A stretch of 33,710 bases of DNA from Chloroflexota bacterium (lineage in GTDB: Bacteria > Chloroflexota > Dormibacteria > Dormibacterales > Dormibacteraceae), in the NCBI GenBank assembly GCA_005880855.1, contig VBGM01000023.1, positions 12,613 through 46,322 of the forward strand, in the 5' to 3' direction. Within the stretch, counting starts at the first letter, position 1, and every line of letters begins with the position of its first letter. The notes beneath the pieces were generated by a model that was not told where the DNA came from, ran no database searches, and saw only the letters and a list, made by a program, of their open reading frames with translations. Of this stretch, positions 1 through 33,710 are shown one piece after another. The translations under genes and the position numbers were made by a program.

Positions 1-39
1 GAAGGCGGGTTGCAGCGGATATTACGTGCCGGCGCCCAT
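1..39. repeat. 39-bp imperfect direct repeat, copy A
   Basis: This stretch matches positions 572-610 in 36 of 39 positions; the differences are at 13, 31 and 36. It covers the last five codons and stop of the metallopeptidase gene plus about 21 bases downstream of it. The repeat may continue beyond the left edge of the window, so its true length is unknown. Confidence 0.85.
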
Positions 40-528
40 CCCCGCCGCATGGTCGAGTGCCATCAGGTACCCGCGCGCACGCTCGGTGAGCGGATAGCGA
101 TTCTCGAGCTCGTGAAACGCGGGCCCATGGTCGCTGTGCTCGAGATGCGACATCTCGTGCACGAGCAGGTAGTCCAGCACCCAGTCAGGCAGTGTGCCCG
201 CGCGTTTGGCGATGCGGATGGCGCCGGATGTGAACGTGCAGCTGCCCCACAGGTGTGACATCTCCGCGAAGGCGATGGATGTCCAGCGGAGCCGGCCGCC
301 GAAATGCTTCTCGTTCAGCGCCTGCGCTCGCCCGGCCAGCCGCTCGTCGCTCGGGAGCGCCCTCGCGACGCGCCTCTGCAGGCGCCGGCTCATGACCTCT
401 GCCCACCTCTGGCGCTCGGCATGGGACATCCAGTCAGGTACGAGCAGCTCGAGGACTCCCGCGCGCAGCCGGGCCGCAACGGTGCGGCGCCGGCGCCGGC
501 TGGCGACGATGCGAATGGGTGGCGGCAT
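22..528 (-). CDS. YgjP-like (DUF45) zinc metallopeptidase
   Basis: Predicted 168-residue zinc-dependent metallopeptidase of the YgjP/DUF45 (WLM/SprT-like) group, probably cytoplasmic because no signal peptide or membrane segment is visible. The diagnostic WGSC motif is present (SHLWGSCT). It is followed by HEMSH at about residues 124-128 and a downstream His in HGPAF (about 134) as the expected third metal ligand. The N-terminus is very arginine-rich (SRRRRRTVAARLR). The ATG at 528 is chosen; a TTG at 549 would add seven residues, and neither has a clear Shine-Dalgarno. The substrate is unknown, as for most of the family. The gene lies between two copies of a direct repeat, and the upstream copy looks like the tail of a lost second copy of this gene. 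Family assignment is firm; biological role is not. Confidence 0.8.
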   Translation of the reverse strand: MPPPIRIVASRRRRRTVAARLRAGVLELLVPDWMSHAERQRWAEVMSRRLQRRVARALPSDERLAGRAQALNEKHFGGRLRWTSIAFAEMSHLWGSCTFTSGAIRIAKRAGTLPDWVLDYLLVHEMSHLEHSDHGPAFHELENRYPLTERARGYLMALDHAAGMGAGT

Positions 529-571
529 TGAGTTTGCGGGACTGTTCAAGGGCGTTGTGCTCCGATGTTGC

Positions 572-610
572 GAAGGCGGGTTGAAGCGGATATTACGTGC
601 CAGCGCTCAT
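572..610. repeat. 39-bp imperfect direct repeat, copy B
   Basis: Second copy of the repeat at 1-39. Read on the minus strand it gives Met-Ser-Ala-Gly-Thr-stop, against the Met-Gly-Ala-Gly-Thr-stop that ends the metallopeptidase, then the same bases after the stop. It lies just upstream of the metallopeptidase start, as expected for the remnant of a tandem gene duplication. The remainder of 550-672 holds no gene. Confidence 0.85.
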
Positions 611-672
611 ATCGAAAACCCTGCCTGTTAAGCGCGCCTGCCGGTACGCAGCACTAGCATTGCCACCAAACC

Positions 673-2682
673 GTGCCCAGAAGCCTTGTCATCGGAAACG
701 GCAACGTATGCATCGGCTTCGACGCGAACTACTCGGTTCGCGACATCTACTTTCCGCGCGTCGGTGACGCCAACCAGACCATGGGCAACCTCTGCCGGAC
801 GGGGTTCTTCATCGACGGCAAGTTCGCCTGGCTCTACGACGACGCCTGGGAACGGACGCTCGGCTACGTAACCGACTCGCTCGTCACCGACGTCACGCTG
901 AAGCACGCGAAGCTGGGCATCACGGTCAAGTTCGCCGATTACGTAGATCTCGCCCGCAACTGGTTCATTCGCAACGTCGAGGTGACGAGCCCCTCCGGCT
1001 TCCAGGTTGGACGCGTCTTCTTTCATTACGACTGGTACATCGAGGGCTCGGACATCGGCAACACCGTCGCCTACGACCCTCGCCATCGCGGTGTGATCGC
1101 CTACAAGGGCAACCGCTACTTTCTCATCGGCGGTGACTCGGGGCCGGAGTTCGGCATCGACACCTGGGCCAACGGCAAGAAGGGCAACGGGCTGGCGGGG
1201 ACGTGGGTCGACGCGGAGGATGGCGTGCTCGGCCGCAACCCGATCGAGCAAGGCTCCGTCGACTGCACGATCGGCTTCGACTTCGGGCCGGCAGCTCCAG
1301 GCGAGTCTCGCACGCTGACGCACTGGGTGTGCATGGGTGCGCGCCTCAGCGAAGTGTCTACCTACGGGCAGGACCTGATCATCGGCCGGGGCCCGAACAT
1401 CTACCTTGGGCGTACGAAGACGTACTGGCAGGTGTGGTCGGAGAAGGATCACCGGCACATCGACGAGGAGCTCGGCGCCGACGTCACGCAGCTTTACCGT
1501 CGCAGCATCCTCACCGCGCGCACACATGCCGACAACCATGGCGCCATCATCGCGGCGACCGACTTCGACATCACGAAGTTCGCGCGGGACACCTATGCAT
1601 ACGCGTGGCCCCGTGACGGCGCGCTGGTCGCCAACGCCCTCGATCGATCTGGCCACGAGGACATCACGAGGCAGTTCTTCACCTTCTGCCAGGACTCGCT
1701 CGTGGAAGAGGGCTTTTTTCTGCACAAGTACACGCCATACGGCAACCCGGGCAGCTCGTGGCTGCCCTGGGTCGACGCTCGCGGCGCGCGGACGCTGCCG
1801 ATCCAGGAGGACGAGACCGGCCTGGTGCTGTGGGCACTGTGGCAGCACTATCGGATCCACCGCAACCTCGACTTCGTCGTCGGCCTCTACACCTCGCTCG
1901 TCCTGCCCGCCGCCGACTGGATGGTCTCGTACACCGACCAGCGCAACGGCCTGATACAGCCGTCGTGGGACCTGTGGGAGGAGCGATGGGGAGTTCACGC
2001 GTTCTCGGTGGGGTCGGTCTGGGGTGGGCTCGAGGCGGCGCGCAATTTCGCGGAACTTTTCGGCGACGGGCCCTCGGCGGCGCGCTATCGAGACGCCGCG
2101 GAGCGCTTGAAAGAGGCGGCGGACACTCACCTGTACACGGCGGAGCTGGGCCGATTCGCGCGGCGGATCGCGGTCGAGGACGATGGCACGATGACCGTCG
2201 ACATGGTTATCGACAGCGCCATCTCGGGGCTGTGGCGATTCGGCATGTACGCACCCGACGAGACGCGCATCGCAGAGACGATGACCGCCATCAAAGACCA
2301 GCTGACGAACAACGCCGACGCCGGCGGCATCGCCCGTTACAGCAACGACTACTACTTCAGGGTCGAGCCGGACACTCGCAAGGTGCCGGGCAACCCGTGG
2401 TTCATCTGCACGCTGTGGCTGGCGCAGTGGCACATCGCCATCGCCAAGACCACACACGACCTCAAGCCGGCACGCGACATCATCAACTGGGTGGTCGCCC
2501 ACCAGATCCCCGGCGGACTGCTTTCGGAACAGCTCGACCCGAACACCGGGGCGCCGCTCTCCGTTTCACCTCTCACCTGGTCGCACGCGGAGCTGATCGC
2601 CACGGTCGACGATTTCTGTCGCAAGTCGGAGCGGGTACGCCGGTCGTCCATCTCGTCGACCGTCCCGCCGAGACCGGCCTGA
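673..2682 (+). CDS. Glycoside hydrolase family 15 (glucoamylase/trehalase-type)
   Basis: A 669-residue GH15 enzyme, an inverting hydrolase that releases glucose from alpha-linked oligosaccharides or from trehalose. The N-terminal beta-sandwich domain begins with the typical GNGNVCIGFDANYSVRDIYFP segment. The (alpha/alpha)6 catalytic domain shows AYAWPRDGALVA and DLWEERWGVH, whose first Glu of the pair (436) fits the general acid. SEQLDPNTG carries Glu 619 as the likely general base, followed by LTWSHAELI. No signal peptide is visible, so the enzyme is probably intracellular and may act on storage glucan or trehalose; bacterial GH15 sequences of this length include both glucoamylases and mycobacterial trehalases, and sequence alone does not decide. 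Start is the GTG at 673; there is no strong ribosome-binding site. It converges on pccB across a structured 101-bp gap. Confidence 0.9.
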   Translation: MPRSLVIGNGNVCIGFDANYSVRDIYFPRVGDANQTMGNLCRTGFFIDGKFAWLYDDAWERTLGYVTDSLVTDVTLKHAKLGITVKFADYVDLARNWFIRNVEVTSPSGFQVGRVFFHYDWYIEGSDIGNTVAYDPRHRGVIAYKGNRYFLIGGDSGPEFGIDTWANGKKGNGLAGTWVDAEDGVLGRNPIEQGSVDCTIGFDFGPAAPGESRTLTHWVCMGARLSEVSTYGQDLIIGRGPNIYLGRTKTYWQVWSEKDHRHIDEELGADVTQLYRRSILTARTHADNHGAIIAATDFDITKFARDTYAYAWPRDGALVANALDRSGHEDITRQFFTFCQDSLVEEGFFLHKYTPYGNPGSSWLPWVDARGARTLPIQEDETGLVLWALWQHYRIHRNLDFVVGLYTSLVLPAADWMVSYTDQRNGLIQPSWDLWEERWGVHAFSVGSVWGGLEAARNFAELFGDGPSAARYRDAAERLKEAADTHLYTAELGRFARRIAVEDDGTMTVDMVIDSAISGLWRFGMYAPDETRIAETMTAIKDQLTNNADAGGIARYSNDYYFRVEPDTRKVPGNPWFICTLWLAQWHIAIAKTTHDLKPARDIINWVVAHQIPGGLLSEQLDPNTGAPLSVSPLTWSHAELIATVDDFCRKSERVRRSSISSTVPPRPA

Positions 2683-2698
2683 CCCGGCGCGGTGCCCG

Positions 2699-2772
2699 AT
2701 TCCGCATCTTTGACGCCACAAGCTCCGAATTCAGCGCGCGCAAGGGCTCGTTTGGCGCCAGACGTGCGGAAT
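2699..2772. other. Long inverted repeat between convergent genes
   Basis: A perfect 8-bp arm (2699-2706 with 2765-2772) encloses a second 5-bp helix (2714-2718 with 2753-2757) and a 3-bp inner helix (2721-2723 with 2746-2748). It fills the 101-bp gap between the convergent ends of the GH15 gene and pccB. It could act as a two-way terminator or RNA-stabilising hairpin. There is no U-tract, so an intrinsic terminator is not proven. Confidence 0.4.
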
Positions 2773-2783
2773 ACCGCGGGAGG

Positions 2784-4421
2784 TTAGAGCGGGATGTTTC
2801 CGTGCTTGCGCGTGGGACGCTCGACTGTCTTTCGCTGCCCGATCTCGAGGCCCCGGATCAAGGCCCGCCGGGTCTCGCTCGGTTCGATCACGTCGTCGAT
2901 GTAGCCTCGCTCTGCGGCCACGTATGGGTTGGCGAACCGCGCCATGTACTCGGCGACGAGCTCCTTGCGCCGTGCGGCGGGATCGGGCGCGGCGGCCAGC
3001 TCGCGCTTGTAGATGATGTTCACTGCCGCCTCCGGGCCCATAACCGCGATCTCGGCCGTCGGCCAGGCAAGGTTCAGGTCGGCGCCCATCTGCTTGGGCG
3101 ACATCACGGTGTACGCGCCGCCGTAGTCCTTGCGCGTGATCACTGCGAGCTTGGGAACCGTCGCTTCGGCATACGCGTACAGAAGCTTGGCGCCATGCCG
3201 GATGATGCCCCCATGCTCCTGGTCGCGGCCCGGTAGATATCCGGGGACGTCCACAAAGGAGACGATGGCGATTCCGAATGCGTCGCAGAAGCGGATGAAC
3301 CGCGCCGCCTTGACGGAGGCGTTGATGTCGATGGCGCCGGCCAGCACCTTGGGTTGGTTGCCGACGATGCCCACCACGTGGCCGCCCATGCGGCCGAAGC
3401 CGACGATGATGTTCGGCGCAAAAAAAGGCTGCACCTCGAAGAACTCCCGATCGTCGAGGACGCGGGCGACCACCTCACGCATGTCGTAAGGCTTGTTGGG
3501 TGCCTCCGGCACGATGGATTGCAGCTCGGGGTCGGCGCGTTCGGGGTCGTCGCTGGTCGGCCGGAACGGCGGCCGCTCCCCGTTGCTGGAAGGCAGGTAG
3601 GAGAGCAGGCGCCGAACGCCCGCTGCGCACTCCTCTTCGGTCTTGGGCAGGAAGTGCGCGACGCCTGAGGTGACGTTGTGGACATCGCCGCCGCCGAGCT
3701 CTTCGAAGTTGACGTGCTCGCCGGTGACGACGCGGATCACCTCGGGACCGGTGATGAACATGTAGCCCTGGCCGGCCACGATGAAGATGAAGTCGGTGAT
3801 GGCCGGCGAGTACACCGCGCCGCCGGTGCATGGACCGGCGATGACGCTGATCTGCGGGATCACCCCTGATGAGCGCACGTTGCGGTAGAAGATGTCGGCG
3901 TAGCCGGCGAGGGCGACAACACCCTCCTGGATTCGAGCACCGCCGGAATCGTTGATTCCGATGATCGGCACGCGATTGCGAAGCGCCAGCTCCTGCACCT
4001 TGACGATCTTTTCGGCGGTCACCTCGCCGAGCGACCCACCGAATACGGTTGCGTCATACGCATAGACCGCGACCGGGCGCCGATCGACCTCGCCGAAGCC
4101 CGCGACGACGCCGTCCCCGGCGATTTTGCGTTCCTCCATCCCAAAGCCTTGAGCCCGGTGGGTGGCGAAAAGGTCGAGCTCGACGAACGTGCCCGCGTCG
4201 AGGAGCATCTCTACGCGTTCGCGGGCGGTGGACAAGCCCTTGGCTCGCCGCTTGTTGGCGGCCTCATTTTCGGAGTGAAGCGCCTGGTATCTGCGCTTGC
4301 GGTACTGGTTGATCTTCTGCTCTGAAACCGAGGCGGGACCGCGCTCGGGTGCGGCGACGCCCTCAACCGTCGGGGTCGTGCGCCGAACGGGGGACATGCT
4401 CTTTGGTTTGGGGGCGGCCAT
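2784..4421 (-). CDS. pccB: Acyl-CoA carboxylase carboxyltransferase (propionyl-CoA carboxylase beta)
   Basis: A 545-residue biotin-dependent carboxyltransferase subunit that moves CO2 from carboxybiotin to an acyl-CoA, most likely propionyl-CoA to methylmalonyl-CoA. Hallmarks are SGGARIQEGVVALAGYADIF in the N-terminal half and, in the C-terminal half, DVPGYLPGRDQEHGGIIRHG, ITRKDYGGAYTVM and AWPTAEIAVMGPEAAVNI, ending in HGNIPL as typical PccB proteins do. About 35 residues before VSEQKINQYRK are a basic, proline-rich, probably disordered extension. The biotin carboxylase/carrier partner is not in this window and must be encoded elsewhere. It is divergent from a LysR-type regulator with only about 59 bp between starts, so control by that regulator is plausible but unproven. 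Acetyl- or methylcrotonyl-CoA specificity cannot be excluded. Confidence 0.92.
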   Translation of the reverse strand: MAAPKPKSMSPVRRTTPTVEGVAAPERGPASVSEQKINQYRKRRYQALHSENEAANKRRAKGLSTARERVEMLLDAGTFVELDLFATHRAQGFGMEERKIAGDGVVAGFGEVDRRPVAVYAYDATVFGGSLGEVTAEKIVKVQELALRNRVPIIGINDSGGARIQEGVVALAGYADIFYRNVRSSGVIPQISVIAGPCTGGAVYSPAITDFIFIVAGQGYMFITGPEVIRVVTGEHVNFEELGGGDVHNVTSGVAHFLPKTEEECAAGVRRLLSYLPSSNGERPPFRPTSDDPERADPELQSIVPEAPNKPYDMREVVARVLDDREFFEVQPFFAPNIIVGFGRMGGHVVGIVGNQPKVLAGAIDINASVKAARFIRFCDAFGIAIVSFVDVPGYLPGRDQEHGGIIRHGAKLLYAYAEATVPKLAVITRKDYGGAYTVMSPKQMGADLNLAWPTAEIAVMGPEAAVNIIYKRELAAAPDPAARRKELVAEYMARFANPYVAAERGYIDDVIEPSETRRALIRGLEIGQRKTVERPTRKHGNIPL

Positions 4422-4480
4422 ACCGCTATATCGTAGGCGCCGTGCCCGAATACGGCCCTCAGCTCGATCTCGACCGCGCG

Positions 4481-5410
4481 ATGACGCTGCGTCAATTGCG
4501 CACGTTCAAGGCGGTTGCCGACCTGGGCAGCTTCAGCCTCGCGGCGCAGCAGCTTCGCCTGAGTCAGCCTTCGGTTTCGTACCAGGTCAAAGAGCTCGAA
4601 GAGGCGCTTGGGCTGCCCCTTCTCGACCGCCTGAGCAAGCGCATCCAGCTCACCGAGGCCGGCTCGATTCTCTACGGATACGCGCGACGCACGCTCGACG
4701 TGCTCGACGAGGCGGCGCTCGCGCTGGAGGAGATGCGCGGCATCAAGCGCGGCAACCTTCGCGTGGGTGCGAGCACGACGGTCGGTATCTATCTTCTGCC
4801 CGCAGCACTTGGCGCATTCAAGAAGCTGCATCCCGGCCTGGTCATCTCGCTGGAGATTGGGACTCGCGCGAGCGTGCAGGAGAAGGTCCTACGCAACGAG
4901 CTCGACCTCGCGGTGGTCGGTCCTGCGCTCAAGGACTCCGACCTCGCGATCATTCCATTCCTCAGCGACGAGCTCGTCGTCGTCGCGCCGGCCGGACATC
5001 GGCTCGCAAAGAAGCGCGGTCTCAGCCTGAAAGACCTGTCCGCGGAACCATTCGTAATGCGTGAGCAGGCGTCGGGCAGCCGCTGGTCGTTGGAAAAGGC
5101 AGCGAGAAAGGCCGGCGCGAAACTGCAGGTGGCGATGGAGCTCGGCTCCAACGGCGCCATCAAGCACGCGGTCGAATCGGGCCTCGGCCTCGCCGTGCTC
5201 TCACGTTACGCGTGCCTGCTCGAGCTGTCGAGCGGGCGACTGGTGGAGCTCGATGTGCACGGGTTTCCGATCCGCCGCGATTGGCACATCGTGCATTTGC
5301 GCCGCCGAAAGCTGCCGGCGTCGGTGCAGGCTTTCATCACTTTCCTGAAAGATCCCGTCTGGCTGGCCCGCGACGGCAGGCGCGGCCGCACCTTGCCGCC
5401 GACCGACTGA
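4481..5410 (+). CDS. LysR-family transcriptional regulator
   Basis: A 309-residue LysR-type regulator. The N-terminal winged helix-turn-helix begins MTLRQLRTFKAVADLGSFSL and continues with QLRLSQPSVSYQVKELE and LLDRLSKRIQLTEAG. The C-terminal part is a periplasmic-binding-protein-like effector domain, with the family pattern from NLRVGASTTVGIYLLP to ESGLGLAVLSRYA. The ATG at 4481 places the HTH at the usual distance from the N-terminus; a GTG at 4442 would add 13 residues and leave only 20 bp to pccB. LysR proteins typically act on divergent neighbours, so pccB is the natural candidate target. The effector is not predictable; the effector domain resembles the CbbR/CysB-like branch only in a general way. 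Confidence 0.9.
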   Translation: MTLRQLRTFKAVADLGSFSLAAQQLRLSQPSVSYQVKELEEALGLPLLDRLSKRIQLTEAGSILYGYARRTLDVLDEAALALEEMRGIKRGNLRVGASTTVGIYLLPAALGAFKKLHPGLVISLEIGTRASVQEKVLRNELDLAVVGPALKDSDLAIIPFLSDELVVVAPAGHRLAKKRGLSLKDLSAEPFVMREQASGSRWSLEKAARKAGAKLQVAMELGSNGAIKHAVESGLGLAVLSRYACLLELSSGRLVELDVHGFPIRRDWHIVHLRRRKLPASVQAFITFLKDPVWLARDGRRGRTLPPTD

Positions 5411-5470
5411 GTGCTGCGTCCGGGAAAGTGCCCGCCAATCCATCGGCCTAGTCGGCCGGGCGCCTACTCA

Positions 5471-5498
5471 CCCCAGGGAATCTTGCGATTCCGCGGGG
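5471..5498. other. Hairpin after the LysR gene
   Basis: GGAATC (5477-5482), a TTGC tetraloop and GATTCC (5487-5492) form a perfect six-bp stem. It is extended by CCCC (5471-5474) with GGGG (5495-5498) across a two-by-two mismatch. It lies 60 bp after the LysR stop, in a 236-bp gap with no gene. There is no U-tract, so the role (terminator, small RNA or leader) is open. Confidence 0.4.
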
Positions 5499-5549
5499 AC
5501 CCCGAGAGAGGCGCTGAAGCCTGCGTCGCCTCTTGCGCGCGCTCGGTCA

Positions 5550-5566
5550 CGCATCTACGCGATGCG
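5550..5566. other. Second hairpin in the 5411-5646 gap
   Basis: CGCATC (5550-5555), five loop bases and GATGCG (5561-5566) form a six-bp stem about 80 bp upstream of the GT87 start. It could be part of the leader of that gene. I see no other signal in the gap. Confidence 0.3.
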
Positions 5567-5646
5567 CTCCCTCACGTGCTCATCGGCTCCTTGGCTCCGG
5601 CCGCCGAGGCCGCGCCTTGTCGGGCTGATTCCCAGACGCACCACTC

Positions 5647-6873
5647 GTGAGCCTGGAGCGCCTGCGTAGGGCCGCGGCCGACCTCTTCACCCGGCCGGTC
5701 TTCTACTGGGCCCTGGCGGCGGTGTTCTGGGTGCGGGTGGTGGTGCTGACGGCGGTCACGCCCCGGCGGCCGGATGCCGAAGGCATGTGGGAAGGGGCGC
5801 ATGCCTATCTCACGAATCCCGCCCACATGTACGACGCGGCGGCCGCGTATCTCGCGCGCAGCCACGTCATCGCCCCGCCTGGCTCGCTGGACGCGTTCGT
5901 GAGCCCGCCGCCGGTCGCGATCCTCGCGATCCCTGTCGCGCTCCTGCCGAAGAACGTCGCCGTGCCGGTGTGGACGGTGATCGACGCCGCAGCCGTCGCC
6001 GCGAGTCTCTTGATCCTCTACGTGGTGCTTGCGCCGCGGCACCGTCTGGCCGCACCGCTCTTCTGGCTGGTGGCGGCGTATTTCCCACCGCTGTTCGCTG
6101 ACGTGGAGGCCGGCCAGCGCGGCGGGATCTTGATGCTTGGCGCCGCGGCCTCGATCTGGCTCGAGGCCGGAAGGCCGTCCCTCGCCGGCGCAGTCGGCGG
6201 GCTGGTCGCGTCGCTGAAGTACTTCCCGGCCGCCATGATCATCGGTCCACGGCCTGCCCATCGAATCCGCTACGCGCTGAGCCTCGGCGCGGTCATGGTC
6301 GCCGTCACCGTGGTGAGCTTCATCCCTCTCGGGCTCGGTGGCGCGATTCATTACTACCAGCAAGTCCTCATCCCCTCGCTTGCGTCACACAACTCCGACT
6401 GCGCGTACGACTCGGTGCGCACGCTGTTCATGAGAACCATCGGCGGCGAGTCATACCTGCAGCCGTCCGGGGATAGCTACGTCGCCGTTGCTTCGCCCAT
6501 CCACCTGGCCGCGGTGGCGCTCGCTCTGTCATACCTCAGCGCCATCCTCTTCGCCGCCGGCGCGGTGTGGGCCGCGTGGCGAAGCGGATGGAATCCTCCT
6601 TACGGCATGGCGCTCGGGTTTGCGCTCGGCGCCCTCATCCCAAACGAGGTGTGGCCTTACCAGTGGCTGCCATTGCTGCCGCTAGTACTGCTGCTCACGG
6701 TTCGCGCCGTCGAGCGTCGCCGGGGGGTGACCCTGATGCTGCTGGCGGTTTTCCTGCTCGGCTTCGTCAGGCAACCCTGCGAATTGTTCTTTCCCAACCT
6801 GTGGACGCTGGCCGCGATCGCCGTGTTTGTTTTGGGCGTATGGGAGAATCGAATCTTCCGATCGGCTGCTTGA
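5647..6873 (+). CDS. GT87-family (DUF2029) integral membrane glycosyltransferase
   Basis: A 408-residue polytopic membrane protein with roughly nine to ten hydrophobic segments, the first at about residues 18-38. It fits the DUF2029/GT87 family (PimE-like, GT-C fold), whose characterised members move mannose or other sugars from polyprenyl phosphate onto lipid or glycan acceptors outside the membrane. After the first helix, PDAEGMWEGAHAYLTNPAHM carries the acidic residue expected in the first extracytoplasmic loop. The second GT87 protein of this window (15131-16243) shares a GA-a-x(3)-NP-x-H-x-YD pattern at the same place. Start is the GTG at 5647. The sugar and acceptor are unknown. The adjacent downstream gene is a pseudogene. 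Confidence 0.8.
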   Translation: MSLERLRRAAADLFTRPVFYWALAAVFWVRVVVLTAVTPRRPDAEGMWEGAHAYLTNPAHMYDAAAAYLARSHVIAPPGSLDAFVSPPPVAILAIPVALLPKNVAVPVWTVIDAAAVAASLLILYVVLAPRHRLAAPLFWLVAAYFPPLFADVEAGQRGGILMLGAAASIWLEAGRPSLAGAVGGLVASLKYFPAAMIIGPRPAHRIRYALSLGAVMVAVTVVSFIPLGLGGAIHYYQQVLIPSLASHNSDCAYDSVRTLFMRTIGGESYLQPSGDSYVAVASPIHLAAVALALSYLSAILFAAGAVWAAWRSGWNPPYGMALGFALGALIPNEVWPYQWLPLLPLVLLLTVRAVERRRGVTLMLLAVFLLGFVRQPCELFFPNLWTLAAIAVFVLGVWENRIFRSAA

Positions 6874-6887
6874 CGGGAGGATCGCGA

Positions 6888-7548
6888 ATGCCGCTCAACG
6901 CTGACGTCAGCTTCACATGGGTCGGGCACGGCACCTGGAAGGTCCGCAGCGCCAGGCGCAAGGAGATCCTCATCGACCCATGGGTCATGAACAATCCGAT
7001 GGCCCCTGAGAAGCTGAAAACAATTGAACACTGCGACCTAATACTCATCACCCACGGCCACTTCGACCACATACATAACACTCGAAATCGCGCGCGCCAC
7101 GACTCCGAAGATCGTGACGATCCACGAGATCGGCGCGTGGCTGACTTCAAAGGGCGTCAGCGCCGGGAGCATCACCGCCGGCAATCAGGGCGGCACCATA
7201 GACGTCGACGGCGTGAAAGTCACGCTCGTGCACGCCGAGCACTCCTGCGGCATCTCCGATGGCGACCAGATCATCTACGGCGGCACGGCTTGCGGCCTGG
7301 TGATCGAGTTCGAGAACGGTTTCACGGTCTACTTCGCCGGCGACACGGATGTCTTCGGCGACATGGCGTTGATCGCCGAGCTGAGCAAGTTCGATGTCGC
7401 CTTCCTGCCCATCGGAGGCTTCTACACGATGGGTCCGGAGCGGGCGGCCAAGGCGTTCCCGATCCTGGCCGGGAAACCGTCCGAGCTCCAGGACCTGGTC
7501 GGGTCCGGGGTCGAGGTCCTCGACATCAAGCCCGGCGACAAGGTCTAA
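6888..7548 (+). pseudogene. UPF0173-type metal-dependent hydrolase, frameshifted and internally deleted
   Basis: A metallo-beta-lactamase-fold hydrolase of the UPF0173 kind (usually about 225-240 residues) broken in two ways. The first frame starts at ATG 6888 behind GGGAGG (6875-6880) and encodes VSFTWVGHGTWKV, ILIDPW and THGHFDHIH, with the expected HxHxDH metal site. At about 7077-7082 the frame changes: two bases are missing from an AC run, and the family sequence resumes as TLEIARATTPKIVTIHEIG. The rest, to the TAA at 7546-7548, has HAEHSCG, YFAGDTDVFGDM and LPIGGFYTMGPERAAKA but passes directly to FPILAGKPSEL. The family's PMHYGT segment, about 15 residues including a conserved His, is absent. 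One lesion could be a sequencing error; two make a real pseudogene likely. Confidence 0.8.
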
Positions 7549-7578
7549 CGACAGTCACGTCCCCGCGCTCCTGCTAGC

Positions 7579-9579
7579 GTGGTCCGGGTGAAGTTCCGGT
7601 ACTCCCGGTGGGACGGCACCCAGCGCCTCGACGACCTCGACGCGGGCGACGTCCTCGACGCCCTGTCGGACGACCTCATGAACTACGGCGACCTCAACGC
7701 AGCGCTGCAGCGTCTGCTGCGTTGGGGCGCACCGAACATGCCCGGGCTGGAGCAGCTGCTCAAGCAGCTGCGGGAGGCGCGCGAGCGCGAGCTGGGCCGC
7801 TACAACCTCGACTCCACCGTCGAGCAGCTGCGCCAGGAGGTGCAGGACGTCATCGACACCGAGCGCGGCGGTATCGAGCGGCGCCTGAATGAGGCAGCAA
7901 CGCCCGAAGCCAAGAAGCTGATGGAGCGGATAGCCAGGCAGCGGCGCGATCAGCTCGACCGGCTCCCCGACGACCTCGGCGGCCGTGTCAAGTCACTGCG
8001 CGATTACGAGTTCGTCGACGATGCCGCGCGCCAGAAGTTCGAAGAGCTGATGCAGCAGCTGCAGAAGCAGATGGTCGACCAGATGTTCCAGGGCCTGAAA
8101 GGTTCGATCCAGTCGATGCAGGGCCAGGACCTTTCACGCGTCCGCGACATGGTCCGCGAGCTCAACAAGATGCTCGAAGACCGGATGGAGGGCCGGACCC
8201 CCGACTTCAACGGGTTCATGGAGCGCTTCGGTGACATGTTCCCGCCCGGCATCAACAGCCTCGACGAGCTGCTCGAGCACCTGCAGCGCCAGATGGCGCA
8301 GATGCAGTCGCTCCTCCAGAGCCTCAGCCCGGAGGCGCGCGAGGAGCTGCGGCAGATGATGGACGCGCTTCTGCAGGACGACTCGCTGCGGCTCGAGCTG
8401 GCCCGGCTGTCCGGCTTCATGCAGGCGATGATGCCGCCGTCGGAGATGGCCGAGCGCTATCCGTTCTTCGGCGAAGACCCCCTATCGATGGGCGAGGCGA
8501 TGGGTCTGATGGAGCGGCTGCAGCAGATGGATCGTCTCGAGTCACAGCTCGAGCGCGGGAGCTTTCGGCCCGACGACGTCGACCGCTCGCTCGCTCAGGA
8601 GCTGCTCGGCAATGAGGCCAGGCAAGCCCTCGACCAGCTGCGCAAGCTCACAGAGATACTCGAGAAGGCCGGCTATGTCGAGCGCAAGGGTCGTCGCATG
8701 GAGCTGACGCCGCGTGGCATGCGACGGATCGGCCAGTCGGCGCTGCGCGATATCTTCGACCAGCTCAAGAAGACCCGCATGGGGCAGCACCAGCTGTTTC
8801 GCGGCGGCATCGGCAACGACTCGTCGGAAGAGCTGAAGGACTACGAGTACGGCGACCCATTCCTCCTCGACCTCAAGGAGACGCTGTTCAACTCACTGGT
8901 TCGCGAAGGACCGAAGCTGCCTGTGCGTCTGGACGCCAAGGATTTCGTCGTCCATCGCACCGAGCACGTCACGCAGGCGTCGACGGTCCTGATGATCGAC
9001 ATGAGCCGCTCGATGTTCCTGCGCGGCTGTTTCCTCGCGGCGAAAAAGGTGGCCATCGCCCTGGACTCCCTGATCCGCAGCCAGTACCCCCGCGACTCGC
9101 TGTACGTCGTTGGGTTCTCCAACTATGCGGTCGAGCTCAAGCCACAGACGCTGCCGCAGCTGGCGCTCAACGACTACGTGTACGGCACCAACATGCAGCA
9201 CGGCTTCCAGCTCGCGCGCTCGCTTCTGGCCAAGCATCGAGGGAATCGCCAGATCATCATGATCACCGACGGCGAGCCGACCGCCCACATCGACGAGGAC
9301 AACGGGCGGCCCTATTTCGCCTATCCGCCATCGTTCAAGACGATCCAGCAGACGCTGCGCGAAGTTCGGCGCTGCACCCGCGACCGCATCGTTATCAACA
9401 CCTTCATGCTCGAGCGCGGGCCATACCTGACAGAGTTCATCAACCAGATGACACGCATCAACAAAGGACGGGCGTTCTTCGTCTCGCCCGACCGGCTGGG
9501 CGAGTACATCCTGGTCGACTACGTCAGCGGCAAGCAGCGCCGGCGGGCCAGCAGCCGGCGGTCGTCGAGGATCGCCTAG
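7579..9579 (+). CDS. Large VWA-domain protein with coiled-coil, Gln/Met-rich N-terminal half
   Basis: A 666-residue cytoplasmic protein. Residues 1-400 are charged, helical and rich in Gln, Met and Leu (for example ELMQQLQKQMVDQMFQGLKG), suggesting long coiled coils. A winged-helix-like stretch follows (LTEILEKAGYVERKGRRMEL). The C-terminal 200 residues are a von Willebrand factor A domain with the MIDAS signature DMSRS at 474-478, GTNMQHG supplying the Thr, and IMITDGEPT supplying the last Asp. VWA proteins of this build usually work with a MoxR- or magnesium-chelatase-type AAA+ ATPase, but none is encoded here. The GTG at 7579 is used; a GTG at 7588 would give the N-terminus MKFRYSRWDGTQ and is equally credible. 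Substrate unknown. Confidence 0.8.
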   Translation: MVRVKFRYSRWDGTQRLDDLDAGDVLDALSDDLMNYGDLNAALQRLLRWGAPNMPGLEQLLKQLREARERELGRYNLDSTVEQLRQEVQDVIDTERGGIERRLNEAATPEAKKLMERIARQRRDQLDRLPDDLGGRVKSLRDYEFVDDAARQKFEELMQQLQKQMVDQMFQGLKGSIQSMQGQDLSRVRDMVRELNKMLEDRMEGRTPDFNGFMERFGDMFPPGINSLDELLEHLQRQMAQMQSLLQSLSPEAREELRQMMDALLQDDSLRLELARLSGFMQAMMPPSEMAERYPFFGEDPLSMGEAMGLMERLQQMDRLESQLERGSFRPDDVDRSLAQELLGNEARQALDQLRKLTEILEKAGYVERKGRRMELTPRGMRRIGQSALRDIFDQLKKTRMGQHQLFRGGIGNDSSEELKDYEYGDPFLLDLKETLFNSLVREGPKLPVRLDAKDFVVHRTEHVTQASTVLMIDMSRSMFLRGCFLAAKKVAIALDSLIRSQYPRDSLYVVGFSNYAVELKPQTLPQLALNDYVYGTNMQHGFQLARSLLAKHRGNRQIIMITDGEPTAHIDEDNGRPYFAYPPSFKTIQQTLREVRRCTRDRIVINTFMLERGPYLTEFINQMTRINKGRAFFVSPDRLGEYILVDYVSGKQRRRASSRRSSRIA

Positions 9580-9605
9580 CCAAGAAATTTCGTCCATTTG
9601 GGCTA

Positions 9606-9649
9606 GGCGGACGGCTGGGCCCGGTGCTTATCCTTAGCCTGTGTCCGCC
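9606..9649 (+). promoter_or_regulatory. Hairpin just upstream of pckA
   Basis: GGCGGAC (9606-9612) pairs perfectly with GTCCGCC (9643-9649). Next to it GGCT (9613-9616) can pair with AGCC (9636-9639), leaving a three-base bulge. It lies between the VWA stop and the pckA ATG at 9664. It may be a leader structure or terminate the upstream transcript; there is no U-tract and no known riboswitch is recognised. Confidence 0.35.
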
Positions 9650-9663
9650 AGGCAGAATCCCGG

Positions 9664-11232
9664 ATGAAAGCCGCCCCCAGCCGACCCGATCTGGGAGGGG
9701 CCCCAGGCGATTCTCCTGAGCGCCGCAACCTGAGCCCCGCCGCCCTGTACGAGCACGCGATCCGGCGGGACGAGGCCGTGATCGTGTCCACGGGGGCGCT
9801 CACGGCCGAGACCGGCAAGCACACGGGCCGATCGCCCAAGGACAAATTCTTCGTCAAGGAGCCGACCAGCCGCGACGCCATCTGGTGGCACCCGGGCAAC
9901 CAGCCCATCTCCACTTCCAGTTTCGACCGGCTGCTCGCCCGCATGCAGGAGTACTCCCAAGCCAACCCGGTCTACACGAAGGACGTGTTCGCATGCGCCG
10001 ACCCGCGCCACCGCCTTCGCGTGCGCGTGATCTCCGAGTTCGCCTGGCACAGCCTCTTTGCGCACAACCTGTTCATCCGGCCCAATGCCGACGAGCTGCG
10101 CGGCTTCGAACCCGATTTCACAGTCATGGCGCTGCCCTCCGTCAAGGCCGACCCCGCTCAGGATGGGACGCATAGCGAAACGTTCATCCTCGTCCACCTC
10201 GGGCGCCGCATGGTTCTCATCGGCGGAACCGAATACGCGGGCGAGATCAAGAAGTCGATCTTCACCGCACTCAACTACCTGCTCCCGGCCAAGGGGGTGT
10301 TTCCGATGCACTGTTCGGCCAACGTCGACGAGGACGGTGGCGACGAGGCCCTTTTCTTCGGACTCAGCGGAACCGGCAAGACCACGCTGTCGGCCGATCC
10401 CAAGCGGCGCCTGATCGGCGACGACGAGCACGGCTGGAGCGACTCGGGAGTATTCAACTTCGAGGGTGGCTGCTACGCGAAGACGATCCGGATTCATAAG
10501 GAGTCCGAGCCCGAGATCTACGCCGCGGTGGAAAGCTTCGGCACGATTCTCGAGAACGTCGTGTACGACCCGCGCACGCGTGTGCCGGACTACGACTCAG
10601 ACGAGAAGACGGAGAACACCCGCGCCGCCTACCCGGTGGACTTGATTCCGAACGCAGTTCTGTCCGGCATCGGCGGCCATCCGCGGAACGTCATCTTTCT
10701 TTCTGCCGACGCGTATGGCGTCCTGCCTCCGGTGGCTCGCCTCGACGACGACCAGATTCGCTTCTATTTCCTCTCTGGCTACACGGCCAAGGTCGCCGGA
10801 ACCGAGCGTGGTGTGACCGAGCCCGAGCCGATCTTCAGCACATGCTTCGCCGCCCCGTTCCTCGTGCTGCCGCCGGAGACGTACGCCGACATGCTCATCG
10901 ACCGTGTCAACCGCCACCACGCCCAGGTTTGGATGCTGAACACCGGTTGGGTCGGCGGCCCTTACGGGGTCGGCAAGCGCATGTCGATCGCGCACACGAG
11001 GGCGATCGTGAGCGCGGTGGTGGAAGGCAGGCTCCGCGAGGTGCCGACCCATGTCGATCCGATCTTCGGACTGCACATTCCCGATCGGGTTCCCGCAGTG
11101 CCGGCGGAGGTGCTCGATCCGCGCGGCAGCTGGGCAGACCCTGAGGCTTACGACCGCCAGGCCCTCAAGCTCCGAAAGCTGTTCGAGGAAAACATTCACG
11201 CGATCGGCAAGAACGCCGCGACCGCTGGTTAA
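9664..11232 (+). CDS. pckA: Phosphoenolpyruvate carboxykinase (ATP)
   Basis: A 522-residue ATP-dependent PEP carboxykinase, converting oxaloacetate and ATP to PEP, CO2 and ADP at the entry to gluconeogenesis. Signatures are TGRSPKDKF near residue 55 (oxaloacetate binding), YAGEIKKSIF at 191-200, the P-loop GLSGTGKTTLS from 233, and the metal/substrate loop IGDDEHGWSD near 251. YPVDLIPNA, LSGYTAKVAGTE and NTGWVGGPYGVGKRM follow. Length and all motifs match the ATP family, not the GTP family. The GT-rich region upstream contains a hairpin but no convincing promoter. It is followed by two short-spaced plus-strand genes (SLOG protein, moaDE), so they may be co-transcribed, though no functional link is evident. 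Start is ATG 9664. Confidence 0.96.
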   Translation: MKAAPSRPDLGGAPGDSPERRNLSPAALYEHAIRRDEAVIVSTGALTAETGKHTGRSPKDKFFVKEPTSRDAIWWHPGNQPISTSSFDRLLARMQEYSQANPVYTKDVFACADPRHRLRVRVISEFAWHSLFAHNLFIRPNADELRGFEPDFTVMALPSVKADPAQDGTHSETFILVHLGRRMVLIGGTEYAGEIKKSIFTALNYLLPAKGVFPMHCSANVDEDGGDEALFFGLSGTGKTTLSADPKRRLIGDDEHGWSDSGVFNFEGGCYAKTIRIHKESEPEIYAAVESFGTILENVVYDPRTRVPDYDSDEKTENTRAAYPVDLIPNAVLSGIGGHPRNVIFLSADAYGVLPPVARLDDDQIRFYFLSGYTAKVAGTERGVTEPEPIFSTCFAAPFLVLPPETYADMLIDRVNRHHAQVWMLNTGWVGGPYGVGKRMSIAHTRAIVSAVVEGRLREVPTHVDPIFGLHIPDRVPAVPAEVLDPRGSWADPEAYDRQALKLRKLFEENIHAIGKNAATAG

Positions 11233-11244
11233 GCCTGGGCGTTC

Positions 11245-11589
11245 GTGAAGGTTGCCATCGTCGGCAGCAGGCGCTTCTCCGACCCGCAACGCGTCACCGA
11301 CTATGTGAACTCACTGGCGCCGCGGGTCTCCATCATCACCGGCAGCGCGAGCGGGGTCGATGCCGCAGCGACCAAAGCCGCACGCGCCAAGGGCATCGCA
11401 GTCCAGGTGATGCCGGCGTCATTTGACGAGCTCGCCGACGCCAGCAAGTCGGCGGCGCGCAACCAGCGGCTCATCGATGCGTGCGACGTGCTGGTCGCCT
11501 TTTGGGACGGCTCGTCCAAGGGAACGCGCTCGACCGTCGACCGCGCGCTCGGCGCCGGCAAGGAAGTCCACGTCTTCGTCGCTCATTAA
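11245..11589 (+). CDS. Small SLOG/DUF2493 (YspA-like) nucleotide-binding protein
   Basis: A 114-residue stand-alone Rossmann-like protein of the SLOG superfamily (DUF2493/YspA-type). It shows the N-terminal strand with VAIVGSRRF, the glycine-rich TGSASGVDAAA motif, RNQRLIDACDVLVAFWDG and a final GTRSTVDRALGAGKEVHVF. Relatives are predicted to bind nucleotide derivatives such as ADP-ribose or NAD products and often occur in phages and stress-response loci; no enzymatic activity can be assigned here. GTG start at 11245, twelve bases after the pckA stop, and nine bases before moaDE. This packing suggests one transcript. Family call is good, role unknown. Confidence 0.75.
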   Translation: MKVAIVGSRRFSDPQRVTDYVNSLAPRVSIITGSASGVDAAATKAARAKGIAVQVMPASFDELADASKSAARNQRLIDACDVLVAFWDGSSKGTRSTVDRALGAGKEVHVFVAH

Positions 11590-11598
11590 CATGTTCTG

Positions 11599-12321
11599 AT
11601 GGCTGTCGCGATCGCCGTGCGGGCGCGGCTATTCGCCCGCCTGCGCGAGCTGGCTGGCACCGACACTGAGAGCGTCGAGCTCCGCCTCGGCGCGACCGTG
11701 GCCGACGTATACGACGCCCTGCGAAAGCTGCACCCGAGCCTCGACCCCAATCGTGAATCGGTCCGGGCCGCGCTCAACGCTGAATTTGCTGACTGGAATG
11801 CGACAGTCGCCGACGGTGACGAGGTTGCCTTCGTCCCGCCTGTCAGCGGTGGGGTCCATGCGGTCGGCGTGTTCTTCGAGCTCACGACCGATCCCCTCGA
11901 CGCTCGGCGCCTCGAGGCGGCGGTGGCGCACAAGGGAGCCGGCGCCATCTGCACTTTCACCGGCATCGTCCGCGACAACTCTCGAGGTCGATCGGTGATG
12001 CACCTCGAGTACGAGGCCTACGCCGAGATGGCCAAGGCTGAGATGCGCAAGATCGCCGGCGAGATCGCGGCGCGCTGGCCAGAGGCGCGCGTTGCGATGG
12101 CCCACCGCACGGGCACGCTCGAGATTGGCGAAGCGTCAGTCGTGGTCTCCGTGTCGAGTCCGCACCGGGCGGAAGCGATCGACGCGTGTAGGTGGGGGAT
12201 CGACCGCCTCAAGGAGCCGGGACCGGTCTGGAAGAAGGAGCACGCGACCGACGGCACCTACTGGATCGAGGGGGACGACTCCATCAGTCTCTCACCCGGG
12301 CAACCGACACCCCGTCCCTGA
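11599..12321 (+). CDS. Fused molybdopterin synthase (MoaD-MoaE)
   Basis: A 240-residue fusion of both subunits of molybdopterin synthase, which adds two sulfurs to cyclic pyranopterin monophosphate in molybdenum cofactor synthesis. Residues 1-85 are MoaD (ubiquitin fold) ending in FVPPVSGG at 78-85, the place where free MoaD has its sulfur-carrying Gly-Gly terminus. Residues about 88-228 are MoaE, with FTGIVRDNSRG, the MAHRTGTLEIGE motif, VVSVSSPHRAEA and the catalytic-lysine region GPVWKKEHATDG. The mycobacterial fusion MoaX has this architecture and is known to be cleaved after Gly-Gly; the same is inferred here because a buried Gly-Gly cannot carry a thiocarboxylate. No other moa genes are present. 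The 3' end overlaps the convergent O-methyltransferase by 38 bp. Confidence 0.93.
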   Translation: MAVAIAVRARLFARLRELAGTDTESVELRLGATVADVYDALRKLHPSLDPNRESVRAALNAEFADWNATVADGDEVAFVPPVSGGVHAVGVFFELTTDPLDARRLEAAVAHKGAGAICTFTGIVRDNSRGRSVMHLEYEAYAEMAKAEMRKIAGEIAARWPEARVAMAHRTGTLEIGEASVVVSVSSPHRAEAIDACRWGIDRLKEPGPVWKKEHATDGTYWIEGDDSISLSPGQPTPRP

Positions 12322-12928
12322 TCGGGACCACCACGCTTTCCAGGCGCGAATCCTTCGCCACCAAATCGTTGTAGAACGCGACGTTGCGCGCTTGCTGGCT
12401 CTTCGGTTTCACGACTTCGCCCTGGCGCAGCGCGTTGTCGGCGATCAGAAGGCCGCCTCCATCGAGACGCTCCGTGCACAGGTCGAAGACCTTGCGCGTG
12501 ACGTCCTCCGAAGGAAATGAGTTGAGCAGGTCGATGAAGCAGAAATCGAAGCGAGCGGTCAGCTTCTCGAGCCCATTGACCGCGTCCTGCTCCAGCACCA
12601 AAGCCTGCTTCGCCAGTCCCGCGGCGTCGAAGTTGGAGCGGGCCCTGAGCGCCCGCTCGTGGTTGGTCTCGAAAGTCGTCAAGGTACCGCCGGAGGTCGC
12701 ACGCAACAGCCAGATGCCGCTGTAACCGGTGGCTGTCCCCAGCTCCAGAAGGCGCTTGGAGTTTGCGATGCGTACGAGTAGGCTCAAGAACGCGCCCTCG
12801 TGGGCGTCGATGATCGGGATGCCCTCCCGATGGGCCTCCTCTTCCATACGCGCGAGCACCGGGTCCCGCGGCGGGATCAGGCGGTCGAGGTATGCCTGCA
12901 GCTCGTCGCTGACCTGCACCGTGTTCAT
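12284..12928 (-). CDS. Class I SAM-dependent O-methyltransferase (CCoAOMT-like)
   Basis: A 214-residue methyltransferase of the O-methyltransferase family 3 (caffeoyl-CoA/catechol type). Seen are HEGAFLSLL before the SAM site, motif I LLELGTATGYSGIWLL near residue 60, the acidic end of the second strand (FETNHERA), FCFIDL and ADNALRQGEVV. The family usually reads DADK after the metal-binding Asp of FID; here the following residues are LLNS, so the metal site is not textbook. Last gene of a three-gene minus-strand operon: its ATG (12928) overlaps the aminotransferase stop by four bases. Its tail overlaps moaDE on the other strand. A small phenolic or hydroxylated substrate is likely but unidentified. 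Confidence 0.85.
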   Translation of the reverse strand: MNTVQVSDELQAYLDRLIPPRDPVLARMEEEAHREGIPIIDAHEGAFLSLLVRIANSKRLLELGTATGYSGIWLLRATSGGTLTTFETNHERALRARSNFDAAGLAKQALVLEQDAVNGLEKLTARFDFCFIDLLNSFPSEDVTRKVFDLCTERLDGGGLLIADNALRQGEVVKPKSQQARNVAFYNDLVAKDSRLESVVVPIRDGVSVARVRD

Positions 12929-14073
12929 GTCGCAGCTACCTCGGGGGCGAGCACTTCGAGCACTCGATCGATCTCCTCTTCAGTGTTGTAGAAATGCGGC
13001 GAGAGCCGCACGAAGTCTTGATGCGTGCGCGCGACGACATGCGCCGCCTCGAGGTCTCGCAGCACCTCCCGCGCCCGCCCGCCCGGCTTACGAAATGAAA
13101 CTATGCCGGACGACTCGGCCCGGGCCCGAGGCCATGGTTCGACCAGCTCGTAGCCGCGTCCGGCGAGGCCCTCCGCCAGCCTGGCCGAAAGGCTGAGAAC
13201 GCGCGCTTCGATCGCGTCGAGGCCGACCTCCAGCAGCAGCTCCAGGGCGGCGCCTAAAGCGGCCGTGTCCAGGATGGAGATCACCGATTCTTCGAACCGG
13301 CGCGCGGTCGGGGCCAGAGTCAGGTCGTATTCGAAGTAGCGGTCGTAGCCGACCACCGAGCAAACGCCGACGATAGGCGGCTGCAGCCGTTCGAGCAGGT
13401 CAGGCACGCAGTAGCAGAAGCCGATTCCGGGTGGGCCCATCAGCCATTTGCCCGCACCGGCCGCGCAGAAATCGATCGGCATCCGGCCCACGTCCACGCG
13501 CAGCGCGCCCGCGCTCTGCATCACGTCGACCGCAAACAAGATTTCGCGCCTCCGGCATTCCGCGCCGATGGCTTCGATATCAACACGGAATCCGTTCCAG
13601 AACTCGACGTGCGATAGCGCGACTACACGCGTTCTTGCATCCACGAGCGCGAACACCTGCTCAGGCAAGATGCGGCCTCCTTGCGGCTGCACCTGGCGAA
13701 GCTCAACGCCTTTGGCCGCCTGCGCCATCCACGGATAGACGTTGGCCGGGTACTCGCCGCGGGCCCCGACCACGTTGTCGCCTTGCTTCCAGTCCAACCC
13801 CTGCGCCAGCAAAGAGATCCCGTGCGCGGTGCTGCGGGTGAGGGCGATCGAGTCCGACGGCCCGTTGATCAGCTGCGCGACCAGGCCGCGGACGCGGTCC
13901 GCCTCGTCGTGTGCCCAGCCGGCCGGGTACGGGCGATTCACCGCCGCCCCGACGACCTGCTCGATTGAGGCCGCCACCCGCAGCGACATCGGCGACACGC
14001 CGGCGTGGTTCATGTGGATGTACCTCCCGGCAAGCGGGATGAGGTTGCGCACCTCGAGCGGATCCATAGCCAT
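12925..14073 (-). CDS. Class V PLP-dependent aminotransferase/desulfurase-like protein
   Basis: A 382-residue fold-type I PLP enzyme of aminotransferase class V (NifS/isopenicillin-N-epimerase-like group). N-terminal [30 protein letters not shown] (phosphate cup), [26 protein letters not shown] (Asp holding the pyridine nitrogen) and [15 protein letters not shown] with the Schiff-base lysine are all present. No active-site Cys loop typical of true cysteine desulfurases is evident, so epimerase, lyase or aminotransferase activity is as likely. It begins directly after the stop of the upstream unknown gene and overlaps the O-methyltransferase start by ATGA, so the three are translationally coupled. 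The exact reaction cannot be assigned. Confidence 0.85.
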
Positions 14074-14520
14074 CTATCGTCGCTCCAAAAAGGCCGACAC
14101 CATGGGTTGGAGTGTCGAGATGTAGGCGTCCATGCGCTCGACGGCACCCGCCATGACGATCTCGTCCAGCTGCGCCGCCGCCAGCGTCTCGTAGAGCCGC
14201 TTCCACCCGCGATCCCATGGCTCGAGCTCGGCCCGCGGCAGGCGCGCCTTCACCTCGACCATTCGTTCGCGGAAGTAGTCGAAGGCGCGTTCGTTGGCAT
14301 CTGCCGACCCTTCGAAATGCAACCCGATCTCGAGCCGCCCGTCGCCCGTATGATGCCAGGCTTCGAAGTGGACCTCAGGGTGGCCGTAGTGGAGCTTGAG
14401 CAGGCGACTATGGCCCCGGGTCGTCTCGAACGCTCTCAACTCCTGGGGAAGCTTCGCCTTCACGCCCTTGCGCAGCCCGGAGAAGAAGTCGCTAGGAGCA
14501 AGGACGGAGGCGCGTGCCAA
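14074..14520 (-). CDS. Conserved-looking protein of unknown function, 148 aa
   Basis: I do not recognise this protein. It is a soluble 148-residue polypeptide with alternating hydrophobic and charged residues. An aromatic/histidine stretch runs from about residue 44 ([15 protein letters not shown]), then [18 protein letters not shown] and a helical C-terminal half. The His- and Glu-rich central strands are suggestive of a small beta-sheet binding fold but no family motif is certain. Start is TTG at 14520, with no better codon nearby. Its stop is followed immediately by the aminotransferase ATG, so it is the first gene of the three-gene operon. It is divergent from clpP with only 33 bp between starts. 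Confidence 0.65.
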
Positions 14521-14529
14521 CCGCTCGAA

Positions 14530-14535
14530 TATAAA
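14530..14535 (+). promoter_or_regulatory. Candidate -10 element of clpP
   Basis: TATAAA at 14530-14535, inside the only AT-rich patch of the 33-bp gap between the divergent unknown gene and clpP. It sits 18 bases before the clpP GTG. I see no convincing -35 at the right distance, so this is a weak call. Confidence 0.3.
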
Positions 14536-14553
14536 TCTCGTAGAGTCTCGGAA

Positions 14554-15174
14554 GTGGCGTATATCCCCACGGTCACCGAAAACGAGGGCGGCAACCGCGA
14601 GCGATCGTTCGACATCTACTCGCGCCTGCTCAAGGACCGCATCATCCTCATCGGCCGCCCCATCGACGACGTCGTCGCCAACCTGGTCGTGGCCCAGCTC
14701 ATTTACCTGGCCGCTGACGACCCCGAGAAAGAGATCCAGATCTACGTCAACTCGCCCGGTGGCGCTGTCAGCGCTGGATTCGCCATCTACGACACCATGC
14801 AGTACGTCCAGGCACCGATCTCCACGGTCTGCATCGGCCGGGCGGCAAGCTTCGGCACCGTGGTCCTCATGGCCGGCGCTAAAGGACGCCGCTTCTCACT
14901 CCCCAGCGCGACCATCCACATGCACCAGCCGCTCATCGGCGGCAAGGGCCTGCAAGGCCAGGCCAGCGACCTCGACATCCACGCTCGCGAGATCGTCCGC
15001 ATTCGGACCGTCCTCAACGAGCTCATTTCCAAGCACACCGGCCAGCCGCTGGAACGAGTCGAGCGAGACACCGATCGAGACTTCTTCCTCAACCCCGAGG
15101 AGGCGGTCGAATACGGCCTGATCGACGGGCTCATCCAGCAGACGCCGGTGCCCGTTCTGGCAGCCACCCGCTGA
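14554..15174 (+). CDS. clpP: ATP-dependent Clp protease proteolytic subunit
   Basis: A 206-residue ClpP serine peptidase that forms the barrel of the Clp protease with an AAA+ unfoldase (ClpX/ClpC, not encoded here). The catalytic triad is visible: Ser in [10 protein letters not shown], His in IHMHQPLIG and Asp in [19 protein letters not shown]. The oligomer and handle regions ([26 protein letters not shown]) are canonical. The residue after the nucleophile's Ser is Phe where most ClpPs have Met. The GTG at 14554 gives the standard N-terminus ([13 protein letters not shown]); the frame is open further upstream but that part is antisense to the neighbouring gene. The 3' end overlaps the convergent GT87 gene by 44 bp. 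Confidence 0.95.
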
Positions 15175-16243
15175 TCCGAACGCACAGGTAAGCGACCAGC
15201 AATACACCGGCTAGCGACGGCCACGGCACCGGCGTGAGGGCCGCGACGGTTGCGCCCAATGACAGCAGCAACCAGTCATGCCACCGAGCCTGGCCCCAGA
15301 TCGCCAGCGCCAGGCCCACAAGAACGAGGTCGGCGGGCAGCGCATGAGGGGCGGCAAGGACGCCACCTGCGACCAGGATCGCCGCCTGACCGTTGAATCC
15401 GTTTCTGCACTGGCGAGCCAGAATCGCCACCGCGGCAACCGTGACCAGGGTCAGCGCCGCGACCGCATACAGCTGCCATGACGCCGGCAGCAGCGTGCCC
15501 AGGTGGGGAAGGTCGACCTCGCGGCTTCCTGGCGTGATCGTCGTCCCAGTCGGCGCCAGCCAGTCGAAAACCCAGCGCGGATTCAAGACCGCCACCGACG
15601 CCCACAGCGCCACGCCTGCCGTCGCCCAGCCCGCGAGCACGTGCCATCGCCTGGCCAGCAGGAGGGCGGCGCCCAACGGCAACACCAACTGCGGTTTCAT
15701 CAGAGTCAGGCCGAGCGCAAGGCCGGCGATGTAAGGCCGATTCCGGAAGGCGAGCGCGGCGCCGATGCCAAGCGCCACGAGCCCGTCGAGCTGAGCGTTG
15801 AGCAGCAACAGTGCGGTCGGAACTGAGGCGAAGACCGGGAGTATCGCCGAGGTCGGGCGCGGCCGGGTCGCGAGGTACGTGCCAAGGGCCAGGCAGGCGA
15901 GGCCGAACAGGATCCAGGCCCGGCCGCCGAGGTCGGTGCCGAGAAGCTCGAACGGAATGGCGATGACCGCGACCCAGGCCGGCGCGAGGAACGGCAGGAT
16001 GCCGTTGATGCCAAGCGTCACCAGCGTCTTGCCGCCGGTGACCTCGAATTCGACACGCTTCTGCTGCTCCAGGTCGTAGAGGTGCCCGGGATTCTCGACG
16101 ACCAGGCGCGCGCCGGTTGCAAACGCGGGCCAGTCCGAGTTGATGACGTCGTTGGGCCCTTCGATGATCGGATAGATCACGAAGGCGACGGCGACGCCGA
16201 GCAGGGCGACCGACGCGCGCCAGTGCCATCCCGAGGGCTTCAC
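15131..16243 (-). CDS. GT87-family (DUF2029) membrane glycosyltransferase, second copy in window
   Basis: A 370-residue polytopic membrane protein with about nine to ten hydrophobic helices, beginning right after a short basic N-terminus ([17 protein letters not shown]). The first loop has [20 protein letters not shown] followed by LYD, matching the GT87 pattern also seen in the 5647-6873 protein. [11 protein letters not shown] is another typical GT87 segment. It probably transfers a sugar from a polyprenyl-phosphate donor to an envelope lipid or glycan. The GTG at 16243 overlaps the antiporter stop as GTGA; the open frame runs further upstream but that part is antiporter coding in another frame. 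Last gene of the ligase operon. Substrate unknown. Confidence 0.75.
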
Positions 16244-17430
16244 GCCGCTCGTTCGATCTTCAGGGCGCGCGTGACTGGCACGATCATGCCGCCCTGGACG
16301 AGCAGCGAAAGCAGCACGACGCCGTAGGCGATCGCTGAGACGCGAGTGTCGACACCCGCGACGCCGGCCACGGAGAGCGCGAGCGCAACCGACAGCGCAC
16401 CACGCAGCCCTGCCCAGAATGTGAGATGACGCCACGCCCAGGGGATTGCCCTCGACCTCATAGCCGACGCCGTGAGCAATCCGTAGACGGGGACTGCGCG
16501 TGTCAGCAGCATGATCGCGAAGGTCCCGAGCACCAGTCCAGCCACAGGCAGCAATTTCCACGCGGGCAGGGCAGCGCCGACGAGGATGAAGAGAATCGCG
16601 TTGAGGACGAAGGCGAGCAGGTTCCAGAAGCCCAGCAGCTGCGTACCGTGCAGCTTGCCGGCGGACGATCCATAGCGCGCGATGACTACCCCCGCCGAAA
16701 CCACCGCCACGATGCCCGAGGCGTGGACGAGGTCGGCCGCCAGGTAGCTGCCGTAGGCGATCACGAGCGTTGCGAGAATCTCGAGAGGAGCGTCCTCGGC
16801 GACTCGCACGAGGGCCACGCCCAGGAAACCGACGGCGACCCCGACCGCAGCCCCGCCGATGGTGATGGCGAAGAAGCGCAGCGTCGCATCGCCGAACGAT
16901 GGGTGGCCGGCGACGATGGTCGCGAGCACGGCACTGAACACAGCCACGCCAGTGCCGTCGTTGAAAAGGCTCTCGCCTTCGAGGATCGCGGCGAGCCCGG
17001 CCGGAGCCTTGACCTGGCGGACCAGGGTGACGACCGCGATGGGATCGGTCGCAGCCAGAATCGATCCGAGCAAGAAGCCGCTCGCCCAGCTCAGCCCGAG
17101 CGCGAGGTGGGTCAGCGTCCCGACGAGGAGGACGGTCACGACGACGCCCACGGTCGCCAGCAGGCTCACCGGCAGCAGGCGCAGGCGCAGCTCGGGCAGG
17201 TCAAGCGTCAGGGCCGCCTCGAAGACGAGGCCCGGCACGAAGGCCAGGAGGATGACGTCGGCGCCGACGTGCGGCAGCTGCTCGCCCGGCAGGAGCCCGA
17301 CCAAGACACCGGCGCCGGCCAGCACCACCGGGTACGGCAGCACGCGTGCGCGCCGCGAGACCAGCCCAAGCAGTGTGGCAAGCGCGCCGACGAGGATGAG
17401 CAGCAAAAGAAGGCGCTGCTGGGGCGACAA
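16240..17430 (-). CDS. CPA1-type Na+/H+ antiporter
   Basis: A 396-residue cation:proton antiporter of the CPA1 family (NhaP/NHE-like) with about 12 membrane helices. The ion site is clear: AATDPIAVVTLVRQV with Asp near 129, and LEGESLFNDGTGVAVF with the Asn-Asp pair near 157-158. FILVGAALPAW and WAGLRGALSVALALS are the usual later motifs. No long cytoplasmic C-terminal tail is present. TTG start at 17430, abutting the stop of the upstream hydrolase gene, and GTGA overlap with the downstream glycosyltransferase, so it is translated within the ligase operon. It would export Na+ or K+ in exchange for protons; ion preference cannot be read from sequence. Confidence 0.92.
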   Translation of the reverse strand: MSPQQRLLLLLILVGALATLLGLVSRRARVLPYPVVLAGAGVLVGLLPGEQLPHVGADVILLAFVPGLVFEAALTLDLPELRLRLLPVSLLATVGVVVTVLLVGTLTHLALGLSWASGFLLGSILAATDPIAVVTLVRQVKAPAGLAAILEGESLFNDGTGVAVFSAVLATIVAGHPSFGDATLRFFAITIGGAAVGVAVGFLGVALVRVAEDAPLEILATLVIAYGSYLAADLVHASGIVAVVSAGVVIARYGSSAGKLHGTQLLGFWNLLAFVLNAILFILVGAALPAWKLLPVAGLVLGTFAIMLLTRAVPVYGLLTASAMRSRAIPWAWRHLTFWAGLRGALSVALALSVAGVAGVDTRVSAIAYGVVLLSLLVQGGMIVPVTRALKIERAA

Positions 17431-18168
17431 CTAGATTTCCAGGACCATGCCGTCGCGCGCAGCCTTGACCTCGGTCCCCAGCTTCTGGGTCAGGTTGGCG
17501 GCCAGCTCCCAGGGGTGCGCCCGCCAGACGGTCATGCCGAAGTGCGTGAGGATGGCGAGGCGCGGCTTGGCCTCGCGGATGATGCGTTCGGCGTCGTCGA
17601 GGCAGAGGTGGGGAAGCCCTGATCGGCACTGCATGAGGACCAGGTGGATGATCATCACCTCGGCTTTGTGCTGTTCCGCGATGCCGTCGTAGTACTCCGA
17701 ATCGGTCACCCAACCGAGCCGGTCGCCGAAGCGAAAGCCGAACGTCTCGACCTGGTGCCGGTGCAGCGGGCTGGTGGCGAAGGAGAGGCCGTTGACCGTG
17801 TATGTCGTCACCGGCTGCAAACGCACGACCTCCTCGGGAAAGTGGCGCAGGTAGCGCAGGACCACCGGATCGTCGTCGAGCGCATCGGCGGGGCAGAAGA
17901 GGCGACCGCGGTGGCGGAAGCCGCCGTCGGTCATCGCCTCGACCATCACGTTGACGTCGCCGCAGTGGTCGAGGTGTCGGTGGCTGATGACGATGGCGTC
18001 GAGCTTGGTGAGGTCGACCTTGCGCTTGGCGTACTGGACTACCGCGCCGGGCCCGGGGTCGAGGCTCAAGCGGGCGCCCCCCTCCTCTATGTAAAGACCT
18101 CCGGATGCCGCGATCTGCTTCGCGACCATGAAGCGGGCACCCGCCGTGCCCATGAAAGTGACCTTCAT
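17431..18168 (-). CDS. Metallo-beta-lactamase-fold hydrolase (RNase Z-like)
   Basis: A 245-residue MBL-fold hydrolase. MKVTFMGTAGARF at the N-terminus, VISHRHLDHCGDVN with HxHxDH at 63-68, LGWVTDSEYYDGIAE with the bridging Asp, and ILTHFGMTVW with the last His give a complete two-metal site. The overall pattern is close to RNase Z/ElaC-like and phosphodiesterase-like proteins, but the RNase Z exosite is not evident. The substrate could be a nucleic acid or a small phosphodiester. The start ATG (18168) overlaps the ligase stop as ATGA; the longer open frame upstream lies over the ligase gene and is rejected. Coupling to the ligase hints at nucleic-acid repair, but this is inference. Confidence 0.82.
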   Translation of the reverse strand: MKVTFMGTAGARFMVAKQIAASGGLYIEEGGARLSLDPGPGAVVQYAKRKVDLTKLDAIVISHRHLDHCGDVNVMVEAMTDGGFRHRGRLFCPADALDDDPVVLRYLRHFPEEVVRLQPVTTYTVNGLSFATSPLHRHQVETFGFRFGDRLGWVTDSEYYDGIAEQHKAEVMIIHLVLMQCRSGLPHLCLDDAERIIREAKPRLAILTHFGMTVWRAHPWELAANLTQKLGTEVKAARDGMVLEI

Positions 18169-19820
18169 GTTTCGGCAACCTGACTCAGGGACGTTTCGGT
18201 CTTCTTGCCGAAATAGCGTTCGTACAGCTCCGACACGCGGTTGAGAGTGTCGATCTCGTCCACCGGCTTGTCGTCGCGGATGCGCACGATGCGCGGAAAG
18301 CGCAGGGCGTAGCCGCTCGCGTGACGTCCGGAGTGTTGGATGGAGTCGAAAGCCACCTCGAGCACGACCTCGGGCTTCACGATGCGCGCCCAGCCTCGAT
18401 CCTCGAGCGTGATGGCGAGAAATCGCCTGGTCATGTCGGCGATCTCTGCATCCGTCAGCCCTGTGTAAGCCTTGCCCACGTTGACGAGGCGGCTGCTCGC
18501 GGTGTCCTTGACGGCGAAGGTGTAGTCGGACAGCACCCCCTTTCGCTTGCCGTGCCCCCACTCGACCGCGGTGACGACGACGTCAAGGGTCGCCAGCGGG
18601 CGCTTGAGCTTCAACCACGCGAGGCCGCGCCGCCCTGGCGTGTAGGGGCTCTTCGGGTCCTTCACCATCAATCCTTCGTTACCGCGCTCACGCGTGTCGA
18701 CGAATATGCGGTCCAGGTCATCCGGGCTGGTGGCCTCCTCCAGCCGCGCGAGCAAGAAAGGATGATCGAGGCCCAGCCCTTCGAGGAGACGGCGGCGCTC
18801 TTCCAGCGGTTCATCGAGGAGCGGGCGGCCGTCCAGGTAGAGCAGGTCGAAGATGACGAGCACGACCGGCACCTCGTGGCGCATCTGGTCCGTGACGATC
18901 TTGCGTCCGAGCCGGCGCTGGAGCTCGAAGAACCGCAGCACCCGGCCATCTCGGTGCGCCAGCACCTCGCCGTCGAAGAGAACGTCGTGGCCGATGCGCG
19001 GTGCGCTCTCGGCAAGCTCCGGAAACGCGGCGGTCGTCTCCTTGAGGTCGCGCGAGAAGAGCTCGACCCGCCCCTCCGCGTGGTGGAGCTGGCAGCGGAC
19101 GCCGTCGTACTTCTCCTCGGTCCACACCTTCTCGGCGCCCATGCGCTCGAATGCGTCGGCAGCCGTTTCCACAGGGCTCGCGAGCATGAATCGGACCGGC
19201 TGGAAGAGGGTGACCGCGCTGCTTTCGATCTCGCCGCGCTTCACGCGCACCGCGGTCTCGCCGATGTCCCCGGTGATGAGGTGGACGCGCTTGACCTGGG
19301 TCACGGGAACACCGAACGCCTCGGCGATCGCCGCCTCGACCAGGCCCTCCGACAAGCCGATGCGCATCTCGGTGGAGATGATCTTGACCACGAAGCGCGC
19401 CGCCTCCGGGTGCAAACGCCGAAGGAGCGCTTCCAGGGGCGCCGCCTTGGCCGCACCGCGGGCGCCGCGAATCGCCTCGAGCGTAGCCTCGACCTCCTCC
19501 AGCGGCACGTCCTCGTTTCCGGTGCTGCCCTCCAGCGCCTCGCCCGCCCAGTCGCCCAGGTCGGAGTGCTTGCGGAAGATGCCCTGGAGCTCGTCGTCAT
19601 CACGGCGTGAGACGGATCCAATCGCTTTGCTCAACGTCGACCAGCCAAGGCCGAGCGTTCTCCGCTTGGACGGTCCGAACGGCCTGCCGCTCATGAAAAT
19701 CGCGGCCCTCCGAAGATCGTCATCGTCCAGCGACCGAAAGTACGCCGCGAGCAGGCGCGTTTTCTCGAGGGTTGCGGACGTGCCGCCCACCGCAGCTCCC
19801 GTGCGCGCGAAATCGAGCAT
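18165..19820 (-). CDS. ATP-dependent DNA ligase (archaeal-type, 551 aa)
   Basis: A 551-residue ATP-dependent DNA ligase. The N-terminal DNA-binding domain runs to about residue 205 (KIISTEMRIGLSEGLVEAAI). The nucleotidyltransferase domain carries motif I EEKYDGVR with the adenylated Lys at 237, DGEVLAH (motif III), IFDLLYLDGRPL, EGLMVKDPKSPY (motif IV) and WLKLKRP (motif V). The C-terminal OB-fold ends with VLEVAFDSIQHSGRHASGYALRFPRIVRIRDDK (here only quoted in part by position, residues about 490-520). The length and order match the archaeal-type ligases found in some bacteria besides NAD-dependent LigA, suited to repair rather than replication. ATG 19820 is chosen. First gene of a four-gene coupled operon, divergent from two small cysteine proteins. 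Confidence 0.93.
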   Translation of the reverse strand: MLDFARTGAAVGGTSATLEKTRLLAAYFRSLDDDDLRRAAIFMSGRPFGPSKRRTLGLGWSTLSKAIGSVSRRDDDELQGIFRKHSDLGDWAGEALEGSTGNEDVPLEEVEATLEAIRGARGAAKAAPLEALLRRLHPEAARFVVKIISTEMRIGLSEGLVEAAIAEAFGVPVTQVKRVHLITGDIGETAVRVKRGEIESSAVTLFQPVRFMLASPVETAADAFERMGAEKVWTEEKYDGVRCQLHHAEGRVELFSRDLKETTAAFPELAESAPRIGHDVLFDGEVLAHRDGRVLRFFELQRRLGRKIVTDQMRHEVPVVLVIFDLLYLDGRPLLDEPLEERRRLLEGLGLDHPFLLARLEEATSPDDLDRIFVDTRERGNEGLMVKDPKSPYTPGRRGLAWLKLKRPLATLDVVVTAVEWGHGKRKGVLSDYTFAVKDTASSRLVNVGKAYTGLTDAEIADMTRRFLAITLEDRGWARIVKPEVVLEVAFDSIQHSGRHASGYALRFPRIVRIRDDKPVDEIDTLNRVSELYERYFGKKTETSLSQVAET

Positions 19821-19850
19821 GTCTGGGTACGGTGGCCTATCGTAAGTCGA

Positions 19851-20063
19851 GTGCGTCGGTGCCCCTATCTGGAGGAGCTCGTCAAGGAACGGCGAATGCT
19901 GCTGCGTGTCTACCGTTTCGACTGCCATGTCGATCATCTGTCGAAGCGCAAGTACGCGCTGAGAGACAGCCCGCCGATCTGCGTCCGCAACTTCGAAGAT
20001 TGCCCCCTCTACCAGTCCGAGAAGCGGCGCGAAGATTCCACCATCACGAGGTACACCGATTGA
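19851..20063 (+). CDS. Small four-cysteine protein, possible metal or Fe-S binder
   Basis: A 70-residue protein of no family I can name. It has exactly four cysteines: RCPYLE (Cys 4), FDCHVDH (Cys 25, with His 26 and His 29), PPICVRN (Cys 44) and DCPLY (Cys 51). The Cys-Pro dipeptides at both ends and a Cys-X6-Cys pair suggest a zinc or iron-sulfur site. The rest is charged, with no signal peptide. GTG start at 19851, 30 bp from the divergent ligase start. Its stop overlaps the TTG start of the next small gene by four bases (TTGA), which supports it as a real translated gene. Confidence 0.65.
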   Translation: MRRCPYLEELVKERRMLLRVYRFDCHVDHLSKRKYALRDSPPICVRNFEDCPLYQSEKRREDSTITRYTD

Positions 20064-20452
20064 GCGCGCTCGATGCCCGGCAGCGCGGCAGTAGCTTGAG
20101 CTGCTCCGTCTGCGGCGCGCCTGCGCTCCCGCTCGACGGGATGTGCGTCTTCTGCCACGCACCACTGGATAAAGAGGACGAGCCCAACGAGCTGCTGGAC
20201 TACCTGGTCGAAAGAATCCCAACCGCGAAAGTGAAACGCGGCCAGTGGAATCGCGGCCCTATCAGCGAGCTGACCGTCGATGTTGGCGGTCGCACCTACC
20301 GAGCCCGGTGGGAGAAGGAGAACCTGGAGTTTCAGCCCCCCGTGATGCTCACGGCGTGGCTTGACCTGCTGCTGAGCGGGCTCAGCGATGCGGCCGGCGC
20401 CGACGCCGACCTGCGCCGGGCAGTCCTCCGCTCCGGCTGGGCGCTCCGCTAA
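20060..20452 (+). CDS. Zinc-ribbon protein of unknown function, 130 aa
   Basis: A 130-residue protein with an N-terminal zinc ribbon: CSVCG at about residues 15-19 and CVFC about 13 residues later, a C-X2-C...C-X2-C knuckle pair. An acidic linker (DKEDEPNELLDYLVERIP) follows. The second half is a small beta-rich domain (VKRGQWNRGPISELTVDVGG, RARWEKENLEFQPP) ending in a helical tail. No catalytic motif is seen. It may be an adaptor for protein or nucleic acid. TTG start at 20060 overlaps the preceding small gene; its TAA (20450-20452) overlaps the convergent exonuclease stop by four bases. Placement between the ligase and exonuclease genes suggests a role in the same process, by context only. 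Confidence 0.65.
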   Translation: MSALDARQRGSSLSCSVCGAPALPLDGMCVFCHAPLDKEDEPNELLDYLVERIPTAKVKRGQWNRGPISELTVDVGGRTYRARWEKENLEFQPPVMLTAWLDLLLSGLSDAAGADADLRRAVLRSGWALR

Positions 20453-21414
20453 AGAGCCAAAGCTAGCTGCTCAGTCGCTTCCAGAGCGGAGGCGCGCACG
20501 CCGCGCTTGCGAAGGTGACGCGCGAAGTCCTCGGTGTAGCCATGCACCGTGTAAACCTGGTCGGCGCCTGACAGCTCGACGACCTCCATCAGCTCGTCGA
20601 AGTCGCAGTGGTCCGAGAGATCGAAGGTCGCGTCGGCGCCGAACAGGCGTGCGAACTCCGCGTCCTTGGCCCAGCCGGAAACCAGCGCGGTCCGGTAACG
20701 ACCGAGGCGTCGCACCTCGTCCTTGCCCGCGGGGGGCGCGATCACGACTCGACCGGGTGGCGTCTCGCCGTTGAGCTCGATCCAATCCGGCAGAGGGCTG
20801 CCGGCGCTCTCGTACGAGCGCGCGCAGGGGACGCACCGGCTTTCGAGCGCGAACGAGAAGCCATATGGGGCGAGCGCGAGCATCACCTCCTCGGTCTTGC
20901 CGAGGGCGTGACACAGGAGCACCGGCGTCACGCGGCTGTCGAGCGCGAGACGGCACCAGCGCGCGATCGATTCCACGGTTGAGTCGGGGTCGCCAAACCG
21001 GAAGTGCGGCCGTCCGTATGTGCTCTCCATGACGAGCACGTGCGCCGGGGGCACTCGGGTGACGTGGCCGCCGGGCCGGCGCAGTTTGATGTCGCCCGTG
21101 TACAGGAGGCTGATGCCGTCGTGCTCGAACCGCAGCTGCGCGGAGCCGAGCATGTGGCCCGCGGAGTGCAGCGTCACCATGGCCGGCCCCCGGCGCATCG
21201 GCTCGTCGTAGCCGAGCATCCGCCAGCCGCGCGGCCGGCGCGCTTCCGGGATGAGCGCGAGCGTCTGTGGCGTGAGCAGCGCCTCCTTGTGGCGTCGCGC
21301 GTGGTCGGTGTGCGCGTGCGAGATGAATGCGAACGAGCGCACCACCAGCGGGTCCAGCCACAGGCTGTGCTCGGGCAGCGAGACTCCGTGGTCCCAGACG
21401 ACCTCGCGCGTCAC
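20449..21414 (-). CDS. MBL-fold exonuclease, DNA-ligase-associated type
   Basis: A 321-residue metallo-beta-lactamase/beta-CASP-like nuclease resembling the family annotated as putative exonuclease, DNA ligase-associated (SNM1/CPSF relatives). It has WLDPLVVRSFAFISHAHTDH with HxHxDH at 33-38, HSAGHMLGSAQLRFEHDG, LLYTGDIKLR, VLVMESTYGRPHF and LLCHALGKTEEVM. Near the C-terminus are LSDHCDFDELMEVVELSGAD and VYTVHGYTEDFARHLRKRG. All metal ligands are in place. A DNA substrate is expected from the family and from the ATP-dependent ligase 0.6 kb away. GTG start at 21414 overlaps the nnrE stop as GTGA. It is third in an operon with a SufR-like regulator and nnrE. The helicase and phosphoesterase often found with this family are absent. 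Confidence 0.85.
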   Translation of the reverse strand: MTREVVWDHGVSLPEHSLWLDPLVVRSFAFISHAHTDHARRHKEALLTPQTLALIPEARRPRGWRMLGYDEPMRRGPAMVTLHSAGHMLGSAQLRFEHDGISLLYTGDIKLRRPGGHVTRVPPAHVLVMESTYGRPHFRFGDPDSTVESIARWCRLALDSRVTPVLLCHALGKTEEVMLALAPYGFSFALESRCVPCARSYESAGSPLPDWIELNGETPPGRVVIAPPAGKDEVRRLGRYRTALVSGWAKDAEFARLFGADATFDLSDHCDFDELMEVVELSGADQVYTVHGYTEDFARHLRKRGVRASALEATEQLALAL

Positions 21415-22106
21415 CCCGCGGCAGCCTCCAGTCGGAACCGGTCGGCGGCGGTGAAGAGGGTCGATGGGACATCGATGCCGAGCTCTGCATAGACCTCGAG
21501 CGGCATCCCGATGTCCGCGACCCACAGCTCGCCCGCGAGGCGTGGCCCATCGGCGCGCACGAGGCCGGCTTTCGGCAGGCCTAGGGTGACGGTCGTCCGC
21601 GCCTTCACGGTTGGAGCGTAGGCGACGCCGGTGTCCGCGTCGAGGCCCGACGGCACATCGACGCAGATGACGTGGGCCTCGCAGTCGTTGATCGCATCGA
21701 TCCAGGTGGCGAAGTTGCCTTCGGGTGCCCTCGAGATGCCGGTGCCGAAGATCGCGTCGAGCACCACCTCGGCACTTTCGAACAGGAGTGTCCCAGTGAC
21801 GTCGACGCCCAGCTTGCGCAGCGCCTCGAGCTCTTTGGCCGCCGGGCCGCGGAGTCGGCCTGCTTCGACGCAGGCGACCGAGGCCAAGCGGCCCCAGCGG
21901 TGGAGGTGGCGTGCTGCCGCGAGCCCGTCACCCGCGTTGTTGCCGATGCCACACGCGACCACCGTGCGGCCCTGGCAGAACCTCGCGAGCTGCCAGCCCG
22001 CCGCCTCCATCAGCCAGTCGACCTCGATGCCAAAGCGCTCGTGCGCGAGCGAGTCGGCTTCCTTGACGTTGGCGCTGCTAAGGGTTGGTAGGCCGCTGGA
22101 TGACAA
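21411..22106 (-). CDS. nnrE: NAD(P)H-hydrate epimerase
   Basis: A 231-residue YjeF N-terminal-domain protein that epimerises R- and S-NAD(P)HX so that damaged nicotinamide cofactors can be repaired. Seen are ANVKEADSLAHERFGI, LMEAAG, ACGIGNNAGDGLAAARHL (nucleotide-binding loop), LDAIFGTGISR and VDVPSGLDADTG. Only the epimerase domain is present; the dehydratase (NnrD) half that is fused in many bacteria is missing and must be elsewhere. No ATG or GTG exists at a suitable place: the only sensible start is TTG 22106, overlapping the upstream regulator by 29 bp. Its stop overlaps the exonuclease start by four bases, so it sits mid-operon. Confidence 0.88.
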   Translation of the reverse strand: MSSSGLPTLSSANVKEADSLAHERFGIEVDWLMEAAGWQLARFCQGRTVVACGIGNNAGDGLAAARHLHRWGRLASVACVEAGRLRGPAAKELEALRKLGVDVTGTLLFESAEVVLDAIFGTGISRAPEGNFATWIDAINDCEAHVICVDVPSGLDADTGVAYAPTVKARTTVTLGLPKAGLVRADGPRLAGELWVADIGMPLEVYAELGIDVPSTLFTAADRFRLEAAAG

Positions 22107-22716
22107 AGGAGCAGTAGGGGTCGCGGCGGTGGATGGAGTCCGACTGCGAGACGGCGGTGCCCAGGAGCTGCGAGAAGAGGTGCGGGGTGATGGTGCAGAC
22201 CTGCGGGAATTTGAGCGCGGTGTTGCGGAATGGGCAGTTGTGGATGGTGACCTTGACGCCCTCGGCCGTCTCGGTCTGCTCGGCGAGCGTGCCCGCCCGT
22301 CCGATCCACGCCACCACGCGATGCATCTTGTCGTCGAAGGCAAGACCTTCGAGCGTGGGCGCGATCACCTTGGCGTGCCGGGTGGCCATTCGCGCAAAGA
22401 CCTCGTCGAGGGCGTCAGGGCCGCCCATCTCCTGGACCTCCTGCAACACCATGGAGGCGAGCTGGCCGTATCGCTTCGGGAAGACGGAGTCGGCGCGCTC
22501 CGTGAGGGAGAAGAGCAGGGAGGGGCGGCCGCGGCGCCGGCGCTCCGGATGGCTGACCACGAAGCCGTCGCGCTCGAGGTTCGTGAGGTGCTGGCGGACC
22601 GCGTTGGGGGTGACCCCGAGATCGGTAGCGATGGTTTCGGCGCTGGCGTGGCCCTTACGCCGGAGCAACTCCAGGACTTCCATACGGGTGGAACGGCCGG
22701 CGATGGTGGTGGGCAT
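22078..22716 (-). CDS. SufR-like transcriptional regulator with Fe-S cysteines
   Basis: A 212-residue regulator with an N-terminal winged helix (RMEVLELLRRKGHASAETIA, then LGVTPNAVRQHLTNLERDGF) and wing RRRRGRPSLLFSLTE. The C-terminal half has three cysteines in the SufR arrangement: HNCPFR (Cys 161), PQVCTI (Cys 174, C-X12-C) and DPYCSF (Cys 202). SufR proteins bind a [4Fe-4S] cluster and repress the suf Fe-S assembly operon; here no suf genes are in the window, so the target may be its own operon with nnrE and the exonuclease. ATG start at 22716, divergent from the strong promoter at 22773. Family call is good; cluster binding is inferred from the cysteines. Confidence 0.85.
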   Translation of the reverse strand: MPTTIAGRSTRMEVLELLRRKGHASAETIATDLGVTPNAVRQHLTNLERDGFVVSHPERRRRGRPSLLFSLTERADSVFPKRYGQLASMVLQEVQEMGGPDALDEVFARMATRHAKVIAPTLEGLAFDDKMHRVVAWIGRAGTLAEQTETAEGVKVTIHNCPFRNTALKFPQVCTITPHLFSQLLGTAVSQSDSIHRRDPYCSFVIQRPTNP

Positions 22717-22772
22717 ATCCGGACGCTTCAGGGATGGTAGCAGAGCCCAAGGCTATTTATTACAGGTGGATC

Positions 22773-22800
22773 TTGACAAAATCGAGACGATTCGTAAACT
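22773..22800 (+). promoter_or_regulatory. Sigma-70 promoter of the 102-aa gene
   Basis: A perfect -35 TTGACA (22773-22778), a 16-bp spacer and a -10 TAAACT (22795-22800, five of six to consensus). Transcription would start near 22807, directly before the Shine-Dalgarno GAAGGA (22808-22813), giving a very short leader. This is the best promoter in the window. The opposite strand of the -35 reads TTGTCA, so a divergent promoter for the SufR-like gene may overlap it. Confidence 0.8.
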
Positions 22801-22819
22801 GGGTCCCGAAGGAATGACG

Positions 22820-23128
22820 ATGATCAAGCAAGCCAGCCGCGCAATCGAGCACATGACCGCGAAGGAGCGCCGGATCCAGCGCGCCAAGTACGCGCGCCGG
22901 AACAAGATGCATCTCATCGACAAGCTCCTGAACGAGCTCGAGATGCTCAACCTCGCCGACCAGCGGCAGATGCCGCCGGTGCTGTCGGTTGCCATCAACA
23001 AGGTCATCGAGGAGTCTCCTGAGGTGACCGTCCTGGCGCAGGCAAAGCCTGCCTCTGTGATGGAGGCGATGGACGCCCTGTACGAAATCCAGGACAGCCT
23101 GATGTACAACCAGATCGAGGACGAGTAA
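22820..23128 (+). CDS. Helical 102-aa protein of unknown function behind a strong promoter
   Basis: I do not recognise this protein. It is 102 residues, almost certainly all helical, with a basic N-terminal half (MTAKERRIQRAKYARRNKMH) and an acidic C-terminus ending QIEDE. It has no Cys, signal peptide or membrane segment. The frame is open upstream to GTG 22766 and further, but that part overlaps a consensus promoter. ATG 22820 lies six bases after GAAGGA (22808-22813) and is the supported start; ATG 22814 is too close to it. A GC-rich hairpin follows. The short leader and near-consensus promoter predict abundant expression. The charge split suggests nucleic-acid or ribosome contact, but that is only a guess. 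Confidence 0.75.
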   Translation: MIKQASRAIEHMTAKERRIQRAKYARRNKMHLIDKLLNELEMLNLADQRQMPPVLSVAINKVIEESPEVTVLAQAKPASVMEAMDALYEIQDSLMYNQIEDE

Positions 23129-23155
23129 GAGCTCTCGACCCTCAGAAGGTCAACC

Positions 23156-23184
23156 GAGGCCGGGTTCAGCTTGACCCCGGCCTC
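23156..23184. terminator. Hairpin between convergent genes
   Basis: GAGGCCGGG (23156-23164) pairs perfectly with CCCGGCCTC (23176-23184) around an 11-base loop. An alternative pairing of GGTCAA (from about 23148) with TTGACC (23171-23176) overlaps it. It lies in the 60-bp gap between the 102-aa gene and the convergent propeller gene and probably serves both. The U-tract is poor. Confidence 0.6.
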
Positions 23185-23188
23185 CCGC

Positions 23189-24424
23189 TTATGCCGCCCC
23201 GATCACGTTGAAGGTGACGTCGACCGACCCAGGCTGTTGGTCGCCCGTCAGAACAAAGATGCTCGAGCCATCCACGCTGAAGGCCAGACCACGGTCATAA
23301 ACCTGACTGCTGGTCGTGCCCATGTGATGCCCTGGCAGGGCTGACGAGGGCCATCCAACAGCGTATTCATAGACATCCTGGCCGTAGGGCTGCCACAGAC
23401 CGCCGGCCATTGTCTCCTTGCCGCTATAGGTTGCCGCGACGGCAACCGGGTACGGTCCCGCGGGATAGATCACACCGTCCTGAGCAAGGTTGGTGATCAG
23501 CCACTCGTCGAACTCGTACGGTGCTCCGGAGGCCGTGATGAACCTAGCGCCGTCCCGGGTAAAAGCCACGTCTTTCAGGTTGCCCAGCCGATCCTCACGG
23601 GCACTCTGAACGAAGACTGGAATACCTGTTGACACGTCGATCAGGCTGACCGTGGCTGGTTCGAGGCCCCTATCCCATGCCAGGATCCGGCCGGCCGTAG
23701 GGTCGTTGGCCGCGAATGCGGCGCAATACGAAAGAGAAGATTCGATGGGGAGCTTGAAGGTTTTGCTCGTCCCGCTCTTGGGATCAACGCTGACGAGCTG
23801 TGTCGACCAATTTGCGCAGGGTCCCGTGGTCGTCCACAGACGTCCCGACGCTGCCACGAGGTCGGCGGGTGAGACCAGACCGGACGTCAGGGTCCGGATT
23901 CTGGAGAGCTTGCCGGTGTCGATCTCATCGATGGCGCCCGCGGTGGTCAGAGTCACGTAGAGGACCGAACCGATGACGACCATTGCGTCGGCGCCGGGTT
24001 CGTCAGTGATCGTGCGCACGATGTTGCCGGAGAAATCAAGGACCACGATTGCGCTGCTTTGCGGGCTGGAGACGAAGACCTGGCTGGTGGTCGGATCGAC
24101 CACCATGCGCCCGAAGCCCGCGACCGGCAGCCTCGTCGCCCCGGGTTGCGCCGGGGACCAGGGAGATGGTCGTGAGTTGATCTGGGTCGCCGGGTGCGTC
24201 GGTGACGCTGACGGCTTGACGGCAACTTGCTGCCCGGCGGTCGGCTTTGACGCGTTCATGAGCTGGCCCAAACCACACTGACCGACGAAGAGCGTGACTG
24301 CGGCGAAGGCCCATACCAACGACGCTCGCCGGCGATGCCTGTAGGAATTGACGATGCCGAGTCCTGCGGCGACGATCGCGCCAGACAGCGCCAGGGCGAG
24401 CAGCAGCCCGGCGAGGTACCGCAT
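23189..24424 (-). CDS. Membrane-anchored beta-propeller protein
   Basis: A 411-residue protein with two N-terminal hydrophobic segments (about residues 4-25 and 38-55) separated by a basic turn (YRHRRRAS). A Pro/Ser/Thr-rich linker follows, then about 320 residues of repeated short beta segments of YncE/NHL-propeller type. Examples are GRMVVDPTTSQVFVSSPQSS, IVVLDFSGNIVRTI, VLYVTLTTAGAIDEID and AFTRDGARFITASG. No enzymatic motif is seen. The propeller would be on the outer face of the membrane and could bind a ligand or partner. ATG start at 24424. A cupin gene and another exported propeller lie beside it, but they have separate transcription units. Function unknown. Confidence 0.75.
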   Translation of the reverse strand: MRYLAGLLLALALSGAIVAAGLGIVNSYRHRRRASLVWAFAAVTLFVGQCGLGQLMNASKPTAGQQVAVKPSASPTHPATQINSRPSPWSPAQPGATRLPVAGFGRMVVDPTTSQVFVSSPQSSAIVVLDFSGNIVRTITDEPGADAMVVIGSVLYVTLTTAGAIDEIDTGKLSRIRTLTSGLVSPADLVAASGRLWTTTGPCANWSTQLVSVDPKSGTSKTFKLPIESSLSYCAAFAANDPTAGRILAWDRGLEPATVSLIDVSTGIPVFVQSAREDRLGNLKDVAFTRDGARFITASGAPYEFDEWLITNLAQDGVIYPAGPYPVAVAATYSGKETMAGGLWQPYGQDVYEYAVGWPSSALPGHHMGTTSSQVYDRGLAFSVDGSSIFVLTGDQQPGSVDVTFNVIGAA

Positions 24425-24499
24425 GCCCCGTCTAACTGTCGGCAGGCGTCACCATTGCGGTCCGGACGGTGAGAAGGACGGGCTGGCAGGCTTCGGCTG

Positions 24500-24862
24500 T
24501 CAGCCCTCGAGCCATTCGGTGATGAACCTGTCGTTGCCGTGGATGTCGATCTGGCGAAGCCGGCCGTCGCCTGAGTTGAGGAACTTGTGTGGGACGCCGG
24601 GCTGGACCATCAGCACCTGTCCGGCGCGGGCTTCAACTGTCTCGGAGCCAACGGTGTACGTCGCTCGCCCCTCGAGGACGATGAAGATCTCCTCGTATGG
24701 ATGGCGATGCATCCGTGGGCCATCCCCTGGCTGCAGGTCGATGAATATGAGGCAGACGTGGGCCCCGCCAAACTGGTAGCCCTGCAGCTCTGAATCGGCC
24801 AGCTGGTCCCGCTCGACGACCAGGTAGGGAGCCCCTGCGGCCGGCTTGGTTCTCTCGTTCAT
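24500..24862 (-). CDS. Small single-domain cupin
   Basis: A 120-residue cupin_2 protein. Motif 1 reads MHRHPYEEIFIVLEG (His 52, His 54, Glu 58) and motif 2 AGQVLMVQPGVPHKF (His 92), so the full metal-binding set is there. It is probably a small metal-dependent isomerase, dioxygenase or sugar-binding protein; the substrate cannot be told. The ATG at 24862 is chosen because the frame upstream reads through promoter-like sequence and lacks cupin features. It is divergent from a lipoprotein gene, with a 133-bp gap that includes AACAG-N7-CTGTT, a possible weak operator. Confidence 0.85.
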   Translation of the reverse strand: MNERTKPAAGAPYLVVERDQLADSELQGYQFGGAHVCLIFIDLQPGDGPRMHRHPYEEIFIVLEGRATYTVGSETVEARAGQVLMVQPGVPHKFLNSGDGRLRQIDIHGNDRFITEWLEG

Positions 24863-24995
24863 GCTGGTCCGATTGTCCTCGAATAGTGGACAGCTTCGGC
24901 GGCCGCTACTCTGGGATTCGATGGGTTGTTGGGCGGCTTCAACAGTAAGCGGCTGTTTCCGTAACCCGGTTTGGAGTGGCGGCGTTGAGAAAGTC

Positions 24996-26063
24996 ATGCG
25001 CCCCCCACTGGCGCTCCTGCTCTCCGCGCTTCTGCTGGCGTCATGCGCGTCTGGCGCTGCAGCAGGTAGGTCGACTCCGACCGTTGCCGCCTCTCCATCG
25101 GGCGTCCCTACTCAGCTGATCGTCGACAAGCAATGGAAGCTCGGCCCCGTGGCCGATGTCGCGGTGGGCGTCGATGCCGTTTACGTGCTGTACGCGCCTC
25201 CCACCAGCGAAGGCGCGCTCTCGAACGCTACCGACACGAGGCTTGCTCGCATCGATCGCGTTTCGGGCCGCGTGGTTACGGCCGGTCCGTATCCGTTCGC
25301 GATGCGGGTCGCCCTCTCTGGAGGCGTCCTCTGGATCGGCCCGAACAACCAGTACCCGGGCACCGCCGCATCGGACAGCCGCATCCTGACCGGGGTCGAT
25401 GCCCAGAGCCTTTTGACGGTCCGCCGTGTGACGCTGCCCAACGATCCGGCGCCGCTGGCGCTGATCGCCAATCTCACGTCCAACTCCAGCACCGTGTGGG
25501 TGGCTTACGCGACCCACCTCTACCGGTTGAACGCCGGCAGCGGCGCCATCCTCGCTTCGCGCCGGCTATCCGGCATCGCGACGAGCGCCTCGATCGACTC
25601 CGCAGGCGCGCGCATTTACGTGGGACTCGAAGACCTGCCTACCACCGGCGCCGCCACCGTCACCGCTTTCGATGCGACGAGCCTGACGCCGATCGTGTCA
25701 TCCGATACCGGTGGTGGCGGACTCGGCGGCCCCCACGTCGCCGCCGGCGGAAAGGACATTTGGGTGTCGTACGCGACAGGGATGATGGGCCAGGTCGAGC
25801 ACCGCAAGGCGTCGGACCTCGCGTTGCTGCCGGTGGCGCAGACCATGCACACGAACGGCGTTCAGATTTTCGTGATCGCCGGGATGGTCTGGGTGGCGGA
25901 CGCGATGGCAGGGCAGCTCATGTGCCTCGATCCGCAAACGGGCGTGGTTCGCGCCGTATGGAGCACGCAGCAGGGCGGCGTGATCGATGGCGATGGATCG
26001 GCGCTCTACTTCGGCGACATCACCGGAGTCGGGACGTTTCAGCCCGACGCCCGCTGCCTCTAG
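24996..26063 (+). CDS. Propeller-type lipoprotein
   Basis: A 355-residue lipoprotein: the signal peptide MRPPLALLLSALLLASC ends in a good lipobox (LLAS-Cys17). A Ser/Thr/Pro linker and a beta-propeller-like domain with repeats such as VADVAVGVDAVYVLYAP, LSGGVLWIGPNNQYPG, TVWVAYATHLYRLNAGSGAI and AGMVWVADAMAGQLMCLDP follow. It is similar in plan, not closely in sequence, to the membrane-anchored propeller at 23189-24424. ATG 24996 is chosen because it starts the signal peptide; the frame is open upstream. The last 44 bp overlap the convergent MFS gene. The ligand is unknown. Confidence 0.8.
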   Translation: MRPPLALLLSALLLASCASGAAAGRSTPTVAASPSGVPTQLIVDKQWKLGPVADVAVGVDAVYVLYAPPTSEGALSNATDTRLARIDRVSGRVVTAGPYPFAMRVALSGGVLWIGPNNQYPGTAASDSRILTGVDAQSLLTVRRVTLPNDPAPLALIANLTSNSSTVWVAYATHLYRLNAGSGAILASRRLSGIATSASIDSAGARIYVGLEDLPTTGAATVTAFDATSLTPIVSSDTGGGGLGGPHVAAGGKDIWVSYATGMMGQVEHRKASDLALLPVAQTMHTNGVQIFVIAGMVWVADAMAGQLMCLDPQTGVVRAVWSTQQGGVIDGDGSALYFGDITGVGTFQPDARCL

Positions 26064-27177
26064 CCGCCACCAGCAAGGCGGCCAAACAGCCGACCGCGAC
26101 CAGCGAGAGCACCGCAGGGGTCCACTCGATGCCGAACCTTGCTATCACCGCGCCGATTCCACCGGGGATGATCGCCCCTCCGATCATTGAGGCAGGAAAG
26201 AGCCATGACGTCGCACGGGCATCACCAGGCGTGAGCTTGGCCAGCCAGACGATGCCGGTTGGGAAGATGGGCGCGATCGCGAGGCCGGCAACGATGTAGG
26301 CGACTGGCGCGGCGGCGTGGTTCAGCGCGGTCGCGAGCGCGGCCGCCGCCACGGCGGCTCCCACGAGCACGGTTGTGCGCTCGGGCACCCGTGCCGGCAG
26401 GAAGCCCGCAAGCAGCCGCCCTACAGCGAGGGCGAGCCAGAAACCCGAAGTCAATGTCGCGGCCGCCAGCGACTGCAAACCGATCGATTCGAGGTGAGAC
26501 GGCATCCAGCCCCCGGTCCCGGTCTCGATCCCGACGTAGAGGGCGAAGGCGATCATGAAAATGCCCACCAGGGCGCTCGAGCGCGCAGGCGCGCGCTGGG
26601 CGGTGAAGGGCAGCCGCCCGGAGATGCCGGCGACGAGGGGCAGGACACCGACCGCGACAGCGGCCGCGCCCCCATAGAGGAGAGAGAGGTGGGTCCGGCC
26701 AACAGTCGAGACGAGGAGCGGTCCCGCCACTGCGCCGAACCCGAAGGCTCCATTCAAGACATTGAGGACGGCCGTACGTCCGGCGCCCCCGCTGTGTGCG
26801 ACGAGCTGGTTGCAGCCGAGGTCGAGGGCGCCGAAACCGACGCCGATGACAAGCACCGCGCCCAGGAACGCAGGCCAAGAAGGAGCGAGCCCGACGCCCA
26901 CGCAGCCGAGCCCCAGGAGACTGAGGGCGCCGAGCATGAACGAACGGCTGGAGACCGATTGAAGCGCTCGCATCGAGACGAGCACCCCGACCAGGGCCCC
27001 GAGGAAATGGGCGCTCAAGGCCCCGCCCGCGATCGCAAGGCTGATCTCGAATCGGCGGCTGAGGTACTCCAGCAAGGGGCCATAGGCCGAGGCCAGCACG
27101 CCCATCAGAAAGAAGACCGCGCCGATCGCCAAGAGCGCAGCCCGGGTCAGGTGGACGCGCTCGGCGGTCCCGATCAA
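26020..27177 (-). CDS. MFS transporter (FHS/fucose-permease-like)
   Basis: A 385-residue, 12-helix major facilitator. The first helix begins AALLAIGAVFFLMGVLASAYGPLL. Later segments such as VGFGALDLGCNQLVAHSGG, VLNVLNGAFGFGAVAGPLLV, GIETGTGGWMPSHLE and GLAIAPIFPTGIVWLAK have the look of the FHS/sugar-permease branch, where N-terminal Asp/Glu and the GxxG-type NGxFGxGAxxGPLL segment are common. Sugar uptake coupled to protons is a reasonable guess, but the substrate is not determinable. TTG start at 27177, divergent from the small membrane protein pair. The 3' end overlaps the propeller lipoprotein gene. Confidence 0.85.
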   Translation of the reverse strand: MIGTAERVHLTRAALLAIGAVFFLMGVLASAYGPLLEYLSRRFEISLAIAGGALSAHFLGALVGVLVSMRALQSVSSRSFMLGALSLLGLGCVGVGLAPSWPAFLGAVLVIGVGFGALDLGCNQLVAHSGGAGRTAVLNVLNGAFGFGAVAGPLLVSTVGRTHLSLLYGGAAAVAVGVLPLVAGISGRLPFTAQRAPARSSALVGIFMIAFALYVGIETGTGGWMPSHLESIGLQSLAAATLTSGFWLALAVGRLLAGFLPARVPERTTVLVGAAVAAAALATALNHAAAPVAYIVAGLAIAPIFPTGIVWLAKLTPGDARATSWLFPASMIGGAIIPGGIGAVIARFGIEWTPAVLSLVAVGCLAALLVAARGSGRRAETSRLR

Positions 27178-27227
27178 GTCGCTACAAGGCTACGTAACCA
27201 GTAGGATTCCAACCCGTTGACCTTCCG

Positions 27228-27476
27228 ATGCAAGCCCTAAGCAACCTCTTTTCGTGGCTCGTCACCGCCTTGTTCGCGGTCATCTTTCTCCTGCTCGCCT
27301 ATGAAAGCTGGGCTTTGATCACCAACCACACGCCCATCACCGACTACATAAGGCCCGCCGTTCATGACCACCCGGCATGGGCGTTCATCGTGGCGGTGGT
27401 GGTCGGGATTCTGCTCGGCCACTTCCTGTGGGGCCCGGCCAGCGGCAGGACCTCGCCCACTGACCGAACGCAATGA
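27228..27476 (+). CDS. Small two-helix membrane protein, paralogue 1
   Basis: An 82-residue protein with two hydrophobic helices (about residues 8-28 and 51-68). They are separated by a conserved-looking loop, YESWALITNHTPITDYIRPA, and followed by GILLGHFLWG and a short polar tail. It aligns with the next protein over most of its length: ES-x-AL, PIT, an Arg, then VAVV-x-G-x2-LGH-x-LW. Size and layout recall phage or envelope small membrane proteins (holin-like), but no lysis genes are nearby. ATG start at 27228. The stop overlaps the next ATG by four bases. Confidence 0.75.
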   Translation: MQALSNLFSWLVTALFAVIFLLLAYESWALITNHTPITDYIRPAVHDHPAWAFIVAVVVGILLGHFLWGPASGRTSPTDRTQ

Positions 27477-27685
27477 ACTTCACCCCCGAAGTGATCCTTT
27501 CGCTCATCGCCACAGCCGGCGTGGGGATTGCTTTTTTTCTGATGCTTCAAGAGTCCATCGCGTTGCGTCGTGGCAACGACCCGATCACGAACGGCGTGCG
27601 GGCGGTGGTCCGGAGGTTTCCACGAGGCACCTACGTGGTCGCCGTCGTGATCGGGATGGTGCTCGGCCACCTCCTCTGGCCCTGA
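27473..27685 (+). CDS. Small two-helix membrane protein, paralogue 2
   Basis: A 70-residue protein with two hydrophobic helices (about 7-26 and 52-69). The loop LQESIALRRGNDPITNGVRA and the end VVIGMVLGHLLWP match its upstream neighbour, so the two arose by tandem duplication. The loop here is more basic (VRRFPRG) where paralogue 1 has DHPAW, so the two may form a hetero-oligomer with opposite loop charge; that is inference. ATG start overlaps the preceding stop as ATGA. The gene is followed by a weak hairpin with T5. Confidence 0.75.
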   Translation: MNFTPEVILSLIATAGVGIAFFLMLQESIALRRGNDPITNGVRAVVRRFPRGTYVVAVVIGMVLGHLLWP

Positions 27686-27689
27686 CCAC

Positions 27690-27720
27690 CCAGCTTTGAG
27701 ATACACCAGCTTGGCTTTTT
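27690..27720 (+). terminator. Candidate intrinsic terminator
   Basis: CCAGCT (27690-27695) can pair with AGCT-T-GG (27708-27714, one bulged T), followed by CTTTTT (27715-27720). It directly follows the second small membrane protein. The stem is short, so confidence is low. The remaining 27721-27806 is unusually AT-rich and probably holds the kinase promoter, but I cannot fix -35/-10 boxes. Confidence 0.4.
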
Positions 27721-27806
27721 GACGCCCTCTTAGACTTTAAGAAACTTTACCGGGTACTCCGGGCACTAAGACTGTTCTGTTTGGTCGTTCATAGACGAAA
27801 ATAGGC

Positions 27807-28679
27807 GTGGCGCGCGGGCGGAGTGGGGAAGGAGATAGCAGCCTGAGTTTCAACCCGGGGACGACTCTAGGTGCTTATCTGATCGTCGAACAGATAGGAC
27901 GCGGAGGCATGGCTACCGTCTATAAGGCATACGAGGAGCCCCTCACCCGCCATGTTGCAATCAAGGTCCTGCCCGAGTTTTTCGCCGAGGACAGGGACTA
28001 TCGCGTTCGCTTCCAGGTCGAGGCAGTCGCGGTCGCCAAGCTGCGCCACAACAACATCCTCACCGTGTTCGCCTACGGAGAGGAGGAGGGCGTCCCTTAC
28101 ATCGTTTGTGAATTCGTAGACGGTGGGACGCTGGCCGAGAGGCTCGACGGCGCGATGCCCATCGAAGACACCATCCAGGTGCTCACACCCGTAGCTTCGG
28201 CCCTCGACTATGCACACTCTCAGGGCGTGCTGCACCGCGACGTCAAGCCGTCGAACATCATGCTGCTGAGCGACGGCACGCCCGTGCTCACCGATTTTGG
28301 CCTGGCCAAGGTTCTTGGCGGGGACACGATCACGGTCACTGGCCAGGTGCTGGGTACCCCGGAATACATGGCGCCGGAGCTGGTCTCGGGCGACGGAGCA
28401 GGGCCGGCGGCCGACCGGTATTCGCTCGGGGTAGTCGCCTACCAGATGCTCACGGGTCGGGTCCCGTTCCAGGGCAACACGCCTGGGGCAACCTTGATGG
28501 CCCAGATACACGATCCCCTTCCTCCCGCCCGCGATCTCAATCCTGGGCTGAGCGTTGATGTTGCCGTCGTCCTTGACAGGGCCCTCTCCAAGGCGCCCGC
28601 CGAGCGGTACGAAAGTGCCGGCGATTTCGTCGCTGCGCTCGCTTCGGCGGGTCTGCCGGCGGTGCTGGAGGCTGGGTAG
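27807..28679 (+). CDS. Soluble Ser/Thr protein kinase (PknB-like catalytic domain only)
   Basis: A 290-residue eukaryotic-like Ser/Thr kinase with a complete active site: glycine loop GRGGMATV (31-38), ATP-anchoring Lys 53 in AIKVL, helix-C Glu 72, HRDVKPSN from 143, DFG at 163-165 and GTPEYMAPE. The protein ends right after the kinase domain: no transmembrane helix, PASTA repeats or other sensor domain, unlike typical PknB. It must be cytoplasmic and use partners for input. GTG start at 27807. It is followed after 60 bp by a baeRF gene on the same strand, a possible substrate. AT-rich leader sequence precedes it. Confidence 0.92.
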   Translation: MARGRSGEGDSSLSFNPGTTLGAYLIVEQIGRGGMATVYKAYEEPLTRHVAIKVLPEFFAEDRDYRVRFQVEAVAVAKLRHNNILTVFAYGEEEGVPYIVCEFVDGGTLAERLDGAMPIEDTIQVLTPVASALDYAHSQGVLHRDVKPSNIMLLSDGTPVLTDFGLAKVLGGDTITVTGQVLGTPEYMAPELVSGDGAGPAADRYSLGVVAYQMLTGRVPFQGNTPGATLMAQIHDPLPPARDLNPGLSVDVAVVLDRALSKAPAERYESAGDFVAALASAGLPAVLEAG

Positions 28680-28739
28680 CACTCAGCACCGCACGGGTTC
28701 TACTCGCACAGCGGCGCGGTTATGTGCGAAGGTCGATGG

Positions 28740-29522
28740 GTGACTCGCCCTCATCCAACCGAGATCCCGTACCTGCTGGCTTTCTTTCCCAGCCTGCGTA
28801 CGGCTTCCGATCGCACCTTGAGCATCTATTTCAAGATCCGATCTGAGGCGTATGACGGGAAGTTCTACGACATGGAGCTCAAACGGGTCGTCGAGCAACA
28901 CATGCACAAGTTGAGCGAGGAAGACCGCCGGGTGGTCGACCGCGAAATTCCTCGGGTCAAGGCTCAGCTTGCGGTCGTCCGCCCGGTTGCATGTCCGTCC
29001 ATGGCGGCGTTCGCGGACGAACCCAAGGGTCTCTTGCGGTTGATACGACTTCCCGAAGAGACCGAGGATCGGCTGGAGGTTGATCCGCCGCTGCTGGCAC
29101 CGCTCGAACTCATGCTGAGAAAATACCCGCCCTCATTGATCGTCGTGGTCGACAAAGAGCAAGCCCAGACGTTTGCGTCGATCCTCGATGAGATGATCCC
29201 GCAGCATCACATCGACGGTGCAACCGTCAAACACATTAGGTCTGGCGGCAACAAGAATCCGAGTCTCCAGCGGAAGGAAGAGAACCGGGTCAAGTCCAAC
29301 ATGGCCGCGGTCGTTCGTCTCGTCGATCGCGAGGTGAGCGCGGTGTCTTACAAGCGCCTCTACGTCGCGGGTCCCGACGAGGCTGTGGCGGAGCTCGAAA
29401 GGCTGCTGCCGCCTTCGCTGAAGAAGATCATCGCGGGCCGGCTCTCGGCCTCGCTCGACCTCGGCGTGGGTGAGCTGGGGGTGCACCTGCGCGCGCAGCT
29501 GGCGACGTCGCCGGCGGATTAG
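28740..29522 (+). CDS. Bacterial eRF1-like (baeRF) family protein
   Basis: A 260-residue protein with the layout of the baeRF families, bacterial relatives of eRF1/Vms1 proposed to release peptides from stalled ribosomes. It begins with a segment ending TLSIYF. The central domain has KYPPSLIVVVDKEQAQTFAS, the region of the catalytic loop (HIRSGGNKNPSLQRKEENR at about 165-183) and RLYVAGPDEAVAELERLLP. The loop has Gly-Gly and a Gln but not the usual GxSQ order, so catalytic ability is uncertain. GTG 28740 follows GAAGG at a good distance; an ATG at 28722 would add six residues. Its stop overlaps the convergent recombinase by four bases. The family call rests on my reading of motifs. Confidence 0.65.
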   Translation: MTRPHPTEIPYLLAFFPSLRTASDRTLSIYFKIRSEAYDGKFYDMELKRVVEQHMHKLSEEDRRVVDREIPRVKAQLAVVRPVACPSMAAFADEPKGLLRLIRLPEETEDRLEVDPPLLAPLELMLRKYPPSLIVVVDKEQAQTFASILDEMIPQHHIDGATVKHIRSGGNKNPSLQRKEENRVKSNMAAVVRLVDREVSAVSYKRLYVAGPDEAVAELERLLPPSLKKIIAGRLSASLDLGVGELGVHLRAQLATSPAD

Positions 29523-30451
29523 CTACCAGCGGTCTTCTTGCCGTCCAGGAACTCCTGGTAGCGGCGATAGGCCTCCTGCTTGCGACTGTCGACGATTTTC
29601 GTGTACCCCTGCAGTGTGTTCAGGTTGGCGTGGCCCAGGACCTCCTGCACCAGGCGCACGTCGCCGCCTGTGACCTCGAGCAAGGTGGTCGCCGTGGTAT
29701 GTCGCGCTACGTGAGGCGACTTGAACGACCAGGCGCCGAGCTCTTTGCGCAGGCGCCGGACGATGAACCTCGAGCCCGCACCTGTGAGCCGGCGCCCACG
29801 ATCGTCCTGTACCGAGCGGTCGAAGTTCACGAACAGGGCCATGCACGCATCTTCGCGCGCGCCCAGGTAGTCCTCGAGCGCCGCGCGCGCATCCGTGGTG
29901 AGGTAAACAGCGCGCTGCTTCGAGCCCTTGCCGGTCACGATCAATCGATTGCCGCTTCGCGGAAAGTCGGTACGGTCGAGCGCGAGCGCCTCTGAGATGC
30001 GGCAGCCGGTGCTGATCAGGAACTGGACAAGGGCGCGGTCGCGTTTCTCTGAAATTGTCGAGCTCGGGAGCGCGGCCAGCAGGCGCGCCAGCTCATCGGG
30101 GTCGATCGGCTTCGGGAGGCGCTGCTCGAGCTTGGGCAGAGTGATGCCATTGGAGAGGTCGTGCTCCATCATTCCCTCCCTCGCGAGCCAGCGTAGGCAC
30201 GAGCGGATCGCTACCAGAGCGCGCGCCCGCGACGCGGGTCCCTTGAGGCGCCCGGCGAGATGGCGCTGGTATGCACGCAGGTCTTCGTGGCGCAGGTCCG
30301 CGGTGGCCAACGAGTGGCCGTTGGTGGCGAGGAACGACAGGAGCTTACGGAGCTCGGACTGATACGCGCGAACCGTGTTCGGGCTGCGGTTCGCCTCGAG
30401 CTGAAGCCAGCCGATGTATTCAGACGTGGCGGCCTGCAGGTCGTGGGGCAT
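29519..30451 (-). CDS. Tyrosine recombinase, XerC/XerD-like
   Basis: A 310-residue tyrosine recombinase. The N-terminal SAM-like core-binding domain (YIGWLQLEANRSPNTVRAYQ) precedes a catalytic domain with Arg 151 (STGCRISEAL), Lys 175 (VTGKGSKQR), His 247-X2-Arg 250 (SPHVARHTTAT), His 274 (LGHANLNT) and the nucleophile Tyr 283 (GYTKI). Size and motifs match chromosomal XerC/XerD, which resolve dimers at dif, better than phage integrases. No dif site or island boundary is recognised nearby, so a role in a mobile element is not excluded. ATG 30451 is chosen; a GTG at 30478 would add nine residues. Divergent from a lipoprotein gene. Confidence 0.88.
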   Translation of the reverse strand: MPHDLQAATSEYIGWLQLEANRSPNTVRAYQSELRKLLSFLATNGHSLATADLRHEDLRAYQRHLAGRLKGPASRARALVAIRSCLRWLAREGMMEHDLSNGITLPKLEQRLPKPIDPDELARLLAALPSSTISEKRDRALVQFLISTGCRISEALALDRTDFPRSGNRLIVTGKGSKQRAVYLTTDARAALEDYLGAREDACMALFVNFDRSVQDDRGRRLTGAGSRFIVRRLRKELGAWSFKSPHVARHTTATTLLEVTGGDVRLVQEVLGHANLNTLQGYTKIVDSRKQEAYRRYQEFLDGKKTAGS

Positions 30452-30577
30452 ATCGAGGCCGTTTGCATGTTGCCACACTCGATCCGACGTGGGGCGCTTG
30501 TTGCGTGCTCATGCGGCGCCAAACGATCTTCTTTTAGATGGGATGCCGTATCGAGCTCGTCCCGTAGAGTAGGCCGC

Positions 30578-31219
30578 ATGCGGGGTTCACTCTTGACATT
30601 GGCGCTGCTGTTGATCGTGGTCGCGTGTGGCCCGATCGGCGGTTCAGGCGCGACTGCGCCTACCGCGGCGAGCGTGGCGGTGAAGTCGGGTGACCTTCCG
30701 AGTGGCTTGCACCGGTGCGACCTGTCCGGTGACATCAACAGCTACCTGAACAAGATCAAGACCAAGGACCCCAGTACCTACAAGACAACCAGCGACGGAT
30801 GGGCAGCCGCGCAAAAAGACGGCGCCACGGCTGCCGAAGTTGAGTTCTATACAGACTCGACCGATCACTGCAAGAGCGTGGAAACCAACGGATCGCAGAT
30901 CGGCGGCGCAACCTACAAGCTCGTCGTCAACTTCGTTTTTCAGTTCAAAGACCAGGCGAGCGCCGAAAAGGGCTACAAGAGCGATTCGATATTCGGCTTC
31001 AGCGCCGCGTCGCTGAAGACCTCACAGGTACCGGTTGTGGAAGGCAAGGACACCGGATTGGGCCCGAACTCGATCGTGCTCACGATCGCGATCTCCAACC
31101 AATCCTTCTATGTCGCTGTTTGGCAGAACAAACAGTTCATGGTCATTCTCGTGTTGCTCAATGTCGACACCACCGCCGCGAAGAAGGCCGCCATGGCGGA
31201 GAACAGCCGCATCCGCTGA
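30578..31219 (+). CDS. Lipoprotein of a window-duplicated exported family, copy 1
   Basis: A 213-residue lipoprotein of unknown function with signal peptide and lipobox MRGSLLTLALLLIVVAC (Cys 17). The mature part has SGDLPSGLHRCDLSGDINSY, TSDGWAAAQKDGATAAEVEF, TGLGPNSIVLTI and VAVWQNKQFMVILVLLNVDT. The same succession occurs in the protein encoded at 33056-33688. Two internal Cys (in HRCDL and DHCKS) match Cys positions in that paralogue, suggesting a disulfide. A PsbP/LpqN-like ligand-binding fold is conceivable, but I do not recognise a named family. ATG start at 30578. The downstream amidase may start inside this gene. Confidence 0.75.
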   Translation: MRGSLLTLALLLIVVACGPIGGSGATAPTAASVAVKSGDLPSGLHRCDLSGDINSYLNKIKTKDPSTYKTTSDGWAAAQKDGATAAEVEFYTDSTDHCKSVETNGSQIGGATYKLVVNFVFQFKDQASAEKGYKSDSIFGFSAASLKTSQVPVVEGKDTGLGPNSIVLTIAISNQSFYVAVWQNKQFMVILVLLNVDTTAAKKAAMAENSRIR

Positions 31220-32198
31220 CCCATCTCGGTCAGAACGCGAGCCCGTTACACTACGCGGGCCGATCGCAAACTCGCGCCACGTCTCAGCCCGCCCTCGGCG
31301 TCGACAGGCCGCTTCCGCCCTGTTCCGCACAGCGCTTGCATGCGCGCTCGTAGCCACGCTCGCCCTCGCAGTCCCACGTGTCATCGACGCTTTCCGGCAG
31401 CCTGACGGGAACAGGAGTGTCACCAAACCGACCGGCTCACAACCGGCCCTGGCCGGCCTCGAAGCGGGCGCCTGCATGAGCTTCGCACCCACGCACGGCC
31501 GATCCAACAAGACGGTCTTCGTCGACGCCGGCCATGGCGGTCTCGACCCCGGCGTGGTCGGCACGAGCGCCTCGGGGCGCACTGTGCAGGAGAAGGACGC
31601 CACGCTTGCGGTCGCGACACGCCTGATGGCCGCGCTCAGGAATGACGGATACGTGGTGGTGATGGCGCGAACACAGGACACCACCGTCATCAAGTTGGCT
31701 GCCACGGACTCCAACTACGGCGCGATCACATCAAGCGGCGTGCATCGTGACCTGGCGGCCCGAGCAGCATGCGCGAATGCCGCCGGCGCCGATGTTCTCG
31801 TCTCCATTCATTTCGACGGCTTCTCGGATCCCACTGTCGGGGGCACCGAGACCTTCTATGACGCAGCTCGCCCATTCGCCGCCGCCAATCGCAAACTGGC
31901 GACGAGCCTGCAAGCGGCCCTGGTCGCTCGGTTGGGCGTTCCCGATCGCGGTGTGTGGACCGACGACCAGCTCGCTGCGCCGACACTGACCATCTCCGGC
32001 AAGACCTACGGCCATCTCATCGAGCTCGGCCCGCCGTCGGCCGGATGGGTCGACAATCCGAGCCAGATGCCAGGGGCGCTGGTCGAGCCGCTGTTCGTCA
32101 CCAACCATTCCGAGGCGCAGGTCGCTAGCGATCCTGCGGGTCAGGACAAGATCGCCCAGGCCCTCGAGTCCGGCCTGCAGAAGTTCTTCTCAAACTGA
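31161..32198 (+). CDS. N-acetylmuramoyl-L-alanine amidase (Amidase_3)
   Basis: A zinc amidase that cuts the bond between MurNAc and the stem peptide of peptidoglycan. The catalytic domain has VFVDAGHGGLDPG (His), VQEKDATLAVATRL (Glu), VSIHFDGFSD (His; usually SIHxN) and HLIELGPPSAGW (catalytic Glu). An N-terminal hydrophobic segment, ALFRTALACALVATLALAVP, after a basic stretch should export or anchor it. The start is uncertain: from ATG 31161 the protein has 345 residues and overlaps the lipoprotein by 59 bp. The next in-frame start, ATG 31476, would remove the export signal. No start codon lies between. Converges on a secreted-protein gene across a strong hairpin. Confidence 0.88.
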   Translation: MSTPPPRRRPPWRRTAASADPSRSEREPVTLRGPIANSRHVSARPRRRQAASALFRTALACALVATLALAVPRVIDAFRQPDGNRSVTKPTGSQPALAGLEAGACMSFAPTHGRSNKTVFVDAGHGGLDPGVVGTSASGRTVQEKDATLAVATRLMAALRNDGYVVVMARTQDTTVIKLAATDSNYGAITSSGVHRDLAARAACANAAGADVLVSIHFDGFSDPTVGGTETFYDAARPFAAANRKLATSLQAALVARLGVPDRGVWTDDQLAAPTLTISGKTYGHLIELGPPSAGWVDNPSQMPGALVEPLFVTNHSEAQVASDPAGQDKIAQALESGLQKFFSN

Positions 32199-32251
32199 GG
32201 CACAGGGAAGAGGTGCTTTTCAAGAAGCATTAGCCGATGGCTGGCGCGAAA

Positions 32252-32288
32252 GGGCCAGGGCGGCGTCGCCAAGCGCCGCCCCTGGCCC
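32252..32288. terminator. Strong bidirectional hairpin terminator
   Basis: The left arm 32252-32265 pairs with 32274-32288 in a 14-bp GC-rich stem with one bulged C and an eight-base loop. It lies between the amidase stop (32198) and the convergent secreted-protein stop (32314). Neither side has more than a short T-run (CTTTA on the plus side), but the stem is the strongest in the window. Confidence 0.7.
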
Positions 32289-32313
32289 GGCTGTCGGCTT
32301 TATCGGTTGAGCG

Positions 32314-32859
32314 CTAGGTAAGAACGATGCTGCTCACTGCGTAGCTTCCGGCCGATCCGTCGGCGATGATGAACGGGAAGTGACCCTGGGCAACACGGGC
32401 GGTCGGAAAAGCGAGCGCCAAGGCGGCCCAGTTGGGGTAGTCCACGCTCAGGAAGTTGACGTGGCAGAGCGACGATGAGGTGCTGACCGTGGTGGCCCCA
32501 CCGGACTTTCCACCGCAGCCCGCCGCGTCGATGAAGGCGTATCCCGCGACACTGCCGCCCCCGCCGTCGGTGTTGATCGGGATGCTGAACCTTGGGGCGC
32601 CACCGGTCACGTCACCGCCTGATACGAACGAGAAGGTGACGGCATTGAGCAGCATGCCGCTCTGGCTCTTGGACTGGATGTAGACGCCGCCAAATTGGCC
32701 GCTGGCGTTGACGATGGTCGCGCTGTCGGCTCCCGTAATCGTGACCGTGCCGGTTCCGAAGGCCTGGAGTTGCCCGTTGGCACCGGCGAACGCGCCCGCG
32801 CCGCCGAATCCGATTGCAGCCACCGCCGCCACCATGAACCCCATCAAAAGACGCTTCAT
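32314..32859 (-). CDS. Secreted protein of unknown function
   Basis: A 181-residue exported protein. The signal peptide is MKRLLMGFMVAAVAAIGFGG with a likely cleavage after GAFAGA. The mature part is Gly/Ser/Thr-rich and probably all beta (GTGTVTITGADSATIV, FGGVYIQSKS, SIPINTDGGGGSVAGYAFID), with two Cys (AAGCGGK, SSLCHV) that may form a disulfide. No family is recognised. ATG 32859 is supported by a strong GGAGGA Shine-Dalgarno (about 32866-32871 on the minus strand); the longer frame to 32874 has no such site. Upstream 32875-32970 should hold its promoter but no clear boxes are seen. Confidence 0.75.
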   Translation of the reverse strand: MKRLLMGFMVAAVAAIGFGGAGAFAGANGQLQAFGTGTVTITGADSATIVNASGQFGGVYIQSKSQSGMLLNAVTFSFVSGGDVTGGAPRFSIPINTDGGGGSVAGYAFIDAAGCGGKSGGATTVSTSSSLCHVNFLSVDYPNWAALALAFPTARVAQGHFPFIIADGSAGSYAVSSIVLT

Positions 32860-32970
32860 GTGCCAATCCTCCACGCGCCTACCCAGTGACGCGGGCCTGC
32901 CGATCCTGCAAACTTAGGTTCGGTCTAGTACCCTCAGCGATCCTCACGTCACAACAAATTTGAGGCAAGC

Positions 32971-33046
32971 TGGTGCGCCTGGCAAGAATCGAACTTGCTG
33001 CCTCTTGCTCCGCAGGCAAGCGCTCTATCCGGTGAGCTACAGGCGC
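32971..33046 (-). tRNA. tRNA-Arg, anticodon GCG, CCA encoded
   Basis: A 76-base cloverleaf on the minus strand. The acceptor GCGCCTG pairs fully with CAGGCGC, then A-CCA is encoded. The D stem is GCTC/GAGC, the anticodon stem CTTGC/GCAAG with loop CTGCGGA, and the T arm GCAAG-TTCGATT-CTTGC. Loop positions 34-36 read GCG, which decodes Arg CGC/CGU. The body resembles bacterial tRNA-Arg(CCG), and GCG is rare for bacterial Arg. Positions 15 and 48 are C and A instead of the usual G-C Levitt pair. It lies nine bases after the stop of the 33056-33688 gene, on the same strand, and may be processed from its transcript. Confidence 0.92.
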
Positions 33047-33055
33047 GCGAGGGGT

Positions 33056-33688
33056 TCAGTTTAGGCGAGCATTGACGGCGGCCGTCGCGGCCCTGAACGC
33101 GTTGAGGTCGAGGTTGGTCAGCACGACGAGCGCCACGAATACCGACTTGTGCCAGCACGCCAGCCGCACCGGCGAGCGGTCGTAGATCCAGGCGCTCGGG
33201 CCGAGCCCGGTGGGGGTGCCGCGGCTCAATCCCGGCGGCAGCTCGCCCGGCGCCGGAGGCGTGAAACCAAGCACTCCTGTCTGCCAGGCCCGGTCGGCCT
33301 GGCCTTCGTCCGCAAACACGGCCACGAATGCTGCCGCGCTTTTTGACTTGGATATTGAGGCGAGCTCCGCCGTGCAGGCCGAATCGTTAGAGGAGTACAG
33401 CGAGATGGCGGCGCCGGTCGCTCCTTGTGTGCGCAGCGACAGCCATTGGTCGTTGAGGCGGCCGGCGAGCTCGGGCTGAGACGACTGCAGGTTCGTGATG
33501 TATGCGTCGAATGGTCCCGACCCCGCACAGAGATTGAGTCCGTTCGGAACTTCGCTCTGCTGCAGCACGGCATCGGCCACTGCTGTGTGAGGCGATGGGC
33601 TCGGAGTGGGGGTCGGTACTGGCTGCGGCGTGCTCTGGCAGACGCTGGCCAGAACGAGCGCGACGGCCAGGGCGATGAGTCTGACCAC
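33056..33688 (-). CDS. Exported protein of the duplicated family, copy 2
   Basis: A 210-residue exported protein paralogous to the lipoprotein at 30578-31219. It has SEVPNGLNLCAGSGPFDAYI, LNDQWLSLRTQGATGAAISL, a TGLGPSAWIYD motif and VFVALVVLTNLDLNAFRAAT in the same order. The signal peptide MVRLIALAVALVLASVC places a Cys at residue 17 as in the paralogue, but Val precedes it, which is not a consensus lipobox, so lipidation is doubtful. A long Pro/Thr/Ser linker (QPVPTPTPSPSPH) follows. GTG start at 33688. Function unknown. Confidence 0.75.
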   Translation of the reverse strand: MVRLIALAVALVLASVCQSTPQPVPTPTPSPSPHTAVADAVLQQSEVPNGLNLCAGSGPFDAYITNLQSSQPELAGRLNDQWLSLRTQGATGAAISLYSSNDSACTAELASISKSKSAAAFVAVFADEGQADRAWQTGVLGFTPPAPGELPPGLSRGTPTGLGPSAWIYDRSPVRLACWHKSVFVALVVLTNLDLNAFRAATAAVNARLN

Positions 33689-33710
33689 GAACCCCGCAGT
33701 CTAAACTGAA

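Follow-up and report, generated by a model that had tools for sequence, protein, structure and literature searches.

A diverged LigB-type ligase and beta-CASP exonuclease beside two orphan, probably metal-binding small proteins in the Dormibacteraceae

Do five neighboring genes in an uncultured soil bacterium of the Chloroflexota (candidate phylum Dormiibacterota) encode one minimal DNA end-processing system, or a repair pair of a known kind with two small orphan genes between its members? The locus occupies positions 17,431-21,414 of the window, by which is meant the whole 33,710-nt stretch analyzed from contig VBGM01000023.1 (GCA_005880855.1; Dormibacteraceae, Chloroflexota). A sequence-only reading had proposed that a ligase, two MBL nuclease-like enzymes and two small metal-binding proteins work together here as a single system. 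The five genes, for a ligase, an MBL hydrolase, a four-cysteine (four-Cys) protein, a zinc-ribbon protein and an exonuclease, are present where that reading placed them, with their ends refined through translations and family searches. The comparisons that follow cover mainly one bacterial class, represented by 110 genomes from families f1 (that of the host genome) to f4.

The ligase gene lies on the minus strand at 18,165-19,820 and encodes a 551-aa ATP-dependent DNA ligase of the LigB/archaeal type; its start is set at the ATG at 19,820, the mechanical open reading frame having begun at 20,222. The N, M and C domains (PF04675, PF01068 and PF04679) all score above the Pfam cut-off, motif I (EEKYDG) is present in the translation, and the PDB matches include 3gde (1e-95), 4eq5 and 2cfm, which are archaeal ligases. 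Against the NCBIfam model of the cisplatin-response ligase (TIGR04120) the protein scores 324.6 bits, short of the cut-off of 400. Another ligase, about 40% identical, is encoded elsewhere in the genome of one f1 genus, g3. In a separate case, genome G091 (loci L093 and L094) carries two different ligase and zinc-ribbon copies at two contig ends, only one of them with a four-Cys gene, possibly through tandem duplication or a mixture of strains.

The idea that the archaeal-type ligase replaces the NAD-dependent LigA was considered and rejected. LigA was not found in the host MAG (G000), nor in three other genomes of its genus (G102, G105 and G106), and it is present in 98 of the 110 class genomes, including two of that same genus (G103 and G104). 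Because of this wide occurrence, its absence from the host MAG is likely a matter of incomplete assembly, true loss being the less likely cause.

Behind the ligase on the minus strand (17,431-18,168) is the gene for a small MBL-fold hydrolase with an HRHLDH motif, which overlaps the ligase stop by 4 nt. The protein belongs to no Pfam or NCBIfam family. Its phmmer matches in the PDB are 6kns (8e-9) and 1zkp (2e-6), both YhfI-type hydrolases, and it is nearest to the YhfI/PhnP-like small hydrolases (6kns, 1zkp and 3py5), which it resembles in size, in the HxHxDH motif and in sequence, and from which it differs in sitting behind a DNA ligase. Close copies are confined to f1, matches elsewhere in the class being weak and distant.

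The other MBL protein is encoded on the minus strand at 20,449-21,414, from a GTG start. It contains an RMMBL domain and scores 189.9 bits against TIGR04122, below the cut-off of 325 (Pfam and NCBIfam), and inspection of its translation finds the motifs HAHTDH, GHMLGS, TGD, ESTYG, SDHCDF and VHGY intact, with both the HxHxDH signature and the beta-CASP features present. These features mark it as a beta-CASP-type enzyme related to, but diverged from, the ligase-associated exonuclease. The earlier description of two MBL nuclease-like enzymes is thus apt for this protein, whereas its counterpart behind the ligase is better described as a YhfI/PhnP-like small hydrolase.

Within the class, the exonuclease is present in f1, in f4 and in one f2 genome (G010), two further f2 genomes yielding partial, weak matches only. 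In G010 it directly precedes the ligase and is co-directional with it; in f4, the genomes compared have the two genes on separate contigs. A ligase homolog adjoins the exonuclease in 1 of 19 loci of the same-scoring group from other families of the phylum, and lies within 1.5 kb in 8 of 12 bona fide TIGR04122 loci, both counts having been made with the host genome's ligase as query, so that distant ligases may be missed. Elsewhere in the phylum, this exonuclease clade mostly stands alone. Such solitude, along with the identity of its best solved relatives, the RNases CPSF73 and TTHA0252, would suit an RNA-processing beta-CASP enzyme that happens to lie near a general spare ligase and other unrelated genes. 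That possibility is highly doubtful: no solved structure of the TIGR04122 family surfaced in the PDB comparison, leaving RNases as the sole comparison available, while the best named family of the protein is the ligase-associated exonuclease and its adjacency to a ligase recurs in G010. The intact catalytic motifs and the family assignments bear out the earlier pairing of a ligase with an exonuclease of the ligase-associated type, and the arrangement in G010 and the frequency of ligases at TIGR04122 loci also speak for a repair pair.

A comparable pair is found in the bacterial gene cluster of LigB, Lhr helicase, MPE and MBL exonuclease (Ejaz & Shuman, 2018, as cited in PMC10140301), an operon that has been described but whose biological role is not known (PMC10140301). 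Both arrangements include a LigB-type ligase with an N-terminal DNA-binding domain and, close by, an RMMBL exonuclease of the same superfamily. The present locus differs in the apparent absence of helicase and phosphoesterase genes, in that its ligase and exonuclease do not form one operon but are separated by two genes on the opposite strand, and in that both enzymes fall below the NCBIfam cut-offs. Neither an Lhr-Core helicase nor an MPE/PdeM phosphoesterase was found among the window genes scanned, a part of the window's ORFs, and to that extent the earlier remark that these partners are absent is borne out; an Lhr-family helicase is represented elsewhere in the host genome, as an Lhr-like ORF on another contig that scores 441 bits against a cut-off of 850. 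Nuclease-LigB fusions outside the four-gene configuration have been reported from Opitutus terrae and from Dry Valley metagenomes (PMC10140301). These, too, join a nuclease to a ligase, and the Dry Valley loci likewise do without the helicase/phosphoesterase configuration, the difference being that here nuclease and ligase are encoded by separate genes, between which two small ones lie.

The first of these small genes (19,851-20,063, plus strand, GTG start) encodes the 70-aa four-Cys protein, and the second (20,060-20,452, plus strand, TTG start), which overlaps the stop of the first by 4 nt, encodes the 130-aa zinc-ribbon protein with its C-terminal alpha/beta domain. Because differences among 18-20 genomes concentrate at third codon positions, exceeding those at first and second positions at least about 2-fold in both ORFs, the two are judged to be genuine genes under purifying selection. 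The four-Cys protein follows the motif CPYLE..DCHVD..PPxC..CxLY..ED..RYxD, its alignment displaying invariant Cys, His and Asp residues and conserved CPYLE, DCHVD, PP-C, C, E and R positions. With a mean identity of 80% (18-20 genomes), it is better conserved than the ligase, the exonuclease or the hydrolase. It has no match in Pfam, NCBIfam, PADLOC, PHROGs or the PDB, and its AF2 model is poor (pLDDT 63), too poor for a fold search; its invariant residues suggest that it is probably a small metal-binding protein, of the Zn or Fe-S kind.

The zinc-ribbon protein, in which the CxxC...CxFC pattern is invariant, is present in 39 of the 110 class genomes, all of them in f1. No family in Pfam, NCBIfam, PADLOC or PHROGs accounts for it, and its AF2 model, although of fair confidence (pLDDT 83), retrieved no PDB match with E < 1 in a fold search. 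The two proteins represent orphan families new to the databases and, in keeping with the sequence-only reading, have conserved cysteines of the metal-binding type. A defense system was considered for the locus and rejected, there being no PADLOC match.

How much does the arrangement of the five genes say about their function? Within f1, the order ligase, four-Cys, zinc ribbon, exonuclease and NAD(P)H-hydrate epimerase is kept in essentially all loci, and the co-residence of the same five genes in nearly all f1 genomes, together with a promoter common to the ligase and four-Cys genes, would favor a single minimal system for processing DNA ends, in which the small proteins are the new components. 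As a control, however, the stretch from a carboxyltransferase gene (2.8 kb) to an integrase gene (29.5-30.5 kb) was found to keep its gene order even in distant genera of f1, as a syntenic block with scattered losses and insertions that includes the clpP, PEPCK and carboxyltransferase genes. Since most of the surrounding ~30 kb is equally syntenic, adjacency of the five genes within f1 is weak evidence of function. Further along the window (27,807-30,478), a Ser/Thr-type protein kinase, a baeRF release-factor-like protein and a Xer/phage-type integrase are encoded in a row.

Genus g3 departs from the common f1 arrangement. Its locus keeps the four-Cys, exonuclease and hydrolase genes and is missing this ligase and the zinc ribbon. 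The two missing genes would have flanked the four-Cys gene on either side, and their joint absence hints at a tie between ligase and zinc ribbon. The zinc-ribbon position in g3, between the four-Cys and exonuclease genes, is occupied by an M55 D-aminopeptidase in L085 (2202-3040) and by a serpin-like ORF in L084; an M55 peptidase gene follows the four-Cys gene in some genera.

Outside f1 the five-gene neighborhood is not kept. The four-Cys protein is found in 78 of the 110 class genomes, 37 of which belong to f2 and f4, and at none of 18 four-Cys loci from these two families is a ligase, exonuclease, hydrolase or zinc-ribbon gene nearby (within the 5-13 kb read). In an f2 representative the gene comes after a response regulator and between thiolase and MetH genes, and its neighbors in an f4 representative are a patatin gene and an FAD oxidoreductase gene, one on each side. 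At f4 loci (such as L174, L181 and L193) a different conserved block, approximately GTGTTAGTCTTGTAGTATCAC, is located 10-15 nt before the start and is probably another promoter for the four-Cys gene. Beyond the class, no convincing member of the family was found in 400 phylum genomes, and matches in a scan of 84,980 species genomes fall almost throughout in MAGs titled Chloroflexi or Dormiibacterota; the closest proteins include those from loci of Candidatus Dormiibacter inghamiae and D. spiritus, and more distant loci include those of Candidatus Aeolococcus and Amunia. The proposed tie of the small proteins to the ligase and exonuclease is largely contradicted for the four-Cys protein by its f2 and f4 loci, and window-wide synteny explains the f1 adjacency on which a five-part system was based. 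With the four-Cys gene standing apart from the other four in f2 and f4, a g3 locus without this ligase and the zinc ribbon, and an exonuclease clade that mostly lacks a ligase neighbor, the evidence does not support a single five-part minimal repair system, which is possible but seems quite unlikely.

One specific link appears to hold, namely a conserved symmetric promoter-like element common to the ligase and four-Cys genes, whose starts are 17-58 nt apart in f1. The element, TATCGTA (19,838-19,844), presents a -10-like TATCGT on the plus strand and TACGAT on the minus strand. Of the 40 proper upstream regions from f1, a parsing artifact having been set aside from an initial 41, 38 keep its core, in most cases 6-7 nt before the four-Cys start, and in 15 of 38 regions TACGATA on the other strand stands 7 nt ahead of the ligase start; as background, TATCGTA occurs on the same strand in 8 of 3814 60-nt tiles. 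TATCGTA can be read as a pair of overlapping -10 hexamers belonging to a predicted promoter that is bidirectional and near-leaderless. Prokaryotes are known to have pseudo-symmetric bidirectional promoters (PMC12825309), and the present element is like them in placing one pseudo-symmetric -10 region between divergent genes; it differs in being predicted near-leaderless on both strands and in its conservation over a bacterial family, and is known from sequence alone.

In the host genome, TATCGTA occurs 5-10 nt before a start codon at four places, all of them between divergent gene pairs: carboxyltransferase/LysR, DUF1028-like/nitroreductase-like, corrinoid protein/IclR-type regulator, and ligase/four-Cys, the names of the second and third pairs being readings of their sequences. 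The copy at 4,429-4,435 of the window lies between an acyl-CoA carboxyltransferase gene (start 4,421, minus strand) and a LysR gene (start 4,442, plus strand), 7 nt and 6 nt from the respective starts. The other two are on other contigs of the host genome, at about 1501 in L266 and about 1509 in L267, one of them belonging to the pair of IclR-type regulator and B12-binding corrinoid protein. An SOS-like operator was rejected, the four divergent pairs having no repair theme in common across the genome. Because it also lies between unrelated divergent pairs, the element looks more like a promoter motif of general use than an operator for repair genes.

Conceivably, the shared promoter could mean that the LigB ligase has a regulator or accessory that senses metal or redox state and is encoded divergently from it, namely the four-Cys protein, possibly joined by the zinc ribbon. 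Consistent with this, two of the three other TATCGTA pairs hold a regulator (LysR or IclR), and co-occurrence with this ligase is near-perfect, 71 of the 110 genomes having both genes, 7 the four-Cys gene only, none the ligase only and 32 neither. On a LigA tree, however, the four-Cys trait changes only twice, so that significance cannot be claimed for the co-occurrence and it was rejected as proof of linkage. With no DNA-binding fold recognized in a protein whose AF2 model is this poor, and with the four-Cys gene not beside the ligase in f2 and f4, such a regulator is unlikely. It is likewise rather unlikely that the four-Cys protein is a new class-restricted metalloprotein that assists or regulates the LigB-type ligase in a metal- or redox-dependent way, with the two genes co-expressed through the symmetric promoter and the zinc ribbon serving as a family-specific partner.

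Overall, the genes are real, the repair pair is of a known kind and the two orphan families are new, with no good evidence for a five-part system. The explanation that seems fairly probable is a diverged LigB/exonuclease repair pair, apparently without helicase or phosphoesterase, accompanied by two probable metalloproteins of orphan families that are linked to it through transcription at the most. Weighing against this explanation are the near-exceptionless co-occurrence of four-Cys gene and ligase, which would be expected too of a trans-acting ligase accessory, and the absence in g3 of both the ligase and the zinc ribbon around the four-Cys gene. If the explanation is correct, the locus would correspond to the end-trimming and sealing half of the bacterial LigB/Exo/Lhr/MPE cluster, set within a long conserved chromosomal block. 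The exonuclease would trim damaged DNA ends and the ligase would seal the break or nick with no dedicated helicase, the MBL hydrolase being a putative small phosphodiesterase-like enzyme encoded beside the ligase and on its strand. The four-Cys protein, which most genomes of the class encode and which has a probable Zn or Fe-S site, would act in trans. In f1, its gene and the zinc-ribbon gene behind it would be fired from the symmetric promoter of the ligase, and because one such promoter would fire on both sides, the ligase and the small genes may be co-expressed or may compete for RNA polymerase.

These comparisons carry the caution that, where a whole region is syntenic, a gene order shared inside a single bacterial family says little about whether the genes form a system. 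For the organisms themselves, they point to a helicase-free LigB/exonuclease pair that has been kept across an uncultured soil lineage, and to the four-Cys protein as a strongly conserved, probably metal-binding orphan family extending over most genomes of the class.
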